From Anaerococcus tetradius ATCC 35098 (GTDB lineage Bacteria; Bacillota; Clostridia; Tissierellales; Peptoniphilaceae), in assembly GCF_000159095.1 (NCBI RefSeq), contig NZ_GG666295.1, forward strand, positions 532,827 through 596,826: 64,000 bases of DNA, written 5' to 3'. The notes under the pieces are model-generated. The model worked only from the letters and a program-made list of their open reading frames with translations, was not told where the DNA came from and searched no databases. The translations under genes and the position numbers were made by a program. Shown here piece after piece: positions 1 through 64,000 of the stretch. Every line of letters begins with the position of its first letter. Positions within the stretch are counted from its first letter, which is position 1.

Positions 1-2
1 CT

Positions 3-1649
3 GGCGTAGGTCAAAAATATTTTTCAATCAAAAAAGATGTTAGTATGATTAGACATCTTAGGGATGATTTATACCTAATTAAAGCCAAGGATAAGAAATC
101 CAAAGAAGCTAAGGAAGAAGAGAAAGAAAATTCCTATTTCAAAGAAATTAACGAGCTTCCTTTTTATCTAAATGGAGTAGGCTTCATTAAAGACGAAGAC
201 TCTGCCCTATATTTTTACGATAAGGCGAAGGATAAGGTCGAATTGATTCTTAACTTAGATAAAAAAGACAGGCTAAGCTTTGTTGATATTAACGAAAACT
301 TCGACAAGCTCTTGTTATTTAGGGCAAATTATAGTCCAAATTCAGTAATGGAGCTTAGAGAAGACCTACTTTTATATGATATCAAAAGTAAAAAACTAAC
401 TAGCCTTATCGAAAAAGAATTTTCTTTTTATACAAGTAGATTTATCGAAGATAAGATAATTTTTGTTGGAACTAATATGAAAAAAGGTGGGGTCAACGAA
501 GATTCTTTTATTTACTCTTGTGATTTTGATGGAGCTTATAAAAAAATTAGTCCGGACGATTTTGATATGGCCTTTGGCAATTCCATAGGAACTGATGCAC
601 GTTTTGGATCTACTAAGACCTTTGCTGTTAAGGATAATAGGCTCTATTTCCTAGTTACAGAATATGAAAAAAGCAAGCTTTATTCTATAAATCTAGCTGG
701 AGAAATAAGAGAAGAAATATCTTCAGAAGTGGAAGATTTTGCCCTTGGAACAAATGATATCTACTATTCTTCTATTTCATCAAATAGCCTTTGTGAGTTA
801 AAAGAAAAATCAACTGGAGATATCTTAGTTGAAAATAAAATAGCTACTTGGGTATGTCCAATAGAAAGCTTTGATTTTACCTCTAATGGTGATAAGCTCG
901 GGGGCTATGTCATCTTACCAAAAGATTTTGATGAAAATAAAAAATACCCTACTATCCTTTCAGTTCACGGTGGACCTAAGACAGAATTTTCTGATATCTT
1001 CCATCACGAACACCAAGTCCTTGCCAATGCTGGCTATATTATTATCTATACCAATCCTCATGGCTCTAGTGGACGAGGTGTAAAATTTTCTGATATAAGA
1101 GGAAAATATGGAGAAGTAGACTTTTACGATCTAATGAACTTTGCCGACCTAGCTATAGAAAAATATCCGCAAATCGATAAGGACAGGATGGCGATTTACG
1201 GAGGAAGTTATGGTGGCTTTATGACCAATTGGGCCATAGGTCACACAGATAGATTTAAGGCAGCTTGCTCTCAAAGGTCAATTTCTAACTGGCTAAGCTT
1301 TTATGGAGTAAGTGATATAGGCTACTATTTTGCCCCTGATCAGACTGGTGCTAACATGTGGGATAATCTCGAAAAAGTTTGGGAGAAATCTCCTCTCAAG
1401 CACGCAAAGAATGTAAAGACTCCAACTCTTTTTATCCATTCAGATGAGGACTACAGATGTCCACTCGAGCAGGGTATACAGATGTATGAGAGGATAAAAG
1501 AAAATGGAGTTGACACTAAAATGTATATCTTCCATGGTGAAAATCACGAGCTATCAAGATCTGGTAGGCCTAAGGGTAGAATTAAAAGGCTTACAGAGAT
1601 TAAGGCTTGGTTTGATAAGTATTTGAAAGATGAAGATAAAGAAGCCTAA
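3..1649 (+). CDS. S9 family serine peptidase (acylaminoacyl / prolyl oligopeptidase type), 5' end outside window
   Basis: This is a cytosolic serine peptidase of the S9 (prolyl oligopeptidase) family, which releases residues from short peptides. The frame is open to the left edge and reads sensibly before the ATG at 45, so the true start lies outside the window; family members are about 650 residues and about 548 codons are visible. Counting from the ATG at 45, the nucleophile Ser is in GGSYGGFMTN (about 388), the acid Asp in HSDEDYRCP (about 467) and the His in GENHELS (about 501), giving a complete triad. The first part reads as beta-propeller sequence. The 3' end overlaps the next gene by 20 bases, suggesting translational coupling. 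Peptide substrate is not predictable. Confidence 0.9.
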   Translation, partial: GVGQKYFSIKKDVSMIRHLRDDLYLIKAKDKKSKEAKEEEKENSYFKEINELPFYLNGVGFIKDEDSALYFYDKAKDKVELILNLDKKDRLSFVDINENFDKLLLFRANYSPNSVMELREDLLLYDIKSKKLTSLIEKEFSFYTSRFIEDKIIFVGTNMKKGGVNEDSFIYSCDFDGAYKKISPDDFDMAFGNSIGTDARFGSTKTFAVKDNRLYFLVTEYEKSKLYSINLAGEIREEISSEVEDFALGTNDIYYSSISSNSLCELKEKSTGDILVENKIATWVCPIESFDFTSNGDKLGGYVILPKDFDENKKYPTILSVHGGPKTEFSDIFHHEHQVLANAGYIIIYTNPHGSSGRGVKFSDIRGKYGEVDFYDLMNFADLAIEKYPQIDKDRMAIYGGSYGGFMTNWAIGHTDRFKAACSQRSISNWLSFYGVSDIGYYFAPDQTGANMWDNLEKVWEKSPLKHAKNVKTPTLFIHSDEDYRCPLEQGIQMYERIKENGVDTKMYIFHGENHELSRSGRPKGRIKRLTEIKAWFDKYLKDEDKEA

Positions 1650-2592
1650 GACCAAGAGATTTTTATTAAATCTGTTAAATAGGGTGGTTAAGCATGATAT
1701 AATGACCTACTCAGCCGCCCTATCCTTCTACCTCCTCCAAGCCTCAATCCCACTAATGATGGTTCTCGTCAGTGTCCTGTCATATTTTTTGGAGGGTAAG
1801 GAAGATTTAATAATTAATCTTTTAGAATTTCTACCAAAGACTACTAACAAGTTGATTCTTGAAGCTATTGATATCTTGATTGCTTCATCGCAATCACCAA
1901 CCGTTACAACACTTACGATTTTCTTTGCCCTATTTTCTGCCACCTCGGGAGTCAATAAACTTATAAATGCTATAAACCATGCCTATGGCCTAAAGAATAA
2001 CAAACAAGCTATCAAACAAAGAATAATGAGTGTTTTATTTACGATTATATTTATTAGTTTGCTTGTATTTGTCCTAATTTTTCAAGTATATAATACAAGT
2101 ATTATTGGCATCTTTAATGCTCAAATAATCGAAAAATTTACCATTCACTTCAACACAAATGTACAAAAGGGCTTGGATATGATCTCTTCGCCTATTTTTA
2201 AGCTTACAAGTATAGCAATCCCATTTTTAATCATGGCTGTTGCTGTAGGTTTCTTTTATAGGTATTCCCCTTCCAATGCTTCAAATAGAATAAGTGTAAA
2301 GGAGGCCTTTTGTGGTGGGCTATTTGCGACAATTGCAAGTTTTATTGCTAGCTTCATATATTCCTACTTCACAAACAACTTCTCCAACCAATCCCTAGTA
2401 TATGGGGCCTTGGCAGGTATCCTTGCCTTATTTATCTGGCTGTTGATGATATCAACTATCCTAATCCTTGGTGCTGAATGTATAGCAGCCTATAGGGAAG
2501 GCTACAAGGAAGACTATTTTGACAAAAATATAAGAAATAAAAAAAGCATAAAAGAAAAAATACTAAGAATAATTAAGAGGACCTATGATTAA
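1630..2592 (+). CDS. YihY/BrkB family inner-membrane protein
   Basis: A 320-residue polytopic membrane protein of the YihY/BrkB family (older annotations as RNase BN are incorrect for this family). About six hydrophobic segments are visible, and family-typical stretches include YSAALSFYLLQASIPL near residue 27 and TTLTIFFALFSATSGV near 95. The basic N-terminus (MKIKKPKTKRF) and basic C-terminal tail are predicted cytoplasmic. The start lies inside the preceding peptidase gene and the stop overlaps the next start by eight bases, so the three genes form one transcript. The molecular function of the family is not settled; transport or envelope roles have been proposed. Confidence 0.88.
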   Translation: MKIKKPKTKRFLLNLLNRVVKHDIMTYSAALSFYLLQASIPLMMVLVSVLSYFLEGKEDLIINLLEFLPKTTNKLILEAIDILIASSQSPTVTTLTIFFALFSATSGVNKLINAINHAYGLKNNKQAIKQRIMSVLFTIIFISLLVFVLIFQVYNTSIIGIFNAQIIEKFTIHFNTNVQKGLDMISSPIFKLTSIAIPFLIMAVAVGFFYRYSPSNASNRISVKEAFCGGLFATIASFIASFIYSYFTNNFSNQSLVYGALAGILALFIWLLMISTILILGAECIAAYREGYKEDYFDKNIRNKKSIKEKILRIIKRTYD

Positions 2593-3121
2593 AAGCGAAT
2601 TTAGAAGATTCTTCCTAAATCTCCGCCGTGAGATGGATGTAGAAGAAATAGAAGAAATTTCAGATAAGATTTTTGATAAGCTAATAGAAAAAGACCTCTA
2701 CAAAAAGGCTAAGACAATCTTTGTTTATGTGGCTATGGATAAAGAAATTCAAACACAGAAAATAATAGAAAAAGCCTTAGCTGATGGCAAGGAGGTCTAT
2801 GTTCCCTTCATAGAAAATAGCAAGATGTTTGCCAATAGACTCCTTAATGTAGACGATCTTGAAGAAGATAAATTTTCAATCAAAACTTCCTATTCTGGTA
2901 TAAATATCAAAGACCCAGATCTTACACTTACTCCTGGCCTATCCTTTGATAGAAATAAAAATAGACTTGGATATGGTGGAGGATTTTATGATAGCTTTCT
3001 CAAAAATTCCAAGACGACTAGCCTTGGTCTCTTTGCAAAAGTTTTCGAATCCAAAAATCTACCAATAGAAGATCACGACATAAAACTAGACTATATTTTG
3101 ACAGAAGAAGAATTTATATAA
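2585..3121 (+). CDS. 5-formyltetrahydrofolate cyclo-ligase
   Basis: This enzyme converts 5-formyl-THF to 5,10-methenyl-THF using ATP and returns a storage folate to one-carbon metabolism in the cytosol. The 178-residue length is normal for the family, and the nucleotide/folate-binding signature RLGYGGGFYDSFL is present near residues 125-140. The N-terminus starts with the usual basic helix (KSEFRRFFLNLRR). The start is preceded by AAGAGG at a good distance and overlaps the YihY stop by eight bases. A strong terminator directly follows, closing the operon. In Firmicutes the gene is often called fau, ygfA or yqgN; I leave the symbol open. Confidence 0.92.
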   Translation: MIKSEFRRFFLNLRREMDVEEIEEISDKIFDKLIEKDLYKKAKTIFVYVAMDKEIQTQKIIEKALADGKEVYVPFIENSKMFANRLLNVDDLEEDKFSIKTSYSGINIKDPDLTLTPGLSFDRNKNRLGYGGGFYDSFLKNSKTTSLGLFAKVFESKNLPIEDHDIKLDYILTEEEFI

Positions 3122-3163
3122 ACTAGCCCTAATTCCTTTGTGAATTAGGGGCTAGTTTTTTTA
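3122..3163 (+). terminator. Rho-independent terminator after the cyclo-ligase gene
   Basis: A 14-base arm beginning ACTAGCCCTAATTC pairs with GAATTAGGGGCTAGT across a six-base loop and is followed by a run of T. It ends the peptidase-yihY-cyclo-ligase transcript. Confidence 0.9.
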
Positions 3164-3187
3164 TTAATTTCACAAGCTGTACAAACG

Positions 3188-3216
3188 TTTACATAAATTC
3201 CCACAAATGTTATAAT
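3188..3216 (+). promoter_or_regulatory. Sigma-A promoter of adenine deaminase
   Basis: TTTACA at 3188-3193 and TATAAT at 3211-3216 are separated by 17 bases, close to the vegetative consensus. Transcription would begin around 3223, just ahead of the GGGAGG ribosome site. Confidence 0.75.
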
Positions 3217-3244
3217 AATTAAAAGATACTTGGGAGGTAGTTTT

Positions 3245-4954
3245 ATGAGTGATTTAATAAAAGCTGATTTAATCATAAAAAACGCCAAAATAATTGATGT
3301 TTTTAATGCAGAAATATTTGAAGAAAATCTTGCAATAAAGGATGGAGAAATCTTGGGCTTTGGTCCCTATTATGAAAACGCTAAAGAATATTTTGATGCC
3401 CAAGGGGCCTACCTATGCCCTAGCTTAATTGATGGCCATGTCCACATAGAAAGCTCCATGCTCTCAGCAGCCGAGTTAAGTAAATACCTAACTAGTAGGG
3501 GAATCCTAACTATAATAGCTGACCCCCACGAAATTGCAAATGTCTGTGGTCTAGATGGAATGACCTACATCTTAGATGAGGCAAAAGATTTGCCTTTTAA
3601 TATCTATATGATGCTAGCTTCATGTGTCCCAGCCACATCTTTTGAGACAAGCGGGGCAAAATTATTAGCTAAAGACTTGGCAAAGCTTATAGACCACGAA
3701 AATGTCCTAGGACTTGGAGAGATGATGAACTATCCAGGCCTTGTCAATCAAGATAAGGATATCTTGGATAAAATCGCCTTGGCTAAGGAAAGAAATTTAA
3801 CAGCTGACGGTCATTGTCCAGGGCTAACTGGCAGAGATCTCGATATCTACATAAAATCTGGTATAGCTACAGACCACGAATGTAGAAGTCAAGAAGAGAT
3901 GAAAGAAAAACTTAGAAAGGGAATGTTTATTCAAATAAGGGAAGGCTCTGCTGCCAAAGACTTCGACAATCTTATTGGAGCAGTAAACAAAAATAATCTA
4001 AATCGTTGCTTTTTCTGTACAGATGATAGGCACCCTGAGGATTTGACAAATGAAGGCTCTGTCGATAATAATGTTAGAAAAGCAATAGCCTATGGCCTTG
4101 ATCCAATTGATGCTATAAAGATGGCTACAATAAACACAGCTTCTGCCTATAAGCTCGATAAACTTGGAGCCATAGCCCCTTCCTATGAGGCTAGCTTTTT
4201 CCTTTTTGATGATTTCAAGGACTTAAAATGTAAAAGCGTCTTTTACAAGGGCGAGCTTGTTTATGATAAGGGAAAATATTTCAAAAAATATGAGCAAAAA
4301 TTTACAGACAAAGTCAAATCTCCTATGAGGGCTAGAAAAATCGAAGAGAAGGATTTGGATATTTATTTAGAAAATGACCAAGTTTTTGTAATAGGAATGA
4401 ACAAAAATAGCCTAGTTACAGATAAATTGATTAGAAAAGTCAAAGTCCTTGATGGAAAGTTCTCTTATGCTGATGATGGAATCAAAAAAATCGTAGTCTG
4501 CGATAGGTACAGCCAAAAAACTAACATAGGTCTAGGACTTATTACAGGCTATCCAATTACTAATGGTGCTGTAGCCTCTACTATAGCCCATGACAGCCAC
4601 AATATAGTTGCTATTGGCGATAATGATAGGGATTTAATACTTGCTATTAATAGGCTAATTGATATTGAAGGAGGCCTTGTAGTTAGCTCAAAGGGAGAAA
4701 TTCTTGGTGATTTGAAATTAGAAATTGCAGGATTAATGTCTAGAAAATCTATAAATGAACTCAATAAGTCCTATAAAGTTTTGTATAAGCTATTAAAAAA
4801 TCTCGGTCTAGATGATGGAATAGATCCTTTTATGAGCCTCGGCTTTATGGCCCTTCCAGTTATCCCCCACCTAAAAATGACTGATTTAGGGCTTTTCGAC
4901 AATGATATTTTCTCTTTGATAAATATTTCATGTAAAAATTTGACAGAAAAATAA
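3245..4954 (+). CDS. ade: Adenine deaminase
   Basis: Adenine deaminase converts adenine to hypoxanthine and ammonia in purine salvage. The 569-residue length matches the family. Amidohydrolase features are clear: the metal-binding DGHVHIESSM near residue 68, ADPHEIANVCG near 95, DGHCPG near 190, and DDRHPEDL near 260. The C-terminal adenine-deaminase domain contains the GYPITNGAVASTIAHDSHN segment near 440. A longer reading from a TTG at 3230 is possible, but GGGAGG at 3232-3237 would then be inside the gene; it is well placed for the ATG at 3245, which I chose. The gene is monocistronic, with its own promoter; no terminator follows, and the promoter of the next unit overlaps its last codons. 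Confidence 0.95.
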   Translation: MSDLIKADLIIKNAKIIDVFNAEIFEENLAIKDGEILGFGPYYENAKEYFDAQGAYLCPSLIDGHVHIESSMLSAAELSKYLTSRGILTIIADPHEIANVCGLDGMTYILDEAKDLPFNIYMMLASCVPATSFETSGAKLLAKDLAKLIDHENVLGLGEMMNYPGLVNQDKDILDKIALAKERNLTADGHCPGLTGRDLDIYIKSGIATDHECRSQEEMKEKLRKGMFIQIREGSAAKDFDNLIGAVNKNNLNRCFFCTDDRHPEDLTNEGSVDNNVRKAIAYGLDPIDAIKMATINTASAYKLDKLGAIAPSYEASFFLFDDFKDLKCKSVFYKGELVYDKGKYFKKYEQKFTDKVKSPMRARKIEEKDLDIYLENDQVFVIGMNKNSLVTDKLIRKVKVLDGKFSYADDGIKKIVVCDRYSQKTNIGLGLITGYPITNGAVASTIAHDSHNIVAIGDNDRDLILAINRLIDIEGGLVVSSKGEILGDLKLEIAGLMSRKSINELNKSYKVLYKLLKNLGLDDGIDPFMSLGFMALPVIPHLKMTDLGLFDNDIFSLINISCKNLTEK

Positions 4955-4968
4955 AAGCCATGTATAAT
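4940..4968 (+). promoter_or_regulatory. Promoter of the methionine T-box operon
   Basis: A perfect TTGACA (4940-4945) and a perfect TATAAT (4963-4968) are separated by 17 bases. The -35 box lies inside the last codons of adenine deaminase. Initiation would be near 4975, at the start of the T-box leader. Confidence 0.85.
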
Positions 4969-4974
4969 GTGAAA

Positions 4975-5235
4975 CATAGAAAATAAACTGTGAGAAGAAA
5001 AGTAGATATGAAGGACCTACACAGAGAGACTATGTTTGGTGAAAATAGTTTAGGAAGTTTATATTGAAAATGGCCTTTGAGTTTCTTATCCGATATTTAA
5101 GATAAGACGGTCTCGCCCGTTATAGCGATAGGGTATGTTTGTACCCGATGAGTTATTAATTGTGAGATTAATATAAAATTTAGGTGGTAACACGAGCTTT
5201 AGCTTCGTCCTTTATTGGACGGGGCTTTTTTTGAT
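4975..5235 (+). promoter_or_regulatory. T-box leader, methionine specific (AUG specifier)
   Basis: This is a tRNA-sensing transcription-attenuation leader. Visible elements are the stem I base TGAGAAG...TTTCTTA, the AGTA and AGAGAG motifs, the apical GGTG, the specifier region GAAAATGGCCTTTGAG, the T-box GGTGGTAACACGAG (5183-5196), and a terminator hairpin with T-run at about 5201-5231. By alignment with the serine T-box in this window (GAATCTAGCTTTGAG), the specifier is ATG at 5070-5072. The antiterminator bulge TGGT pairs with a tRNA whose discriminator base is A, which fits tRNA-Met. Uncharged tRNA-Met should therefore turn on the two downstream genes. Confidence 0.9.
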
Positions 5236-5329
5236 TTCACCTATGAGGATATACATAGTTAAATTTTCTATTGGCGCCAATTATTAATAGAATGTTTCGA
5301 GAAAAAAAATAATAAAAAGAGGTAATAAT

Positions 5330-6490
5330 ATGTCAAAAAGATTTTTAACTGTTGGATCACTACTAAGAAATGAAGATTTACTAAAATACAAAAGAGAAAT
5401 AGAAAAAAGAGAAGATATCACTTATCCTTTCTACGAAGATTTAGAAGGTTACAAAAAATGTGAAGATGAAGCGGTAAAAGACGTTGTTGAAAAACAACTA
5501 GCCCATGGCCTTGTTCAAGTAACTGATGGAGAATATTCTAAATCCCTCTGGCATCTTGACTTTCTTTGGGGACTTGATGGGGTTGAAAGATTTATAAAAG
5601 ATTCAGGCTACTTCTTTGAAGATAAGGATGGCTGCCACAAGTACGAAACAAGACGTGATATAGGTATCAGACTTGTTGGTAAACTTTCCGGCAAAAACCA
5701 TGAATTTATCAACCACTTTAGAAGACTTAAAGAAATAGTAGCAGGAAGAAGCGAAGTAAAACAATGTATCCCTTCCCCTGCTCACATCTACGGAGAACTT
5801 GTTAACTTCGGTTTCGTAAAAGATTCTAGTTATTACAGGTCAAACGAAGATTTCTGCACAGATCTTATCAATGCCTACAAGGAATTTTTGGACGATTTCA
5901 AAGCTATAGGTGGTGAAATAATACAATTTGATGATTGCTTGTGGGAACAATTTGCCGATGAAGCTGACAATAGCCAATTTGATGGCGAAAGCAAGGAAGA
6001 TCTCAAAGACATCAAACTAGCTGAAAAATATATAGCAATAAACAATGAAGTTATTGATTACGGACATGAACTTGGCCTTCTAGTTTACACCCACAACTGT
6101 AGGGGTAATTACGCATCAAGATTTTTCGGAGCTGGAACTTATGATTCCATAGCCAACCTCTTCCTCAAAAATCAACACTACGATAGGTTCTATCTTGAAT
6201 GGGATGACGAAAGAGCTGGCTCACTAAAGGCTCTCGAAGTATTTAAAGATAGAGATAAGGTAGAAATCGTCCTAGGTCTTCTATCAAGTAAGACAAATAG
6301 CCTTGATGATGAAGAAAGAACCCTTGACCTCCTAAATAAAGCAAGTGAGATTATAGACAAAAACAGACTCTACCTATCCCACCAATGTGGTTTTGCCTCA
6401 TGCGATTGCGGAAATGAACTTAGCCAAGAAGAAGAATGGGCAAAAATTGACCAAGGACAAAGACTCGCTGAAGAATTCTGGGGCGAATAA
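5330..6490 (+). CDS. MetE-like (cobalamin-independent methionine synthase C-terminal family) protein
   Basis: A 386-residue single-domain homologue of the catalytic half of MetE, resembling the stand-alone YxjG/YxjH-type proteins; full MetE is about 750 residues. Zinc-ligand motifs are present: His-x-Cys in YTHNCRGNY near residue 255, an acidic LEWDDERAG near 290, and a Cys in LSHQCGFASC near 352. The likely reaction is methyl transfer to homocysteine (or a related thiol), but the methyl donor cannot be read from the sequence. The Met T-box upstream independently supports a methionine role. The start has AGAGG upstream, and the stop overlaps the next ATG (TAATG), so the two genes are coupled. 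Confidence 0.85.
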   Translation: MSKRFLTVGSLLRNEDLLKYKREIEKREDITYPFYEDLEGYKKCEDEAVKDVVEKQLAHGLVQVTDGEYSKSLWHLDFLWGLDGVERFIKDSGYFFEDKDGCHKYETRRDIGIRLVGKLSGKNHEFINHFRRLKEIVAGRSEVKQCIPSPAHIYGELVNFGFVKDSSYYRSNEDFCTDLINAYKEFLDDFKAIGGEIIQFDDCLWEQFADEADNSQFDGESKEDLKDIKLAEKYIAINNEVIDYGHELGLLVYTHNCRGNYASRFFGAGTYDSIANLFLKNQHYDRFYLEWDDERAGSLKALEVFKDRDKVEIVLGLLSSKTNSLDDEERTLDLLNKASEIIDKNRLYLSHQCGFASCDCGNELSQEEEWAKIDQGQRLAEEFWGE

Positions 6491-7224
6491 TGTCTACCAA
6501 CACAAATCTATTAGCTGAACTTAAAAAAGGAAAATCCATCTGCCTAAGTCACACAGTAACAAGTGATATTCCCCACTTTGAAGCTTTTAAAAAACTTGAA
6601 ATAAAAAACATAGCTACAATAGATAAAGATGGCTTCTGGGGAAATGAAATTACAATCGGTAGTCAATACGGCACGCATATAGATGCACCAAATCATTTTG
6701 CTAAAAATACAAGAACACTCCTAGATATACCATTTTTTGAAAGATGTCTTCCCCTATATGTGATTGACATAAGCGATAAAGTAAAAATAAATCCTGACTA
6801 TGAACTTAGCGTAGATGATATACTAAAATTTGAAGATGAGTACGGACTAATATCAGAAAACTCATTCGTAGCACTAAGAAGCGACTGGTCAACAAAATTT
6901 GATGACGAAAAAGCTTTCATTAATAAAGATGAAAATGGTATAGAACACACACCAGGCTGGTCATTAGAAGCCCTAAAATTCCTAAACGAAGAAAGAAAAA
7001 TAACTGCCATAGGTCATGAAACATTAAACACTGACTCAGGTTTGAGTTTTTATAAAAACAAAGCATTAGAAGCCGAATACTACTGGTTAAGCCAAAATAA
7101 GTATCAGATTGAAGTCCTAAACAATCTCGATAAACTCCCAGCAAGTGGATCAATAATCATAATCGCCTATCCACAAATAGATAAAATCTCAGGATTCGGT
7201 GTAGAAGTAAACGCATTATACTAA
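6490..7224 (+). CDS. Cyclase family protein (kynurenine formamidase-like metal hydrolase)
   Basis: A 244-residue member of the cyclase/KynB-like family of Zn/Mn hydrolases. The signature GTHIDAPNHF is present near residue 60. The first His of the usual HxGTHxD motif is replaced by Gln (SQYGTHID), so metal binding may be altered. A later GHETLNTDSG segment near residue 177 carries the second conserved His/Glu region. It is translated from an ATG overlapping the MetE-like stop and shares the methionine T-box, which hints at a substrate linked to methionine or its degradation rather than tryptophan. Substrate unknown. Confidence 0.82.
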   Translation: MSTNTNLLAELKKGKSICLSHTVTSDIPHFEAFKKLEIKNIATIDKDGFWGNEITIGSQYGTHIDAPNHFAKNTRTLLDIPFFERCLPLYVIDISDKVKINPDYELSVDDILKFEDEYGLISENSFVALRSDWSTKFDDEKAFINKDENGIEHTPGWSLEALKFLNEERKITAIGHETLNTDSGLSFYKNKALEAEYYWLSQNKYQIEVLNNLDKLPASGSIIIIAYPQIDKISGFGVEVNALY

Positions 7225-7253
7225 AATAAATCTCTCCTATATTATACAAAAGT

Positions 7254-7286
7254 AAAAGCTTAGCTAATCGTCAGCTAAGCTTTTTG
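7254..7286 (+). terminator. Terminator after the MetE-like/cyclase operon
   Basis: The arms AAAAGCTTAGCT and AGCTAAGCTTTTT flank a short loop and end in a T-run. A run of eight C follows at about 7295-7302 with no evident role. Confidence 0.88.
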
Positions 7287-7435
7287 CTTCTTCTCCCCCC
7301 CCGTGTCAAAATATCATGTTTTTATAATATATTATCACGGAAAATATTTTTACAAATATTCTTGTTAAATTTGTTTATCAATTCTAGCAATTAATGCTTA
7401 CTTTTTTTGTAAATTATGTTTTAATTTTGTCCACT

Positions 7436-7457
7436 AAAAAATCCCCCTTGCGGGGGA
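7436..7457 (-). terminator. Terminator of serS
   Basis: On the minus strand TCCCCC-GCAA-GGGGGA is followed by a T-run, directly after the serS stop codon. The 230-base convergent gap between the cyclase gene and serS holds only the two terminators and AT-rich sequence. Confidence 0.88.
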
Positions 7458-7467
7458 CTAATTCTTT

Positions 7468-8757
7468 TTATTTATTTTTTGGTTCGATTTTTTCCTTGCC
7501 TCCCATATACATTTGTAGTGGGGCTGGGATTTTTACGCTTCCGTCTTCTTGGAGTAGGTTTTCTAGGAAGGCTATTAGCATTCTTGGTGGAGCTACTACT
7601 GTGTTATTTAGGGTGTGGGCAAAGTAGGTTCCATTTTCTCCTCTTAGTCTTATGCCAAGTCTTCTAGCTTGAGCATCTCCTAGGTTAGAGCAGCTTCCTA
7701 CTTCGAAGTATTTCTTTTGTCTTGGACTCCATGCTTCTACGTCGCATGATTTTACCTTGAGGTCTGCAAGGTCTCCAGAGCAACATTCGAGAGTTCTTAC
7801 TGGGATTTCTAGGCTTCTAAAGAAGTCTACTGTGTTTTTCCATAGTTCGTTGTAGAGGGTTTTGGAATCTTCTGGTTTGCAGATTATTACCATCTCTTGT
7901 TTTTCGAATTGGTGGATCCTATAAACTCCTCTTTCTTCTATACCGTGAGCTCCAACTTCTTTTCTAAAGCATGGTGAGTAGGAGGTCATCTTGAGTGGCA
8001 TTTTTTCTTCTTCTGTTATGGTGTTGATGAATTTACCTATCATGGAGTGTTCGCTTGTTCCGATTAGGTAGAGGTCTTCGCCTTCTATTTTATACATCAT
8101 ATCTTCCATTTCTGAAAAGCTCATTACGCCAGTAACAACGTCAGATCTTATCATAAATGGTGGGATGTAGTAGGTGTAGCCCCTGTCTATCATGAAGTCC
8201 CTAGCATAAGAAAGGATAGCTGAGTGTAGTCTTGCTATATCTCCTCTTAGATAGTAGAAGCCTGCTCCTGATGTTTCTCTTGCTGCATCAAGGTCAACTC
8301 CATCAAAGGATTCCATGATGTCTATGTGGTAAGGGATTTCGTAGTCAGGTACAAGGGGTTCACCATATTTTTCGATTTCGACATTTTCTGTATCGTCTTT
8401 TCCTATTGGGACAGTATCGTCAATTATTTGTGGGATGACTTGCATTCTTTTTTTGACTTCTTTGGCAAATTCTTCTGTTTCGCTTTCTATGTGGAGGAGC
8501 TTATCGTTTATTTCTTTTACCAATTTCTTGGCTTCTTCGGCAGCTTCCTTCTTGCCTTGGCCCATAAGGGCGCCGATTTCCTTGCTAGTCTTATTTCTTT
8601 GACTTCTTAGATTGTCTCCCTCAGTTTTGAAGGCTCTAAGTTTTTCATCAAGTTCAAGGACTTCATCTACAAGTTTAAGTTTTTCTTCTTGAAATTTTTT
8701 CTTAATGTTTTCTTTAACTAATTCTGGATTTTCTCTAAGTAATTTAATATCAATCAT
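7468..8757 (-). CDS. serS: Seryl-tRNA synthetase
   Basis: Class II synthetase charging tRNA-Ser. The 429 residues match the family. The N-terminal long coiled-coil arm (about 25-110, many Lys/Glu) is followed by the catalytic core with motif 2 (CFRKEVGAHG) and motif 3 near the C-terminus (GENGTYFAHTLNNT). The start is the ATG at 8757 (protein begins MIDIKLLRENPE), which has GGAG upstream; a longer reading would run into the T-box terminator and is rejected. Expression is controlled by the serine T-box leader immediately upstream, and a strong terminator follows. Confidence 0.97.
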   Translation of the reverse strand: MIDIKLLRENPELVKENIKKKFQEEKLKLVDEVLELDEKLRAFKTEGDNLRSQRNKTSKEIGALMGQGKKEAAEEAKKLVKEINDKLLHIESETEEFAKEVKKRMQVIPQIIDDTVPIGKDDTENVEIEKYGEPLVPDYEIPYHIDIMESFDGVDLDAARETSGAGFYYLRGDIARLHSAILSYARDFMIDRGYTYYIPPFMIRSDVVTGVMSFSEMEDMMYKIEGEDLYLIGTSEHSMIGKFINTITEEEKMPLKMTSYSPCFRKEVGAHGIEERGVYRIHQFEKQEMVIICKPEDSKTLYNELWKNTVDFFRSLEIPVRTLECCSGDLADLKVKSCDVEAWSPRQKKYFEVGSCSNLGDAQARRLGIRLRGENGTYFAHTLNNTVVAPPRMLIAFLENLLQEDGSVKIPAPLQMYMGGKEKIEPKNK

Positions 8758-8770
8758 AATTATTTCTCCT

Positions 8771-8968
8771 TTTTCCAATAAAAAAAGACCCGCCCAATTG
8801 GGACGAAGGTCTCGTGGTGCCACCCAAATTATGCAAATTACTTTGCCTTAATTAATATATATGCTCAAAGCTAGATTCACTAGTTCCCTGCAAGAGATTT
8901 TCACCAACCATCTCCTCTCTATATGCCTTTCCTAGTTACTAGGGCTTATCAATGCAATATTAAATTTA
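8771..8968 (-). promoter_or_regulatory. T-box leader, serine specific (UCU specifier)
   Basis: On the minus strand stem I has AGTA, AGAGAG and the apical GGTG. The specifier is TCT (8873-8875) within GAATCTAGCTTTGAG. The T-box GGGTGGCACCACGAG lies at 8811-8825, and the terminator hairpin with T-run is at about 8780-8812. The bulge TGGC requires a G discriminator, as in bacterial tRNA-Ser. The leader responds to uncharged tRNA-Ser and controls serS. Confidence 0.94.
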
Positions 8969-8973
8969 TACTC

Positions 8974-9001
8974 ATTATACATTAAATATTTTTTTTCTCA
9001 A
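8974..9001 (-). promoter_or_regulatory. Promoter of the serS T-box leader
   Basis: On the minus strand TTGAGA and TATAAT are separated by 16 bases, placing the transcript start at the beginning of T-box stem I. Confidence 0.75.
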
Positions 9002-9035
9002 GACCTTGTTTTTTTATGCAAATTTAAGCTAGTTG

Positions 9036-9044
9036 TGCTATAAT
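9036..9044 (+). promoter_or_regulatory. Extended -10 promoter of the acyltransferase gene
   Basis: TGCTATAAT is an extended -10 element without a clear -35 box. It lies 24 bases ahead of the start codon at 9068. Confidence 0.6.
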
Positions 9045-9067
9045 GTATAAGTTAGGAAGGAAGATTA

Positions 9068-10912
9068 ATGAAAAATAAAAGAATGAAGAAAGTGAAATTT
9101 AACTATGTTACCATGCTAAAGGCAGTAAGTTTGTTGGCAGTTTCTATCTATCACTTGTTTAGCCACAGGCTAAGTGGTGGTTTTTTGGGAGTTATAATCT
9201 TTATGATTATATCTGGATTTTTCCTAGCCAAATCGTCGACAAAGACTTATGATTTAGTTGAAGTTAAATTTTTTATAGACAAAATTAAGGCGAGATTATT
9301 TAAAATAATATCTCCTATGTGGTCTATCATAGCCATTTCCCTTCTTGTTTCCTTGATTTTTGCTAGGGATATTTTTGATGATAGTGTGAGAAGTTCTCTT
9401 GCTACCATGTTTGCCTACGAAAATATTAGGGCTATTGTTAAGGGGATTTCTTATTTTGATAGGTCAGGTAATTTTAATATCTTTACCCACCTTTGGTATA
9501 TAGCAGTCTATCTACAATATATACTTATCTATTATCTTTTAGATTATCTTATTAATAAGCTTAATCTGAATGCTTTTAGGATTTATATTTTTGGAGGACT
9601 TAGTATCTTATCAATAATTCTTAGCTACTACCTATCCTTTACTAAGGCTAGCGTTATTAGGATTTATTATGGGACAGATGTAAGGCTTAGTGCATTTTTC
9701 TTAGGCTCAGTTAGCTATCTTGCCTACGAAAAATGGGGAACTTTGTTGGATAGGCTTACTAGGAAAAAAACTTCTTTGCTTCTTTTCCTAGCAATAATCC
9801 TTCCCTTCTTCTTCATAGATGGCAAAAGCTTGTGGGTTTATAGGACATTTTTCCTTATATATCAGTTACTTGTTTGCCTCTTCTTAGCCTTTATATATAA
9901 ATTGGAAGTAGACAATCCTATAAGATATAGGGATCATAATCCCTTCTTTAAGTTTATGATTTGGCTTGGAGATAGGTCTTACTACTACTATTTGTGGCAA
10001 TATATAGTCCAAATTTTTATGCTTTATCTCTTTAGGAATAAAATTTCTTCGAAGGCTATTTTCTACTTAGTAGAATTAGGTATTTTAGTTATATTATCCG
10101 AGCTTTCCTATAGCCTAAGAAGGATGAAAAAATCCTATAAGATCAAGAAATTGGCGATAGCCCTAGCCCTTGTGGGAATTTTAAATGCGACTTCCCTAGT
10201 GATTGGCAATAAAAAAGAAGCTCAAATGGAAGAGTTTAAGAAAGAATTTGCTAAAAACGAACTGGAAATCAAGAAAAGAAACGCAGAAGCTAAGAAAAAC
10301 ACTAACAAGAAAAAGAAAGATGACAAGCTTAAAGAAGAAAAGAAAGAAGAAAGTCCAAACAAAGGCGGTAATTTTGAAGAAAAAGCCTATGACGACTTCA
10401 ACTTTACAGACAAGGAAAAAGAATATCTAAAAAATATTTCTATTACCGCTATCGGTGATTCAGTTCTTGTAAATATTGATTCTTACCTAAGATCTTTAGT
10501 CCCTAATCTCTACCTTGATGGTCTTGTGGGAAGAAATATGTGGGATGGACCTGATACTCTTAATAATGTGAAGGCTTCTAATGGACTTAACGATATAATC
10601 CTAGTCGTCCTTGGCTCTAATGGTTTTAAGTCAACTGATGATATGCAGGCTATAGTAGACGAAGCTGACGGCAGAGATGTGTATTTTGTAAATACCAGCC
10701 ACCTTCAATCTTATATGGACCAGGTAAATGATCAAATCAAGTCCTTTACCGACAAGAACCCTAAGGCTCACTTGGTTGATTGGAGAGCTTTTATTAAGGA
10801 TAAGGAAAATCTCTTAGCAGTCGATAAGGTTCACCCAAATGTCGAAGGAAGCGATGACTTTGCCAAACTCGTATGCAGAAAAATACTAAATGTAAATAAG
10901 GTTCGTCCTTAG
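9068..10912 (+). CDS. OatA-like membrane O-acyltransferase with C-terminal SGNH domain
   Basis: A 614-residue protein with the two-domain plan of peptidoglycan O-acetyltransferases. Residues about 15-385 form an acyltransferase-3 membrane domain with about ten helices; the family His lies in SIYHLFSHR near residue 27. A Lys/Glu-rich linker (about 390-440) leads to an extracellular SGNH hydrolase domain (about 455-614), with TAIGDSVL as block I, a VLGSNG block III, and the DKVHPN block V carrying Asp and His. The likely role is to carry an acetyl group across the membrane and attach it to an envelope glycan, probably muramic acid (lysozyme resistance). The exact acceptor is inference. Single-gene transcript. 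Confidence 0.85.
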   Translation: MKNKRMKKVKFNYVTMLKAVSLLAVSIYHLFSHRLSGGFLGVIIFMIISGFFLAKSSTKTYDLVEVKFFIDKIKARLFKIISPMWSIIAISLLVSLIFARDIFDDSVRSSLATMFAYENIRAIVKGISYFDRSGNFNIFTHLWYIAVYLQYILIYYLLDYLINKLNLNAFRIYIFGGLSILSIILSYYLSFTKASVIRIYYGTDVRLSAFFLGSVSYLAYEKWGTLLDRLTRKKTSLLLFLAIILPFFFIDGKSLWVYRTFFLIYQLLVCLFLAFIYKLEVDNPIRYRDHNPFFKFMIWLGDRSYYYYLWQYIVQIFMLYLFRNKISSKAIFYLVELGILVILSELSYSLRRMKKSYKIKKLAIALALVGILNATSLVIGNKKEAQMEEFKKEFAKNELEIKKRNAEAKKNTNKKKKDDKLKEEKKEESPNKGGNFEEKAYDDFNFTDKEKEYLKNISITAIGDSVLVNIDSYLRSLVPNLYLDGLVGRNMWDGPDTLNNVKASNGLNDIILVVLGSNGFKSTDDMQAIVDEADGRDVYFVNTSHLQSYMDQVNDQIKSFTDKNPKAHLVDWRAFIKDKENLLAVDKVHPNVEGSDDFAKLVCRKILNVNKVRP

Positions 10913-10917
10913 ATTTA

Positions 10918-10949
10918 TTCCTCAAGCTGGGCTTGGGGAATTTTTTTCT
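10918..10949 (+). terminator. Terminator of the acyltransferase gene
   Basis: TTCCTCAAG pairs with CTTGGGGAA around a CTGGG loop and is followed by seven T. Confidence 0.88.
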
Positions 10950-10997
10950 TTACTTATCTAAGAAATTTAGTTATAATTTTAGTAGTCTATAATTAGA

Positions 10998-11109
10998 AAG
11001 ATTTAGATTTCACATTTATTTGGAGATACTAAAATAAAATTGTAGGCGTAAATTTTTCTAGCATCTTTTGATGCATATGAACGGTATCCCAGTGAACCGT
11101 ATCAGGAGG
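10998..11109 (+). promoter_or_regulatory. Structured 5' leader of the pantothenate uptake genes (candidate riboswitch)
   Basis: A TATAAT at 10988-10993 (weak -35) would start a leader of about 117 bases. Within it, GCATC-TTTT-GATGC (11061-11074) is a clear hairpin. ACGGT (11081-11085) can pair with ACCGT (11096-11100). GATAC (11025-11029) can pair with either of two copies of GTATC (11084-11088 and 11099-11103). The second copy abuts the AGGAGG ribosome site (11104-11109). The alternatives are mutually exclusive, as in a translational switch. I do not recognise it as a described class; no comparative support was available. Confidence 0.4.
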
Positions 11110-11114
11110 TAATT

Positions 11115-11864
11115 ATGAATAAGAAAACAATCAGCAGTAGAAAGCTTGTAACGTCAGCTATGCTTGGTGCTATCACCATAGTGCTAAGTCTGACACCACT
11201 CGGTCTTATCCCTTTGGGTTTCATCAATGCGACAACCATGCACATCCCCGTTATTATAGGTGCGATTGCAGAAGGGCCTATTGTCGGTGCTCTTGTAGGA
11301 TTGATTTTTGGTGTATCTTCACTCTTAAATGCCCTACTAAGAAATCCTAGTCCTGTATCCTTCGTATTTTACAACCCAATTATTTCGGTTATTCCAAGAA
11401 TTTTGATTGGTATAACATCTTACTATGCTTATAAGGCTTGTACAAAGATAAATAGCGATAAGCTAAAGGGCCTTGCCAAAGGCTTGTGGGCTATCATTGC
11501 TCTTGCCCTAGTTTACTTACTTGTAAAAAACATAAAAGCAGCTAAGTCAACTATGAATATAATTTTTGTAGGCGTCTTGCTCCTTGTCGTTATCGGCTTA
11601 TTTATCTATTCACAAAAATCTGCCAAGGGGGATTTCCCAATAGCTATCGGAGCCTTTGTAGGATCTATGACCAACACCATCCTAGTTTTGGGTGGAATTT
11701 ATCTAATCTATGCCGAAAAATATGTAACAACCTTGGGTATTCCTATGGATAGTGCAAGATCTGCAATCCTTGGAGTAACAATTACAAGTGGTATTCCTGA
11801 AGCAATCCTTTCAGTCATCCTTTCCACAGCTGTTATTAAAGCTCTAAAATCATCAAGGAGATAA
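11115..11864 (+). CDS. ECF transporter S component, probable pantothenate transporter
   Basis: A 249-residue membrane substrate-binding (S) subunit of an energy-coupling-factor importer; it needs the shared EcfAA'T module, which is not in this window. Six or more hydrophobic helices are visible, and the N-terminal block LGFINATTMHIPVIIGA followed by a GP..GA..GLIFG helix is typical of the PanT-like group. Adjacency (one base between genes) to a pantothenate-kinase homologue supports pantothenate as substrate. AGGAGG precedes the ATG, and the leader contains the hairpin structure described separately. Substrate assignment is inference from family resemblance and context. Confidence 0.8.
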   Translation: MNKKTISSRKLVTSAMLGAITIVLSLTPLGLIPLGFINATTMHIPVIIGAIAEGPIVGALVGLIFGVSSLLNALLRNPSPVSFVFYNPIISVIPRILIGITSYYAYKACTKINSDKLKGLAKGLWAIIALALVYLLVKNIKAAKSTMNIIFVGVLLLVVIGLFIYSQKSAKGDFPIAIGAFVGSMTNTILVLGGIYLIYAEKYVTTLGIPMDSARSAILGVTITSGIPEAILSVILSTAVIKALKSSRR

Positions 11865-11865
11865 A

Positions 11866-12636
11866 ATGCTTCTAGCAATTGATATAGAAAATAGAAAGGC
11901 TGACTTTGGTCTTTTCGACAAAGATAAAATGCTTTACAATTTCAGCATAAAAAGTAATCAAGATAGGTCATCAAACGAGCTTAGCCTATTAATCAAGTTA
12001 CTCCTAAGAGAAAAAAATATAAACTCAAAAGAAATTGACGATTTTATAATCTCATCAGTCGTCCCAGAAGTCGATAGGACTTATGAGGAAGTTTCTAAAC
12101 TGATTTGTGGCAAAAGCCCCATCTTTATATCGGCAGGTCTTAAAATTGGAATAAACATCAAATACGACAATCCCAAGGACGTAGGAAGCGATAGAATAAT
12201 AAGGGCTGTTGGAGGAAAAAAACTCTATAAGGATAATATAGTAATAATTTCAGCCTCATCTATTACTACAATCGACTATATCAATAGCAAAAAAGAATTT
12301 CTGGGAGGAGTAATTATGCCTGGAGCAAGTCTTTTCCAAGAATCCCTAGCCAAGGAAAGTGCCAAACTTTTCCAAGTAGAAATAAAAAAGAGCGATAAGA
12401 TATTAGGAAACTCTACCACCAAGGCCATGCAAAAGGGTATATATTTTGCCTACCAAAAGGCTATCTCAGCCATAGTCGAAGAAATCATAAAAGAAAACGA
12501 CCTAGATATCAAAGAAACGACGATAATATCGACTGGCGAGTTTGCCAAGCTCTTAGATGATGACAACTATAAAATCCAAGAGATCCCCTATTTAGGACTT
12601 TTTGGATTAAAGACAATTTATGATTTGAATAGATAA
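11866..12636 (+). CDS. Type III pantothenate kinase (CoaX) homologue with altered active-site motifs
   Basis: A 256-residue CoaX/Baf-family protein of normal length; the ribosome site is AAGGAG just inside the preceding gene's end. CoaX phosphorylates pantothenate in the first step of CoA synthesis. Recognisable parts are VGSDRIIRAVGG near residue 105 and the FLGGVIMPGASLF block near 145. The phosphate-binding DxGN(T) motif at the N-terminus reads AIDIENRK here. The DxGTAxTxD motif near 125-133 reads SASSITTID, so the second catalytic Asp and the Gly are missing. It may be a divergent kinase, an inactive homologue, or a sensor; family membership is clearer than activity. Confidence 0.75.
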   Translation: MLLAIDIENRKADFGLFDKDKMLYNFSIKSNQDRSSNELSLLIKLLLREKNINSKEIDDFIISSVVPEVDRTYEEVSKLICGKSPIFISAGLKIGINIKYDNPKDVGSDRIIRAVGGKKLYKDNIVIISASSITTIDYINSKKEFLGGVIMPGASLFQESLAKESAKLFQVEIKKSDKILGNSTTKAMQKGIYFAYQKAISAIVEEIIKENDLDIKETTIISTGEFAKLLDDDNYKIQEIPYLGLFGLKTIYDLNR

Positions 12637-12637
12637 G

Positions 12638-12675
12638 AAAAAAGACGAGAATCGAGTGATTTTCGTCTTTTTGCT
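12638..12675. terminator. Bidirectional terminator between coaX-like and DUF1294 genes
   Basis: AAAAAAGACGA pairs with TCGTCTTTTT around an internal loop. A-run and T-run flank the stem, so it can serve both converging transcripts. Confidence 0.75.
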
Positions 12676-12684
12676 TGCTATCTT

Positions 12685-12963
12685 CTAGCCCCATAAAGAT
12701 TTGGACCAAGCATAAATAATAAATAAATGAAAAATAACTATTAGAGGAAGGCCTAGCATGAATTTCTTATGCCTAATCTTGTGATTTATTATTCTCATTG
12801 TTATATACATAAGAAGGCCTCCTCCCAAAAATCCAACAAGGATGAGGATATTTTCCCTTATCCTATTTTTCCTAAATTTTTTGCTTGCTAATTTGTCATA
12901 TACTGTAAGGACAAAAGCTAGGATGTTTATTAAAAGTAAGTAAAGTATAATTTCTTTTTCCAT
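12685..12963 (-). CDS. DUF1294 small membrane protein
   Basis: A 92-residue, four-helix membrane protein of the DUF1294 family, recognised by YDKLASKKFRKNRIRE (the DKxxA..RI.E motif), a LGGGLLMYITMRIINHKIRHKKF segment in which the HKxRHKKF part is typical, and a C-terminal helix. Function unknown. I chose the ATG at 12963; a longer frame overlapping nnrE would add 33 unrelated residues. No good ribosome site precedes this ATG, and a hairpin (GGTTGTT..AACAACC, 12973-12988) followed by TCTTTT sits directly in front of it. The gene may thus be weakly expressed or read through from nnrE. Confidence 0.75.
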   Translation of the reverse strand: MEKEIILYLLLINILAFVLTVYDKLASKKFRKNRIRENILILVGFLGGGLLMYITMRIINHKIRHKKFMLGLPLIVIFHLFIIYAWSKSLWG

Positions 12964-12990
12964 AATAAAAGAGGTTGTTTTAACAACCCC
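12964..12990 (-). terminator. Weak terminator-like hairpin between nnrE and DUF1294
   Basis: On the minus strand GGTTGTT pairs with AACAACC and is followed by TCTTTTATT. It lies immediately ahead of the DUF1294 start, so it may attenuate that gene. Confidence 0.5.
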
Positions 12991-13004
12991 TATCCACCTT
13001 TCAA

Positions 13005-13664
13005 TTATTTCATAACAGCATCTATTGCCTTTTGAGGTATGCCTATATCTTCTACTAGGCATTTTTCTCTAAGATTTATTCTTTCGTAGATTCCCTTTTT
13101 CATAAGCTGCATACTTACTATTAGGTCACAATCAACTACTTCTCCCCATTTTTTGCCAGTGCTTGCATCAAGACCTGATGGTAGGTCTATTGATATAGTG
13201 TATTTAAGACATCTATTAATTAGAGCTATGACATAGGCAGGGACTCCTTGGATTGTCCTATTTAGGCCTGTGCCAAAGAGGCCTTCGACTATGGTAGAAA
13301 CTTCTTCGAGATTTTTTTCCATGTTAGATAAGTCTTCTATGCTTACTATAGGATAGATTTTATCAGTTAGCCTCTTACAAGCTTCTAAGTTTTGTTTAAA
13401 GTCTTCAGTTGCCTTGTCCATATTTCCTACTATATATATCTCAACATACTTACCCATGGCAAGGAGATTTCTTGCGAGGGCGAGACCATCAGCTCCGTTA
13501 TTTCCACATCCAACTACTATGGCAAAGGTCGACCTTACTTCTAGGTTGATGTTTTTTAACACTGCAAGGGCTGCCCTTTCTACCAGGCAGATGGATGGTA
13601 CTTTTAATATATTTATTGCATACTGATCGATTTTTTTCATTTGGTCTTTGTCTACTACTAGCAT
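13005..13664 (-). CDS. nnrE: NAD(P)H-hydrate epimerase (YjeF N-terminal domain)
   Basis: This enzyme epimerises damaged NAD(P)HX so that it can be repaired. The 219 residues cover only the YjeF_N domain; in most bacteria it is fused to the NnrD dehydratase, which is absent here and not seen elsewhere in the window. The signature reads GCGNNGADG (usual GxGNNGGDG, one Gly to Ala) near residue 53, and FGTGLNR and the SIDLPSGLDASTG catalytic region follow near 132 and 160. It directly follows the dnaC-like gene, three bases apart, and is probably the last well-translated gene of the replication operon. Confidence 0.9.
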   Translation of the reverse strand: MLVVDKDQMKKIDQYAINILKVPSICLVERAALAVLKNINLEVRSTFAIVVGCGNNGADGLALARNLLAMGKYVEIYIVGNMDKATEDFKQNLEACKRLTDKIYPIVSIEDLSNMEKNLEEVSTIVEGLFGTGLNRTIQGVPAYVIALINRCLKYTISIDLPSGLDASTGKKWGEVVDCDLIVSMQLMKKGIYERINLREKCLVEDIGIPQKAIDAVMK

Positions 13665-13666
13665 TT

Positions 13667-14635
13667 TTACCTCAATCTCAAATCTTCGCCGAATATTTCA
13701 TAAATTCTACTATTGTTGCCCATTATCCTTGAGAAAATCCTTGCTCCATAGAATTCTTCTAAGGCTTCTTCATTGAGGTTGGATGAGAAAATTATAGGTT
13801 TTCCCTCATTCATCCTCTCATTTACTACATCAAAAAGATTCGCCCTATCGGATTGGCGACTGGCTTCAGCTCCCAAATCATCGATTATCAAAAGATCGCA
13901 GTCGAAAATCAGTCTATATTTTTCTTCGAGATTTTCTCTCCTATCTTCAAAGGCATAAAGATAGTCGTTTAGGAATTTAAAAAGTTTGGTTGAGGTCATA
14001 TAGACTACAGAGAAATTCCTATCCAAAATCTCCTTGGCTACGGAATTAACTAGGAAGGTCTTGCCCCTTCCTACATCTCCATAGATATAGATATTGCCTG
14101 TTTCGTAGGCAAAATTATTGATAAATTTTTTAAGCCCTGCTATAACATAAGTGATATTTTCATAAGGACTTACCCCATAGATCTTGTTAGTGTTTTTGGA
14201 AAATAGGTTTATGTTAAAGGAGGAAAAGTTTTCTTCTGATATTTGGTTTTTGATATTTGATTGGTCATATTTTTGATCAATTATCAACTGCTTCCTGCAA
14301 GTACACATCTTTGTTCCAACAAAGCCAGTATCCTTGCACTTATCGTGATAATATTTGATGTCCATATAATCATCTGTAAAGCCATTTTCGGCTAGGATTC
14401 TCTTTTTTTCTTCAGTCAAAAACAAAATCTTTGCTTCATCCTCGCTTGTATCAGCTCCGCAAGCTATACGGCTTAGAGTTCTAAAGCCTAGCTCTTTGAT
14501 TTGCTTATCAAGGGCTTTGATTTGAGGGACTTTTTTATAGACTTCCTCAATTCTCATCCTCTGCTCTTTTTTGTCATTTTCTCTTCTTTGCGCTAGAATG
14601 GCACTTGCCTTTTGACTAGGAGTCAACTTCCTCAC
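13667..14635 (-). CDS. Replicative helicase loader (DnaC/DnaI-like AAA+ ATPase)
   Basis: A 322-residue AAA+ protein that loads the replicative helicase onto DNA. A Cys cluster (CKDTGF..MCTCRKQ, about residues 110-125) matches the zinc-binding N-terminal region of DnaI-type loaders. The C-terminal ATPase has Walker A GDVGRGKTFL near 190 and Walker B LLIIDDLGAE near 250. It overlaps the DnaD gene by 20 bases, and dnaB lies two genes upstream in the same operon, which agrees with the role. Confidence 0.9.
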   Translation of the reverse strand: MRKLTPSQKASAILAQRRENDKKEQRMRIEEVYKKVPQIKALDKQIKELGFRTLSRIACGADTSEDEAKILFLTEEKKRILAENGFTDDYMDIKYYHDKCKDTGFVGTKMCTCRKQLIIDQKYDQSNIKNQISEENFSSFNINLFSKNTNKIYGVSPYENITYVIAGLKKFINNFAYETGNIYIYGDVGRGKTFLVNSVAKEILDRNFSVVYMTSTKLFKFLNDYLYAFEDRRENLEEKYRLIFDCDLLIIDDLGAEASRQSDRANLFDVVNERMNEGKPIIFSSNLNEEALEEFYGARIFSRIMGNNSRIYEIFGEDLRLR

Positions 14636-15383
14636 CCCTTTGTTCTAAAATTTTGTTAAGCCTTTCCTCTTTACGTCTTTGGATAAAGGAAGATATATCA
14701 CTTTCAGACCTTGGAGTGAGTCTTCCTGATTTAGGATTAGCCTTTCTTCTATATTGGCGTGGGGACTTTGCCCTAAGAAGCTTATCTCTTTCTTCTTTCA
14801 TCCTCAAATCATTTAGGGAAGATATGTTTTGATCACGCCAAGTTTTGATAAAGCCCATGACGTATTTTACATCAACATTTCCACTTTGCTTAGCCTGGCT
14901 AAAGGCCTCTGTGACAAGTTCTGGGTCACAATTATATTCAAGGATTGTTTCTTGAATCCTAGTTATATCAGCTGGTGTGAGGTTTCTATCAATGATTGTT
15001 TCGATATTGGTAAACATAATAGACTTTCTTTGGGCTAAATCGTAGGCAGCTTCGCTTGTTTGATTGTCTACGCTATCTCCAAAATACATTTGTCTAAGAG
15101 ATACTATCTCTATAAAATCTGTTCCATTGTCGGCTCTTTTTTGCCTGAATATTCCCATATTCACCCAGTAATCTACAGCTTCTTGGAACCTCTCATCGCT
15201 AAATCTTAACTGTCTTTTGATTTTTTCCACGTCTACCCTTTGGTAGGCGTAGCAATCCTTGTATATTAACAAATAGACCTTAATAGCATCCCCGTCCGCC
15301 ATTTGGATATAGGTATTCAAGAACATATTTTCCAAGGGTGTCGTACCCATATCTAATTTTAAATCTTGCATCTTAAAGTCCAT
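14616..15383 (-). CDS. DnaD-domain replication initiation/restart protein
   Basis: A roughly 255-residue DnaD-like protein. An N-terminal winged-helix part (TPLENMFLNTYIQMADGDAIKVYLL near residues 14-40) is followed by a DnaD/DnaB_2 domain with the family tail motif KYVMGFIKTWRDQNI near residue 175. Such proteins help assemble the primosome with the helicase loader, which is encoded next. I chose the ATG at 15383 because AAAGG is nine bases upstream; the ATG at 15392 would overlap that site. The C-terminus is basic and may bind DNA. Confidence 0.85.
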   Translation of the reverse strand: MDFKMQDLKLDMGTTPLENMFLNTYIQMADGDAIKVYLLIYKDCYAYQRVDVEKIKRQLRFSDERFQEAVDYWVNMGIFRQKRADNGTDFIEIVSLRQMYFGDSVDNQTSEAAYDLAQRKSIMFTNIETIIDRNLTPADITRIQETILEYNCDPELVTEAFSQAKQSGNVDVKYVMGFIKTWRDQNISSLNDLRMKEERDKLLRAKSPRQYRRKANPKSGRLTPRSESDISSFIQRRKEERLNKILEQRGEEVDS

Positions 15384-15927
15384 AATAATCATCCTTTGTA
15401 ATCATCATCGTAAGTATTTTCGAATAAATCAGTCCAGATTTATCGACAAAATACCTCTCATCCATGTCTATATTTTGGTTTTCAAAAACTTCTGTGCTTG
15501 AATCCACTTGCTTAAAACCACACTTCCTATAGGCCCTGTAGGCTCTCTCGTTAAATAAATTTACCTCAAGACTTACTTCTCTTAGCTTATAATCACTAAA
15601 GGCCTTATCCAAAAGAAGTTTTATTGCCTCCGTCCCATAGCCCATGGAAACATAGGCACTATCAAAAACTATACCAAGTTTCGCTCTTCTTGTTATGGGG
15701 TTAATCTGTTTAAGACCTATAAAGCCAATAAATCTATCATCATCTAATTTTTTTACTGCAAAATACTTTCTCCTTGGAGTTGTAATAGATCCATACCATA
15801 ATTTTATTTCAAAGTCTGATAGCTTGGCGTAATTGTAGCCAATAAGCCTTGGATCATTAAAATCTGTCCATTCTCTAACGAGCTTTGCAGTTGCCATATT
15901 CATTTTTTGTAGATATATCCTAGGCAT
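15373..15927 (-). CDS. GNAT family N-acetyltransferase (RimJ/RimL type)
   Basis: A 184-residue acetyl-CoA-dependent acetyltransferase. The RimJ/RimL-like layout is visible: FIGFIGLKQINPITRRAKLG in the central sheet, the acetyl-CoA loop SMGYGTEAI near residue 95, and a VNLFNERAYRAYRKCGF segment near 122. Substrate unknown; small-molecule or protein N-termini are both possible. The gene sits inside the replication operon, overlapping dnaB by eight bases and the dnaD-like gene at its other end, so it is co-translated with replication genes. Confidence 0.88.
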   Translation of the reverse strand: MPRIYLQKMNMATAKLVREWTDFNDPRLIGYNYAKLSDFEIKLWYGSITTPRRKYFAVKKLDDDRFIGFIGLKQINPITRRAKLGIVFDSAYVSMGYGTEAIKLLLDKAFSDYKLREVSLEVNLFNERAYRAYRKCGFKQVDSSTEVFENQNIDMDERYFVDKSGLIYSKILTMMITKDDYYGL

Positions 15928-17251
15928 TTTGCTCTCTTTGGGTTAGGTCTCTAAAGCTTGTGCAAGGCTTGTTGAAGAATAATTCGACTGCGCCTGTTGC
16001 ACCATTTCTATGCTTGGCAAAAATAAGCTTAGCTATATTTGGATTATCCTCTTCATCATAGTAGTCTTCTCTATACAAGAGCATTACGACATCAGCATCC
16101 TGCTCGATAGCTCCAGATTCCCTAAGGTCTGAAAGAATTGGCTTATGATCAGCCCTCTTGTCTGCCTCACGAGATAGCTGGGCAAGGGAAAGAATTGGGC
16201 AGTTAAGTTCCTTAGAAAGACTTTTTAGGCCCCTAGATATTGAAGCGATTTCATTTTGCCTATTTTCTTGTCTGCTATCTGCTTGCATAAGTTGGAGATA
16301 ATCAATCACAACTAGATCAAGTCCAACTTCTGCTTTTAGTCTTTTAAGCTTGCTTCGCATCTCAGAAAGGGTAATACCTGGAGTTTCATCGACAAAGATG
16401 TTCTTTGATCTAATTAATTTGGTTGCGTGAATTAGAAGTTGCCAATCTTCATCCCTAATAGAACCATTAATGATATTTTCAAGTTTTACAACAGAAACCA
16501 TTGATAGAAGCCTTTGATTTAGTTGGTAGGTTGACATCTCTAGAGAGAAAAAGGCAACTGATTTGTCAGCCTTGGCTGCATTCCAAGCCATAGTAAGACC
16601 CAAAGCAGTCTTTCCCATAGCAGGTCTTGCTGCAAGGAGGATCAATTGAGATTGTTGGAGACCAGAAAGCTTATTATCCACTGTCTCAAGACCAGTTGTT
16701 ACACCTGTAATCTTGCCATCAGATAGGGTTAGTTCATTTATCATCTGTAAGGTCTCTTCCATGGTTTCAGATAATCTTACCAGACCCTTGTTGTGATTAT
16801 CTTGAGAAACTTCAAAAATTTTTGATTCAGCAGTTGATAAAATAGATTCAATTTTTTCTTCGTGCCTGTAACTTAGATCGATAATATCCTCACTCGCCCC
16901 TATTAGACTCCTTAGAATAGATTTTTCTTTGACTGATTTGGCATATGTATCGACATTTGGAGTATAAAATGAGGAGAGGGTAATCTCAGTGATAAACTCC
17001 TCCCCTCCAACTTCTTGTAATATATTTTCATCTTTCAGCTGGGATATCAAAGAAATCTCATCTACCTTGATGTCTTTTTCAAACATCTTGATGATGGACT
17101 TATATATCCTCTGCGTTCTAGAATCATAAAAGTCTACAGGTTTTATAATTTGATTTACACTATCAAAAGTCTCGTTTTTGGCGAGAATACTTCCGATTAT
17201 TCCTTGCTCTGCTAAGAAGTCATTTGGTAGGGGCCTTAGGCCCTCGGTCAT
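15920..17251 (-). CDS. dnaB: Replicative DNA helicase DnaB
   Basis: The hexameric replicative helicase (DnaC in Bacillus nomenclature). The 443-residue length is typical. The N-terminal domain starts PNDFLAEQGIIGSIL. The RecA-like C-terminal domain has Walker A AARPAMGKTAL near residue 207, the FFSLEMS motif near 238, Walker B LVVIDYLQLM near 312, and the arginine-rich FAKHRNGATG near 407. The start overlaps the L9 stop by one base (TAATG). Order gdpP-rplI-dnaB is conserved in Firmicutes. Confidence 0.97.
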   Translation of the reverse strand: MTEGLRPLPNDFLAEQGIIGSILAKNETFDSVNQIIKPVDFYDSRTQRIYKSIIKMFEKDIKVDEISLISQLKDENILQEVGGEEFITEITLSSFYTPNVDTYAKSVKEKSILRSLIGASEDIIDLSYRHEEKIESILSTAESKIFEVSQDNHNKGLVRLSETMEETLQMINELTLSDGKITGVTTGLETVDNKLSGLQQSQLILLAARPAMGKTALGLTMAWNAAKADKSVAFFSLEMSTYQLNQRLLSMVSVVKLENIINGSIRDEDWQLLIHATKLIRSKNIFVDETPGITLSEMRSKLKRLKAEVGLDLVVIDYLQLMQADSRQENRQNEIASISRGLKSLSKELNCPILSLAQLSREADKRADHKPILSDLRESGAIEQDADVVMLLYREDYYDEEDNPNIAKLIFAKHRNGATGAVELFFNKPCTSFRDLTQREQNA

Positions 17252-17700
17252 TATTCTACCTCAGCTACTACGTTTACTTTAAGATCAGCATTAACTCCTT
17301 CATAAAGTCTAGCATTAAGAACGAACTCACCAAGTCCATTGATTTTTTCTACTTGTTCGATTCTCTTTCTGTCAATTTCGATACCTTCTTTTGCTAGGCT
17401 TTCAGCGATGTCTTTGTTTGTTACTGATCCAAAAAGTTTGCCGTCTTCTCCAGCTCTAACTTTCTTTGTAAGAGTTAAAGCTTCGATTTTTTCTTTAAGA
17501 GCTTCAGCTTCTTTTCTATTTTCAGCTTCTTCTTTCTTTAATTCTTCTCTCATCTTTTCAAGTTCAGCCATATTTTCTTTTGTAGCCTTTACAGCCTTTC
17601 CTTGTGGGTCAAGGAAATTTCTAAAATATCCTGACTTTACATCTACAAGGTCTCCCTTAACGCCAACTCTTACAATATTATCTGTTAGTATTACTTTCAT
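17251..17700 (-). CDS. rplI: Ribosomal protein L9
   Basis: A 149-residue large-subunit protein with the usual two lobes joined by a long helix (about residues 40-75, rich in Glu/Lys). The N-terminal signature KGDLVDVKSGYFRNFL near residues 15-30 is the L9 rRNA-binding motif. The start lies inside the gdpP end, with AGAGGAAGAA as ribosome site. It sits in the conserved gdpP-rplI-dnaB cluster. Confidence 0.97.
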   Translation of the reverse strand: MKVILTDNIVRVGVKGDLVDVKSGYFRNFLDPQGKAVKATKENMAELEKMREELKKEEAENRKEAEALKEKIEALTLTKKVRAGEDGKLFGSVTNKDIAESLAKEGIEIDRKRIEQVEKINGLGEFVLNARLYEGVNADLKVNVVAEVE

Positions 17701-19687
17701 TTTCTTCTTCCTCTCTTAAATATTCATTAATTGCTTTTCTTAACATGTCTTCAGCATTTTCCATGCTCATATCTAATTGGGTCGCAGCAGCTGTTAAGTG
17801 ACCGCCACCACCGATACGCTCTAGTATTAATTGTACCGATATATCGCCTAAGCTTCTACCTGATATGTGAATTTTATTATTGGATATGGTAAGTACAAAA
17901 CTTGCCAAGACTCCCTTTATATTTAACAAATCATCCGCAGCCTGCGAAGCTATGAGGGTTGATCCATCGATATCTCTATTAAAGTGGGCTATGGCTATTG
18001 AGTCATTAACAATAAATGAATCAGCTATAACCTCTGACTTATATTTTACTATTTCAAAGTCATCTTTAAACATTCTCTTAATATATACTGAATCTGCTCC
18101 CCATCTTTTTAAAATTGAAGCAGCTTCAAAAGTCCTTACCCTTGTCTGGTAGACAAAGTTTTTGGTATCAACTGTAATTCCCGCAAGAAGACTTTCCGCT
18201 ACAGGCGTTCTCGCCCTAAAGTCCTCGTCAAGATAGGATAAAATTTCAGTTACAAGCTCTGATGCACTTGAAGCATAAGGCTCTATATAAGAAATTGTTG
18301 CATTTGCTATATAATCCTTGCCCCTCCTATGATGGTCGATAATAAAGATATTGTCGTTTTTATCAAGAAGAGCTGGAGCCTCTGTTGAATTTTTCCTATG
18401 GTTATCGGTTACTATAATCAGAGACTGTGGACTAATTTTAGCAAGTGCTTCATCTTCTGTCAAAATGTTAGCCCTTAGCTCACCTAACTCACTAGTTACT
18501 CTTTGATACATATTTTCGATTGGCTTTGTAACTTCGTCTAGGACAATGTAGGCCTCCTTACCCATGTGGTAAGCACCCTCATAAACTCCTAGGGATGAAC
18601 CAAAAGAATCCATATCAGGATTGTTATGACCCATTATATAAATATCTGGAGATGATTGCATCATCCTCTTTAAGGCTTGAGATATTACCCTAGATCTAAC
18701 CTTACTGGTCTTTTCTATGGCCTTGGTCTTTCCACCGAAATACTCATAATTATCTTCAAGTTTTACTACCGCCTGATCTCCTCCACGAGATAGGGCTATG
18801 TCGACTGCTTCTCTCGAATCAGAATAAATATCAGAAGGCTTAGCTCCTGCTATACCAACTCCTATAGAAAGAGTTGGTGGAAGGCTATTACCCTTTTGGA
18901 TATTTCTAACTTGATCAAGAATTGAAAACTTAGACTCATAGATTTTCCTATAATCTTGATATTCACTAATTACCATGAACCTGTCATTTTCATACTTGCG
19001 GATTATACCATCATATGTTTTGAAATATTCATTGATAACCCTGTCGATTTCTCCTAAAACAGCAGGTCTATCAATTGATTGAGTTGCGTTTCTGATATCT
19101 TCGTAATTATCTATAAAGACTGAGTAGAAGACAAGTCTCTTATTCTTAAACAACTTTTTGATTGACTCATCATAAGTATTATCAATACCATAAAGAAAAG
19201 TCTGAGATTTACCATCTTCGTCATTGATTATAGTCTGATAATAAAACTGCAAGACTTTATCCTTGATGTTTATATTTCTAGGAGTCCTTAGACCATCTTC
19301 CTTAAAATCAAAATCAGCAAATTCTGGCAAGAAGTCTTCTATCTTATTTCCTACTATAGACTTATTGTCAAACAAGTCCCTAAAATAAGTATTGTGCCAC
19401 TTGATTGTCCTATCGTCTTCTACGATAACAATAGGAAAAGGCATCTCGAATACTACGTTTTTGGTTATACTATCAAAAGAAACATTCATTTGATCGACAT
19501 ATGCTTGCAAATCATCCTTCTTCTTTTTGTTAATCTTAGTCAAAAAGAAGTAAAGAAGGATGCTGAGGATTATGGAAATAGAACCGATAATCTCGTTAAA
19601 ATAAAATAAAACTATAGAAGCTATACTAGGAAGAGCCATTATAGCAATAATATTATTTAACCCTACATACTCATCATTATTTTTCAT
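17678..19687 (-). CDS. gdpP: Cyclic-di-AMP phosphodiesterase GdpP
   Basis: Membrane-bound DHH phosphodiesterase that hydrolyses c-di-AMP to pApA and so affects cell-wall and potassium homeostasis. The 669 residues show two N-terminal helices (about 10-50), a PAS-like region (70-170), a degenerate GGDEF-like domain (about 180-310), the DHH domain with GHNNPDMDSFG near 355 and IIDHHRRG near 430, and a C-terminal DHHA1 domain with GGGGHLTAA near 635. It overlaps DUF2232 upstream and rplI downstream, as commonly seen in Firmicutes. Confidence 0.95.
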   Translation of the reverse strand: MKNNDEYVGLNNIIAIMALPSIASIVLFYFNEIIGSISIILSILLYFFLTKINKKKKDDLQAYVDQMNVSFDSITKNVVFEMPFPIVIVEDDRTIKWHNTYFRDLFDNKSIVGNKIEDFLPEFADFDFKEDGLRTPRNINIKDKVLQFYYQTIINDEDGKSQTFLYGIDNTYDESIKKLFKNKRLVFYSVFIDNYEDIRNATQSIDRPAVLGEIDRVINEYFKTYDGIIRKYENDRFMVISEYQDYRKIYESKFSILDQVRNIQKGNSLPPTLSIGVGIAGAKPSDIYSDSREAVDIALSRGGDQAVVKLEDNYEYFGGKTKAIEKTSKVRSRVISQALKRMMQSSPDIYIMGHNNPDMDSFGSSLGVYEGAYHMGKEAYIVLDEVTKPIENMYQRVTSELGELRANILTEDEALAKISPQSLIIVTDNHRKNSTEAPALLDKNDNIFIIDHHRRGKDYIANATISYIEPYASSASELVTEILSYLDEDFRARTPVAESLLAGITVDTKNFVYQTRVRTFEAASILKRWGADSVYIKRMFKDDFEIVKYKSEVIADSFIVNDSIAIAHFNRDIDGSTLIASQAADDLLNIKGVLASFVLTISNNKIHISGRSLGDISVQLILERIGGGGHLTAAATQLDMSMENAEDMLRKAINEYLREEEENESNTNR

Positions 19688-20579
19688 TTAAGCTCCTTTT
19701 CTTTCTTATATCTAGTATTATATCAATAAATCCTAAAATCACGAAAAAAATTAGCAAGAATTGTATTAAAATAATGACGAAAAACCACTGGAAGCCTCTG
19801 GATAAGGGAATATTAGATCTTGCAATCATATAATCATAAAGAGAAAATCCATTAAAAGCCAAAAGCTCTAGGAAAATCATAATAATATTTAAAGATGCAT
19901 AGGTCATATTTAGCTTAAATAAATAAGAAAATCCATAAGCTAAAACACAAGTAAGTCCAATAATAAGAAGATCCTTATAGCTTATCCTTTGCTCATTTAC
20001 CTTAGTCAAATCCTTAAAACCATCAAGTTTTATACTAGCATAATTTCTAATTAGTTTAAGGGCAAGCAAGGTATAAATAAAAGAAAAAAATGCAAAGATA
20101 GCTGGATATAGGCTAAGACTTGCCCTATAAATTTCTATATCCATCTTATAATCAATAGAAGATTCGACTAAAAGCTTGACTTGCCTAGCCAAACTATCGA
20201 AATCAACTTTTTCTTTCATTAGACCATATGTATAAAAACCTATCAAGACAAGGCTTATAAGAACAAAACTTGTAAGAATCTGTAGCTTATCACTTCTTAT
20301 ATACTTTATAGGAAGGGATAAGATTAGACATACTAAAAATATTGCAAGCGTAAGCATACAAGCTTCACTAAGACTCATATACATAAGTCCAAAAATCAAA
20401 CTAGTAATTCCTAGTAAAATAAATTCGGCAAATCCATTCTTAAAGAGATAGATACTTAAAAGTACAGGAGCAGTAGCCAGTATTAGTAAGGATATATTCG
20501 ATGCGAATATAATAAGGCTTACTAGGGCACTCATAAAGACTAATTCAATAATCTTTCTCAAATTTTTATTAATTTCCAT
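19677..20579 (-). CDS. DUF2232 (YybS-like) membrane protein
   Basis: A 300-residue polytopic membrane protein with about eight hydrophobic helices and no soluble domain. Position directly upstream of gdpP, overlapping it by 11 bases, and overall character match the YybS/DUF2232 family. Function unknown; some relatives resemble ECF-type substrate-binding membrane proteins. AAAGGA precedes the ATG. It is the first gene of the gdpP-rplI-dnaB operon. Confidence 0.75.
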   Translation of the reverse strand: MEINKNLRKIIELVFMSALVSLIIFASNISLLILATAPVLLSIYLFKNGFAEFILLGITSLIFGLMYMSLSEACMLTLAIFLVCLILSLPIKYIRSDKLQILTSFVLISLVLIGFYTYGLMKEKVDFDSLARQVKLLVESSIDYKMDIEIYRASLSLYPAIFAFFSFIYTLLALKLIRNYASIKLDGFKDLTKVNEQRISYKDLLIIGLTCVLAYGFSYLFKLNMTYASLNIIMIFLELLAFNGFSLYDYMIARSNIPLSRGFQWFFVIILIQFLLIFFVILGFIDIILDIRKKRSLNEK

Positions 20580-20744
20580 AAAATTCCTTTCACTTAATAA
20601 AAAAAATTAAGCTATAAATATTTTACTACTTCTTTCTCTTTACTCAATTATACAAACTTTAAATGATAGATAATAAGAAGGCTCCATAAATTTCTCAAAT
20701 TAAAAAGTATTTACTAAATATGATGTAATTATATAAGCAATAAG

Positions 20745-20750
20745 TATAAT
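20745..20750 (+). promoter_or_regulatory. -10 element six bases before the metallophosphatase start (possible leaderless mRNA)
   Basis: TATAAT lies at 20745-20750 and the ATG at 20757-20759, so transcription would begin at or next to the start codon. No Shine-Dalgarno sequence is visible, and no strong -35 box is seen. Confidence 0.5.
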
Positions 20751-20756
20751 ATCCTT

Positions 20757-22913
20757 ATGACCAGATTAAATAATATTAATAATAAATCTATAACAGATTT
20801 TGATATATCAATTATTTCAGATCCCCATGTCTTGGCAAGAGAGCTCATTGGCCCTAGCGAAAGATTTATTAAAGAACTTAAAGTAGAAAGGAAATTAGTC
20901 GTAGAAAGCGAGGCCCTTTTTAAGAGGGCTTTGGAAATTGTCGACAGGGCAAATAGTAAGTTTCTAATTCTTCCGGGAGATTTGGCAAAAGAAGGAGAAT
21001 ACAAGTCGCATCAACTAGTTGCTACTTACCTTAAAGCTTGGAAGGATAAAGACCCTGATAGAAAAGTCCTAATGATTCCTGGCAATCATGACTTAAATAA
21101 CCACAGAGCCTTTGATTTCTCCAAGGATAAACCTGCAAGAAGTGTAAGTCCCAGAGAGTTTGAACAAATCTATGATTTTGTCTATGATGATGATTCCATC
21201 TTAGAATTTTATAGGGATAGCCTAATTTTTAAAAATTATTTGGATAGGATAAACAAGCAATATGGGAGAGCTGACCAATACTCCTACTATGCCCAAGGGT
21301 ATTTTTCATACCTTGCTCGCATAAAAAAAGAACATCTTAATGACAATGGCGTTTCTATTATTATGCTTGATACTTCTATTTACTCGGCAGATTCTGAGGA
21401 AAAGCACAGGGATGACAGGGAAAACATTCCAGGATCAATCAACATAGAGATGCTCAGATGGGTCATTAAAAAAATTGATGAAGCCAAAGAAAGAAAGGAT
21501 ATGGTAGTTGTAGTAGCCCACCATGCTTTCTTGCCTAATTTTAGAAATCAAGAACTGGCCTTCTCTCCTTTTATCATCAAGGAGTGGAGGGATAAATTTA
21601 CTGATGAAGACCCTAGGATTAATCAAAAAACTCCGATTGAAATATTGGCGGATTGTGGCGTTAAGTTTATATTTACAGGCCATCTTCATGAAAACGGAAC
21701 CGCCAAGTACACTAGCGAAGAAAATAATACAATCTATGATATCCAAACCGGTTCTACTATAACCTACCCACTTCCTATAAGGCACCTTCTTATTCATAAT
21801 AATACATCAACAGACAAGGCCTTTTCGATTTATGTTACGACCGAACTGATTGATAGTTTTTCTTATACTGATCATTTTGGTCAAGTCCACGAGGTAGATG
21901 ATGCCATAGTCCACACCATGACCAACCAATTAAGCCTTAGGGATGTGATTCACAATTATATAAGGATTCAAGCCAACAACCCTTTTTTTGATAAGATAAG
22001 TTTTAAAAAAGAGCTTATAGATAGCCTAAAGGCAAGAACTGGCGAAGACATTCCCTATAACAACTACATGAACAAAGTAGTCTTTCCTATGATTGCCGAT
22101 TACTTTCCAATTTATAGTAAGTATGTAGGAAGAATCGTAATAAGCAATCTCAACTATAATTATGAATTTAGAATCAAGGCTTTGATGAATACCTTGTTTA
22201 TTAAAGCTACAAGTATAGAAGATGCAATTGATGAAATCCTTGGTCAAGCAGAAAAGGTCCTTACTCCACATTTCCTTATTTCATCTATGGATAAAATTAC
22301 TGAGAAGATTTTTGCTATGCCCATAGATGATGAAGGCCATACTTTTTATGATTTTGCCAACTATATCTACCAATATAGGTCAACAACAAATGAGAAAAAA
22401 CCTCCTTTTGTTGAAAAAATGATAGAAAATATTAATGATCCGTCATATGATTTTGTTGATGCTATACTTGATTACGCAAAAGATGAGATAAATGAGACAT
22501 TCGATGTAGTTTCTTCTTCTATAAAACTTGAAAAAGATGGCTCAAAACAGAAATTTTTTGATAGCTTAGTCCAAACAAAGGGACTTCCAGTTAACCTAGC
22601 CTACAAACATTTGGTAAGGAAAGTCAATACCCTAAGAGATCTCCTCGACTATTTTTCAATATTTATAACCAAAAAACCCAAAATTACAGGAGTAGACCTT
22701 GCCAAAAGCCTAGCCAACAATAAACTTATTAGGCAGGCAAAGATGAATATATCAAATAAAATGTTCGGTCAAGCTTCCTTTAGAGTTTCTATCCTAGCCC
22801 TAATAGGAGAAATGAATGAGGGGATGAAAACAATCTATCAAAATGCCGACCTAAATGAAGTCGACCACTATTTTAACTATATAGAATACGATGATACAAA
22901 TAGTAAAAAATAA
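20757..22913 (+). CDS. Calcineurin-like metallophosphoesterase, long form
   Basis: A 718-residue protein whose first 330 residues form a calcineurin-like phosphoesterase domain. Metal ligands are visible in ISDPHV (near 22), LPGDLAKEG (near 76), IPGNHDLNN (near 104), VAHHAFLP (near 253) and FTGHLHENG (near 299). The remaining 390 residues look helical and are not recognised. There is no signal peptide, so the protein is probably cytosolic; relatives act on phosphodiesters or phosphomonoesters of unknown nature. The start has no ribosome site but is preceded by a -10 element, so a leaderless transcript is possible. Single gene with a shared terminator. Confidence 0.85.
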   Translation: MTRLNNINNKSITDFDISIISDPHVLARELIGPSERFIKELKVERKLVVESEALFKRALEIVDRANSKFLILPGDLAKEGEYKSHQLVATYLKAWKDKDPDRKVLMIPGNHDLNNHRAFDFSKDKPARSVSPREFEQIYDFVYDDDSILEFYRDSLIFKNYLDRINKQYGRADQYSYYAQGYFSYLARIKKEHLNDNGVSIIMLDTSIYSADSEEKHRDDRENIPGSINIEMLRWVIKKIDEAKERKDMVVVVAHHAFLPNFRNQELAFSPFIIKEWRDKFTDEDPRINQKTPIEILADCGVKFIFTGHLHENGTAKYTSEENNTIYDIQTGSTITYPLPIRHLLIHNNTSTDKAFSIYVTTELIDSFSYTDHFGQVHEVDDAIVHTMTNQLSLRDVIHNYIRIQANNPFFDKISFKKELIDSLKARTGEDIPYNNYMNKVVFPMIADYFPIYSKYVGRIVISNLNYNYEFRIKALMNTLFIKATSIEDAIDEILGQAEKVLTPHFLISSMDKITEKIFAMPIDDEGHTFYDFANYIYQYRSTTNEKKPPFVEKMIENINDPSYDFVDAILDYAKDEINETFDVVSSSIKLEKDGSKQKFFDSLVQTKGLPVNLAYKHLVRKVNTLRDLLDYFSIFITKKPKITGVDLAKSLANNKLIRQAKMNISNKMFGQASFRVSILALIGEMNEGMKTIYQNADLNEVDHYFNYIEYDDTNSKK

Positions 22914-22923
22914 ATTTTCCATT

Positions 22924-22950
22924 AAAAAAGGAGCGTAAAGCTCCTTTTTT
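22924..22950. terminator. Bidirectional terminator between metallophosphatase and DUF1846 genes
   Basis: AAAAAAGGAGC-GTAAA-GCTCCTTTTTT is a symmetric hairpin with A and T tails. It serves the plus-strand gene and the minus-strand DUF1846 gene. Confidence 0.85.
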
Positions 22951-24425
22951 TAATATTCATAATCATCATGGTGTAAGATTGGGTCTTGGGTAAAGTTTAG
23001 GCCAAGTTTTCTTAGCATGGACCTTTGTGAGTCACTTAAAATTACAGTTGAATGGGCATCAAGTCCCCTTAACTTAGTAATTTGCTTCATTGCCATGTGA
23101 CTTAGAGGATTGGTTGTTGCTGAAATTGATAGGGCTATGAGCATCTCATTTGCTGTTAGTGAGGTTTCAACTCCTCCAAGGGACTTGGTCTTTAGATTTG
23201 ATACTGGCTCTATAATATGAGGTGATATTAGAAGGATATCATCATCGAGATTACCCAATTTTTTTAGGGCATTTAGAATGCAAGCTGATGGAGCAGATAG
23301 GAGGTCAGATTTTTTGCCAGTAATAATCTCACCATCTTCTAGTCTTATAGCAAAGGCTTCAGTCTTATTTGCTTTAGCTTTTTCTCTAGCCTTAACTGCA
23401 ACAGTCCTATCTAAAGGAGTGATTCCAAGTTGGCTCATTAGCATCTCGATTTTTTCTACTGCATGGTAGCTTTCTTTGGCATATCTATAATCAATAAGAG
23501 TATTGTAATATCTTCTAATTATCTCTTCCTTGCTAGCACGACTTACACCTTCTTGATCTTCTATGCAAAAGCCTGCCATATTTACACCCATATCAGTTGG
23601 TGATTTGTAAGGGCAAGCCCCCATGATTTTTTCGAACATCTTCTTTAGTATTGGGAAAGCTTCGACATCCCTGTTGTAATTTACAGCAAGTTCTCCATAG
23701 GCATCAAGATGATATGGATCTATCATATTTACGTCATCAAGATTTGCTGTGGCAGCTTCATATGCCATGTTTACAGGATGTTTTAGGGCGATATTCCAAA
23801 TTGGGAAGGTTTCAAATTTGGCATAGCCTGCATTTATTCCTGCCTCATGATCAAGGTACATTTGTGATAGGCAAGTTGCCATTTTTCCTGAACCTGGACC
23901 AGGTCCTGTGATTACTACAAGGGGTCTTGTAGTAACTAGTCTTTCATTTCTTCCAAAACCATCCTTGGATATAATATGGTCAATATTATTTGGATATCCC
24001 TCAATATTATAGGTTTTATAGTTTGGGATATTTAGATTGTCCAAGTATTGTTGAAACTTAATAGCCTTGGCTTGATTATCAAATTGGGTAATTATTATAC
24101 CACTTACTTTGAAACCGAAATCTTCAAAGGCTTGTTTTAGTCTTATGCTCTCTTGGTCATAAGATGTCTCATTGTCACCTCTGATTTTATTGTTTTCGAT
24201 GTCATTAGCATTTACAGTTATGATTATCTCTGCCTTATCCTTCAAATTATTGAGCATTCTCAACTTAGAATCTGGCAAAAATCCAGGCAAGACCCTTGAT
24301 GCATGAGCATCATCAAAGAGCTTTCCTCCAAATTCCAAATAGAGTTTGTCAAAGTGCGAAATTCTCTCTTCAATTTTTTCAGACTGCAATTTTATATATT
24401 TATCATTATTAAAAGCTTCTTTCAT
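22950..24425 (-). CDS. DUF1846 (UPF0371) family protein
   Basis: A 491-residue soluble protein of the DUF1846/UPF0371 family, widespread in anaerobic Firmicutes and of unproven function. Family-like stretches include VVITGPGPGSGKMATCLSQ (a P-loop-like GPGPGSGK near residue 178), followed by YDHEAG-type acidic sequence, and CPYKSPTDMGVNMAG near 285. ATP or nucleotide binding is therefore likely but not shown. I chose the ATG at 24425 because TTGGAGG lies just before it; a TTG start four codons upstream would place that site inside the gene. Promoter and terminator are its own. Confidence 0.88.
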   Translation of the reverse strand: MKEAFNNDKYIKLQSEKIEERISHFDKLYLEFGGKLFDDAHASRVLPGFLPDSKLRMLNNLKDKAEIIITVNANDIENNKIRGDNETSYDQESIRLKQAFEDFGFKVSGIIITQFDNQAKAIKFQQYLDNLNIPNYKTYNIEGYPNNIDHIISKDGFGRNERLVTTRPLVVITGPGPGSGKMATCLSQMYLDHEAGINAGYAKFETFPIWNIALKHPVNMAYEAATANLDDVNMIDPYHLDAYGELAVNYNRDVEAFPILKKMFEKIMGACPYKSPTDMGVNMAGFCIEDQEGVSRASKEEIIRRYYNTLIDYRYAKESYHAVEKIEMLMSQLGITPLDRTVAVKAREKAKANKTEAFAIRLEDGEIITGKKSDLLSAPSACILNALKKLGNLDDDILLISPHIIEPVSNLKTKSLGGVETSLTANEMLIALSISATTNPLSHMAMKQITKLRGLDAHSTVILSDSQRSMLRKLGLNFTQDPILHHDDYEY

Positions 24426-24450
24426 ATTGACCTCCAATCATTATCTAAGT

Positions 24451-24478
24451 ATTATACCAAGATTTTATAAGATGAAAA
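24451..24478 (-). promoter_or_regulatory. Promoter of the DUF1846 gene
   Basis: On the minus strand TTTTCA and TATAAT are separated by 16 bases, about 25 bases ahead of the start codon. Confidence 0.6.
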
Positions 24479-24686
24479 GATGCTAAAAAAATTTTTTATT
24501 AGGCTTAGCTAATTTTATTTTCTAAGGGCAAAAGTCCTTAAATACCAACATTTACTAAATGTTTTATGAAAAGATTTCTCGATGTTTTTAAAAAAATTCT
24601 CAATTAGCCTTTCCATGACCTAAGTATTCTACTTACTTTCTGACTTAAAATAATCTTGGATTTTTCTTTTATTTAATCTATCCAAC
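24479..24686. other. Intergenic stretch without a gene
   Basis: AT-rich spacer between the DUF1846 promoter and the apbE terminator. The only structure I see is the 17-base palindrome AACATTTACTAAATGTT at 24547-24563, which may be a regulator site. No open frame with a ribosome site is present. Confidence 0.5.
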
Positions 24687-24720
24687 CCAAAAAAGAGACA
24701 GATTTCTGCCTCCTTTATTT
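24687..24720 (-). terminator. Terminator of apbE
   Basis: On the minus strand AGGAGGCAG pairs (two G-U pairs) with CTGTCTCTT and is followed by a T-run, directly after the apbE stop. Confidence 0.7.
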
Positions 24721-24724
24721 TTTC

Positions 24725-25894
24725 TTATTCATCTTCCATTGCCTTCCAGCCGTCTGTCTTAAATTCGTTTCCTTCTGGGTCTATCCAATAAGCTTCTACC
24801 TTATTTTCCCTTGCCTTCTTTAGACCTGTTTCATGATCTATTATAAAGAAATATGTGGATAAACTATCAGCTAGGGAGATACTGTCAGCTTGTACTGAAA
24901 CTGACTTCCATCTAGTAGAAGGATATCTTGTGGCAGGGTCGATTATATGGTGATAATTCTTGCCATTTACTGTGAAAAATCTTTGATAGTCACCACTGGT
25001 TACGACTGATGTATTTTTAACTGAAACTATAGAAGAATATGGCTTATCTTTTTGGTCCAAGAAGGGATTTTGGACTGCAATTTTCCAGAGACCTTGGCTG
25101 TTGTTTGGGTTATCTCCAATAATAACATCATCTCCACCTACAGAGATTATCCCCTTAGTAAAGCCAGCTTCTTTGAGTTTTTTTGCTATTTTTTCAGTAG
25201 CAAAACCCTTACCTATAGCTCCTATGTCGATTTGTACATCTGGGTCTTTTATATAAACTGTAGAGTTTTTCTTATCTATTACTATAGAATTTATATCTTT
25301 ATGATTTGCCTTTTCTGTAAGTTCTTTTTCACTTGGGATGGCAGCCTTTTCAGGATGATCTATGGACATTTCCCTATATTGATGCCACAAACCTAATAAG
25401 GAACCCATAGCTATGTTGATAGTTCCACCAGTTAGGTCATATATCTTTTCAGAATATTCTATCAATTCGATAATTTCAGGGTCTACCTTAACAGGTTCTA
25501 TACCCGCCTTATCGTTTATTGTTCTAAAGTTGTTAACTCCATCAAAACTATCGTAAGAATTGTAAAGCTTGTTGTATCTATCAAGTTCCTTTTCCAAAAG
25601 CTTGCAATGCTTATCGAAACTTTTCTTATCCTTAGAGTAGGTAAGTATAGTTGTAACAGTATCGAAATATTCATAGTAGGTCTTATCTAGTTTTGGAAGC
25701 TCTTCTGAGTCATCTAAATCTACGTCGATTTCATTCTCATCTGACTTATCATCCTCGGCGTCCTTTTGGTCTTCTGCTTGACTAACTTGATTGGACTTTA
25801 CTTCTTCTTTAGTTTCCTTATCCTTTGATCCATTGGCACAAGCTGCTAATAAGAAAGCCATAGCCAAGGGGTAAAATATCTTCTTTAATCTCAT
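24725..25894 (-). CDS. apbE: FAD:protein FMN transferase (ApbE), lipoprotein
   Basis: ApbE transfers FMN from FAD to a Thr/Ser in target proteins such as RnfG and RnfD, both of which are encoded in this window with matching motifs. The 389 residues begin with a lipoprotein signal (basic N-terminus, hydrophobic core, lipobox LLAAC at about 15-19), followed by an acidic linker to about residue 70. The domain contains TYYEYFDTVTTI, DIGAIGKGFATE near 225, a VGGDDVIIG segment near 250 and VVTSGDYQRFF near 300. It follows the UPF0158-like gene with a four-base overlap. It is likely anchored outside the cytoplasmic membrane. Confidence 0.93.
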   Translation of the reverse strand: MRLKKIFYPLAMAFLLAACANGSKDKETKEEVKSNQVSQAEDQKDAEDDKSDENEIDVDLDDSEELPKLDKTYYEYFDTVTTILTYSKDKKSFDKHCKLLEKELDRYNKLYNSYDSFDGVNNFRTINDKAGIEPVKVDPEIIELIEYSEKIYDLTGGTINIAMGSLLGLWHQYREMSIDHPEKAAIPSEKELTEKANHKDINSIVIDKKNSTVYIKDPDVQIDIGAIGKGFATEKIAKKLKEAGFTKGIISVGGDDVIIGDNPNNSQGLWKIAVQNPFLDQKDKPYSSIVSVKNTSVVTSGDYQRFFTVNGKNYHHIIDPATRYPSTRWKSVSVQADSISLADSLSTYFFIIDHETGLKKARENKVEAYWIDPEGNEFKTDGWKAMEDE

Positions 25895-26358
25895 AATCTG
25901 TTTATATTAATTGTCTCCATATCCTTATTAACTGGGATTGATTCCTCAAGGGCCCAATTTAGCAATATATCCGCTGCTGCCTTATCTCTAAATTCATTCC
26001 AAACACCTTCAAGACCTTCTTCATAGACTATATCGAGAAATTCCTCTCTAGGAGCAATTCCTTCATAGTTATCTTGGAAGTTATCTCTTTGTTGCTTGTT
26101 TAGGCTTGCCACAAAGGCTTCTCTAAGTCTTTGCTCGTCGAGCTCATCGGCTGTTGGCAATAGCAAATAATTTTCCACATCTTGATCTATATCTATATAA
26201 TTTTCCTCAATATCTTCAGGTGTTTGAATCTCCTTGTTTATCCTAATAAAATCTAAAGATTCTGTATTTAACCACATATTCTTTAGATATGAGTCTTCAT
26301 CTATCAAGGTCCATTTTTCGACAAGCCATGATAGATTAATTGGTTTTCTAACTTTCAT
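25891..26358 (-). CDS. Acidic small protein, UPF0158-like
   Basis: A 155-residue acidic, soluble protein. The layout resembles UPF0158 proteins: a segment like LVEKWTLIDEDSYLKNMW followed by a DIEENYIDIDQDVENYLLLP stretch and a C-terminal helix with RDKAAADILLNWALEE. Function unknown. It overlaps glgB by 11 bases upstream and apbE by four bases downstream, so it is translated as part of that operon. The family assignment is by eye and only moderately certain. Confidence 0.6.
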   Translation of the reverse strand: MKVRKPINLSWLVEKWTLIDEDSYLKNMWLNTESLDFIRINKEIQTPEDIEENYIDIDQDVENYLLLPTADELDEQRLREAFVASLNKQQRDNFQDNYEGIAPREEFLDIVYEEGLEGVWNEFRDKAAADILLNWALEESIPVNKDMETININRL

Positions 26359-28159
26359 ATTTCCTCACTCTTAATACGAGAGCCTCATATTCCCAAAGCT
26401 CTACTACTAAATTATTTCCTTTCTCTATTCTAATATTTCTCTTTTCCCATCTACTTCCACCATAACTTTCGGATAAGGAATCTATTACTTCTACAAATTC
26501 TAAATCCTCATCATAGTAAATGTGATAAGCGTTCTTGTAGGTGTTAGTCATATTTAAAACTACAAGGAATCTATCATCCCCCGCCCTTCTTTCGTAGGCA
26601 AAGACAGAATTGATATTATCATCTACAACCTTCCAAGTAAAGCCTTCACCCTCATAATCTTTCTCGAAAAAGGCCTTTTCATCCTTGTAGAGTTTGTTTA
26701 AGTCTTTTATAAATCTATGGAAATCATCGTGAACTGGGAATTTTAATATATCCCAATTTATTGAAGCATTTTCATTCCATTCATCAAAGGTTGCTATTTC
26801 ATTACCCATAAAGTTTAGCTTTTTACCAGGGTGGGTCATCTGGTAAGTGTAGAGGAGCTTGAGCTGTTTGAATTTTTCCTCATAAGAGCCACTCATCTTA
26901 TTAATCATTGCTCCCTTGAGATGAACTACCTCATCGTGACTTAATGGCAGAATAAATCTCTCATTGTAGAAATAAAACATAGAAAAATTAATTTTGCCTT
27001 GATAGTCTATCCTATTGATGGAGTCTGTCTTAAAATATCTTAGGGTATCATTCATCCAACCTAAATCCCACTTATAATCAAAACCAAGTCCGCCATCTTC
27101 GACTTTTCCTGTTACTAGCGGATAGTCAGAAGAATCTTCTGCTATAAGCATGACGTCTGGGTGGGCCTTGTGGATTGTTTCGTTAAGATCTTTTATGAAA
27201 TTAATATTATCATAGTGGACTCCACGATACTTGTTGCCATTGTAGTGGATCATGTAGCTAACTGCATCAATTCTTATTCCATCGAAATGGAAATTTTCAA
27301 TCCAATAAGAAAAGGCAGATTTCATAAAGCTTCTTACATGACCTTTAGAATAATCAAAATTATTTGAGCCCCACTCAGAATACTTCAAGTCTGGATAGAT
27401 TGACTCATACATACCAGTTCCATCGAAGTGGTTAAGGCCAAAATAGTCGCTTGCAAAATGGACTGCTACCATATCGAGGATAACTCCTATGCCATTTTGA
27501 TGGAGGATGTCGACAAACTTCTTTAGGTCGACTGGGCTTCCAAACCTAGAGCTTGTAGCGAAAAATCCGCTCGATTGATAGCCCCAGGATGGGTAGTAAG
27601 GATATTCTGTAATAGGCATGATTTCAACGTGGGTATAGTTCATTTCCTTAACATAAGCTACTAGTTTGTCAACTATATCTAAGAAGTTTACACTATTTCC
27701 ATATCTAAGCCAGCTACCTATGTGAATTTCATAAATATTTAAGGGCTTATCAAAATTCTTATCCCTATTTTTTATGAAGTCATAATCATTAAAATCGTAA
27801 GTATCATCTGTGATAATACTTGCAAAATCACCTTCTTTGTCCATAGCCCTAGCAAAAGGATCTGCTTTTTCTACGAAATTTCCCTCATGGTTAATGACAT
27901 ATTTATAATAATCACCAACTTTAGCCTTTAATTTGGTGAAAAAATAGCCATATTTGAAATTTTTAGTCATCTTGATATTTTCCCAAGATGTAAAATCTCC
28001 TTTAATAAAAACTTCATTAGCATTTGGTGCAAGGACCCTAAATATATAATATCCGCCCCCATCATCATGGGCACCCCAAATATCAGCTCCCATAGACGAA
28101 TGGCCACTTAAATAACTTTCTATAAAAGCATAATCAGTTTCAATTATATCAACCTTCAT
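26348..28159 (-). CDS. glgB: 1,4-alpha-glucan branching enzyme
   Basis: GH13 branching enzyme that moves alpha-1,4 chains to 1,6 positions in glycogen. The 603 residues start with a CBM48-like domain (about 20-110) and continue with the catalytic barrel. The nucleophile Asp is in DGIRIDAVSYM (about 299), the acid Glu in LIAEDSSDYP (about 339), and the third Asp in PLSHDEVVH (about 407). The start is the ATG at 28159, preceded by GAGGAAG; an upstream TTG would put this site inside the gene. No glycogen synthase or phosphorylase is in the window, so the rest of the pathway must be elsewhere or absent. Confidence 0.94.
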   Translation of the reverse strand: MKVDIIETDYAFIESYLSGHSSMGADIWGAHDDGGGYYIFRVLAPNANEVFIKGDFTSWENIKMTKNFKYGYFFTKLKAKVGDYYKYVINHEGNFVEKADPFARAMDKEGDFASIITDDTYDFNDYDFIKNRDKNFDKPLNIYEIHIGSWLRYGNSVNFLDIVDKLVAYVKEMNYTHVEIMPITEYPYYPSWGYQSSGFFATSSRFGSPVDLKKFVDILHQNGIGVILDMVAVHFASDYFGLNHFDGTGMYESIYPDLKYSEWGSNNFDYSKGHVRSFMKSAFSYWIENFHFDGIRIDAVSYMIHYNGNKYRGVHYDNINFIKDLNETIHKAHPDVMLIAEDSSDYPLVTGKVEDGGLGFDYKWDLGWMNDTLRYFKTDSINRIDYQGKINFSMFYFYNERFILPLSHDEVVHLKGAMINKMSGSYEEKFKQLKLLYTYQMTHPGKKLNFMGNEIATFDEWNENASINWDILKFPVHDDFHRFIKDLNKLYKDEKAFFEKDYEGEGFTWKVVDDNINSVFAYERRAGDDRFLVVLNMTNTYKNAYHIYYDEDLEFVEVIDSLSESYGGSRWEKRNIRIEKGNNLVVELWEYEALVLRVRKYES

Positions 28160-28778
28160 TTTCTTCCTCAATCAAATGTTTTATGTGTCTTTTTAAAATT
28201 TGAATTCCCTTTAGATTTCTAGCTCCCCTTGGAATAATAATATCTGCGTATTTTTTGCTAGGTTCTACATAGGTTTCGTGCATAGGTTTAACTTGATTAA
28301 TATATTGGGTCAAGACTGATTCAATAGACCTCGCCCTTTCCTTAGTATCTCTTAGGATTCTTCTTTGAAGTCTAACGTCACTATCAGCGTCCACAAAGAC
28401 CTTGGTATCGGTAATTGATCTGATTCTTTCATCATACAAGACTAAGATTCCCTCAATCAGGATAATCTTTGTAGGCTTGACTCTTATAGTTTCATCACTT
28501 CTAGTATGTTTGCTATAGTCATAAATGGGCATATCAATTTCCTTACCCTCGAGTAATTTTAATAAATCCTTATAAAATAAATCATTATCGAAGGCACCTG
28601 GATAGTCGTAGTTAAGTTTAGCCCTTTGCTCAAAGTCTATATCATCGTGGGCCTTGTAGTAGTTATCATGACCAATAACTATCAAATCATCTTTGAAGTA
28701 GGCTTCAATTTCTCTTACAATAGAGCTTTTGCCAGAAGCAGAGCCTCCAGCTATAGCTACAATTTTTACATCACTCAT
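28149..28778 (-). CDS. udk: Uridine kinase
   Basis: Phosphorylates uridine and cytidine with ATP or GTP in pyrimidine salvage. The 209 residues show the P-loop GGSASGKSS near residue 12, the substrate motif HDNYYKAHDD near 37, and the DYPGAFD segment near 60, all typical. It overlaps the D-2-hydroxyacid dehydrogenase upstream (four bases) and glgB downstream (11 bases), so the genes are translationally coupled although functionally unrelated. Confidence 0.95.
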   Translation of the reverse strand: MSDVKIVAIAGGSASGKSSIVREIEAYFKDDLIVIGHDNYYKAHDDIDFEQRAKLNYDYPGAFDNDLFYKDLLKLLEGKEIDMPIYDYSKHTRSDETIRVKPTKIILIEGILVLYDERIRSITDTKVFVDADSDVRLQRRILRDTKERARSIESVLTQYINQVKPMHETYVEPSKKYADIIIPRGARNLKGIQILKRHIKHLIEEENEG

Positions 28779-29722
28779 AATTTTATCTCATTAACAATTT
28801 GTCCATCTAAATATTTATAAAGGTTGTCAAAAACAATATTAGCCCTAATCTCCATAGCTTGCTTGGTATAGAAGGCTACGTGATTGGTAAGGATTACATT
28901 TTTAGCATTTCTTAGTGGATAATCCTCAGGAAGTGGTGGTTCCATATCGAAAACATCAATACCTGCCCTAAGTTTATCTTCGTTGAGAAGTTTAGCTATA
29001 TAGTCATTATCTACTACAGCTCCCCTAGCACAATTGATTAGAACTGCATTTTCTTTCATTAAGTCAAGCTCAGCTTTACCCAAAAATCCCTTGGTTTCTT
29101 TGTTGTTTGGAATGTGGAGGGATACTATGTCACTTTCTTTTAGGAGGCTTTGAAGGTCAACATAGTCAACTCCCTTAGCCCTTACTTCTTCTTTTTCAGT
29201 CCTTGAATAAGCAATAATCTTACAACCAAAAACAGAAAGTAGGTCTATAAGTTTAGATCCAATATGGCCTGTTCCTATTACTCCAAAAGTCTTGCCCTTG
29301 ATAAGCTCGCCTAGAAGGTAATTGTCGCCAGCGTTAAAAATATTTTCCCTATTTTCGTTAAACTTTCTCAAAACTCCAATAGTTAGACCGATGACAAGCT
29401 CTGCTACAGAATCATCAGAATAACCACTTGCATTTAATACCTTGATGCCCTTTTCTTTGCAAGTATCAAGAGCAATATGATCTACTCCTGTAAAGGCAAC
29501 ATCTATTAATTTTAAGTTGGTCTTGTTTATGACTTCACTTCTTAAAGGCTTGTTGGTTATGATGGCAATATCTGTATCTTTTAGTCTCTCGATTTTTTCT
29601 TCGTCAGTTTTTGCACTTTCCTCAAAGTATTCGAAGTCATGACCCATAGATTCGATTTTTTTCTTATTAGCTTCAATAATCTTTTTGTCAACTTCTAGTG
29701 GATCAATAAGGCTAATTTTCAT
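28775..29722 (-). CDS. D-2-hydroxyacid dehydrogenase family protein
   Basis: A 315-residue NAD-dependent dehydrogenase of the D-isomer-specific 2-hydroxyacid family. The dinucleotide motif is GTGHIGSKL near residue 146. The catalytic Arg is in INCARGAVVD near 228, the Glu in IDVFDMEPP near 255, and the His in ILTNHVAFYT near 280. The substrate (lactate, phosphoglycerate, or another 2-hydroxy acid) cannot be told from these motifs; the protein lacks the ACT domain of many SerA enzymes. First gene of the udk-glgB-apbE operon, with its own promoter region upstream. Confidence 0.9.
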   Translation of the reverse strand: MKISLIDPLEVDKKIIEANKKKIESMGHDFEYFEESAKTDEEKIERLKDTDIAIITNKPLRSEVINKTNLKLIDVAFTGVDHIALDTCKEKGIKVLNASGYSDDSVAELVIGLTIGVLRKFNENRENIFNAGDNYLLGELIKGKTFGVIGTGHIGSKLIDLLSVFGCKIIAYSRTEKEEVRAKGVDYVDLQSLLKESDIVSLHIPNNKETKGFLGKAELDLMKENAVLINCARGAVVDNDYIAKLLNEDKLRAGIDVFDMEPPLPEDYPLRNAKNVILTNHVAFYTKQAMEIRANIVFDNLYKYLDGQIVNEIKL

Positions 29723-29883
29723 TTTATGCTCCTTTATACAAAATATATATCGTTTACTTTATAATATTATACTCTTCTTGCTAATATTTAAATAGAAAAA
29801 TTCATTTAGTTTAATTATTAACTATGCTTGTTTATCGACTGATATTGTGATAAATTATTAGTATAGAACAGAAAGGAATAGTT

Positions 29884-30288
29884 ATGGCAGTAGGATTAGC
29901 TTTTACAGATGGAAAATGTATAGAGGCCCTTAAATATTATTGCAATGTCTTTGGTATTGAAGAACCTAAAAAAATAATTAGATATAGTGATTTCGAAAAA
30001 TATAATCATCCAAAAGACATTAAAAATAGGATTTATAATTCCTATCTTGATATTTATAATAATAGAGTTTACTTATACGATGTTGCTAATGATAGGATGA
30101 TAAAAAATGGCAACAATGTCAGAGTCGTAATAGAAACCAGCTCTGATAATCTTTACAGAGCCTATATGAACTTTAGGAAAGACTCCACTGTTACTATGGA
30201 GCCACAAAAGGTAAACAAAAAACTGTTTACAACTCTGATAGATAAATACAACATTTCATGGCAATTTATTGCAGAAATTAATGATTGA
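29884..30288 (+). CDS. VOC superfamily (PhnB-like) protein
   Basis: A 134-residue single-domain protein. The N-terminal pattern CIEALKYYCNVFGIEEP is the usual opening of PhnB/3-demethylubiquinone-methyltransferase-like VOC proteins (EAL.fY...Fg). A second beta-alpha module follows with YLYDVANDR. The metal ligands are not clear, so enzymatic activity is uncertain. AAAGGAA precedes the ATG. It is a single-gene transcript between divergently and convergently oriented neighbours, with a terminator after it. Function unknown. Confidence 0.75.
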   Translation: MAVGLAFTDGKCIEALKYYCNVFGIEEPKKIIRYSDFEKYNHPKDIKNRIYNSYLDIYNNRVYLYDVANDRMIKNGNNVRVVIETSSDNLYRAYMNFRKDSTVTMEPQKVNKKLFTTLIDKYNISWQFIAEIND

Positions 30289-30295
30289 TAATTTT

Positions 30296-30320
30296 GAAGG
30301 ACCTTAAAGTCCTTTTTTAT
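30296..30320 (+). terminator. Terminator of the VOC gene
   Basis: AAGGAC-CTTAAA-GTCCTTTTTT follows the stop codon. The T-run overlaps the last codons of tadA on the other strand. Confidence 0.75.
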
Positions 30321-30826
30321 TTATCTTTCTTCTTGTTCTTTTCTCTTAGATACCTAAAAAAAGTTTGAATTTCATACAAGGCTTCTTCATCCCTGAGTCC
30401 AAATTCTGCGTCTAGATAGTGAAGTTGACTCCTATCTCCTGTTATATTGGTATTTGACCCACAAGCTCCTCTTTTATGATCTCTTATGCCTATTACTAGC
30501 CTATCTATCCTAGAATTTATTATAGCCCCTGCACACATGGAACATGGCTCCATAGTAACATACATAGTTGCTCTTTCGAGCCTAAAGTCATCTATGTAGG
30601 CACTTGCTTCTTTGATTGCCATAATTTCTGCATGCTTTAGGGCAGATTTACCCTTAAAGGTATAGTTATGACCCCTTCCTATAATCTTTCCATCTAGGAC
30701 TATAACAGCTCCCACTGGGACTTCTTCGATAAATCTTGCAAGCCTTGCCTCATTAATAGCTTCACCCATAAAAAAGTAGTCTTCTTCGCTAAATTTTTCT
30801 TTATTTATCATCTCGTTTTCTAGCAT
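30317..30826 (-). CDS. tadA: tRNA-specific adenosine deaminase
   Basis: Deaminates A34 to inosine in tRNA-Arg(ACG), allowing it to read CGN codons. The roughly 169-residue protein has the zinc and proton-shuttle motif HAEI (about residue 63) and PCSMCAG (about 93), standard for TadA. I chose the ATG at 30826 (protein starts MLENEMINKEKF), which follows TAGGAG; a longer reading adds 14 residues that lie in the hairpin behind the tRNA gene. It lies just downstream of a tRNA-Arg(CCT) gene and its terminator. Confidence 0.95.
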   Translation of the reverse strand: MLENEMINKEKFSEEDYFFMGEAINEARLARFIEEVPVGAVIVLDGKIIGRGHNYTFKGKSALKHAEIMAIKEASAYIDDFRLERATMYVTMEPCSMCAGAIINSRIDRLVIGIRDHKRGACGSNTNITGDRSQLHYLDAEFGLRDEEALYEIQTFFRYLREKNKKKDK

Positions 30827-30842
30827 CTTAGCTCCTATTTTA

Positions 30843-30871
30843 TAAAAAAATAAGCTGTTGATAAACAACAG
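30843..30871 (-). terminator. Terminator behind tRNA-Arg
   Basis: On the minus strand GCTGTTG-TTTAT-CAACAGC is followed by TTATTTTTTT, between the tRNA gene and tadA. Confidence 0.85.
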
Positions 30872-30879
30872 CCAACTTT

Positions 30880-30956
30880 TGGTGTACCGGAGAGGATTCG
30901 AACCTCCGACACCCGCCTTAGGAGGGCGGTGCTCTATCCAGCTGAGCTACCGATAC
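30880..30956 (-). tRNA. tRNA-Arg (anticodon CCT)
   Basis: A 77-base tRNA with CCA encoded. The anticodon stem CCGCC/GGCGG encloses the loop CTCCTAA, giving anticodon CCT for codon AGG, which is frequent in this window. The T arm GGAGGTTCGAATCCTC and D arm GCTCAGCTGGATAGAGC are normal. Confidence 0.98.
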
Positions 30957-30960
30957 ATAT

Positions 30961-30985
30961 AAAGGACAAAAAACAGTCCTTTATT
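30961..30985 (-). terminator. Weak hairpin after dacA-type gene
   Basis: AAAGGAC-TGTTTTTT-GTCCTTT on the minus strand lies between the carboxypeptidase stop and the tRNA gene, but lacks a clear T-run. It may end the upstream operon or process the tRNA precursor. Confidence 0.45.
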
Positions 30986-30998
30986 ATTATATGCTTTT

Positions 30999-32207
30999 TT
31001 ATCTTGCAATCAATAGGTCAACTAAGAAATTAACATTATTTTCAATATTTCTGACAATTCTTGTAAAAAGGCTAGCTCTTTCGACATCACTGCCACTGAC
31101 CAAATCGACTACATGGTATTTATTATCATAAGACACATCAACCTTACCCAGGATATCTCCCTTTTTGATTGGAGCCTTAATATCCTTATTGAGGGTGATT
31201 TTTGTAGCAACTTTCTTATCGTCATTGGAGATTATTGATAGATTTTCTTTTGGATATAATTCTATGTAGCCTTGTTTAGCTGATCCTACTTCTATACTAT
31301 CGAGGCTTTTATTAACATCTAAGACCTTCTTGCAGGAATAAAATCTTGAAATGTAATAGATCAAATCACTCATTACACTTTCCCTAGTGTCTTTTTGGTC
31401 AGCCCCCATAACTACACCTATACATCTAAAATCATCACTTCCATCAAGCTCCTTCATATCAACAGTAGTTACTAGACAATAGCCTGCCTTATCTGTCGTT
31501 CCAGTCTTTAGGCCATCAACTCCCTTTATATCTTTTCTTAGAGGGATAGTGGAGGTTTTTCTTATGCCCTTTCCTGGAATATTTACTTCATCCATTGTTG
31601 AATATCTTAGGATATCAGGATATTTTCTAACAATAAAGGAAGATAGTTTGAACAAATCTCTTGCTGATGATTGATTTTCCTTATTATCTTTAGTTTCTAT
31701 TCCACTGGCATTGTAGTATTTTTGGCTAGATAGTCCCAATTCTTTAGCCTTTTCATTCATAAGAGTTGCAAATTTTTCTTCGGAACCTGCTACTGTCTTT
31801 GCTAAAAGATAGGCACAATCATTACCGCTTACTGCTATAAGGCCTTGGAGAAGTTCTTCAACTGAGTAAGACTCCTTTTCCTTTAGACCAAGGGAGGAGT
31901 ATTCCCAACTTGTTAGCTCCTCAGCCTTCTTATCGGCCTTTACGGATGTGTTAAGATTGATTTTTCCTTCTTCAATGGCATCCCTCACTAGGAGAAAAGT
32001 CATTAGCTTAGTTAATGATGCCATTGGTCTTGCTTCATCGGCGTTTTTTTCGTAATAGACATCACCTGTTTCTTCATTACCAATAAGATAAGAAGAAACA
32101 TTGGAATCAAGTCCCACTACCCTAGTCTGAGCAGCAAAAATTTCTCCTGGCATTAGTAGAAAAACTAGGGTTAATAGGCTGATTAGCATTGTTTTTTTGA
32201 ATTTCAT
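30999..32207 (-). CDS. D-alanyl-D-alanine carboxypeptidase (class C low-molecular-weight PBP, DacA/DacF type)
   Basis: Secreted, membrane-anchored carboxypeptidase trimming the terminal D-Ala of peptidoglycan pentapeptides. The 402 residues begin with a signal peptide (about 1-25, ending FAA). The active-site motifs are complete: SLTK (64-67), SGN (127-129) and KTG near 232 in GVDGLKTGTTDKAG. A PBP5-C-like domain follows, and a C-terminal amphipathic or hydrophobic helix (NFLVDLLIAR) likely contacts the membrane. The ribosome site is AAGGTAGGTAAGG. It lies seven bases after the ANT-like gene in a Nudix/ANT-like/carboxypeptidase operon. Confidence 0.94.
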   Translation of the reverse strand: MKFKKTMLISLLTLVFLLMPGEIFAAQTRVVGLDSNVSSYLIGNEETGDVYYEKNADEARPMASLTKLMTFLLVRDAIEEGKINLNTSVKADKKAEELTSWEYSSLGLKEKESYSVEELLQGLIAVSGNDCAYLLAKTVAGSEEKFATLMNEKAKELGLSSQKYYNASGIETKDNKENQSSARDLFKLSSFIVRKYPDILRYSTMDEVNIPGKGIRKTSTIPLRKDIKGVDGLKTGTTDKAGYCLVTTVDMKELDGSDDFRCIGVVMGADQKDTRESVMSDLIYYISRFYSCKKVLDVNKSLDSIEVGSAKQGYIELYPKENLSIISNDDKKVATKITLNKDIKAPIKKGDILGKVDVSYDNKYHVVDLVSGSDVERASLFTRIVRNIENNVNFLVDLLIAR

Positions 32208-32213
32208 CCTTAC

Positions 32214-33044
32214 CTACCTTAAAAAAGATTCTAACTTTCTATAATTATCTCTAAGAAGCTTTAGGGTATTGACATCAGCTTCTTTGTTATAAGGAAAGCC
32301 TAGATTAGCTGCCTCTTGCATGCCAACTTTCCTAAATAAATTGCAAGCCTTAAATAGACAAGTATATATATCAACTAAGTCATTGGTATTAAAACTTAAC
32401 TCCAAATCCTCCCTGTATTCCTTGCTAAGGCCGTTGATAAGATTAGAGCCATCCTTGCCCATATTCCTTAGACCATAAAATTTGTCTATTAGGTGGAAGT
32501 TTAACATCTTGATTAACTGTCTACGCAAATCTTCCATCTTAATTGAGGCAGCTATCGGATCTTTTTGGTTGATATAAAGGGAAACTTCCATGGCATTGGC
32601 GAAGAAATTATCTACGCATGACTTAAATTCATATTCTTTTGGAGTATCATGCTTAAAATCCTTGTTTGGGCTAAGATCAATTTCACCAGGCTTATTGTAG
32701 ATAAACTCAATATCACTAGGTAATTTCTTTATAAAATCTTCTGCCAAATCCTTGGCTATGATTGACTCAGAAATCTTTACACCACAGGCCCTGTATAGCT
32801 CAAGTATTGTGTAATTCTGCTTGTTTTTATCAATTTCAAAGCTATTCTTGATCCTGTTAATAAGAATAATATCATCAAACAAAAATTTTAACTCTTCTTC
32901 AAGTTTGCCGATAATTATTTCATCTACAACTGTGTATAGGTCTATAAATTCGTCGTTTGTATTAGATTTTACATAGAAAATAGAGACTATGGAATCCTTA
33001 TCATTACCATAATCTATAAATCTTTTTTTAATATCATCTCTCAT
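32214..33044 (-). CDS. Degenerate ANT(6)-like nucleotidyltransferase homologue
   Basis: A 276-residue protein I do not recognise fully. The C-terminal half resembles aminoglycoside 6-adenylyltransferases: paired helices around MEVSLYINQKDPIAASIKMED and an ending like LFRKVGMQEAANLGFPYN. The N-terminal part, where these enzymes have a GSR..(D)xD nucleotidyltransferase motif, reads SIFYVKSNTNDEFIDLYTVVDEI and lacks the Gly-Ser pair. Adenylyl transfer is thus doubtful, and aminoglycoside resistance should not be assumed. It overlaps the Nudix gene by 11 bases. Alternative: an unrelated helical protein. Confidence 0.5.
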   Translation of the reverse strand: MRDDIKKRFIDYGNDKDSIVSIFYVKSNTNDEFIDLYTVVDEIIIGKLEEELKFLFDDIILINRIKNSFEIDKNKQNYTILELYRACGVKISESIIAKDLAEDFIKKLPSDIEFIYNKPGEIDLSPNKDFKHDTPKEYEFKSCVDNFFANAMEVSLYINQKDPIAASIKMEDLRRQLIKMLNFHLIDKFYGLRNMGKDGSNLINGLSKEYREDLELSFNTNDLVDIYTCLFKACNLFRKVGMQEAANLGFPYNKEADVNTLKLLRDNYRKLESFLR

Positions 33045-33624
33045 CTATATTCCAGCTTTCTATAAAATTCTTTAATAGTCTTGCAGTTAGACCCCATATG
33101 ATAGGCTTGGTATCATAAAAATAATAGTCCCTATGACCAGGCCAAAACTTGTAATTTCTTCCACCAGGTATTTTATCAAAAGGGAAGTCCTCGGGAAAAT
33201 CCATCTTATAATTAGCCCTATATTTAGTAGGGGGATTTTCTTTCAAATAAAAAATATCTACTGCAAAAACAGATGCCACTTCCTCATTATACTTTATATC
33301 TTCAATATTTTTCTTAATTTTACCATAAAAACTTTTGACCTGCCTATAGGATGCATTTAAAGACATAGAAGAATATCCCATATACTCTATATCATCTATC
33401 TTTAAGTTAAGTTCCTCCATAGTCTCTCTTATGGCACAATTCTTAAAATCTTCGCCTTCCTCAAGCCTTCCACCAGGAAAAGAAACCTCCCCGGCTTGGG
33501 AAATTTTATCACTTCTTACTTCAAAAAGTATATGATCTGTACCCTTTACTTCTATTATAGGAATAAAGACTGCAAAGTTTTCTAGTTCATTATAAAATTC
33601 ATCATCGACTAATAATTTTTTCAT
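33034..33624 (-). CDS. Nudix hydrolase, coenzyme A pyrophosphatase type
   Basis: A 196-residue Nudix protein. The motif preceding the Nudix box (FEVRSDKISQAGEVSFPGG) is the hallmark of the CoA-diphosphatase subgroup, and the box GRLEEGEDFKNCAIRETMEEL contains the catalytic RE..EE, with Asn in place of the last Gly. The reaction is presumably hydrolysis of CoA or oxidised CoA to phosphopantetheine and ADP. AGGAG precedes the start. First gene of an operon with the ANT-like and carboxypeptidase genes. Confidence 0.87.
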   Translation of the reverse strand: MKKLLVDDEFYNELENFAVFIPIIEVKGTDHILFEVRSDKISQAGEVSFPGGRLEEGEDFKNCAIRETMEELNLKIDDIEYMGYSSMSLNASYRQVKSFYGKIKKNIEDIKYNEEVASVFAVDIFYLKENPPTKYRANYKMDFPEDFPFDKIPGGRNYKFWPGHRDYYFYDTKPIIWGLTARLLKNFIESWNIDER

Positions 33625-33733
33625 CCTAACTCCTATATAAAATAATATTAAATTAAGCTAGTAAAGTCAAATATATAATTATAATCTTTTTACTTGGGTA
33701 TAAGTGTAAGGCAAGAAACAAATAGGAGGAAAA

Positions 33734-34141
33734 ATGCTAAAAGAATTTAAAGAATTTATATCTCGTGGCAATGTAATTGACATGGCTATTGGTATAATCA
33801 TGGGTTCTGCCTTTACAGCAATAGTTAAGAGCATGGTAGATGATATCTTGATGCCAATAATATCAGGTCTAACTGCTGGTATCAATTATGAGGATATAGT
33901 AGTAAATATTGGAGGAGCTAGCCTAAGGGTCGGTAACTTTATAAATGCTGTCATATCTTTTCTAATCATAGCCTTTGTTATGTTTGTAATAGTTAAGACC
34001 CTAAACTCAAGACATAAGGACGATAAAGAAGAAGAAACTGATAAAACTTGTCCTTACTGCCAATCCAAAATCCCACTTGAAGCTACAAGATGTCCACATT
34101 GCACATCAAAGCTAGACAATTACAAAAACATTAATGAATAA
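33734..34141 (+). CDS. mscL: Large-conductance mechanosensitive channel MscL with zinc-ribbon tail
   Basis: MscL opens under membrane tension to release solutes. Residues 1-95 carry the two transmembrane helices: the N-terminal FKEFISRGNVIDMAIGIIMG is a close match to the gate helix, and the second helix is AVISFLIIAFVMFVIVKTL. Beyond the usual C-terminal helix, residues about 108-131 form a CPYC...CPHC zinc ribbon, which is an addition to the standard protein. GGAGG precedes the ATG. Monocistronic, with a terminator. Confidence 0.96.
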   Translation: MLKEFKEFISRGNVIDMAIGIIMGSAFTAIVKSMVDDILMPIISGLTAGINYEDIVVNIGGASLRVGNFINAVISFLIIAFVMFVIVKTLNSRHKDDKEEETDKTCPYCQSKIPLEATRCPHCTSKLDNYKNINE

Positions 34142-34145
34142 GCTA

Positions 34146-34175
34146 AAACGCTGCAGGATTCACATGCAGCGTTAT
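34146..34175 (+). terminator. Terminator of mscL
   Basis: AACGCTGCA pairs with TGCAGCGTT over a nine-base loop and is followed by ATTTTC. It sits between the converging mscL and topA genes. Confidence 0.75.
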
Positions 34176-34177
34176 TT

Positions 34178-36232
34178 TCATCTCTTCTTTTCTTTTATAT
34201 AATCACAGGATGAACATCTGATTTCATCTGTCGATCTATTTTTCTTATGGATTAAGAGCGAACCACATTTTGGACATTTCTCTCCTGTTGGTGGGTCCCA
34301 TAGGGCGAAGTCACATTTTGGATAGTTGTCGCAACCGTAAAATCTCTTTCCCCTCTTGCTAACTTTCTCTATCAGAGTTCCGTCCTTGCAGTTTGGGCAC
34401 TTAACCCCAGTAGACTTGATGATGGATTTAGTAAAATCGCAAGCTGGAAAGCCAGTGCAACCTATAAACTTGCCATTTCTTCCATGTTTGATGGCTAGAT
34501 TTTTGCCACACTTAGGGCATTTTTCATCGAGAACTTCATCCTTGACCTTATAGTCATTTTCGTCTTTTTTTACACCCCTCATGTCTTTTTCGAAGTCCTT
34601 GTAGAAGGCTTTGAGAGTTTCTTTCCAGAATCTTTCTCCTTCAGCTATATTATCTAGGGCATTTTCCATTTCTGCCGTAAATTCTACGTTTATAATATCA
34701 TCAAAGTTTTCTTGGAGGAAGGTATTTACAGTTTTACCCAAATCTGTTGGATAGATGCTCCTTCCTTCAAATTCAACATAGTTTCTTGATATTATTTGAT
34801 TGATAGTTGCTGAGTAGGTTGAAGGTCTGCCTATGCCGAATTCTTCAAGAGTTTTCACTAGAGAGGCTTCTGTGTACCTTGCTGGTGGATTGGTAAAGTG
34901 TTGGTCTTTATCTATTTTTTCTGCTCCAATAACATCTCCTTCTTTAAGTTCTGGAAGGATATTTTCATTTTCATTAGCAGAAGATAGTTTATTGAAGCCT
35001 TCAAAGAGGGTAATCTTACCATTTGTCTTAAAGATAAGAGAATTATTATCAAAGAGGACTTGGGTTGATAGGTACTCGTAGTCAGTCATTTGGCTTGCTA
35101 CAACTCTTTCCCAAATCATCTTGTAAAGCTTGTATTGTTGGTCAGTTAGGTATTGTTTTATCTCTAGGGGATTTCTCCTAATTGATGTAGGTCTTATGGC
35201 CTCGTGGGCGTCTTGACTACCTTTTTTTCTTCCTTCATAGGTATTGCCCCTTGAAGCATATTCTGGCCCATACTTTTCTTTTATATATGAGAGGGCTTCT
35301 CCTACAATCTCCTTGGATATCCTATTGGCATCGGTTCTCATGTAAGTGATTAGACCAACACTACCATCTCCTACGTCAATACCCTCAAAGAGTTGTTGGG
35401 CAAGCTGCATAGTAAATTTGGTGGAAAAACCAAGCCTATTTGAAGCGTCCTGTTGGAGGGTAGAAGTCGTGTAAGGCTTTTGAGGCTTTCTACTCTTCTT
35501 AGTCTTTGTGATTTTTACGACCTTAAAATTATCCTTATCAATTTTACTAAGAACCTTATCTGCCCCACTTTCCTTAGAAATCTTAACCTTTTTATTAATT
35601 TGACCATAAAATTCCGAATCAAATTTTAGCTTATCATGCTTGTGATGGGCTGTTATTGTCCAGTATTCCTCTGGAATAAAGTCATCAATTTCCTTTTGCC
35701 TATCAACTATTAGCTTTAGGGCTACTGATTGAACACGACCTGCAGATAGGCCCGATTTGATTCTCTTCCACAAAATCGGACTTATCTCATAACCTACAAT
35801 CCTATCCATTACACGTCTTGCTTGTTGGGCATCAACTAAGTTTTGATCAATTTCTCTCGGATTTCTTATAGCATTTTTTATATTTTCTTTGGTAATTTCG
35901 TGAAACTCAACTCTATTTTTCGCATGAGGATCAAGGCCTAAGAGAAATTGTAAATGCCAACTTATAGCTTCTCCTTCCCTATCCGGGTCTGTCGCAAGAT
36001 AAACCTTCTCTGCCTTGTCAGCTTCCTTTTTCAATTCATTAATAGTCTTTGCTCGTCCCCTAACCTTGATGTATTCTGGTTCAAAGTCATTTTCTATATC
36101 TACACCAAATTTGCTCTTAGGAAGATCTCTTAGGTGGCCAATGGTTGCCATTACCTTGTAGTTTCTTCCAAGCATCTTGGCAATAGATTTCGCCTTGGTT
36201 GGAGATTCCACTATTACTAAGTTCTTAGCCAA
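34178..36232 (-). CDS. topA: DNA topoisomerase I
   Basis: Type IA topoisomerase relaxing negative supercoils. The 684 residues contain the TOPRIM start KNLVIVESPTKAKSI, the acidic ATDPDREGEAISWH motif near residue 105, the active-site Tyr in GLITYMRTDANRIS near 305, and three C-terminal Cys4 zinc fingers (CPKCGKN..., CPNCKDG..., CPKCGSL...) from about 575. The start codon is TTG at 36232 with a strong AAAGGAG upstream; no ATG is better placed. Last gene of rbgA-rnhB-yraN-dprA-topA. Confidence 0.97.
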   Translation of the reverse strand: MAKNLVIVESPTKAKSIAKMLGRNYKVMATIGHLRDLPKSKFGVDIENDFEPEYIKVRGRAKTINELKKEADKAEKVYLATDPDREGEAISWHLQFLLGLDPHAKNRVEFHEITKENIKNAIRNPREIDQNLVDAQQARRVMDRIVGYEISPILWKRIKSGLSAGRVQSVALKLIVDRQKEIDDFIPEEYWTITAHHKHDKLKFDSEFYGQINKKVKISKESGADKVLSKIDKDNFKVVKITKTKKSRKPQKPYTTSTLQQDASNRLGFSTKFTMQLAQQLFEGIDVGDGSVGLITYMRTDANRISKEIVGEALSYIKEKYGPEYASRGNTYEGRKKGSQDAHEAIRPTSIRRNPLEIKQYLTDQQYKLYKMIWERVVASQMTDYEYLSTQVLFDNNSLIFKTNGKITLFEGFNKLSSANENENILPELKEGDVIGAEKIDKDQHFTNPPARYTEASLVKTLEEFGIGRPSTYSATINQIISRNYVEFEGRSIYPTDLGKTVNTFLQENFDDIINVEFTAEMENALDNIAEGERFWKETLKAFYKDFEKDMRGVKKDENDYKVKDEVLDEKCPKCGKNLAIKHGRNGKFIGCTGFPACDFTKSIIKSTGVKCPNCKDGTLIEKVSKRGKRFYGCDNYPKCDFALWDPPTGEKCPKCGSLLIHKKNRSTDEIRCSSCDYIKEKKR

Positions 36233-36236
36233 ATAC

Positions 36237-37328
36237 TCACTCCTTTATAGTAAATTCATTATTTCCAATATTTTCTATATAATCCTTTAGCTCTAGTGAT
36301 GTCAGTAGGAAATTAACAAGGTCTATTCCCATTTCCAAATCATAAGCTATCTTATCACTACTAGCATTAGGATTGTTCTCAATGTATCTTACCACTAAAG
36401 CCTCATCCTTATCAAGTTTTGTATAATCAAGGCTTCTTTTTGTAAAATCACTATCCAAGATAAAATCAAGCTCATCAATAATATCATCTGCATCAAGAAC
36501 GAGCTTTGCTCCTTCTTGAATCATCTTATTGGTCCCCTTAGAATAAATGGAATTGATATTGCCAGGAAGGGCAAAAACTTCCCTACCCTGCTCTAGGGCA
36601 CACCTTGTAGTTATCATAGTTCCAGATTTCTCCCTAGCCTCAATTACTACAGTCCCCAAGGAAATCCCTGATATAATCCTATTTCTTCTCGGAAAATTAT
36701 AGGAAATTGGCTCAGTTCCTAGAGGAAATTCTGAAAGGATAAGACCACTTTCTTCTATCCTCCTATAGAGGTCCCTATTTTTTTTAGGGTAAATCTTATC
36801 AATCCCACAACCGATAACACCTATTGTTCTTTTTCCTACATCAAGGGTCGCCTTATGGCAAGTCGCATCAATCCCATAGGCAAGACCAGACACTGTAGTA
36901 ATTCCAGAAAGGGCAATCTTTTCAGCCAACATCCTGCAAGCCCACTTGCCATAATCAGTACATTTTCTAGAACCAACAAAGGCTAAGGAATTTTTGTCAA
37001 GCTCTTGATTTAATTCTCCCTTGTAATACAAGATAGCCGGCCTATCTTCTATATAAATAAGGTTAGTAGGGTAAGCTTCATCTAGCATAGTCACATATTT
37101 ATAATCATACTTATGAACCTTATCAAGATAAGCCCTAAAATCTTCTAAATTCTTTGCACTAAAGATTTTTTCCTTTTGTTGGTCTGTTAGGAAATCATAT
37201 TCTCTTAAATCCCTCTGAAAAAAATTATCAAGATTTGTATTTTCATAAAGATTTAGGATGGTCATATTGTTAAGATATATGTAATTTAGATATAAAATAA
37301 TTTCATTTTTTGTTAACTCAGAAGGCAT
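36237..37328 (-). CDS. dprA: DNA-processing protein DprA
   Basis: Binds incoming single-stranded DNA and loads RecA during natural transformation. About 363 residues: an N-terminal helical part, then the Rossmann domain with SLAFVGSRKCTDYGKW near 115, SGLAYGIDATCH near 155, and GVIGCGIDKIYPKKN near 175, then a C-terminal winged-helix part. I prefer the ATG at 37328, which overlaps the yraN stop by 11 bases; an upstream TTG is possible but has no better ribosome site. The dprA-topA pairing is conserved in Firmicutes. Confidence 0.94.
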   Translation of the reverse strand: MPSELTKNEIILYLNYIYLNNMTILNLYENTNLDNFFQRDLREYDFLTDQQKEKIFSAKNLEDFRAYLDKVHKYDYKYVTMLDEAYPTNLIYIEDRPAILYYKGELNQELDKNSLAFVGSRKCTDYGKWACRMLAEKIALSGITTVSGLAYGIDATCHKATLDVGKRTIGVIGCGIDKIYPKKNRDLYRRIEESGLILSEFPLGTEPISYNFPRRNRIISGISLGTVVIEAREKSGTMITTRCALEQGREVFALPGNINSIYSKGTNKMIQEGAKLVLDADDIIDELDFILDSDFTKRSLDYTKLDKDEALVVRYIENNPNASSDKIAYDLEMGIDLVNFLLTSLELKDYIENIGNNEFTIKE

Positions 37329-37665
37329 TTTCAATATAATTAATCTCTCTACTTTCAACTACAACTTCCGCCACATCAAATCTCATCAAAAAATCTGTTA
37401 GCTTATTTTCTATTAGATAGGCCTGACTAGCTTTTATAATCTTGGCTTGTTTGCTTGGAGTAACAGCTTCGGATGGATTTTCGAAATTTCTATTTTTCCT
37501 AGTCTTTACCTCGACGAAGACTATAAAATCGTCAATTTTTGCAATAATATCAATCTCGCCGAAGGGTTTTCTATAATTTCTATCGAGAATTGTATAAGAT
37601 TTTTCTCTTAGATAATCCTCTACCAAATTTTCTCCAAAATCTCCAAATTGTTTTTTATAAGTCAT
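37318..37665 (-). CDS. YraN family (UPF0102) predicted endonuclease-fold protein
   Basis: A 115-residue protein of the UPF0102/YraN family, related to Holliday-junction-resolvase folds. The motif GEIDIIAKIDDFIVFVEVKTR near residues 40-60 contains the GEID and (F/V)EVK residues of the PD-(D/E)xK-like core. The true function is unknown. I start at the ATG at 37665 rather than the adjacent TTG. It overlaps rnhB upstream and dprA downstream. Confidence 0.9.
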   Translation of the reverse strand: MTYKKQFGDFGENLVEDYLREKSYTILDRNYRKPFGEIDIIAKIDDFIVFVEVKTRKNRNFENPSEAVTPSKQAKIIKASQAYLIENKLTDFLMRFDVAEVVVESREINYIENAF

Positions 37666-38284
37666 CAAAGCTCATCTGCCTTTCGTGAAATTTCCTTAGG
37701 AAGGTCTGTCTATGAATTGGAGTTTCTCCGTACTTTTCTAGGCCTTCATAGTGTTTCTTAGTTCCATAGCCCATATTAGTCTCAAAGCCGTAGCCTTTAT
37801 AGATTTTAGAAAAGTTAATCATAATATCATCTCTTCTAATTTTTGCAAGAATTGAAGCACAGGATATAACGTATTCGTTGAGATCCCCCTTTACAATATT
37901 CATCTGAGGGAGGTCGGTATTTATCCTTTCTGCATCGATTAGGACGATTTCTGGGCGGATTTTAAGATTATTTAGGGCATCTTCCATAGCCTTGTGGGTG
38001 GCGTTTTTGATATTAAGCTTATCTATCAACAAAGAGTTGGCATAGCCATAAGCATAAGTTAGGCAATCGGCAAGGATTTTATCCTTTAGGACTAGCATCT
38101 TCTTACGAGTAAGCTTCTTTGAATCAGTAACCCCTTCTATCTTCGAATCCTTCTTCATAATAAGAGCACAAGTTACGACGGGACCTGCCAAGGGTCCCCT
38201 ACCTACCTCATCAATTCCTGCTATAAGCTCATATTTTTCATGAACTTTTCTTTTTATATCATCATTGTAAGGAGAATATTTCAT
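37655..38284 (-). CDS. rnhB: Ribonuclease HII
   Basis: Removes ribonucleotides and RNA from RNA-DNA hybrids. The 209 residues carry the active-site block IAGIDEVGRGPLAGPVV near residue 20 (Asp, Glu), the IDAERI Asp near 117, and the later CASILAKIRRDD motif near 140. It overlaps rbgA (ATGA) and yraN, matching the common rbgA-rnhB arrangement. Confidence 0.96.
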   Translation of the reverse strand: MKYSPYNDDIKRKVHEKYELIAGIDEVGRGPLAGPVVTCALIMKKDSKIEGVTDSKKLTRKKMLVLKDKILADCLTYAYGYANSLLIDKLNIKNATHKAMEDALNNLKIRPEIVLIDAERINTDLPQMNIVKGDLNEYVISCASILAKIRRDDIMINFSKIYKGYGFETNMGYGTKKHYEGLEKYGETPIHRQTFLRKFHERQMSFDDL

Positions 38285-39123
38285 GGTCTTTCCAAACTAA
38301 TCTTACCAAGCTTACCTGACCTAAAGTCGTTTAGGATAATATTGGCAGTTCTCGTATAATCAAAATCTCCACCAGCTATAATAGCTCCACGCTTTTTTGC
38401 TATAGCCTCATAAATTTCTAGGGCAGGGACCTCTAGTTCTATTCCATACCTATCCACAAGGGCTTCCGGCTTAATCTCCTTCATCTCCTCCAAAAATTTC
38501 AAGGTTAAATCTTCTATGTTTAAAACCTCATCTCTTATAGCGTTGGTAAAAGAAAGATGGAGGCCGATTTTTTCTTCAAACTTAGGCCACAAGATACCTG
38601 GAGTATCGAGTAGTTGGATATTTGACCCAGCCTTTATCCATTGCTTACTTTGAGTAATGCCAGGACGATTCCCTACCTTAGCTCCCTTTTTCTTAGATAG
38701 CTTGTTGATAAAGGTAGACTTACCAGAATTAGGAACACCTACTATCATCATCCTAATCAAAGGATTGTCGATATTTTTCTCTTCATTTTTCTTAAACTTA
38801 TCCTTTAGGAGAATCTTTGCTTCCTTATATATCCTATCTACTGGGACATTTTCCTTAGAATTCATCAAGATAGCAGGAATCCCTTCTTCCTTAAACTTAG
38901 CTATCCATTTTTTATTCACTTCTGGATCTGATAGGTCTGATTTATTCATAATAATTATCCTTGGCTTATCAGCGATAATCTCATCTATCATGGGATTTCT
39001 AGATGAAATAGGAATCCTAGAATCGATTATCTCCAAAACCACATCCACAAGCTTTAAATTATCTATAATAATTTCCTTGGTCTTTTTCATATGCCCAGGA
39101 AACCAGTTAATATTCATAGTCAT
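38281..39123 (-). CDS. rbgA: Ribosome biogenesis GTPase RbgA/YlqF
   Basis: A circularly permuted GTPase that helps complete the 50S subunit. The 280 residues show the permuted motif order: NKSD (G4) near residue 57, then the P-loop GVPNSGKST near 129, and DTPG near 174, with the N-terminal WFPGHM signature. It is the first gene of the operon, with GGAGG before the ATG and a promoter at 39151-39180. Confidence 0.95.
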   Translation of the reverse strand: MTMNINWFPGHMKKTKEIIIDNLKLVDVVLEIIDSRIPISSRNPMIDEIIADKPRIIIMNKSDLSDPEVNKKWIAKFKEEGIPAILMNSKENVPVDRIYKEAKILLKDKFKKNEEKNIDNPLIRMMIVGVPNSGKSTFINKLSKKKGAKVGNRPGITQSKQWIKAGSNIQLLDTPGILWPKFEEKIGLHLSFTNAIRDEVLNIEDLTLKFLEEMKEIKPEALVDRYGIELEVPALEIYEAIAKKRGAIIAGGDFDYTRTANIILNDFRSGKLGKISLERP

Positions 39124-39150
39124 TGTTATCCTCCGTATTCTCTTCTATAT

Positions 39151-39180
39151 ATTATACATAAAATATCCGTACTTATACAA
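39151..39180 (-). promoter_or_regulatory. Promoter of the rbgA-topA operon
   Basis: On the minus strand TTGTAT and TATAAT are separated by 18 bases, followed by GGAGG and the rbgA ATG. Confidence 0.7.
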
Positions 39181-39184
39181 ATAA

Positions 39185-39505
39185 AAAAACATGCGACTTA
39201 AGCCCAGATCTATAGACTAAAACTCTTATTTTAGTAGGTATATTTTTCTTGGAAATACTAGGAAATAGACTACACACAGTATCAGAAAATGGAAGCCAGA
39301 TTAATAGATAGATTAGTAGTTTTTAAATATTTTCTCAGAAAATCCTTCAATACAATAACTATCCCATTCTTTTTCTTATAAGTTTTATTTTAAATTTCAA
39401 CGCTTTCTAAATTGATTATTTAATTCTCCGATATATTTTTAAGCTTAAAGTTTAGTTAATTGTCTGCTTTAAATAATATCTCATGTCTTTATTACTAATA
39501 CAATC
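39185..39505. other. Intergenic stretch without an intact gene
   Basis: About 320 AT-rich bases between the rbgA promoter and the ABC permease stop. On the minus strand about 48 codons are open and read as a hydrophobic stretch (LLIYLLIWLPFSDTVC), with short open pieces in other frames just before it, but there is no start codon with a ribosome site. This could be debris from a gene of the neighbouring island or chance. No clear terminator for the permease gene is visible. Confidence 0.4.
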
Positions 39506-39507
39506 AG

Positions 39508-40287
39508 CTAATAATTGTTAAAAGAATCGCTTGTTCTGACCCTTTTTAATAGATATCTAAAGCATATCACTCCCAGAATTATCCATACTGCATTAGAAAT
39601 CAAATAATCAACTATTAAAGAGGCTTCTACACTCTGTCCCAAATACATCTGTCTCATTATTTTTATGCCCGCATTAAATGGGATTATGTTAAATAGTCTG
39701 CTTCTCACTTCGATCATATCTGATAAAAAAATCAACACTGATTGTAAAATAAATACTAGACTTCCTATTTCTTTTTCTATTAGGGATATACCTCCTAATA
39801 ATAGTCCAAGTCCGTACATACCTATTAATGCAGGGAAGGCTACTAGGTAAGATAATAATATGTATAAAATATCTTTTGTATCTGCCTTTATAGATAAAAT
39901 AAATATTAGGAAAATCACGAAAAAGCTTAAAAAGCTTATAAATAAATATGTAAGCATCTCAATAAAGAGTAATAGTTCTGCCGAATATTTGCTCTGCATT
40001 TTTAATTCAAGAGTTCCAGAAACAGACTGTCCCCTAATATTTGCTGAGCTCCAGCCTAGGGCAGTAGTCGATATTTGCCAAAATATAAAACCAATGAGAA
40101 CTATAATTTTCCCTGAATTAATGTCTATTCCATAAGAGTCGGCAAAGGCTGAGTCAAGACCTGTTATAAATATCGAAAATAATACAATGGCGAATATTAA
40201 TATATCTGTTACGAAGCTAACTTTATAACTTCTTATCTTTTTTATATCCAAACTAAGCTCGGTTTTGATTAAATTTATATAGTCCAT
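39508..40287 (-). CDS. ABC-2 type transporter permease (putative immunity/export)
   Basis: A 259-residue membrane protein with six hydrophobic helices and no other domain, like ABC-2 permeases (DrrB/LanE-type layout). It follows the ABC ATPase by eight bases and has AGGAG before its ATG, so the two form one transporter. Position behind a broken bacteriocin-like peptide gene and exporter suggests self-protection against an exported peptide, but substrate and direction are inference. The reading frame is intact. Confidence 0.82.
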   Translation of the reverse strand: MDYINLIKTELSLDIKKIRSYKVSFVTDILIFAIVLFSIFITGLDSAFADSYGIDINSGKIIVLIGFIFWQISTTALGWSSANIRGQSVSGTLELKMQSKYSAELLLFIEMLTYLFISFLSFFVIFLIFILSIKADTKDILYILLSYLVAFPALIGMYGLGLLLGGISLIEKEIGSLVFILQSVLIFLSDMIEVRSRLFNIIPFNAGIKIMRQMYLGQSVEASLIVDYLISNAVWIILGVICFRYLLKRVRTSDSFNNY

Positions 40288-40295
40288 ACTATCTC

Positions 40296-41012
40296 CTAAA
40301 TATTTGAGTTAACTTCCCTAAACTTTTCTCTTATTTCCTCATTGGTCATTTGTGAAGAATATTGATATGTATTTTTGCCTTTCGATATAAATGTATAGTT
40401 ATCTGCTATATCACTTATAAAATCTAGGTCATGGGTTGAGATTATAAATTTCCTATCTGTATCTTTTGCTACTTTCAGTATTATCTTTTGTAAATTGAGC
40501 TTGGCATCTATATCTAGACCATCAGAAGGCTCATCTAAAATAATTATTTTGCTATCCGAGCACAAGCAACACAATAAGGCAGCTTTTTTCTTCTCACCAG
40601 TAGATAGATCTCCAACATTTCTATCTCTAAACTCCTCCATTGATAATAATTTGCTATAGCTTTCGTACAATTCCTTCACCTTTTTGAAATCTATTCCTTT
40701 CAAGGCTCCGAAATATCTAACATTGTCATAAACCGAATTTCTAAATCTAAGGCCCCTATCTCCTGATTGTAAGAAGGATATATTATCCCTCGCCCAGATA
40801 GGATAGTACTTATCTTGGGAAGATGAATGTATTTCTCCGCTTTCGAAATAATAAATTCCAGATATGATTTTAAGAATAGTAGTCTTACCTGCACCATTTG
40901 GACCAATTAAGGCAAAAATATTATTATTATCGAAATTAATCGTCCATGTAAAATTATCTACCGCTAGTCTATTTTTATAATATCTACTTATATTTTTTAA
41001 TGTAATTTCCAT
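40296..41012 (-). CDS. ABC transporter ATP-binding protein
   Basis: A 238-residue ATPase with Walker A GPNGAGKTT near residue 38, signature DLSTGEKKK near 135, Walker B IIILDEPSDGLD near 155 and the switch His in ISTHDLD near 190. It pairs with the ABC-2 permease eight bases downstream. GGAG precedes the ATG. A hairpin at 41097-41126 separates it from the upstream exporter gene, so it may be transcribed on its own. All catalytic motifs are intact, in contrast to the two disrupted genes upstream. Confidence 0.9.
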   Translation of the reverse strand: MEITLKNISRYYKNRLAVDNFTWTINFDNNNIFALIGPNGAGKTTILKIISGIYYFESGEIHSSSQDKYYPIWARDNISFLQSGDRGLRFRNSVYDNVRYFGALKGIDFKKVKELYESYSKLLSMEEFRDRNVGDLSTGEKKKAALLCCLCSDSKIIILDEPSDGLDIDAKLNLQKIILKVAKDTDRKFIISTHDLDFISDIADNYTFISKGKNTYQYSSQMTNEEIREKFREVNSNI

Positions 41013-41096
41013 AAATACTCCATTTTAAATTATTAAAAGTGTAAAATGCATGTTAATGTATATGTTTAAAATATAACGTATAAAGATAATACGATA

Positions 41097-41126
41097 TAAA
41101 AACTTATGGCATATTTATTACCATAA
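41097..41126 (-). terminator. Terminator-like hairpin behind the exporter pseudogene
   Basis: On the minus strand TTATGG and CCATAA enclose an AT-rich loop, with GTTTTTA after the stem, directly after the exporter stop codon. The 115-base gap up to the ATPase start is otherwise AT-rich and could hold a promoter, which I cannot place firmly. Confidence 0.5.
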
Positions 41127-42713
41127 TTACAAATATTTAGTCTTTCTTTTGATATGAACAACTTTATCAAATTTATTAATCTTATCGTTACTCAAATTAT
41201 GGGCAATCACTATTAAACTTCTCTCATCCCTAAGCAGTATATCCAATATTTTGTCAACACTTTTCCTATCGAGAGAGGAAAATGGCTCATCTAAAATAAG
41301 TATATCGCTATCCTTATAAATAGCCCTTGCTATACTTATTTTCTGCATTTCTCCGCCACTTAAATTATCTCTATCTTCATTAACCCTTGTAGTTTTATCG
41401 AAGTCTTTAATATTTAATCCATCAATTATTCTATTGTATTTTTCCTTCAAATAAACTTCATTTCCTATTATATTATTACTTATAGTATCTTCTGTTAAAA
41501 TATATCTTTGACCTAAAAATGATATCCTTTTATAATATGACTCTTTATCTATGTTTTTTATGTTTATTCCATTTATAAATATGTTACCAACATGATTTCT
41601 GGAAAAATCTAGTATTGAAGAAATAAGCGTAGATTTTCCAGCTCCATTCTCCCCTACAATCAAGATTTTCTCTCCATAGTTAATTGAAAAACTAAAACTA
41701 TCACTTATAGGTTCAAGTTGATATTTGCAAGCATATTCGTCCACTCTTATTTCATCTATTGTAGATATTTTAAAATCGCCCTTAGATGTATTGGACCCAT
41801 TTATAATTTCAATTAGTTTTTCCCTTGTTTTCTTAGTCTTTGCAAACTTAGCATAAGTTCTGGAAAATGCATATATAGGAAGAGTTATAGAATCACAAGA
41901 AACTACAATCGCTAACAATTCAGAAATAGTGAGCTTACCATCAATAATCAAAACAACCCCTACAATATATAGACCAACCTCAATCAAACTAGCAGATGTC
42001 TGATTAATAACTTCTACCATATCTTCAGACAAATTCAACCTGAAAAGTTCCTCATTAGCTTCTATCGATGCCTTCTTAAACTTATATCTGAACTTGTCCT
42101 CTAAATTATAAATCTTTATCTCTCTAATATTATCAATACTTTCATTTAATATTTTTATGATTTTTGAAAACTTGGTATTGTATGAATATTGCTTATCTGC
42201 TAAAGTATTCGCAAGTAATTTTTGAATTATAAAAGTTAGAGTAGAGATGACTATCAAATATAGCAAAATCTTACCAGATAAGGAATATATAACTAGACTT
42301 GCACCCAGAAAAGACACTATAAAATAGACAATTTGAGTCAATCCCTGGATATAATCATTCGAAATCTGATCTATATCATTTGTAAAGATACTAGTTAAAT
42401 ACGATTTATCAAAGTTTAATCCATGCCTATCCAGCAAGCTTTCATAGACTCCCTCATTTAAGCATTGCTTACACATGATCATAAACTTATCCAAGTACTT
42501 TTCAGATAATAAATTAACCAAAAAGTACCCCAACAGATACAATAAGCCAGGTAATAGCAAATATCCAATATTAACTCCAGTTTATGATTTTGATAAATTG
42601 GTATAATAAATTATCAATTTAGAAAAAACTGGCCTACTCAAGGAGAATAATAACAAAAATATAAGGCTTTTGATAAACAATTTTTTATTTTTCTTAAAAA
42701 GATACACCAACAT
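41127..42713 (-). pseudogene. ABC exporter (fused membrane domain and ATPase) interrupted by an in-frame TAA
   Basis: Reading from the ATG at 42713 (AGGTG upstream), 43 codons encode a basic N-terminus and the first transmembrane helix (IFLLLFSLSRPVF). A TAA at 42582-42584 then stops the frame, and the same frame continues without further interruption for 484 codons. The continuation holds the other helices and a complete ATPase: VGENGAGKSTL, LSGGEMQKI, ILILDEPFSSLD and IAHNL. The whole would be about 528 residues, normal for a peptide exporter without a C39 protease domain. Downstream reinitiation would lose the first helix and no good ribosome site is seen. It follows the broken peptide gene by two bases. 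Confidence 0.8.
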
Positions 42714-42715
42714 TA

Positions 42716-42845
42716 CTACACACCTAAATATCTATAACATTTCGGATCACAACATTTATCATACTTATTATTAACAATCTTTTTTTCGACAAAACATCCC
42801 CCATTTCAAGAGTCTATTACTTCTTCTAAATTTTCTATTTTTCAT
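42716..42845 (-). pseudogene. Remnant of a small Cys-rich secreted peptide gene with double-glycine-like leader
   Basis: An ATG at 42845 has AGGA six bases upstream. As read, the frame stops after 24 codons. If one A is removed from the A5 run right after the ATG, the frame reads MKIENLEEVIDS, a TGA, then NGGCFVEKK and, further on, DKCCDPKCYRY, ending in TAG at 42716-42718. The order (acidic leader, Gly-Gly, Cys-rich core of about 27 residues) and the position two bases before an ABC exporter are those of a bacteriocin-like precursor. The frameshift plus the TGA make it a pseudogene. This reconstruction is mine and needs homologues to confirm it. Confidence 0.5.
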
Positions 42846-42905
42846 ATTTTCCTACTATTTTTATTATGAATATTCTCGATATAAGGATACAACAATATAT
42901 TCGAA

Positions 42906-42933
42906 TTTTCAAAGGCATATGTGCCTTTGAAAA
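42906..42933. promoter_or_regulatory. Perfect palindrome in the divergent promoter region (candidate operator)
   Basis: Arms TTTTCAAAGGCA and TGCCTTTGAAAA (12 bases each) flank TATG. It lies between the plus-strand peptide gene and the minus-strand peptide/exporter unit and overlaps the -35 box of the former. No T-run follows on either strand, so an operator is more likely than a terminator. The neighbouring HTH regulator is the obvious candidate binder. Confidence 0.65.
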
Positions 42934-42955
42934 AGTCATTAGTATTCTTTATTAT
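42927..42955 (+). promoter_or_regulatory. Promoter of the short hydrophobic peptide gene
   Basis: TTGAAA (42927-42932) and TATTAT (42950-42955) are 17 bases apart. The -35 box is inside the palindrome's right arm, so a protein bound there would block or recruit polymerase. Confidence 0.7.
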
Positions 42956-42978
42956 ATAAGGTAGACAGAGGTGATTTT

Positions 42979-43050
42979 ATGAAAAAATTTAAATTTTTAG
43001 CCATAGTCTTAGTCATGCTATTAACACAATTTTTGTATAATATCAATTAA
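42979..43050 (+). CDS. Short hydrophobic peptide (23 residues), candidate signalling peptide
   Basis: A strong ribosome site (AGAGGTG) and a good promoter precede a 23-codon frame. The peptide begins MKKFKF, continues with a hydrophobic core (LAIVLVMLL) and ends TQFLYNIN. Length and plan resemble the SHP-type pheromone precursors of Rgg systems, where the last 7-8 residues form the signal. An RRNPP-type regulator is encoded 290 bases downstream in convergent orientation. Alternatively the TAA at 43048 is a mutation: the same frame continues with SLADDEDN for 22 codons, giving a plausible signal-peptidase site. It could also be a small membrane peptide of other function. Confidence 0.5.
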   Translation: MKKFKFLAIVLVMLLTQFLYNIN

Positions 43051-43119
43051 TCTTTAGCTGATGATGAAGATAATATTATTATGATTAAATCTATTACATA
43101 TAAATCTGATTATATTTAA

Positions 43120-43337
43120 TTTTAAAAATTGACGTTTCTGGATAAATAAAATAGTCTAGCTCTTTCACTACTCTTACACTATATTAATCGTCCAATAATT
43201 ATTAAAAAACTCAATTGAATCTTTTTCTCGTATTCCTGAAGTATGAAACATACTTCAGGTATATCGGGCTAAATTTCCTAGGAAAGCTTTCTACTTTTAG
43301 GGCGATATTTATTTAGATTCCATTACTACTCTTCAGT
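43120..43337. other. Convergent intergenic region with an 11-base-arm inverted repeat
   Basis: The region between the peptide gene and the regulator contains CCTGAAGTATG-AAA-CATACTTCAGG at 43235-43259, a perfect hairpin without a T-run, and a weak A/T-rich hairpin near 43204-43228 that may end the regulator transcript. No coding frame with a ribosome site is seen. Confidence 0.6.
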
Positions 43338-44216
43338 TTATACCAGTATATTTTCTATTTTTTTATTCATTAGAACCTGTAAATCTTTATTTAAGATATT
43401 TTCCAATAAGACTTTTGCTACTGTTAATGGCTCTTCATAATTTTTATGAGCTCTATAACAAGCAATAAATTTTGCAAAATATAGGTATAAAAAAGCATCT
43501 ATCGATGAGTTTTCTCTTGAACATACTAGCCCTTCATTTGTTGTTTTAATAGCTTCTATATAATTTTTATTTACTATATTCCAATTAGCAAGGTTATTAC
43601 AAGTAGCTATTTTTACTATTTTATCTTTATCTTGATTTTTGCACTTATTAAATATCTCCACCCTATCAATTCCCTTAAAATCTTGGGAAGTGGTTGCTAT
43701 ATTTAATAATATGCGGAGGTCTATGCCTTGAAGGTCTAGATTTTCGAAGTTTTTTCTTTTGATCTTACTTGAGGATAGGTCCTCGTATATTTCACTTAAT
43801 TGTTCGCTAGTTACCTCACAGTTTAGATATCGTATAAATAGATCTAAGATGTCTATCTCGTATTTCCTTGCTTTTAGTTCTCTGCAATCTTTTATTAAGT
43901 CTATTTTTTCTAAAAGGTCTATTCTTATATCCTTTGTTAGAAACATTGCATTGATATCTAGTAAGTTCTTGATTTCTTCTAGTATGTAAAAACTTCCATA
44001 GATATATTTTTTGTATAGGGTTAAGATATCAATATTATATATTTTGGATAATTCAATTAGACTGTCTACGGATGGATTAAAAATTTCTCCTCTTTCTAGC
44101 CTACCTATTGTTCTTTGACTTATATCTGATATCTCTGCTACATCGGCCTGTCTTAGGCCTTTTACTTCTCTTATTTCTATTAATTTTTTGCCAAATTCTT
44201 TTCTTTCATCTGTCAT
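43338..44216 (-). CDS. HTH + TPR regulator of the RRNPP type (Rgg/PlcR/PrgX-like)
   Basis: A 292-residue protein. Residues about 5-62 are an XRE helix-turn-helix (LRQADVAEISDISQRTIGRLERG). The rest is helical and repeat-like (e.g. NLANWNIVNKNYIEAIKTTNEG and AKFIACYRAHKNYEEPL), as in TPR domains that bind short imported peptides in RRNPP regulators. Length fits that family. I start at the ATG at 44216, which has AGAGG upstream; a longer frame adds 20 residues without a ribosome site. Its promoter overlaps the rplS terminator. Target sites are probably the nearby palindromes; that is inference. Confidence 0.8.
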   Translation of the reverse strand: MTDERKEFGKKLIEIREVKGLRQADVAEISDISQRTIGRLERGEIFNPSVDSLIELSKIYNIDILTLYKKYIYGSFYILEEIKNLLDINAMFLTKDIRIDLLEKIDLIKDCRELKARKYEIDILDLFIRYLNCEVTSEQLSEIYEDLSSSKIKRKNFENLDLQGIDLRILLNIATTSQDFKGIDRVEIFNKCKNQDKDKIVKIATCNNLANWNIVNKNYIEAIKTTNEGLVCSRENSSIDAFLYLYFAKFIACYRAHKNYEEPLTVAKVLLENILNKDLQVLMNKKIENILV

Positions 44217-44247
44217 CTTAGCCTCTATGTATATATGATTTAATAAA

Positions 44248-44276
44248 ATAATATCATAAATCATGAAAATAACCAA
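44248..44276 (-). promoter_or_regulatory. Promoter of the RRNPP-type regulator
   Basis: On the minus strand TTGGTT and TATTAT are separated by 17 bases, about 30 bases upstream of the chosen start. It abuts the rplS terminator. Confidence 0.55.
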
Positions 44277-44312
44277 AAAAAGACTTCTGCAAATATATTT
44301 TGCAAAAGTCCT
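44275..44312 (-). terminator. Terminator of the ylxM-rplS operon
   Basis: On the minus strand GGACTTTTGCAAA pairs with TTTGCAGAAGTC (one mismatch) and a T7 run follows, right after the L19 stop. Confidence 0.85.
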
Positions 44313-44317
44313 TAATC

Positions 44318-44665
44318 TTAATAATTTGTTTTTTCTTTAACTTTAGCTGCCTTACCTTGACGGTCTCTAAGGTATTTAAGTTTAGCTCTTCTTACCTTAC
44401 CACGTCTAACAACTCTTAGTTTTTCGATTTTTGGTGAGTGATAAGCGAAAGTTCTTTCTACTCCTACTCCGTAGCTGATTCTTCTAACTGTGAAGGTTTT
44501 GTTTACTCCACCTTCTTTGATGTAGATTACAGTTCCTTCGAAGTCTTGAAGTCTTTCCTTATCTCCCTCTTTGATTCTGTAGCTTAGTCTTACTGTATCT
44601 CCTACTCTGAAATCGTAGTTTTCTTTACGTAGATTTTCTTGTTCAATTTTTTTGATTAATTCCAT
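44318..44665 (-). CDS. rplS: Ribosomal protein L19
   Basis: A 115-residue large-subunit protein located at the 30S-50S interface. Typical sequence: [26 protein letters not shown] near 20, and the C-terminal [22 protein letters not shown]. The start lies inside the trmD end, so the two are coupled. Last gene of ylxM-ffh-rpsP-khpA-rimM-trmD-rplS. Confidence 0.98.
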
Positions 44666-45359
44666 CTTTGCTCTCCTCTCGTAAGAATTTTTCGTATAAA
44701 TCTGGCCTAACTCTTTTTGTTTTCTCTATTGCACTTTTCCTATTCCAAGCGGCAATCTTCTTGTGATCTCCGCTAACTAATTCATTTGGCACGAAGTAGC
44801 CTCTGAAGTTTCTTGGTTTGGTGTATTCATCTTGTTGCAAGAGAGTATTGTAGTGGGAGTCTGTAGTTAAGGATTCTTTCTTTCCTACAACTCCATCTAT
44901 GAATCTTGCCATTGAATCTATAAGTACCATGGCAGGTATTTCTCCACCTGTTAGGACATAGTCTCCTATAGATATTTCGTAGTCGACATAGTGGTTAGTG
45001 ATTCTCGCATCAATTCCTTCGTAGTGACCACATATTATTATTAGATCTTTGATTTCTGCAAAGTCGATTGCTAATTCCTGATTTAATTTCTTGCCTGCTG
45101 CTGACATGAAGCAGACTTTTGATTGGGGTTTTTTTACAGACATCAAACAATCATAGATTACTTGTGGTTTGATAAGCATGCCGGCTGCCCCGCCGTAAAC
45201 TGTATCGTCTACATGATTGTGCTTGTCATTACTAAAATCTCTTATGTCTACTAATTTTATTTCTAGTTTTTTATTTTCTATTGCTTTTCCTATTACTCCA
45301 TAAGTCTTTAAGAACTCGAAGCTTTCTGGAAATAGGCTAAGTATGGTAACTCTATTCAT
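44643..45359 (-). CDS. trmD: tRNA (guanine-N1-)-methyltransferase
   Basis: Methylates G37 next to the anticodon using SAM, preventing frameshifts. The 238-residue SPOUT enzyme contains the knot region: [13 protein letters not shown] near residue 110 and [17 protein letters not shown] near 130, plus the N-terminal ILSLFPESF. It overlaps rimM by eight bases and rplS by 23 bases, the conserved order. Confidence 0.97.
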
Positions 45360-45840
45360 AATCTCGTAGGTTATCTACTTCTATTTTCTTGTTTTCTATA
45401 TCAACATTTTTTATAACAGATTTTAGGGCTGGTAATAAGATTTCTTTCTTGTCCATAGTTTCTATGACATAAACATCGTTTGGATAGACTCCGGTGATTA
45501 CGTCTTTGACCCTACCCACTTTTTGCCCATTGGAGTAAGTGTCAAGTCCTATGAGTTTGTAGATGTAAAACTCATCTTCTTTTAATTCTCCCAAGTCTTC
45601 TTCTTCTATGGTTATGTCCTTGCCTACTAATTTTAGGGAGTCGTTTATATCATTGTACTGATCAAACTTTAGAACCATCATTCCTTTTTGATTGAAAGAA
45701 TCTTCTATTGTTAGAAGCTCATCTCCTATATAAACTTTTGCTCCTTTTTTAAATCTCATTTCATTGTCGGAATAAGTCTTAACTTTGACATTTCCCCTAA
45801 TGCCATGAGTTGTTATTACCTCTGCTACTGTTATTCTCAT
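45352..45840 (-). CDS. rimM: 16S rRNA processing protein RimM
   Basis: Helps assemble the 30S head near S19. The 162 residues start with the barrel motif VAEVITTHGIRGNVKVKTYSD, and the C-terminal PRC-barrel part contains IGLDTYSNGQKVGRVKDV near 95 and the ILLPALKSVIKNVD block near 135. Overlaps khpA and trmD by a few bases each. Confidence 0.95.
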   Translation of the reverse strand: MRITVAEVITTHGIRGNVKVKTYSDNEMRFKKGAKVYIGDELLTIEDSFNQKGMMVLKFDQYNDINDSLKLVGKDITIEEEDLGELKEDEFYIYKLIGLDTYSNGQKVGRVKDVITGVYPNDVYVIETMDKKEILLPALKSVIKNVDIENKKIEVDNLRDYE

Positions 45841-46061
45841 ATTCTTATGTTGACCTTAACATCTTCCTTGATTGCACAAGATCGAGCTATGTTTCTTATG
45901 GAATTGATGATATTTCCACGAACTCCTATAACTCTACCCTTGTCGGATTCTGCTACATGGATAAGTATGTCTACTTCTCCGCCATTTCTATTTTCTTCGA
46001 TAGAAACAGCTTCCTTATCTTCTACTAATTCTTTTACAATTAGTTCTACTAATTCTTTCAT
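45837..46061 (-). CDS. khpA: KH-domain RNA-binding protein KhpA
   Basis: A 74-residue single KH domain that binds RNA, usually with KhpB/Jag. The KH signature GRVIGVRGNIINSIR (GxxG loop as GVRG) lies near residues 41-55. It sits between rpsP and rimM, the usual place for this gene (previously ylqC). Confidence 0.93.
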   Translation of the reverse strand: MKELVELIVKELVEDKEAVSIEENRNGGEVDILIHVAESDKGRVIGVRGNIINSIRNIARSCAIKEDVKVNIRI

Positions 46062-46062
46062 C

Positions 46063-46308
46063 TTATGCTAATACGTTATTGTCTTTGAATAGTTTTTCAA
46101 CTATTGATGTTGGCTTTGCACCGTTCTTAATCCATTGTTTAGCTTTTTCGTTGTCAATTCTAAATTCTTTTGGATTAGAAATTGGATTGTATGTTCCAAT
46201 TTCTTCGATGAACTTACCATCTCTTGGGCTTCTTGAATCTGCTACTACAACTCTGTAGAATGGTTTTTTCTTTTGTCCCATTCTCTTTAATCTAATTTTT
46301 ACTGCCAT
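46063..46308 (-). CDS. rpsP: Ribosomal protein S16
   Basis: An 81-residue small-subunit protein needed for 30S assembly. The N-terminal [21 protein letters not shown] and [16 protein letters not shown] are diagnostic. GGAGG precedes the start. One base separates its stop from the khpA start region. Confidence 0.98.
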
Positions 46309-46332
46309 TGTTTCCTCCTATTTGATTTAGGC

Positions 46333-47670
46333 TTAAAAGAAAGGCAACTTTGGTAATCTTCTGCCTCTTTTATTCATTTTCATGCCTGTCATTTTCTTCA
46401 TCATTTTTTTCAGTTCTTTGAACTGTTTGAGCAATTTGTTAAGTTCTTTGACATCTACCCCTGAGCCCTTGGCTATTCTATCTTTTCTGCTCTTGCCAAT
46501 AATCTCAGGTTTTTCTTTTTCCTCTTTGGTCATAGAATTGATTAGAGCTTCGATTCTTACAAATCCTCGATCGTCAATGTCTACTCCCTTTAGCATCTTG
46601 GAGTTTACTCCAGGAATCATCGCAAGCAAATCTTCTAGGGGGCCCATGTTCCTTATTTGTTGGATTTGCTCCATGAAGTCATCTAAGGTGTAAGTCTGCT
46701 CACGCATCTTACGCTCTAACTCCTTAGCATTTTCTAGGGAAAGTTGCTTTTCAGCTTTCTCTATCAAAGAAAGTACATCTCCCATACCTAGAATCCTATT
46801 TGCCATCCTATCTGGATGGAAAGGCTCTAGGTCTTCTAGTTTTTCTCCAACACCTATGAACTTGATAGGCTTACCTACAACTTGCCTGATTGATAGGGCT
46901 GCACCACCCCTGGCATCACCATCTAGCTTTGTTAGTATAACACCAGTTATATCTAGATAATCGTCAAAAGTCTTTGCAACATTAACCGCCTCTTGACCTG
47001 TCATAGCATCAACGACAAGAAGAATTTCATCTGGATTTACAGCTTCTTTTATATTTTTAAGCTCATCCATAAGGTCGGTGTCTATTTGTAAACGTCCAGC
47101 TGTATCGAGTATAACAACATCGTGCCTGTTAGCCCTAGCATAATCCTTGGCTTCTTTTGCAGTCTTAACTGGGTCTTGCTTATCTTTCTCAAAAACCTCA
47201 ACCCCTGCATTTTTACCTACTACCTTTAATTGTTCAATAGCAGCAGGCCTATAAATATCTAGGGCAGTAAGCATAGGATTTCTATTTTCCTTCTTTAGCT
47301 TTAAAGCAAGCTTTCCCGAATGGGTTGTCTTACCTGAACCTTGAAGACCTACCATCATTACCATGTGAGGTGTAGAACCCTTTAGGTCAAGCTTGGAATT
47401 TTCCTTACCCATTAGACAAGTTAGCTCTTCGTTTACAATTTTGACTACCATCTGTCCTGGCGATAGGGAAGTCATAACATCTTGCCCAAGTGATCTTTCC
47501 TTGATTGTCTTCACAAAGTCCTTTACAACCTTGTAGTTGACATCTGCTTCTAGTAAAGAGAGCCTTATCTCTCTCATAGCGGCATCTATATCTTTTTCAC
47601 TTAATTTTCCTTTTCCTGTAAGCTTTCCAAGAGTCTCCTGGAGTCTTTCCGAAAGGCCTTCAAATACCAT
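46333..47670 (-). CDS. ffh: Signal recognition particle protein Ffh
   Basis: GTPase of the SRP that brings membrane-protein ribosomes to FtsY. The 445 residues have the N domain, P-loop GLQGSGKTTHSGK near 107, DTAGR near 190, TKLDGDARGGAA near 248, and a Met-rich C-terminal M domain (MMKKMTGMKM). SRP RNA is not seen in the window. It follows ylxM directly. Confidence 0.97.
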   Translation of the reverse strand: MVFEGLSERLQETLGKLTGKGKLSEKDIDAAMREIRLSLLEADVNYKVVKDFVKTIKERSLGQDVMTSLSPGQMVVKIVNEELTCLMGKENSKLDLKGSTPHMVMMVGLQGSGKTTHSGKLALKLKKENRNPMLTALDIYRPAAIEQLKVVGKNAGVEVFEKDKQDPVKTAKEAKDYARANRHDVVILDTAGRLQIDTDLMDELKNIKEAVNPDEILLVVDAMTGQEAVNVAKTFDDYLDITGVILTKLDGDARGGAALSIRQVVGKPIKFIGVGEKLEDLEPFHPDRMANRILGMGDVLSLIEKAEKQLSLENAKELERKMREQTYTLDDFMEQIQQIRNMGPLEDLLAMIPGVNSKMLKGVDIDDRGFVRIEALINSMTKEEKEKPEIIGKSRKDRIAKGSGVDVKELNKLLKQFKELKKMMKKMTGMKMNKRGRRLPKLPFF

Positions 47671-47681
47671 AGCATCCCTCT

Positions 47682-48005
47682 CTAAATCTTATCTATTACG
47701 TCCGTTATTTTACTAATTGCTAATTCATAATTTGAACTTTCCATCAGCTCTCTTATACCAATAAGAGAATCTTTCAGTTCCTCGCGGCTTTTCAGTAAAG
47801 AAAGCTCATCTTCAAACTCAAATAATTTATCAACAGACCTTGCCATCATATCCGATATAGCTTGCTTGCTCCTAGCGGTATTATCAGCAATCTCCTGCAA
47901 AGATAAATCTTCGTTATAATAACAATTAATAACATCTCTTTGTTTTTCATTAAGAAGTGCGCCGTATATATCAAATAATTGAGCCACTTTTACTATTTTT
48001 TCCAT
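47682..48005 (-). CDS. YlxM family DNA-binding protein
   Basis: A 107-residue HTH protein of the YlxM/UPF0122 family, always next to ffh in Firmicutes and thought to affect SRP gene expression. The HTH segment LQEIADNTARSKQAISDMMARS lies near residue 36. I start at the ATG at 48005 behind AGGTG, not at the TTG five codons upstream. An inverted repeat overlaps its promoter. Confidence 0.92.
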   Translation of the reverse strand: MEKIVKVAQLFDIYGALLNEKQRDVINCYYNEDLSLQEIADNTARSKQAISDMMARSVDKLFEFEDELSLLKSREELKDSLIGIRELMESSNYELAISKITDVIDKI

Positions 48006-48028
48006 AAAATCACCTGTCAAGTCTTTTA

Positions 48029-48070
48029 CTTGACTTAGCTATTATACACCAAAAACATGCCTAAGTCAAG
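48029..48070 (-). promoter_or_regulatory. Promoter of the ylxM-ffh operon within an inverted repeat
   Basis: On the minus strand TTGACT (48064-48069) and TATAAT (48041-48046) are 17 bases apart. The arms CTTGACTTAG and CTAAGTCAAG (48061-48070 and 48029-48038) flank the spacer and the -10, so a dimeric protein or a leader hairpin could act here. Confidence 0.75.
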
Positions 48071-48084
48071 ATAAAATATTGACT

Positions 48085-48130
48085 AAAAAAGCCCTTGCAA
48101 GCTTACTTTTCATAACTTACAAGAGCCTTA
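48085..48130 (-). terminator. Terminator of htrA
   Basis: On the minus strand a 14-base stem (AAGGCTCTTGTAAG with CTTGCAAGGGCTTT, some G-U pairs) is followed by a T-run. Confidence 0.8.
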
Positions 48131-48136
48131 AACTAT

Positions 48137-49384
48137 CTAAGGAAGATTGAAAAATGGATTTGAATCACTCTCATTTTCATCGTCAGTGTCGTCTTTACTA
48201 TTAATTTTCTTAGGCTTAGCCTTATCAAACTCATCTATATTAGATGAATCTATATTAAACTTAACCTCAATCTCCTTCTTTGCTCCATCCCTATAAACAG
48301 TGAGTTTTGCCTTATCTCCGACAGTATATGATAAGAGGACCTTCCTAAGACTATTCATATCCTTAACATCCTTACCATCAATGGCAGTAATCACATCGCC
48401 TTTTTCTATATCACTCTTCTTATCAAAAACAGAAACTACATAAACTCCCTTATCTGTGCCGAGCTTATCAGTCTTAAAGTTTGGAACTTGTTTTAGATAA
48501 TCAATTGATTGACCAGTAATACCAAGATAAACTGAATTAAACTTACCAGTCTTTCTTACCTTCTCTATAACAGGCTTAACAATATTAATAGGAATAGCAA
48601 AACCAATTCCATCGCTATTACCAGCCTTGGCAGTATTAATACCTATAAGCTCACCATTCGTATTAAGAAGAGCCCCGCCAGAATTACCAGAATTTATAGC
48701 AGCATCAGTCTGCATAAGACCATCCATGCTAACACCCGTATTAAACTTAACTGACCTATTAAGACCTGAAATAATACCACTAGTAACAGTTGATTGAAGC
48801 TCGAAGCCTAGTGGATTACCAATAGCTATAGCCTTATCACCAATACCGACCTTATCACTATCACCTAATTCAATAGCAGGAAGATTTTTCTTCTTAACCT
48901 TAATAATAGCAAGGTCTAGGGCTGCATCATTCCAAACAAGATCAGCCTCACTAGTTTTACCATCAGAAAAAAGCACATTTATCTGACTAACATTTCCATT
49001 ACTTACTACATGAGAATTAGTTACAATATAACCATCCTCAGTAACAATAGAACCTGAACCAATACCTTCCACATAACCAGACTGTTGGCCGAAAAATGTA
49101 TTCTGAGTAACCTCGGAAATTGTATTAATACCAACAACCGAATTTATAGACTTCTTAACAACAACAGATTCTATAGACTGATTAGCCTTAATATTAATAT
49201 CTTTATTAGAAGCCTTATCCTCTTTACTTTCTATTTGCTTTGGGCTATCAGACTCTTTAAGGCTAGCTTTATCCTTTAAAACTTCCCCATTTAGGAGAAA
49301 AAATACAAGAAAGCCACCAATAATAGCTCCCAAAAAAGCAGATAAAAAACGGAAAAAAGCTCCACCTGATTTATTACTTCTCAT
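48137..49384 (-). CDS. HtrA/DegP-type serine protease with PDZ domain
   Basis: Membrane-anchored quality-control protease acting outside the membrane. The 415 residues have one N-terminal transmembrane helix (about 10-30), an acidic linker, the S1C protease domain with His in SHVVSNG (about 124), Asp in DLAIIKV (about 156) and Ser in NSGNSGGALL (about 235), and a PDZ domain (about 290-385). The tail is acidic. GGAGG precedes the ATG. Single gene transcript. Confidence 0.95.
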   Translation of the reverse strand: MRSNKSGGAFFRFLSAFLGAIIGGFLVFFLLNGEVLKDKASLKESDSPKQIESKEDKASNKDINIKANQSIESVVVKKSINSVVGINTISEVTQNTFFGQQSGYVEGIGSGSIVTEDGYIVTNSHVVSNGNVSQINVLFSDGKTSEADLVWNDAALDLAIIKVKKKNLPAIELGDSDKVGIGDKAIAIGNPLGFELQSTVTSGIISGLNRSVKFNTGVSMDGLMQTDAAINSGNSGGALLNTNGELIGINTAKAGNSDGIGFAIPINIVKPVIEKVRKTGKFNSVYLGITGQSIDYLKQVPNFKTDKLGTDKGVYVVSVFDKKSDIEKGDVITAIDGKDVKDMNSLRKVLLSYTVGDKAKLTVYRDGAKKEIEVKFNIDSSNIDEFDKAKPKKINSKDDTDDENESDSNPFFNLP

Positions 49385-49597
49385 AACTACCTCCTGTTTT
49401 ACTAATAATACAAGATATTTGTGGCAATACTTTGTCAGAAATATTAAGTTAATATAAAGTTCATAAGAAAATACGAACCTAAAATAAATATATGGTTAAT
49501 CACTCACCAGTCAAGAAGAAATAACTAACTATAAAAATCTTTAATCAACACAAATATCCCCCTAGCAACTCATAAATCCTCCATACTTGTAAGCACA

Positions 49598-49624
49598 AAA
49601 AAAGACGCTGATTTCTCAACGTCG
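49598..49624 (-). terminator. Terminator behind the tRNA-His/tRNA-Leu pair
   Basis: On the minus strand GACG and CGTC close a long loop (GACGTTGAG...CAGCGTC) followed by T7. The region 49385-49597 upstream of htrA holds no gene. Confidence 0.75.
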
Positions 49625-49628
49625 TTAC

Positions 49629-49715
49629 TGGTGCGGGATAAAGGAGTTGAACCTTCACGAGAAAATTCCCACTAGATCCTAAGTCTAGCGCGTCTGCCAA
49701 TTCCGCCAATCCCGC
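49629..49715 (-). tRNA. tRNA-Leu (anticodon TAG)
   Basis: An 87-base class II tRNA with a long variable arm and encoded CCA. The anticodon stem CTAGA/TCTAG encloses the loop CTTAGGA, giving TAG (reads CUN). Confidence 0.97.
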
Positions 49716-49718
49716 ATA

Positions 49719-49796
49719 TGGGGTGAGTAGTGAGATTCGAACTCACGGCCTCCTGGGCCACAACCAGGTGTCTTAACCAACTGGACCATACCCACC
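49719..49796 (-). tRNA. tRNA-His (anticodon GTG)
   Basis: A 78-base tRNA including the extra 5' G (G-1 opposite C73) typical of tRNA-His, with CCA encoded. The anticodon loop TTGTGGC within CCTGG/CCAGG gives GTG. It is co-transcribed with tRNA-Leu. Confidence 0.97.
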
Positions 49797-49812
49797 AAGC
49801 CATCACTATTTC

Positions 49813-49841
49813 ATGATACCATCTATGAAGTAGCTTGTCAA
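49813..49841 (-). promoter_or_regulatory. Promoter of the tRNA-His/tRNA-Leu operon
   Basis: On the minus strand TTGACA and TATCAT are 17 bases apart, just upstream of the tRNA-His 5' end. Confidence 0.8.
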
Positions 49842-49996
49842 GTTTTTCTAACAATTATTTATATTTTTTAAGTATTTAATTGCTTTATCTCTCTCTCAAC
49901 AATATTTATAATACCATGTTTTTTATTTTCGTGCAAGTTTTTTTAGAAAGTTTTTATTTTTTGGCTTATGTAGTAGAATATGAGTAGAGGTGAATT

Positions 49997-50101
49997 ATGA
50001 ACAGTAGAAAAACTATACTTAAAATTTTTGCAATTGTTATTGCTATTTCAATGATAGCCCCTATTATCTATAGTGCTTACAATTCTTTTGTCGGTCTATG
50101 A
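49997..50101 (+). CDS. Small single-helix membrane protein (34 residues)
   Basis: A 34-residue frame with a clear AGAGGTG ribosome site. It begins MNSRKTILK and continues with one hydrophobic helix (IFAIVIAISMIAPII), ending YNSFVGL. The stop overlaps the recX start (ATGA), so the two are coupled. It resembles other small membrane proteins of the DUF4044 kind in plan, but I cannot assign a family. Function unknown. Confidence 0.65.
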   Translation: MNSRKTILKIFAIVIAISMIAPIIYSAYNSFVGL

Positions 50102-50703
50102 TTGTAAAAGAAATCAGCTATTCTGATAAGTACAACTTGTGTAGGTTGGATATTTCTGGCGAGCTTTTTTATATTTCTTATGATTTGTTTAATAAGCTAC
50201 ATATTGTTAAGGATGCTGAGCTTGATTTTGATACTTATAAGTTAATTCTTGCCGATAATTCTTATAATAGGGCTAAGAATTATATTCTTAGTCGTATTTC
50301 TTATGCTACAAAGACTAGTTTTGAGATTAGAAAGATTCTCAAGGATAAGGGCTATGATGGGGATGTAATCGACAGGCTGATTGATTTTCTTATTTCTTAT
50401 AATCTGATTGATGATGAGGCCTTTGTCAGGTCTTTTATTGCTGATAAGTCTTCTATTAATGGCTGGCCTAAGAATAAAATCAAGTATAAGTTAAAGCTAA
50501 AGGGAGTTTCTGATTCTCTTATCGATGAGAATTTGGATCTTATTGATGATGATAAGGAGTATGAGAAGGCTTTTTATTTTGCGGAGAAAAAGGCTCGTGG
50601 AGATTTTTCTTTTGAGAGTAAGAATAAGGTCTACAGACATTTGGCTTCTAAGGGCTTTGATTTTGATATCATAGGAAGGGTTATAGCTGAGCTTTTCTCA
50701 TGA
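50098..50703 (+). CDS. recX: Regulatory protein RecX
   Basis: Binds RecA and modulates its filament. The 201-residue, helical, charged protein shows the three-helix repeats of RecX: AKNYILSRISYATKTSFEIRKIL, YNLIDDEAFVRSFIADK (DD..fa) and NKIKYKLKLKGVSDSLID. It overlaps the small membrane protein upstream and the GIY-YIG gene downstream by four bases each. Confidence 0.9.
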   Translation: MIVKEISYSDKYNLCRLDISGELFYISYDLFNKLHIVKDAELDFDTYKLILADNSYNRAKNYILSRISYATKTSFEIRKILKDKGYDGDVIDRLIDFLISYNLIDDEAFVRSFIADKSSINGWPKNKIKYKLKLKGVSDSLIDENLDLIDDDKEYEKAFYFAEKKARGDFSFESKNKVYRHLASKGFDFDIIGRVIAELFS

Positions 50704-50957
50704 GTCATTTTGTTTATATTTTAAGATGTGCAGATGATAGTCTTTATACAGGCTATACTAATGATATTGATAAGAGAGTTGATGTTCACAATAAGGGCAA
50801 AGGAGCTAAGTACACTCGTGGCAGAAGGCCAGTTAGGCTTGTTTTTTATGAGGAAGTTTCCTCTATGTCTGAAGGGCTAAGGCTTGAGCGTACTATTAAA
50901 AAATTTAGTAAAAAGAAAAAAGAGGACCTAGTCCATAGTTTTGGCTTAGAGAAGTAA
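50700..50957 (+). CDS. GIY-YIG nuclease family protein (YhbQ/YazA type)
   Basis: An 85-residue single GIY-YIG domain. The motif reads FVYILRCADDSLYTGYTNDIDKR, with the YIG part as YTGYT, the catalytic Arg region KRVDVHN and the conserved Glu in SEGLRLER. DNA-binding nuclease of unknown target. It overlaps recX and ends convergently inside the rng gene's last codons by 12 bases. Confidence 0.92.
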   Translation: MSHFVYILRCADDSLYTGYTNDIDKRVDVHNKGKGAKYTRGRRPVRLVFYEEVSSMSEGLRLERTIKKFSKKKKEDLVHSFGLEK

Positions 50958-51875
50958 TTTTCTTCTTCTAAGTTCATCTATTAGACTAGCTCCTCTTCTT
51001 TTTATGGTCATTTCAAATAGCCCCATGAGACTAAAGCCATAGATTTCACATTCTAGACCTTTTTCTTCTGCTTTTTGTCTGAAGCTTTCTTCGATTTTTT
51101 CCTTATCTTTGTTTCTTAGAAAATCAATAAGGACCATACCACCTATGTTTCTAATTTTTAGGTTATAAATTATAAGGTCGATTAGCTTTAGATTTATGTT
51201 TTCCAAAAATTTGTCTTTATTGTTTTTTGATTTCTCAGCAGATGAGTTTACATCTATTACAGTTAGGGTTTCTAGTTGATCAATTATTAGTGATGAGTCC
51301 CCAAGGCTTGGTCTTGGATCCTTTATCAGTTTTAATACTTCCTTGTAGGGATTAAAGTCTTCAATATTTACTTCTCTTACTTCTAGGTCCTTGTTTTTGG
51401 ATAAATAAGAAGCTAAGAAAGAGTTTTTATAGAGGATTTTGGGAGTTGGAAAGAATTTTTCTTCTTCTATTAGCCTAGTCTTTCTTTCAAAGATTTCTTT
51501 ATAGGAAGCATCATCTTTTTTCTTGCCCTTTTTTAGCCTTGGCCCCGCCTTTGGTGGGAATCTCTTTATTGAGTAGGATTCATTTTCTATTTTAAAATTA
51601 AGAGATCCAAGGGCAAGCTTGCCATTTGCTGGATTTCTTACATATTGAACGATTACATTATCGCCTATCTTGTAGGGAATACTTGAGTTTAGATAAAGGC
51701 TTTCTCCCTTATCGTATTCAACAAAATAGCCATTTAGGGCATCAATTTTGTTTACAACTCTTCCCCTATATATATTTCCTATGAGACTATCAAAAAATTT
51801 GATTTCTACTATTTTGTCGTCTATTAATTTGCCAAGAAGTTTTTTTTCTCGGTCTATAAATACATAGGATGTCAT
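50946..51875 (-). CDS. Ribonuclease E/G family protein, short form
   Basis: Endoribonuclease family acting in rRNA processing and mRNA decay. The 309 residues keep an S1-like part (GNIYRGRVVNKIDALNGYFVEYDKG), and the catalytic core with Asp residues in TVIDVNSSAE near 215 and MVLIDFLRNKD near 257, then GLFEMTIKRRGASL. Typical RNase G is 450-500 residues. Here the stretch between the S1 part and the core is shortened, and the sequence ends before the usual zinc-link and small domain, so activity may differ. It sits at the end of the mre/PBP2 operon, overlapping the MinD-like gene by four bases. Confidence 0.8.
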   Translation of the reverse strand: MTSYVFIDREKKLLGKLIDDKIVEIKFFDSLIGNIYRGRVVNKIDALNGYFVEYDKGESLYLNSSIPYKIGDNVIVQYVRNPANGKLALGSLNFKIENESYSIKRFPPKAGPRLKKGKKKDDASYKEIFERKTRLIEEEKFFPTPKILYKNSFLASYLSKNKDLEVREVNIEDFNPYKEVLKLIKDPRPSLGDSSLIIDQLETLTVIDVNSSAEKSKNNKDKFLENINLKLIDLIIYNLKIRNIGGMVLIDFLRNKDKEKIEESFRQKAEEKGLECEIYGFSLMGLFEMTIKRRGASLIDELRRRKLLL

Positions 51876-52495
51876 TTTTTAAACTTCATCTTTAGCTTTT
51901 CGAAAAATGATAGGCTAGCTATGCTTGTATTTCTACCATTTATGAGATTGTCGATTATCTTATCGTAGACTTCATTGGCTCTTCTTTTTCCTAAAAAGAT
52001 TTTTCCTTTTGCTTCAATTTTTTCTTTGAATAGCCTGATATCTAAGTTTTCATCGACTTCATCTATAAAAAAGCTATCTTCCTCTATACGTTCATTGACC
52101 TGGTCTATCTTAATTATTTTTACAGATTTTTTCTCATCTATTAGATTTAAGTCGAGCTTATCTATTACTATATATTCATAGGCTTCTTCTTTGACCAGTC
52201 TTTGCAAATCTTCTTTGCTTATTTCATGTTTTCCCTCTAGGAGGGGAGCGATGATAAAGTCTAGATTTTCTTCTTCATGGCACTTAACATCTTTAAAGCT
52301 ATAGACCTCCTTGAAGTAATCAGCCAAATCATAGCTAATCATTCCATCTTTTCCGAAATAATCTTCTATATTTACATCATTTCTTTTTGTCGATATGAGG
52401 AGGGTCTTGCCATCTTTTTTTAGGCTTTTTGCTAGGGCTAGGGCAAAGCTAACCCTCGCCCTAGACTCGCTTGAATTTATTATATAAACTTTCAT
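51872..52495 (-). CDS. Degenerate MinD-like P-loop-family protein
   Basis: A 207-residue protein in the place where minD stands in many Firmicute mre operons. It starts MKVYIINSSESRARVSFALALAKSL: the beta strand and helix of a MinD/ParA fold are visible, but the deviant Walker A (KGGxGKT) is absent. YEYIVIDKLDLN may be the remnant of the Walker B strand. The C-terminus FFEKLKMKFKK resembles MinD's amphipathic membrane-targeting helix. No minC is present. ATP binding is doubtful; a membrane-associated structural role is possible. Six bases upstream lies the PBP2 stop. Confidence 0.5.
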   Translation of the reverse strand: MKVYIINSSESRARVSFALALAKSLKKDGKTLLISTKRNDVNIEDYFGKDGMISYDLADYFKEVYSFKDVKCHEEENLDFIIAPLLEGKHEISKEDLQRLVKEEAYEYIVIDKLDLNLIDEKKSVKIIKIDQVNERIEEDSFFIDEVDENLDIRLFKEKIEAKGKIFLGKRRANEVYDKIIDNLINGRNTSIASLSFFEKLKMKFKK

Positions 52496-52501
52496 AAAAG
52501 A

Positions 52502-55500
52502 TCAATTCCCTTCAGTGTTTTTTTCGTGGCCTTTATGATTCATTGTTTCCTGGTTCATGGCTCCATCATGGTTCATATTACCTTCATGATTCATACCGGC
52601 TTCATCGTCCATATTTCTTGTAGCTGGGTTTGTTCCAAATTCAACTTGGTTAAAGTCAGCCTTCGAATCAGATGAGTTAGACGCACCTGTATTAAGATCA
52701 AAGTATTTTGAGACTATATCCCTCACTATAGGACTAACATTGTAGCTAGTATCTCCTTGGGTAAGGATTACTGATACGGCAATTTCTGGATCATCATAAG
52801 GGGCAAAGCCTATCATCCAAGCATAGGATGAATAGTCAGAACCGTCTGCGTTTTTACCTTCTACTTCGGCTGTACCAGTCTTAACTCCTATATCTATTGG
52901 CATTTTGTTTAGGATTGGATTGTTTTGAGCTACTAAGAGTGCACCATATTTGATATCTTCAAGGTGTTTAGTATCATTTATGTCAATTCTCTTTGATTCT
53001 GGAACATTTTTGAAGAGAACTTCCTTAGAATCATGGTTGGCAATCTTACTTATTAGAGTGTATTTGTTGAGGTAGCCACCATTTGAGATGGTTGCCATTA
53101 CCCTATTCATCTGTAAAGGAGTGTAGGCGTTTTGACCTTGACCTATTACTATGTTTAGCATATCCGTAACATCCCAATTAGCTTGGTTTAGGTAGGTGAA
53201 TTTTATAGTATCGGCAAGGCCTGCTATTTGTCCATCGTATATGCCCATTGAATCATAGCCTTTTTCATCCAAATAATCTATGATTTTATCTCTAGTCCAT
53301 TTCTTTGGATCATCTGCAAAGGAGACAATCTCGTCAATATCCTTCTTGTATTCATCTCTTGTTTTCTTAACACCATCCTTGATAAAGACAGTGAGGTTAT
53401 TTTCAAGATATTTTCTAAGCATGGCCTTAGTGACTTCGATTTTCTTGCCTATTGAAGGAATGTTACCCAGACTTTCCCTTGGTATATTTATTTCTATGCC
53501 TGTTCTTTGATCAAGACCAAGCTTTTCTGCTGCAAGTCTTATATCATTAAGTTCAAGCTTTACTCCGAGAGTATCGCCATCTTCTGGGTTCTTGCCTAGG
53601 GCTAGGCAATAATAGTAATAGTTACAAGAATCTCTGATAGCCCCGTATAGATTTTCCTCTCCATGACCATGACCTGTTTCTGACCATACCAAACAAGAAA
53701 ATCTCCTATTACCAATATTCATGCTACCATGGCAATAGTTAGTAGCTAGAGGGTCTAGGCCTTTCTCTAGAGCTGCAAGACTTGTTACAAGCTTAAAGGT
53801 TGAACCAGGCATTACCGCTGTTTGACTTGCTATATTAAGCATAGGTCTTGGCACAAGAGGGCCTGAACCTTCCTCAACTTGGAGGGACTCCCAATCTGAT
53901 GAGGAAACTCCTGTTGCGAAAATATTAGGATCATAATCTGGGTAAGAAGCTAGGGCTAAGACTTCTCCTGTCTTGACATTTGATACGACAACTGCCCCAC
54001 TTTCTGCGTTTGGAGCTGACCTCATAGGAGAGAATGTTCCGTATTTTGATTGATAACTCCTACCTTCTCTTATGGCTTCTAGCACTCCCTTGAGGGATTC
54101 TTCAGCTTGTTCTTGGAGGTCACGATCTATGGTAAGGTAGACATCATCTCCTGGTTCAGATGTAGACTTGGAGATTGTTTGCCTTCTATTACCAGCAGAG
54201 TCAACTGTAACTAGGCTTCTACCATTTTTTCCCTTGAGGTTATCTTCGTAGGATTCTTCGATACCAGTTTTTCCTATGATTTCATCTCTTAGATAGCCCC
54301 TTTCATTTACATACTTATTAACTTCATTTCCTGTTGCAATAGGGCCCATATAGCCTAGGACGTGGCTGGCCAAATATCTATTTGGATAATTTCTTATTGG
54401 GATTGTATCCACAATGATTCCTGAAGCCTTGTCGATTTTTTCTTCTATTTTAAGAACTGTCGATTCATCCAAGTGATAGACTATGTTGATTGGCCTATAG
54501 CCGAAGTTACCTTGTCTATTTAATTTATTGTCTATGGTAAGGATTCCTATAGCCTCATTGTCATTGTATTTTTCTATCTTATTTACCTTTTTTATGTAGG
54601 CTAGGATTTTTCCTGCATCTTCTTCTTTGCTTAAGATATCGACAACTTCATCAGTCGAATTTGTCCTATCCTTTAGGGCGTAATAGGTGTAGAAGTCCTT
54701 TTCATCTTTAGCAAAAGTATAGGTCCAATTTTCTGGATCATCGTCAGTTATATCTATATTTGGGTAGATATTGTTTTTGGTGTTGGCATTTTGTGCCATG
54801 TATTTGATATCATTTGATAGGATTAATTTCTTTAGAAGCTTATGTTTATCAGCAAGTTTAACTAGTTCTTCTACAGGTGAGCCTGCTTGTGGGTTTTTGA
54901 ATCTTAAATCTACTGAGTAGTTGTTCTTATCATCTTTCTTTTCTGTAATTACTTCAGTCTCAAAGTTCGCATATATCCCCATATTTTCCAATTCCTCGAT
55001 TAGGATATTGGCAGGAATTATGTATTCACCCTTATCATCTACAGTTGCCTCAGTTAAAACTTCTCCTATTGTTGAGTTTTTAACTAGCTCGTAGAAATCA
55101 TCAGCAGCACTTGTTTGATAGTTGATATTTTTATATAGTTTATGAAGTTTAGCTTTCTTTTCTATATAATCTTCATCGCTTTTTACAGCACAATCCTTTA
55201 GAATTATATCATCAGCTAGGTCTTTTTCCTTTAACAAGTCATAGGCGAGTTTTCTGGCGTGAGAATTTTGGAGGATAGTTAGGATTACTGACTTATCATT
55301 TCCTATGGCATCTACTATCACATCCATTGGGTCATCATCACTTGATGCTCCTATGGCCTTTAATTTATCTTTTGAGTTCTCCTTGAATTTTAAATCAAGC
55401 TTACCGTCTACTTGTTTGACATGGCAAGGGATATCAATCCCCCTCTTTTTTAGGGCGAGCAAGGCAGTATTAGCTGTTTCATAGTTAATATTATCCTTTT

Positions 55501-55972
55501 GATAAGTAGATTCTACCAGATCCCTTATCAAATCATTATCTATAAGCTTTCTTACTACTGTATCCATAGGCATATGCTTGTGGGTAAAGTAGCTTTCCTT
55601 ATCCTTGTATTCGAAAGAATTTAGTCTTAAATTGAATTCTTCTGTATAGTTAACGCCGTCTTCTTCAAGGATGTCTACAAGTTTTGAAATATTTTCTATT
55701 TTCTTATTATCATCAAGCCTTGACATTTGGTCCTTGTATAATTGAACAGCAAAAGAAGGAATAGAAGTTGCCAAAATTTTTCCATTCCTGTCGTAGATAT
55801 TACCACGACTGGCAATATCATCTACCTCTTTAACTTTTCTATTATCTGATAAGTCCCTATAATAATCTCCTTGGATAAGCATGACCTTGAAAAGTCTAAA
55901 GCCTATTGCCAAAAACAAGATTGCAACCAAGACTTGAACAAATATCAGTCTTTTTTCTTTTGTCTTTTTCAC
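52502..55972 (-). CDS. Penicillin-binding protein 2 (class B transpeptidase), very long, with Met/His-rich tail
   Basis: Cross-links peptidoglycan during wall elongation. At 1156 residues it is far longer than a usual PBP2 (about 650-750). One N-terminal transmembrane helix (about 8-30) is followed by SRGNIYDRNGKILA near 55, a large unrecognised insert to about 510, the dimerisation part with IPIRNYPNRYLASHVLGYMG near 540, then the transpeptidase with STFK (about 722), SCN (about 779) and KTG (about 1031). The last 35 residues are rich in Met, His and Asn (repeats of MNHxG). Start codon GTG with a GAGGGGG site. It follows mreD. Confidence 0.9.
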   Translation of the reverse strand: MKKTKEKRLIFVQVLVAILFLAIGFRLFKVMLIQGDYYRDLSDNRKVKEVDDIASRGNIYDRNGKILATSIPSFAVQLYKDQMSRLDDNKKIENISKLVDILEEDGVNYTEEFNLRLNSFEYKDKESYFTHKHMPMDTVVRKLIDNDLIRDLVESTYQKDNINYETANTALLALKKRGIDIPCHVKQVDGKLDLKFKENSKDKLKAIGASSDDDPMDVIVDAIGNDKSVILTILQNSHARKLAYDLLKEKDLADDIILKDCAVKSDEDYIEKKAKLHKLYKNINYQTSAADDFYELVKNSTIGEVLTEATVDDKGEYIIPANILIEELENMGIYANFETEVITEKKDDKNNYSVDLRFKNPQAGSPVEELVKLADKHKLLKKLILSNDIKYMAQNANTKNNIYPNIDITDDDPENWTYTFAKDEKDFYTYYALKDRTNSTDEVVDILSKEEDAGKILAYIKKVNKIEKYNDNEAIGILTIDNKLNRQGNFGYRPINIVYHLDESTVLKIEEKIDKASGIIVDTIPIRNYPNRYLASHVLGYMGPIATGNEVNKYVNERGYLRDEIIGKTGIEESYEDNLKGKNGRSLVTVDSAGNRRQTISKSTSEPGDDVYLTIDRDLQEQAEESLKGVLEAIREGRSYQSKYGTFSPMRSAPNAESGAVVVSNVKTGEVLALASYPDYDPNIFATGVSSSDWESLQVEEGSGPLVPRPMLNIASQTAVMPGSTFKLVTSLAALEKGLDPLATNYCHGSMNIGNRRFSCLVWSETGHGHGEENLYGAIRDSCNYYYYCLALGKNPEDGDTLGVKLELNDIRLAAEKLGLDQRTGIEINIPRESLGNIPSIGKKIEVTKAMLRKYLENNLTVFIKDGVKKTRDEYKKDIDEIVSFADDPKKWTRDKIIDYLDEKGYDSMGIYDGQIAGLADTIKFTYLNQANWDVTDMLNIVIGQGQNAYTPLQMNRVMATISNGGYLNKYTLISKIANHDSKEVLFKNVPESKRIDINDTKHLEDIKYGALLVAQNNPILNKMPIDIGVKTGTAEVEGKNADGSDYSSYAWMIGFAPYDDPEIAVSVILTQGDTSYNVSPIVRDIVSKYFDLNTGASNSSDSKADFNQVEFGTNPATRNMDDEAGMNHEGNMNHDGAMNQETMNHKGHEKNTEGN

Positions 55973-55984
55973 TTAAAGACCCCC

Positions 55985-56470
55985 TCATATTCTATAGGTA
56001 GGAATATACATTATCTTTTTTACTATTATGTTATAGATTAGGTAAACTAGGGAATTAAGGATAGCTTCTACTACTAGAGCAAGGGGTAGATAGCTAAATA
56101 TATCGCTTAATGATTTTCCCAATATGAAATAAATTATAGATACTAGGGAGAAATTGAATATAGTAAATAGCCCTGTAAGCCATATTCCTGTCGACCTATC
56201 TTTTTGTAATTTGCTTTCTCCAACAAGATAGGCTATTACAAAATATGAAAGGGCCCTTACCCCTATAAAGGGTGTTAGGAGAAAATCTTCGACAAGTCCC
56301 AAAATCAGTCCACATCTGGAAGATGTTTTGCTAGGTAGACATTGAGCTAGTGCTACAAGAGCAGGTATTAGGATATTGATATTTGCTCCAAATATATCTA
56401 TTTTAGAAAATACAGAAGTCTGTAGGATAAATGATACTAATAATAATATAAAGCTTTTAAATTTATTCAT
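55985..56470 (-). CDS. mreD: Rod shape-determining protein MreD
   Basis: A 161-residue membrane protein with five or six helices and little soluble sequence. Assignment rests on position between mreC and PBP2, length, and the N-terminal FKSFILLLVSFILQTSVF with a later RALSYFVIAYLVGE segment. It overlaps mreC by eight bases. It works in the elongasome with MreB, MreC and PBP2. Confidence 0.88.
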   Translation of the reverse strand: MNKFKSFILLLVSFILQTSVFSKIDIFGANINILIPALVALAQCLPSKTSSRCGLILGLVEDFLLTPFIGVRALSYFVIAYLVGESKLQKDRSTGIWLTGLFTIFNFSLVSIIYFILGKSLSDIFSYLPLALVVEAILNSLVYLIYNIIVKKIMYIPTYRI

Positions 56471-57356
56471 CCTTATCTCCTTGGTAGTCTTCGTTTTCTA
56501 TTACTTCATCTACATTATATTGGTCAGTTTGCTTTAAGACCAAAACCCTATAAAGGTGAGAAAAATCTACTGGTGAGTTGAGGGTGATGTTTTTCCTTAA
56601 AGCATCCTCACTCATGGTAACATTAGATACAGTTCCTATATAGATTCCTGCAGGATATACGCCTCCAAGTCCACTTGTTAGTAAAACATCTTTTACATTA
56701 ACTTCGCTATCAACATCTAGCATATAGCCTTGGATAGTCTTTTGGGTAAAGTTGTCAATTACCCCATAATCTCCACTTTTGGAGTCAATGAAGGAGACGT
56801 TATTAGATACAGAGTTAATTGTTTCAACTCTTGCTGTCGTCTGGTAGACTTCAACCACTTTGCCTACAAGACCTGTATAGTATTTGCTATCTCCTATGGC
56901 TTGCAAGATTATGTCGTTTACTTCGATTCCGTCCTTTTTTCCCTTATCTATGGTAAAATTCTTGCTCATGGAATTGGAATCGGTGTTAACAACCTTAGCC
57001 TTCATATATGAATTTTCGCTAACTTCCATGGCTTTTTTCTCAGCTTCCAAGAAATCTTTCTTGCTAACTATGGTACTTAGCTTAGCATTTTCTATCTCCA
57101 AGGCCTTGTTTTCTTCTTCTAGCTTTTCGACAGCAGCCCTTGTATCCTTAGAACCAAGAGACCTTTCGACTTGCTCCTTAATAATGGATGAGATAGAATA
57201 GCTTAGCTTTTCTATTGGTGAAAATATGCTGTTGGCTATGTTTGATCCTGTTTGATTAATATTTTTAGTTTGAGAAGAGATAGCTATTATAATAAGTAAG
57301 ATTACTACTGTTGCTACAAATCCCTTCCTATCTTTTTTCTTTCTTCTATAAGCCAT
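56463..57356 (-). CDS. mreC: Rod shape-determining protein MreC
   Basis: A 297-residue, single-span membrane protein that scaffolds PBP2 outside the membrane. A basic N-terminus (MAYRRKKKDRKG) is followed by a helix (ATVVILLIIIAISS), a coiled coil (about 70-115, EKLEEENKALEIENAKLS) and two beta domains with GLVGKVVEVYQTTARV and LLTSGLGGVYPAGIYIGTV. Operon position after mreB supports the call. Confidence 0.95.
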   Translation of the reverse strand: MAYRRKKKDRKGFVATVVILLIIIAISSQTKNINQTGSNIANSIFSPIEKLSYSISSIIKEQVERSLGSKDTRAAVEKLEEENKALEIENAKLSTIVSKKDFLEAEKKAMEVSENSYMKAKVVNTDSNSMSKNFTIDKGKKDGIEVNDIILQAIGDSKYYTGLVGKVVEVYQTTARVETINSVSNNVSFIDSKSGDYGVIDNFTQKTIQGYMLDVDSEVNVKDVLLTSGLGGVYPAGIYIGTVSNVTMSEDALRKNITLNSPVDFSHLYRVLVLKQTDQYNVDEVIENEDYQGDKDE

Positions 57357-57362
57357 AATTAC

Positions 57363-58367
57363 CTACTTACGATACTTCACAAATCTATCAGGATCATCCA
57401 AAATAAGGCCTGCTCCTTTGATGGCATCCCTTAGAGGATCCTCGGAAATAGAAACTGGAAGGCCTATCGTTTCTGTTATATATTCGCTCATACCCTTTAG
57501 TAAACTTAGCCCACCAGTAAGGAAAATTCCATTTTTTCTTATATCAGAGCTAATTTCTGGAGGAGTCTTTTCCAAAACTTCATAAATCATCTCACAAAGT
57601 TCATTTGCAAATGGCATTATACACTCAATTAAACTTTTGCTAGTAACTTCTACCGTTTTTGGCATGGCACTAGCAAGATCTCTGCCATCAACCTTCATTG
57701 CTAGGTTCTTATCCTTTAATCTCAGACTTACTAGCTTATTTTTTACTTCTTCAGCAGTATTCTTGCCTATTTCTAAGCCTAAGTTCTTTCTAAAATATTC
57801 AATAATTTCTTCATCTATATAATCGCCACCCTTATTAAGGCTCTTGTTTATGATTACCCCATTTAAGGAAAGGACAGTAGCTTCAACTACCCCAGCTCCA
57901 AGATTTAGCATAAAGACTCCCCTAGGCTGGTCAGGATTAAGATCCATCCCGTAAGCTGCCGCCAAAGACTCATCTACAAGGATTACATCCCTACTTCCTG
58001 CATGAAGGGCTGCATCTTCCACTGCTCTTTTTTGAATATCGGTAATGCCAGATGGAACACAAATTACAACCCTTGGTTGAAGAATTGAAAATCCACTATT
58101 AACCTTCTTGAAAAAATAATTAAGTAGGGCTTCTGTAAGGTTTATATCAGTTATATTGCCATTTACTATTGGCCTTACATTATCGTGGGTCTTGCCAAGC
58201 ATGGCCTTAGCCTCATTACCTATAGCCAAAACCTTGCTATTATTATCATCCAAGAGTAAATAGCTTGGTTCTTCCGCTATCAGACCCTCACCCTTTTTAT
58301 ATACTAAGATATTGCTTGTGCCAAGATCTATGGCAAAATCTGAAGCAATCATTCTAAATCTCATCAT
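57363..58367 (-). CDS. mreB: Rod shape-determining protein MreB
   Basis: A 334-residue actin-like ATPase. The phosphate-1 motif AIDLGTSNILVY near 12, phosphate-2 FMLNLGAGVVEATVLS near 152, and adenosine motif FLTGGLSLLKGM near 285 are present. It is an MreB-family protein, though I cannot separate MreB from Mbl by eye. AAGGGGTG precedes two consecutive ATGs. A coccoid organism with mreBCD is notable. Confidence 0.94.
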   Translation of the reverse strand: MMRFRMIASDFAIDLGTSNILVYKKGEGLIAEEPSYLLLDDNNSKVLAIGNEAKAMLGKTHDNVRPIVNGNITDINLTEALLNYFFKKVNSGFSILQPRVVICVPSGITDIQKRAVEDAALHAGSRDVILVDESLAAAYGMDLNPDQPRGVFMLNLGAGVVEATVLSLNGVIINKSLNKGGDYIDEEIIEYFRKNLGLEIGKNTAEEVKNKLVSLRLKDKNLAMKVDGRDLASAMPKTVEVTSKSLIECIMPFANELCEMIYEVLEKTPPEISSDIRKNGIFLTGGLSLLKGMSEYITETIGLPVSISEDPLRDAIKGAGLILDDPDRFVKYRK

Positions 58368-58376
58368 CTACACCCC

Positions 58377-59063
58377 TTACAAATTTCCTTCTTTTTTAAA
58401 ACTATAAAAGCAATCTTTCCCAATAATAATATGATCTAATACTTCAATATCCAAAAGCTCGCCCGAATCGGCTAGTCTTTTAGTTATTGCAAAATCTTCC
58501 CTTGATGGATTTGGATTTCCAGATGGATGGTTGTGAACAATGATCATTGACTTTGCACTTTTCTTTATAGCTTTCTTAAAGACTTCCCTAGGATTAACTA
58601 TAGTAGAGCTTAAATCTCCCATAGATACAAAATCCTTAGCAATAATCACATTTTTAGTATCCAGTAAGATTGCATAAAAATATTCTTTCTTGGCATTTTC
58701 TAGCTTTGTTTTCATTATTTCATAAACGTCATTACTAGATGTTATTTTTTCAATCTTCCTATCTAAGACTCTCTCATTAATCCTACGACCCAGTTGGAGG
58801 GCGGCTACGATTTTACTAGCCTTAGCTTCTTTGATTCCCTTAATTCGGCGAAGCTCTACAACTTCTATCTCCAAAAGTTCTTCATAGCTAAAGGTATCTA
58901 GAATTTCTTTGGATAGGTCTATGACGTTTTTTTCTTTGTTGCCTGTTGAAAGGATAATAGCCAAAAGCTCCTCATCGCTTAGACTATCGAAGCCTTCTCT
59001 TATCATCTTCTCCCTAGGTCTGTCGAATTGATCTAAATCCTTAATTCTTTTTGAATTGTTCAT
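58377..59063 (-). CDS. radC: RadC family JAB/MPN domain protein
   Basis: A 228-residue protein with an N-terminal UPF0758 helical part (REGFDSLSDEELLAIILSTG), a helix-hairpin-helix (RRIKGIKEAKASKIVAALQLG), and a C-terminal JAMM/MPN+ metalloprotease-like domain with HNHPSGNPNPSRED near 172. Despite the name, a DNA-repair role is unproven. It lies just upstream of mreB, as in many Firmicutes, and overlaps the Gx transporter gene by 23 bases. Confidence 0.95.
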   Translation of the reverse strand: MNNSKRIKDLDQFDRPREKMIREGFDSLSDEELLAIILSTGNKEKNVIDLSKEILDTFSYEELLEIEVVELRRIKGIKEAKASKIVAALQLGRRINERVLDRKIEKITSSNDVYEIMKTKLENAKKEYFYAILLDTKNVIIAKDFVSMGDLSSTIVNPREVFKKAIKKSAKSMIIVHNHPSGNPNPSREDFAITKRLADSGELLDIEVLDHIIIGKDCFYSFKKEGNL

Positions 59064-59574
59064 CTTTTATTATCCCAATCTTTTCCATGTGCTTAATAAT
59101 ATAATTAGAACTTAGGCCGACAAAAAATCCACTAAAAGTTCCTATAAATACTAGCAAGGGAAAGTAATAATACATCTTAATATTGCCCATAACTATTGAA
59201 GCGACAAGAACTTGACCAAAATTATGGAAAAAAGCTCCAATCTCGCTTATGCCTATAAAACTAAGCTTATCTTCTAACAGCCTTAAAGAAAGACTCATAG
59301 CAAGGCTTGCAAGAATTGCTCCAGCTACTGAAAAAAAGAAGGAGCTAACCATACCTGTTGCCAAAACCAAGAGGAATGATTTAAGAACTCCTATCAAAAG
59401 AGCTGCCCTAAGTCCGAAAAAATACAAGCTTACTAATAATATTATATTTGAAAGTCCAAGTTTTGCACCCGGAATTGGAACAGGCATGGGAATAAAATGC
59501 TCCAACAAGGAGATAGCAAGAGCCATCGCCGTAAGTAGGGCTAAAGTTGTAACTTTTCTTACATCCATTTTCAT
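59041..59574 (-). CDS. Gx transporter family membrane protein (heptaprenyl diphosphate synthase component I type)
   Basis: A 177-residue protein with five or six helices. The sequence PVPIPGAKLGLSNIILLVSLYFFG near residue 30 and GVLKSFLLVLATG near 62 are typical of the Gx/HepS1-like membrane group, which resembles ECF S components. Its substrate is unknown; clustering with a NusG-II protein, Rnf and ApbE is frequent in anaerobes and suggests a link to flavin or quinone-type redox cofactors, which is inference. Overlaps the NusG-II gene by four bases. Confidence 0.85.
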   Translation of the reverse strand: MKMDVRKVTTLALLTAMALAISLLEHFIPMPVPIPGAKLGLSNIILLVSLYFFGLRAALLIGVLKSFLLVLATGMVSSFFFSVAGAILASLAMSLSLRLLEDKLSFIGISEIGAFFHNFGQVLVASIVMGNIKMYYYFPLLVFIGTFSGFFVGLSSNYIIKHMEKIGIIKDEQFKKN

Positions 59575-59960
59575 CTAATCACCTTATCTATCTTATCTTT
59601 CCTACTATCCTTAGGATTTTCGGAATAGACTTCTAAATACAACCTATGTGGCAGGCAAATAATAGTCTCTCCTACATCAGAAATCGGAGACATATGTGTG
59701 CATATTTTATCAGAGCAATCCGCATCTGAAACAAAAGCCTTGCCATCTTTTATTTTAACTATATTATAATGACCCTTATATTCAATCTTAAACTTTTGAT
59801 CCTTAGTCAGTGGCACTTTCTTAATTACCTTAGAATCTTGCTTAATAACTAAAATATTTCCCCTATCTTTAGATGTAATCCTTGAAATAATCAAAGAAGA
59901 AGCTAGGGAAAATACCAGTAGAAATATTATAACAAATATATCAGCTTTCTTAATTTTCAT
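59571..59960 (-). CDS. NusG domain II-containing membrane-anchored protein
   Basis: A 129-residue protein with one N-terminal helix (ADIFVIIFLLVFSLASSLII) and an external NusG_II domain. The domain has the family's Cys pattern: DADCSDKICTHM near 85 and TIICLPHRLYLEV near 103. I start at the ATG at 59960 (GAGGT upstream) rather than an upstream frame of 19 more residues. Role unknown; the gene neighbours Gx transporter and Rnf. Confidence 0.88.
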   Translation of the reverse strand: MKIKKADIFVIIFLLVFSLASSLIISRITSKDRGNILVIKQDSKVIKKVPLTKDQKFKIEYKGHYNIVKIKDGKAFVSDADCSDKICTHMSPISDVGETIICLPHRLYLEVYSENPKDSRKDKIDKVIR

Positions 59961-60019
59961 CTTATACCTCGACTTTAAGTTTATCATTTTTATCTTGATA
60001 TTGTCAATTTTAGGCACAA

Positions 60020-60050
60020 GAAAACAGTGCAGAAATTCCGCACTGTTTTT
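60020..60050 (-). terminator. Terminator of the rnf operon
   Basis: On the minus strand AAACAGTGC pairs with GCACTGTTT around GGAATTTCT, followed by TTC. It follows the rnfB stop. Confidence 0.8.
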
Positions 60051-60053
60051 ATC

Positions 60054-60857
60054 TTATTCAAATACTTCTATACATTTGTTTGGGCATTTTTCTGCTGCTT
60101 GTTTTAGCAAGTCATGATCAAATTCATTGCCTATTTGCTCAACTGATAAGAAGTTATCCATAGCGAAGGCTTCTGGATAAGTCTTTGCACAAATTGAACA
60201 ACCTATACATGAATTACCACAATTTGTCCTTGCGTCCTTGCCCTTGTCATGGCTTGAACAAATAACAACTTGTTTTTGACTAAATGGTACAAGGGTTATT
60301 ATATTCTTTGGGCAAGTTGTAACACACTTACCACAAGCAACACATTTTTCTCTATCTACTAGGGCTACTCCATCTTTAACATGGATGGCATCAAATGGAC
60401 AAGCTTTCTCACAAGATCCACAACCAAGACAACCATAGTTGCAAGCTTTTTTACCACCAAAGAGGGCAATTTGAGCTCTACAATCTTCAAGACCTGAATA
60501 AGCATAAAGGTCTTTTGCGGCATCACATGTTCCGTCACATTTAACTATAGCGACTTTTCTATCGCTTCCACCAGCAGATTCAACTCCCATAACCGCAGCT
60601 ATTGCATCGGTTGTTGATTTACCACCAATAGCACAAGCATTAACTGGTGCTTCTCCCTTTGCTATAGCTGCTGCAAGTCCATCACAGCCAGGGAATCCAC
60701 AAGCACCACAGTTAGCACCTGGCAAGCAGTTTCTAACTTGTTGCTCTTTTACTGATTTTTCTACATGGAATTTCTCACTGACAAATCCCAAGGCTACTGC
60801 AAAGACAAAGCCTAGGATAGCCAAGACGGCTATTGGTATTATAACAGTTTCTATCAT
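60054..60857 (-). CDS. rnfB: Rnf complex subunit RnfB
   Basis: Iron-sulfur entry subunit of the ferredoxin:NAD oxidoreductase that couples electron flow to Na+ or H+ export. The 267 residues show an N-terminal helix, the Fe-S cluster motif CLPGANCGACGFPGCDG near 45, and several ferredoxin motifs: CGSCEKACP near 148, CVACGKCVTTCP near 178, and CIGCSICAKTYP near 223. In the last one the fourth Cys is Tyr. Last gene of rnfCDGEAB. Confidence 0.96.
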   Translation of the reverse strand: MIETVIIPIAVLAILGFVFAVALGFVSEKFHVEKSVKEQQVRNCLPGANCGACGFPGCDGLAAAIAKGEAPVNACAIGGKSTTDAIAAVMGVESAGGSDRKVAIVKCDGTCDAAKDLYAYSGLEDCRAQIALFGGKKACNYGCLGCGSCEKACPFDAIHVKDGVALVDREKCVACGKCVTTCPKNIITLVPFSQKQVVICSSHDKGKDARTNCGNSCIGCSICAKTYPEAFAMDNFLSVEQIGNEFDHDLLKQAAEKCPNKCIEVFE

Positions 60858-60869
60858 AACTTCCTCCTA

Positions 60870-61442
60870 TCAAAGTCCTGCAAAACCCATAAAGGATATT
60901 GCCATAAGTCCAAGAGTAACTAAGGTTATAGGTACTCCCTTAAAGGTTTCTGGTAATGAATTATATTCTATTCTTTCTCTAATGTAGGCAAGAATCATGA
61001 TTGCTAGCATGAAACCAACTGATGCAGAAAGTGCATAAACTATTGTCTCTATTAGAGTGTATGATGACTCAATTGCCTTAATAGCAACACCTAAAACTAC
61101 ACAGTTTGTAGTAATAAGTGGAAGAAATACTCCCAAGGCTCCATAAAGAGCTGGCATTGATTTTTTCATTACAGTTTCTACTGATTGTACTAAGGCTGCG
61201 ATTACTAATATAAATACAACTGTTTGTAAGAATCCAATATTTAACGGATTAAGTATGTAGTATTGAATTATCCAAGTGATAATAGATGCTAGGGTTATAA
61301 CGAATATTACTGCCAAACCCATTCCTCTGGCGGTTTCCACCTTGCTTGTTACACCAAGTGAAGGGCAGATACCTAAGAATTGACCGAGTACATAGTTACT
61401 TACGAAAATAGTTGCAATGATTATTGAAAATAGATTTCCCAT
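60870..61442 (-). CDS. rnfA: Rnf complex subunit RnfA
   Basis: A 190-residue integral membrane subunit with six helices. FVSNYVLGQFLGICPSLGVT near the N-terminus and LITTNCVVLGVAIKAIE near 107 carry the conserved Cys pairs that ligate an Fe-S cluster within the membrane, shared with RnfE. GGAGG precedes the start. Confidence 0.96.
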   Translation of the reverse strand: MGNLFSIIIATIFVSNYVLGQFLGICPSLGVTSKVETARGMGLAVIFVITLASIITWIIQYYILNPLNIGFLQTVVFILVIAALVQSVETVMKKSMPALYGALGVFLPLITTNCVVLGVAIKAIESSYTLIETIVYALSASVGFMLAIMILAYIRERIEYNSLPETFKGVPITLVTLGLMAISFMGFAGL

Positions 61443-61453
61443 AATATCTCCTC

Positions 61454-62101
61454 TTATTTTCTCTTCTTTGAAATTGCATTAAATGCTGCAACTAACATAC
61501 CAAGAACTATAAATGATGATGCTGGTTGTTGTAAAAATCCAATTGTATAAGCTTGTGGAATTATAGTTTTTCCAAAAAGTGTTCCTGCTCCAAGTAGCTC
61601 TCTAAAGAAAGCTAGGGTTGATATAGCAAGTGTATAGCCAAGTCCTTGACCTATACCATCAATAATTGAAGAAAATGGTCCATGGCTTGAAGCAAATCCT
61701 TCTGCACGAGCAAGAATCAAACAGTTTACTACTATAAGTGGGATAAATATACCCAAGGATTCATCAAGAGCTGGCATATAAGCCTTTATTGACATTTGTA
61801 CAATGGTTACGAAACCTGCAATAATTACTATGAAAGCAGGTATTCTTATTTCATCAGAGATAAAATTCCTTAGTAAAGAAATTACCAAGTTACTCATTAC
61901 TACTACGAAGGTTACAGATACTCCCATACCTAAAGCATTGGTCAAGGATGAAGATATAGCCAATACTGAACACATACCTACAGTTTGAACAAAGATTGGG
62001 TTATTAGCAAAAATACCTTCCAAAAATACTTTGCCTAAGTTTTCTTTAGGAGCCTTTTTTTCTTTTTTATTTTCAATAGGTCTATCTAATTGTTGTTCCA
62101 T
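61454..62101 (-). CDS. rnfE: Rnf complex subunit RnfE
   Basis: A 215-residue membrane subunit homologous to RnfA. Six helices follow a charged N-terminus (RPIENKKEKKAPKENL). FVQTVGMCSVLAISSSLTNALG near 40 and FIPLIVVNCLILARAEGFAS near 125 carry the paired Cys motif. It lies between rnfG and rnfA. Confidence 0.96.
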   Translation of the reverse strand: MEQQLDRPIENKKEKKAPKENLGKVFLEGIFANNPIFVQTVGMCSVLAISSSLTNALGMGVSVTFVVVMSNLVISLLRNFISDEIRIPAFIVIIAGFVTIVQMSIKAYMPALDESLGIFIPLIVVNCLILARAEGFASSHGPFSSIIDGIGQGLGYTLAISTLAFFRELLGAGTLFGKTIIPQAYTIGFLQQPASSFIVLGMLVAAFNAISKKRK

Positions 62102-62109
62102 AATATCTC

Positions 62110-62655
62110 CTATTTAAGTTCACCGAGGACTTTGACAGCGTCATTTATACCCCTAAGTATTGTACCTGTAGATATGGTTGCGCCTGTGATTCCTACGATT
62201 TCATTTTCTCCACCGGTTTTTGATGCCTTAACTTCTCCATCCATACTTACTCCAACCATGCCTTCTTTAAAGAAGTCATCTTCCATTCTTTTACCAAAGC
62301 CTGCTGATTCGGAGTGATTTAGTGGGGCAAATCCTGTTATCTTGTGATCAGCATCGACACCTATAAGAAATTCTATAGGTCCGCCGTATCCTCCTGGAGA
62401 ACTGATTTGAAATACATATCCTTCTCCCTTGCCACCATTTGCTTTATATACTTTTTCTATACTTTGAGGCTTATCAGCTACATCTACTTCATCATAAGAA
62501 TCTGCAGGAAGAACTGTCGCCAATGATTTTTGAAGTTTTTCTTGGGCCTTGGCTTCGATTAATGGCATAGTTGCATTGTTTGTCAAGGCTAGGGCAAAGG
62601 CTGTAATTGAAGTAATTAAGAACAATTTCAAGCCTAATTTTAAACTATTATTCAT
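62110..62655 (-). CDS. rnfG: Rnf complex subunit RnfG (FMN-binding)
   Basis: A 181-residue protein with one N-terminal helix (LKLGLKLFLITSITAFALA) and an external FMN-binding domain. The flavinylation motif GITGATISTGT near 158 supplies the Thr to which FMN is attached by ApbE. GFAPLNHSESAGFGKRM near 110 is also typical. It overlaps rnfD by eight bases. Confidence 0.96.
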   Translation of the reverse strand: MNNSLKLGLKLFLITSITAFALALTNNATMPLIEAKAQEKLQKSLATVLPADSYDEVDVADKPQSIEKVYKANGGKGEGYVFQISSPGGYGGPIEFLIGVDADHKITGFAPLNHSESAGFGKRMEDDFFKEGMVGVSMDGEVKASKTGGENEIVGITGATISTGTILRGINDAVKVLGELK

Positions 62656-63622
62656 TGTCTTTTCCTTTCTTTACCTCTGCTTTACCAAATGTCTTTGGTC
62701 TAGTGTAAGCTTCTATTATAGGAACAATTAGGTTCATTAATAATATTGAATATGAAACACCTTCTGGATATCCACCCCAGGTTCTAATAACTGCTGTTAG
62801 GATACCACAACCTAAAGCGAAAACATATTGGCCAGTTTTTGTAATAGGTGTTGTTGTATAGTCAGTTGCCATGAAGAAGGCACCTAGAATCATACCACCT
62901 GAAAGAATATTTCTTAGAGAATCAGCAAATCCTGTTCCAAAAATACCCAACAAAACTGTTGATGTCAAAATATATGTAAGTGGAATTCTCAAGTGAATTA
63001 CTTTTCTTACTATTAGATAAGCTGCACCGATTAGAAGTGCTATAGCAGATACTTCACCCAAACATCCAGGAATATTACCTAGGAATAAGTCCATTGTGCT
63101 GTAACTTGCTGGATCTGATAGAGGTGTTGCTGATGTTACTGTTGAAATGTCCTTAGCTGTGCTAATCAAATTAACTTTTTGTGGTGAAACAAAAGTTGTC
63201 ATATTTTGTGACCAAGAAGCCATTAAGAAGGCTCTTGCTGCAAGGGCTGGGTTTACAATATTTTGTCCGATTCCACCAAAAAACATCTTAGCTACTACTA
63301 TCGCAAACATTGATCCTATGATTATTTGCCACACTGGTAAGGTGCAAGGAACGTTGAAGGCTAGTAGTATTCCTGTTACTACAGCAGAAAGGTCTTTGAT
63401 TGATTGATTTCTTTTTATTGCTTTATTAAATATATATTCTGATAACACGCAAGTTATTACGGCTGCTAGGATAAGTACCAAGGCTCTGTAACCAAAGTAA
63501 TATACTGAAGCAAGGCCTGCTGGTATAAGAGCTATAATTACATCTAGCATATCCTTTGTAACTGTACGATCACTCCTTACATGAGGAGAAGCTGTTACCA
63601 ATAGTTGTTTTGTATTTTCCAT
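62648..63622 (-). CDS. rnfD: Rnf complex subunit RnfD
   Basis: A 324-residue membrane subunit with about ten helices. The covalent FMN site is probably the Thr in VTSATPLSD near 163. Conserved segments include GGIGQNIVNPALAARAFL near 115 and GGYPEGVSYSILLMN near 285. It is thought to form the ion path with RnfA and RnfE. GGAGG-type site upstream. Confidence 0.96.
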   Translation of the reverse strand: MENTKQLLVTASPHVRSDRTVTKDMLDVIIALIPAGLASVYYFGYRALVLILAAVITCVLSEYIFNKAIKRNQSIKDLSAVVTGILLAFNVPCTLPVWQIIIGSMFAIVVAKMFFGGIGQNIVNPALAARAFLMASWSQNMTTFVSPQKVNLISTAKDISTVTSATPLSDPASYSTMDLFLGNIPGCLGEVSAIALLIGAAYLIVRKVIHLRIPLTYILTSTVLLGIFGTGFADSLRNILSGGMILGAFFMATDYTTTPITKTGQYVFALGCGILTAVIRTWGGYPEGVSYSILLMNLIVPIIEAYTRPKTFGKAEVKKGKDNE

Positions 63623-63631
63623 ATACTCCTC

Positions 63632-64000
63632 CTATTTACCTGCTTGCCTAATTTGTCTCTTACCAAACTTAATAGCTTCTACAAGAGGTCTGTTTGATGG
63701 ACAAACGAATGAGCAAGATCCACATTCTATACAATCCATGATATTAAGCTCTTGGGCCTTCTCAAATCTCTCTTCTAGGGAGAACTTGTGGATATATAGT
63801 GGAAGTAAATATACTGGACAAGCATCAACGCATCTAGCACATCTAATACATGGGCTAACTTCTAATGGTTGAGCCTGATCAGATGCTAAAACTAAAATAC
63901 AGTTACTTGCTTTTTCTACTGGTCTGTTGAGGTCTGGTTGAGCAATACCACACATTGGTCCACCATTTACAAGTTTAGCAATATCATCTGCTCCACCTGC
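63632..64000 (-). CDS. rnfC: Rnf complex subunit RnfC, C-terminal part, 5' end outside window
   Basis: The visible 122 codons run to the right edge without a start; the frame before the ATG at 63955 reads DDIAKLVNGGPMCG, the typical SLBB/FMN-binding region, so the gene begins outside the window. Two [4Fe-4S] motifs follow, CIRCARCVDACP and CIECGSCSFVCP. RnfC takes part in electron transfer to or from NAD. First gene of the operon. Confidence 0.96.
   Translation of the reverse strand, partial: AGGADDIAKLVNGGPMCGIAQPDLNRPVEKASNCILVLASDQAQPLEVSPCIRCARCVDACPVYLLPLYIHKFSLEERFEKAQELNIMDCIECGSCSFVCPSNRPLVEAIKFGKRQIRQAGK

Follow-up and report, generated by a model that had tools for sequence, protein, structure and literature searches.

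With a probability that we put at about 0.8, the locus described here is a decayed pheromone circuit of the RRNPP class, similar to PlcR/PapR, that once switched on a streptide-like RiPP cluster. It lies in a stretch of 64,000 nucleotides of the Anaerococcus tetradius genome, referred to below as the window. In the best reading it is a switch of the PlcR/PapR type, unlike the Rgg/SHP control of streptide in streptococci, which has become mute and has no output in the window. The regulator and its operator have been kept; the pheromone gene is cut, the precursor and enzyme genes survive as stubs, and the exporter gene has an early stop. Comparison of the sequences supplies the gene order, the lesions, the homologies, the co-occurrence of operator and regulator and, for one pair of relatives, evidence that the peptide is under selection.

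An earlier note on this DNA had proposed that a 23-codon plus-strand gene encodes the pheromone. This frame was found at 42979-43050 (+), together with its AGAGGTG ribosome site and MKKFKF start, but its product appears to be the signal-peptide stub of a longer precursor. It is the front part of a pheromone precursor pseudogene (42979-43119, +) of 46 codons plus stop, cut at codon 24 (43048-43050) by a nonsense TAA; in relatives this is a sense codon. Past this TAA the frame reads on as SLADDEDNIIMIKSITYKSDYI up to the next stop at 43117-43119, and this portion corresponds to the C-terminal part of the relatives' peptides. With an intact 46-aa relative as query, the pseudogene is the sole match in its own genome (E 1.4e-12, 61% identity); no second copy of the peptide was found there. 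The window differs from the G019/G020 gene at 20 of the 46 codons, including codon 24. The dN/dS against G020 is 0.98, a value that loss of the gene would lead one to expect, although relaxed or diversifying selection could also produce it. The stop sits just ahead of SLA (residues 25-27), the probable signal-peptidase site according to the AxA-type rule; the signal peptide itself was judged from composition. Since the stop precedes the cleavage site, the 23-codon gene would give at most a bare signal peptide. By comparison with relatives the stop is a lesion. It could in principle be a sequencing error, but the neighboring deletion and a second stop argue against this. Thus, the small secreted propeptide gene that accompanies RRNPP receptors is present in the window as a gene interrupted at codon 24.

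In G019 and G020 the gene is intact, identical between the two, and has the same position and orientation as in the window, facing the regulator (MKKFRFLILVSLMFIMPFLSTMNESLADDEDNIVMIKSTTYISESI). The 46-codon frame is present at 3 of the 7 other orthologous loci (G019, G020 and G018, the last as MKKLKRFLFFVSLFAITYICFTNVSYAIYGNEDDIDIKSIECYSPI). G007 has nearly the same frame as G018 with ATA in place of the ATG start (L036:8213-8350), and may be silent or weakly translated. No 46-codon peptide gene was found at the regulator loci of G015, G006 and G001. Over the 46 codons, G007 and G018 show 8 synonymous and 2 nonsynonymous differences, one of the latter in the start codon. The dN/dS is 0.047, with a binomial p of 6e-5, and within codons 26-46 there are 3 synonymous and no nonsynonymous differences. 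Because synonymous changes dominate, and are the only ones in codons 26-46, the 46-aa product as a whole, rather than a 23-aa one, looks selected in this pair. An IKS motif is common to the window read-through, G019/G020, G018/G007 and G005, and is our best guess for the core of the signal.

These observations bear directly on the view that the 23-residue peptide is itself a working pheromone of the SHP kind, with the signal in its C-terminal 6-8 residues. Its promoter and ribosome site are good, and shp1358, which controls streptide in Streptococcus thermophilus, also has 23 codons according to PMC7564271. However, no counterpart of the 23-codon frame exists beside any of the 7 orthologous regulators, the homology runs past the stop up to the relatives' own stop, and the exporter and cargo are broken as well. 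The supposed signal, QFLYNIN, was rejected: it aligns with PFLSTMN of G019 and G020 and so is not conserved, it lies within the signal peptide, and the part shared with relatives comes after the stop. Moreover, a search of the window's own genome for TIGR01716, the C-terminal family of Rgg, gave no match at E up to 10, while its control was positive (over the cut-off only in Lactococcus lactis among 14 control genomes). We consider this reading very improbable. The case shows that a short gene of attractive appearance may turn out to be what is left of a longer one; reading past the stop and comparing relatives changes the residues that one would synthesize as the signal.

The regulator itself is intact. 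Its open reading frame from a TTG codon covers 43338-44276 (-), and an internal ATG at 44216 gives a protein of 292 aa (43338-44216, -). The earlier note had called it an XRE-HTH/TPR-like protein, and both parts of that description stand. Pfam HTH_3 is matched at 3.5e-11. A Pfam TPR model is absent among the 7 Pfam families listed, so the TPR assignment rests on fold: in the AF2 model the C-terminal part is all-helical and forms a TPR-like helical domain, which Foldseek also recovers. The mean pLDDT is 75.6 for the best model (62.4, 61.0, 60.2 and 47.0 for the other four), and it falls below 50 at residues 1-9 and 15-48, that is, over most of the HTH part. With this model, Foldseek places PlcR-PapR first (E 7.7e-5, with a TM-score of only 0.52) as the sole match below 0.001, followed by apo PlcR, PrgX and ComR. 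VIA-align gives Z 17.2 for PlcR (200 residues, 3.4 A), 14.6 for ComR and 12.8 for Rgg3, values of 12-15 also being reached by unrelated TPR proteins such as LGN (up to 14.5). PlcR-PapR is therefore the top match in both searches; Rgg2/3 rank below PlcR and ComR, which by itself excludes nothing. RRNPP receptors are described in PMC10075063 as proteins of ~250-500 aa with an HTH and a TPR peptide-binding domain, and the 292-aa regulator agrees in size and in both domains. The RRNPP class of the regulator is supported, because the modeled fold is PlcR/ComR-like. What had been suggested as an RRNPP pheromone circuit thus survives in the class of the regulator and in a neighboring gene descended from a pheromone-like precursor, but the circuit is broken in the window.

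A 28-bp palindrome, TTTTCAAAGGCA-TATG-TGCCTTTGAAAA (42906-42933), separates the pheromone gene from the former cargo operon and is the probable binding site of the regulator. Its first base, 42906, is also the first base of the region singled out by the earlier note. It overlaps the -35 hexamers TTGAAA of two divergent promoter-like sites, both recognized by consensus match only: the pheromone promoter TTGAAA-17-TATTAT (42927-42955, +) and the promoter of the former RiPP operon, TTGAAA-17-TATCCT (42884-42912, -). The former had been regarded as a good promoter. It does score 10/12 and ranks first among the 16 promoter-like sites of the scanned 1.9 kb, but shuffled sequence gives 12.4 such sites on average and the match alone is therefore weak evidence.

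Across the 31 genus genomes, the core of the palindrome, CAAAGGC-N6-GCCTTTG, has 7 exact occurrences. Six of these are beside the regulator (G000, G001, G006, G007, G018 and G019); the seventh, in G020, lies where a 39-aa remnant of a second regulator ends, and the copy at the main G020 locus has one mismatch. Counted by genomes, the exact core is found in 7 of the 8 with a regulator ortholog and in 0 of the 23 without (Fisher p 3e-6, treating genomes as independent and ignoring relatedness). This count uses exact matches only, a choice made after the matches had been seen. With up to one mismatch, the N6 core occurs at 45 places in 19 of the 31 genomes (7 exact and 38 one-mismatch), and by coordinates only 1 of the 38, that of G020, is beside a regulator. 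A one-mismatch site in G007, which follows an unrelated lipoprotein-like gene, was set aside. The 22-bp form of the palindrome is unique in its own genome at up to 3 mismatches. Because the exact core tracks the regulator across genomes, the palindrome is likely its operator. An N4-spaced version of the pattern was tried and dropped: it occurs with up to one mismatch in 19 of the 31 genomes, and its only exact occurrence, in G005, is outside the locus. In G020, the remnant of the second regulator (L089:6188-6307) consists of an HTH start running into the exact operator core, with ABC exporter genes adjoining.

As single-stranded DNA the palindrome can also form a hairpin (z -6.4), as would be expected of a transcription terminator or an RNA hairpin. 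However, it is not followed by a T-run on either strand, the terminator scan lists nothing there, and neither the overlap with two -35 hexamers nor the association with the regulator fits such a role. We regard a terminator or RNA hairpin as highly unlikely and retain the predicted operator.

On the other side of the operator, the minus strand carries the remains of the cargo operon. Alignment to G019/G020 identifies the first codons of a streptide-like precursor gene (42827-42845) and the 3′ remnant of a SuiB/StrB-like radical SAM gene (42716-42819). Next comes an ABC exporter gene (41127-42713), which has 528 codons in G019/G020 and is interrupted in the window by a TAA at codon 44 (42582-42584). 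The part of the exporter that is still open, 477 aa, matches Pfam ABC_membrane (2.9e-25) and ABC_tran (4.8e-30). About 1.36 kb of the G019/G020 sequence is missing at the junction 42819-42827, where the first codons of the precursor are joined to the 3′ end of the enzyme. A 41-base piece around this junction has a further match, in the middle of the enzyme gene, and the deletion may therefore have proceeded in more than one step. Thus, of the two genes by which a KxxxW cluster is recognized, the window contains a stub of the precursor and a 3′ remnant of the maturase; no other copy of the enzyme was found in the same genome (E up to 1e-25). The broken exporter is followed by genes for an ABC ATPase and a membrane protein (39508-41012). 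In G015 these two genes come straight after the regulator, which suggests that the whole pheromone-cargo segment has been deleted there.

What the former cargo probably looked like is seen in the relatives. Next to the pheromone gene, G019 and G020 carry a 32/33-aa precursor containing AKGDGW, a radical SAM gene and a 528-aa ABC exporter. Against NCBIfam TIGR04079 the KGDGW precursors give E 2e-5 and 4.8e-5, and both stay under the cut-off of the model (23.4 and 24.6 versus 35 bits); against the PDB the precursor had no meaningful match. In G019 the radical SAM gene is open (449 codons). Its product matches TIGR04080, the KxxxW maturase family, at 6.6e-61, with 206 bits against a cut-off of 500, and aligns over residues 9-427 of 449 (E 3.3e-54) with PDB 5v1q, which we take to be SuiB of Streptococcus suis. 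The cluster appears equipped to produce a small cross-linked peptide. Each of the three streptide-type loci carries at least one lesion. In G020 it is the radical SAM gene (L031:1603-2829) that is disrupted, by stops and a frameshift, the genes for regulator, precursor, pheromone and exporter all being open; in G019 the regulator carries a stop at codon 68. For comparison, mature streptide has been published as AKGDGWKVM (PMC12445099).

Searches for the radical SAM gene (E up to 1e-25) found it in 2 of the 31 genus genomes, and the same 2 among 130 genomes of the family. It was found in none of 391 genomes of the class sample, a search that had no positive control and for which G019 and G020 were evidently not drawn. 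TIGR04080 had no match in 398 genomes of the phylum sample, with 1 of 14 control genomes positive; that genome is Lactococcus lactis, so KxxxW enzymes are known outside streptococci. In the plasmid collection, the enzyme had a single match (29.5%), in Macrococcoides canis. PMC13361665 lists streptides in four Streptococcus species, and our literature search found nothing linking streptide with Anaerococcus.

Other genomes have different genes behind the operator. In G007 there is a radical SAM gene, with WgkB as its best match in NCBIfam (1.8e-31; 109.5 bits versus a cut-off of 650). In G001 the cargo is an ABC exporter alone, and the exporter frame of G006 has 413 codons. In G018 the cargo is cut off by the contig end. 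One operator would therefore have served three different cargoes.

The regulator has an ortholog in 8 of the 31 genus genomes, the window's included, the other 7 being 60-84% identical to it. At E up to 1e-15 the regulator family was found in 12 of 130 Peptoniphilaceae genomes, all of them Anaerococcus. The regulator alignment includes 7 of the 8 sequences, that of G019 being omitted because of its stop. In 6 of the 8 genomes the regulator comes after a gene for a 115-aa protein, presumably ribosomal protein L19 (rplS). Taking all 17 homologous regulators, a convergent peptide frame passing our filter is present beside 6, the window's included, while the co-directional regions pass in none. 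The filter, which calls for an ORF with an SD-like site, a K/R-rich start and a hydrophobic core, was chosen after the peptides were known; it is passed by 2 of 3400 shuffled 900-base regions. These counts indicate that the 23-codon frame is more than a chance frame.

The same counts raise a different possibility, namely that the convergent peptide, rather than being the ligand of the regulator, is simply a small secreted peptide of an ordinary kind, such as an immunity or bacteriocin-like peptide. Consistent with this, 3 of the 7 orthologous regulators, and 11 of the 17 homologs overall, have no detectable peptide gene. However, the convergent placement is constant, the operator is shared and the regulator fold is PlcR-like, and the pairing recurs beside two more distant regulators. 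We think that an ordinary peptide is unlikely, and continue with the pheromone precursor.

It is also conceivable that the regulator is still a receiver, a signal-mute responder that hears the pheromone of neighboring cells with an intact gene. Its gene is open and constrained (dN/dS 0.25 against G020, computed with stop codons skipped and the G006 regulator pair left out) and the operator is intact. PlcR paralogs without peptide genes of their own have been hypothesized to respond to PapR or PapRa (PMC4147580). However, both genes served by the one operator found in this genome are broken, which would leave a receiver little to control, and the constraint on the regulator may predate the gene losses around it. 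To this possibility, too, we give little credence, and a decayed circuit is preferred.

How the intact circuit would have worked can be outlined from the precedents of PlcR/PapR and Rgg/SHP, from which we infer that the peptide is secreted, trimmed and re-imported and that a fragment of residues 28-46 activates the regulator. In relatives with an intact gene, the 46-aa precursor, with its Sec-type signal peptide, would be secreted and cut after residue 27; trimming of residues 28-46 would then leave a short peptide around the IKS motif. After re-import, this peptide would bind to the TPR regulator, which in its peptide-bound form would bind the CAAAGGC-N6-GCCTTTG palindrome between the divergent promoters. 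Binding would raise the expression of the pheromone gene, that is, autoinduction, and also that of the cargo operon with its KGDGW precursor, SuiB-like radical SAM cross-linker and ABC exporter.

Of the known systems, PlcR/PapR of the Bacillus cereus group is the best fold match. PapR is a 48-aa secreted peptide encoded by a gene adjoining plcR, and the regulator controls the peptide gene and binds a palindromic box (PMC4147580). Both systems have an HTH-TPR regulator (the PlcR PDB chain has 284 residues) and, next to its gene, a gene for a precursor of 46-48 aa with an N-terminal signal. However, the Anaerococcus peptide gene is convergent to the regulator, and the cargo is a RiPP cluster. 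The window's genome shows one operator even when up to 3 mismatches are allowed, which argues against a wide regulon. PapR and the Anaerococcus peptide, compared by inspection alone, showed no sequence match. In S. thermophilus, streptide is controlled by rgg1358 and the 23-codon shp1358 and encoded by strABC (PMC7564271). There the likeness is in the cargo: a KGDGW precursor, a SuiB/StrB-type radical SAM enzyme and an exporter. The likeness to SuiB extends over most of the G019 enzyme, whose TIGR04080 score nevertheless stays below the cut-off. In contrast, the Anaerococcus regulator lacks a TIGR01716 match, its precursor has 46 aa with a Sec-like signal versus the 23-aa SHP, and its exporter is a 528-aa ABC protein versus a 363-aa transporter (PMC7564271). 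The window stub resembles an SHP in being hydrophobic and 23 aa long, but its parent gene has 46 codons. The cargo is thus like that of streptococcal streptide, whereas receptor, precursor and exporter differ.

A wider reading, for which we see somewhat better than even odds, is that Anaerococcus possesses a PlcR/PapR-like switch distinct from Rgg/SHP, located downstream of rplS in 6 of 8 genomes. Its one conserved operator would drive exchangeable cargoes: a streptide-like cluster, a radical SAM cluster distantly related to WgkB, or an ABC exporter alone. The switch would have been dismantled repeatedly, with a different lesion in each lineage, the window being one silenced copy. If so, streptide-type chemistry has been wired to two classes of pheromone receptor in two distant host-associated groups. 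Anaerococcus would then also offer a peptide signal and an operator that can both be tested, along with a cross-linked peptide as predicted product.

Finally, the two more distant regulators (31% and 34% identical; G005 and G026) likewise face a convergent secreted peptide. In G005 it is a 40-aa peptide, MKKNILLLIAILLTLNVSTSYANDKKESTIIEIKSYKNLK, ending in EIKSYKNLK with the IKS motif. Its gene has a 22-bp palindrome of its own, AAAGTGACATCCATGTCACTTT, in an upstream region common to a divergent gene for a 214-aa secreted protein. Two paralogous regulators lie in tandem in G005 (L039:6038-9364), the first of which faces the 40-aa peptide. In G026 the peptide has 43 aa and a RumMC-like maturase (9.7e-114) is encoded nearby; no comparable palindrome was found within 350 bases upstream of the peptide. 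One Peptoniphilaceae cluster near an RRNPP candidate is counted in PMC10075063. Beside the RumMC-like maturase of G026 (L041:9427-11686) there is also a Cys-rich 59-aa precursor, weakly similar to Apre_1838 (E 1.6e-3).
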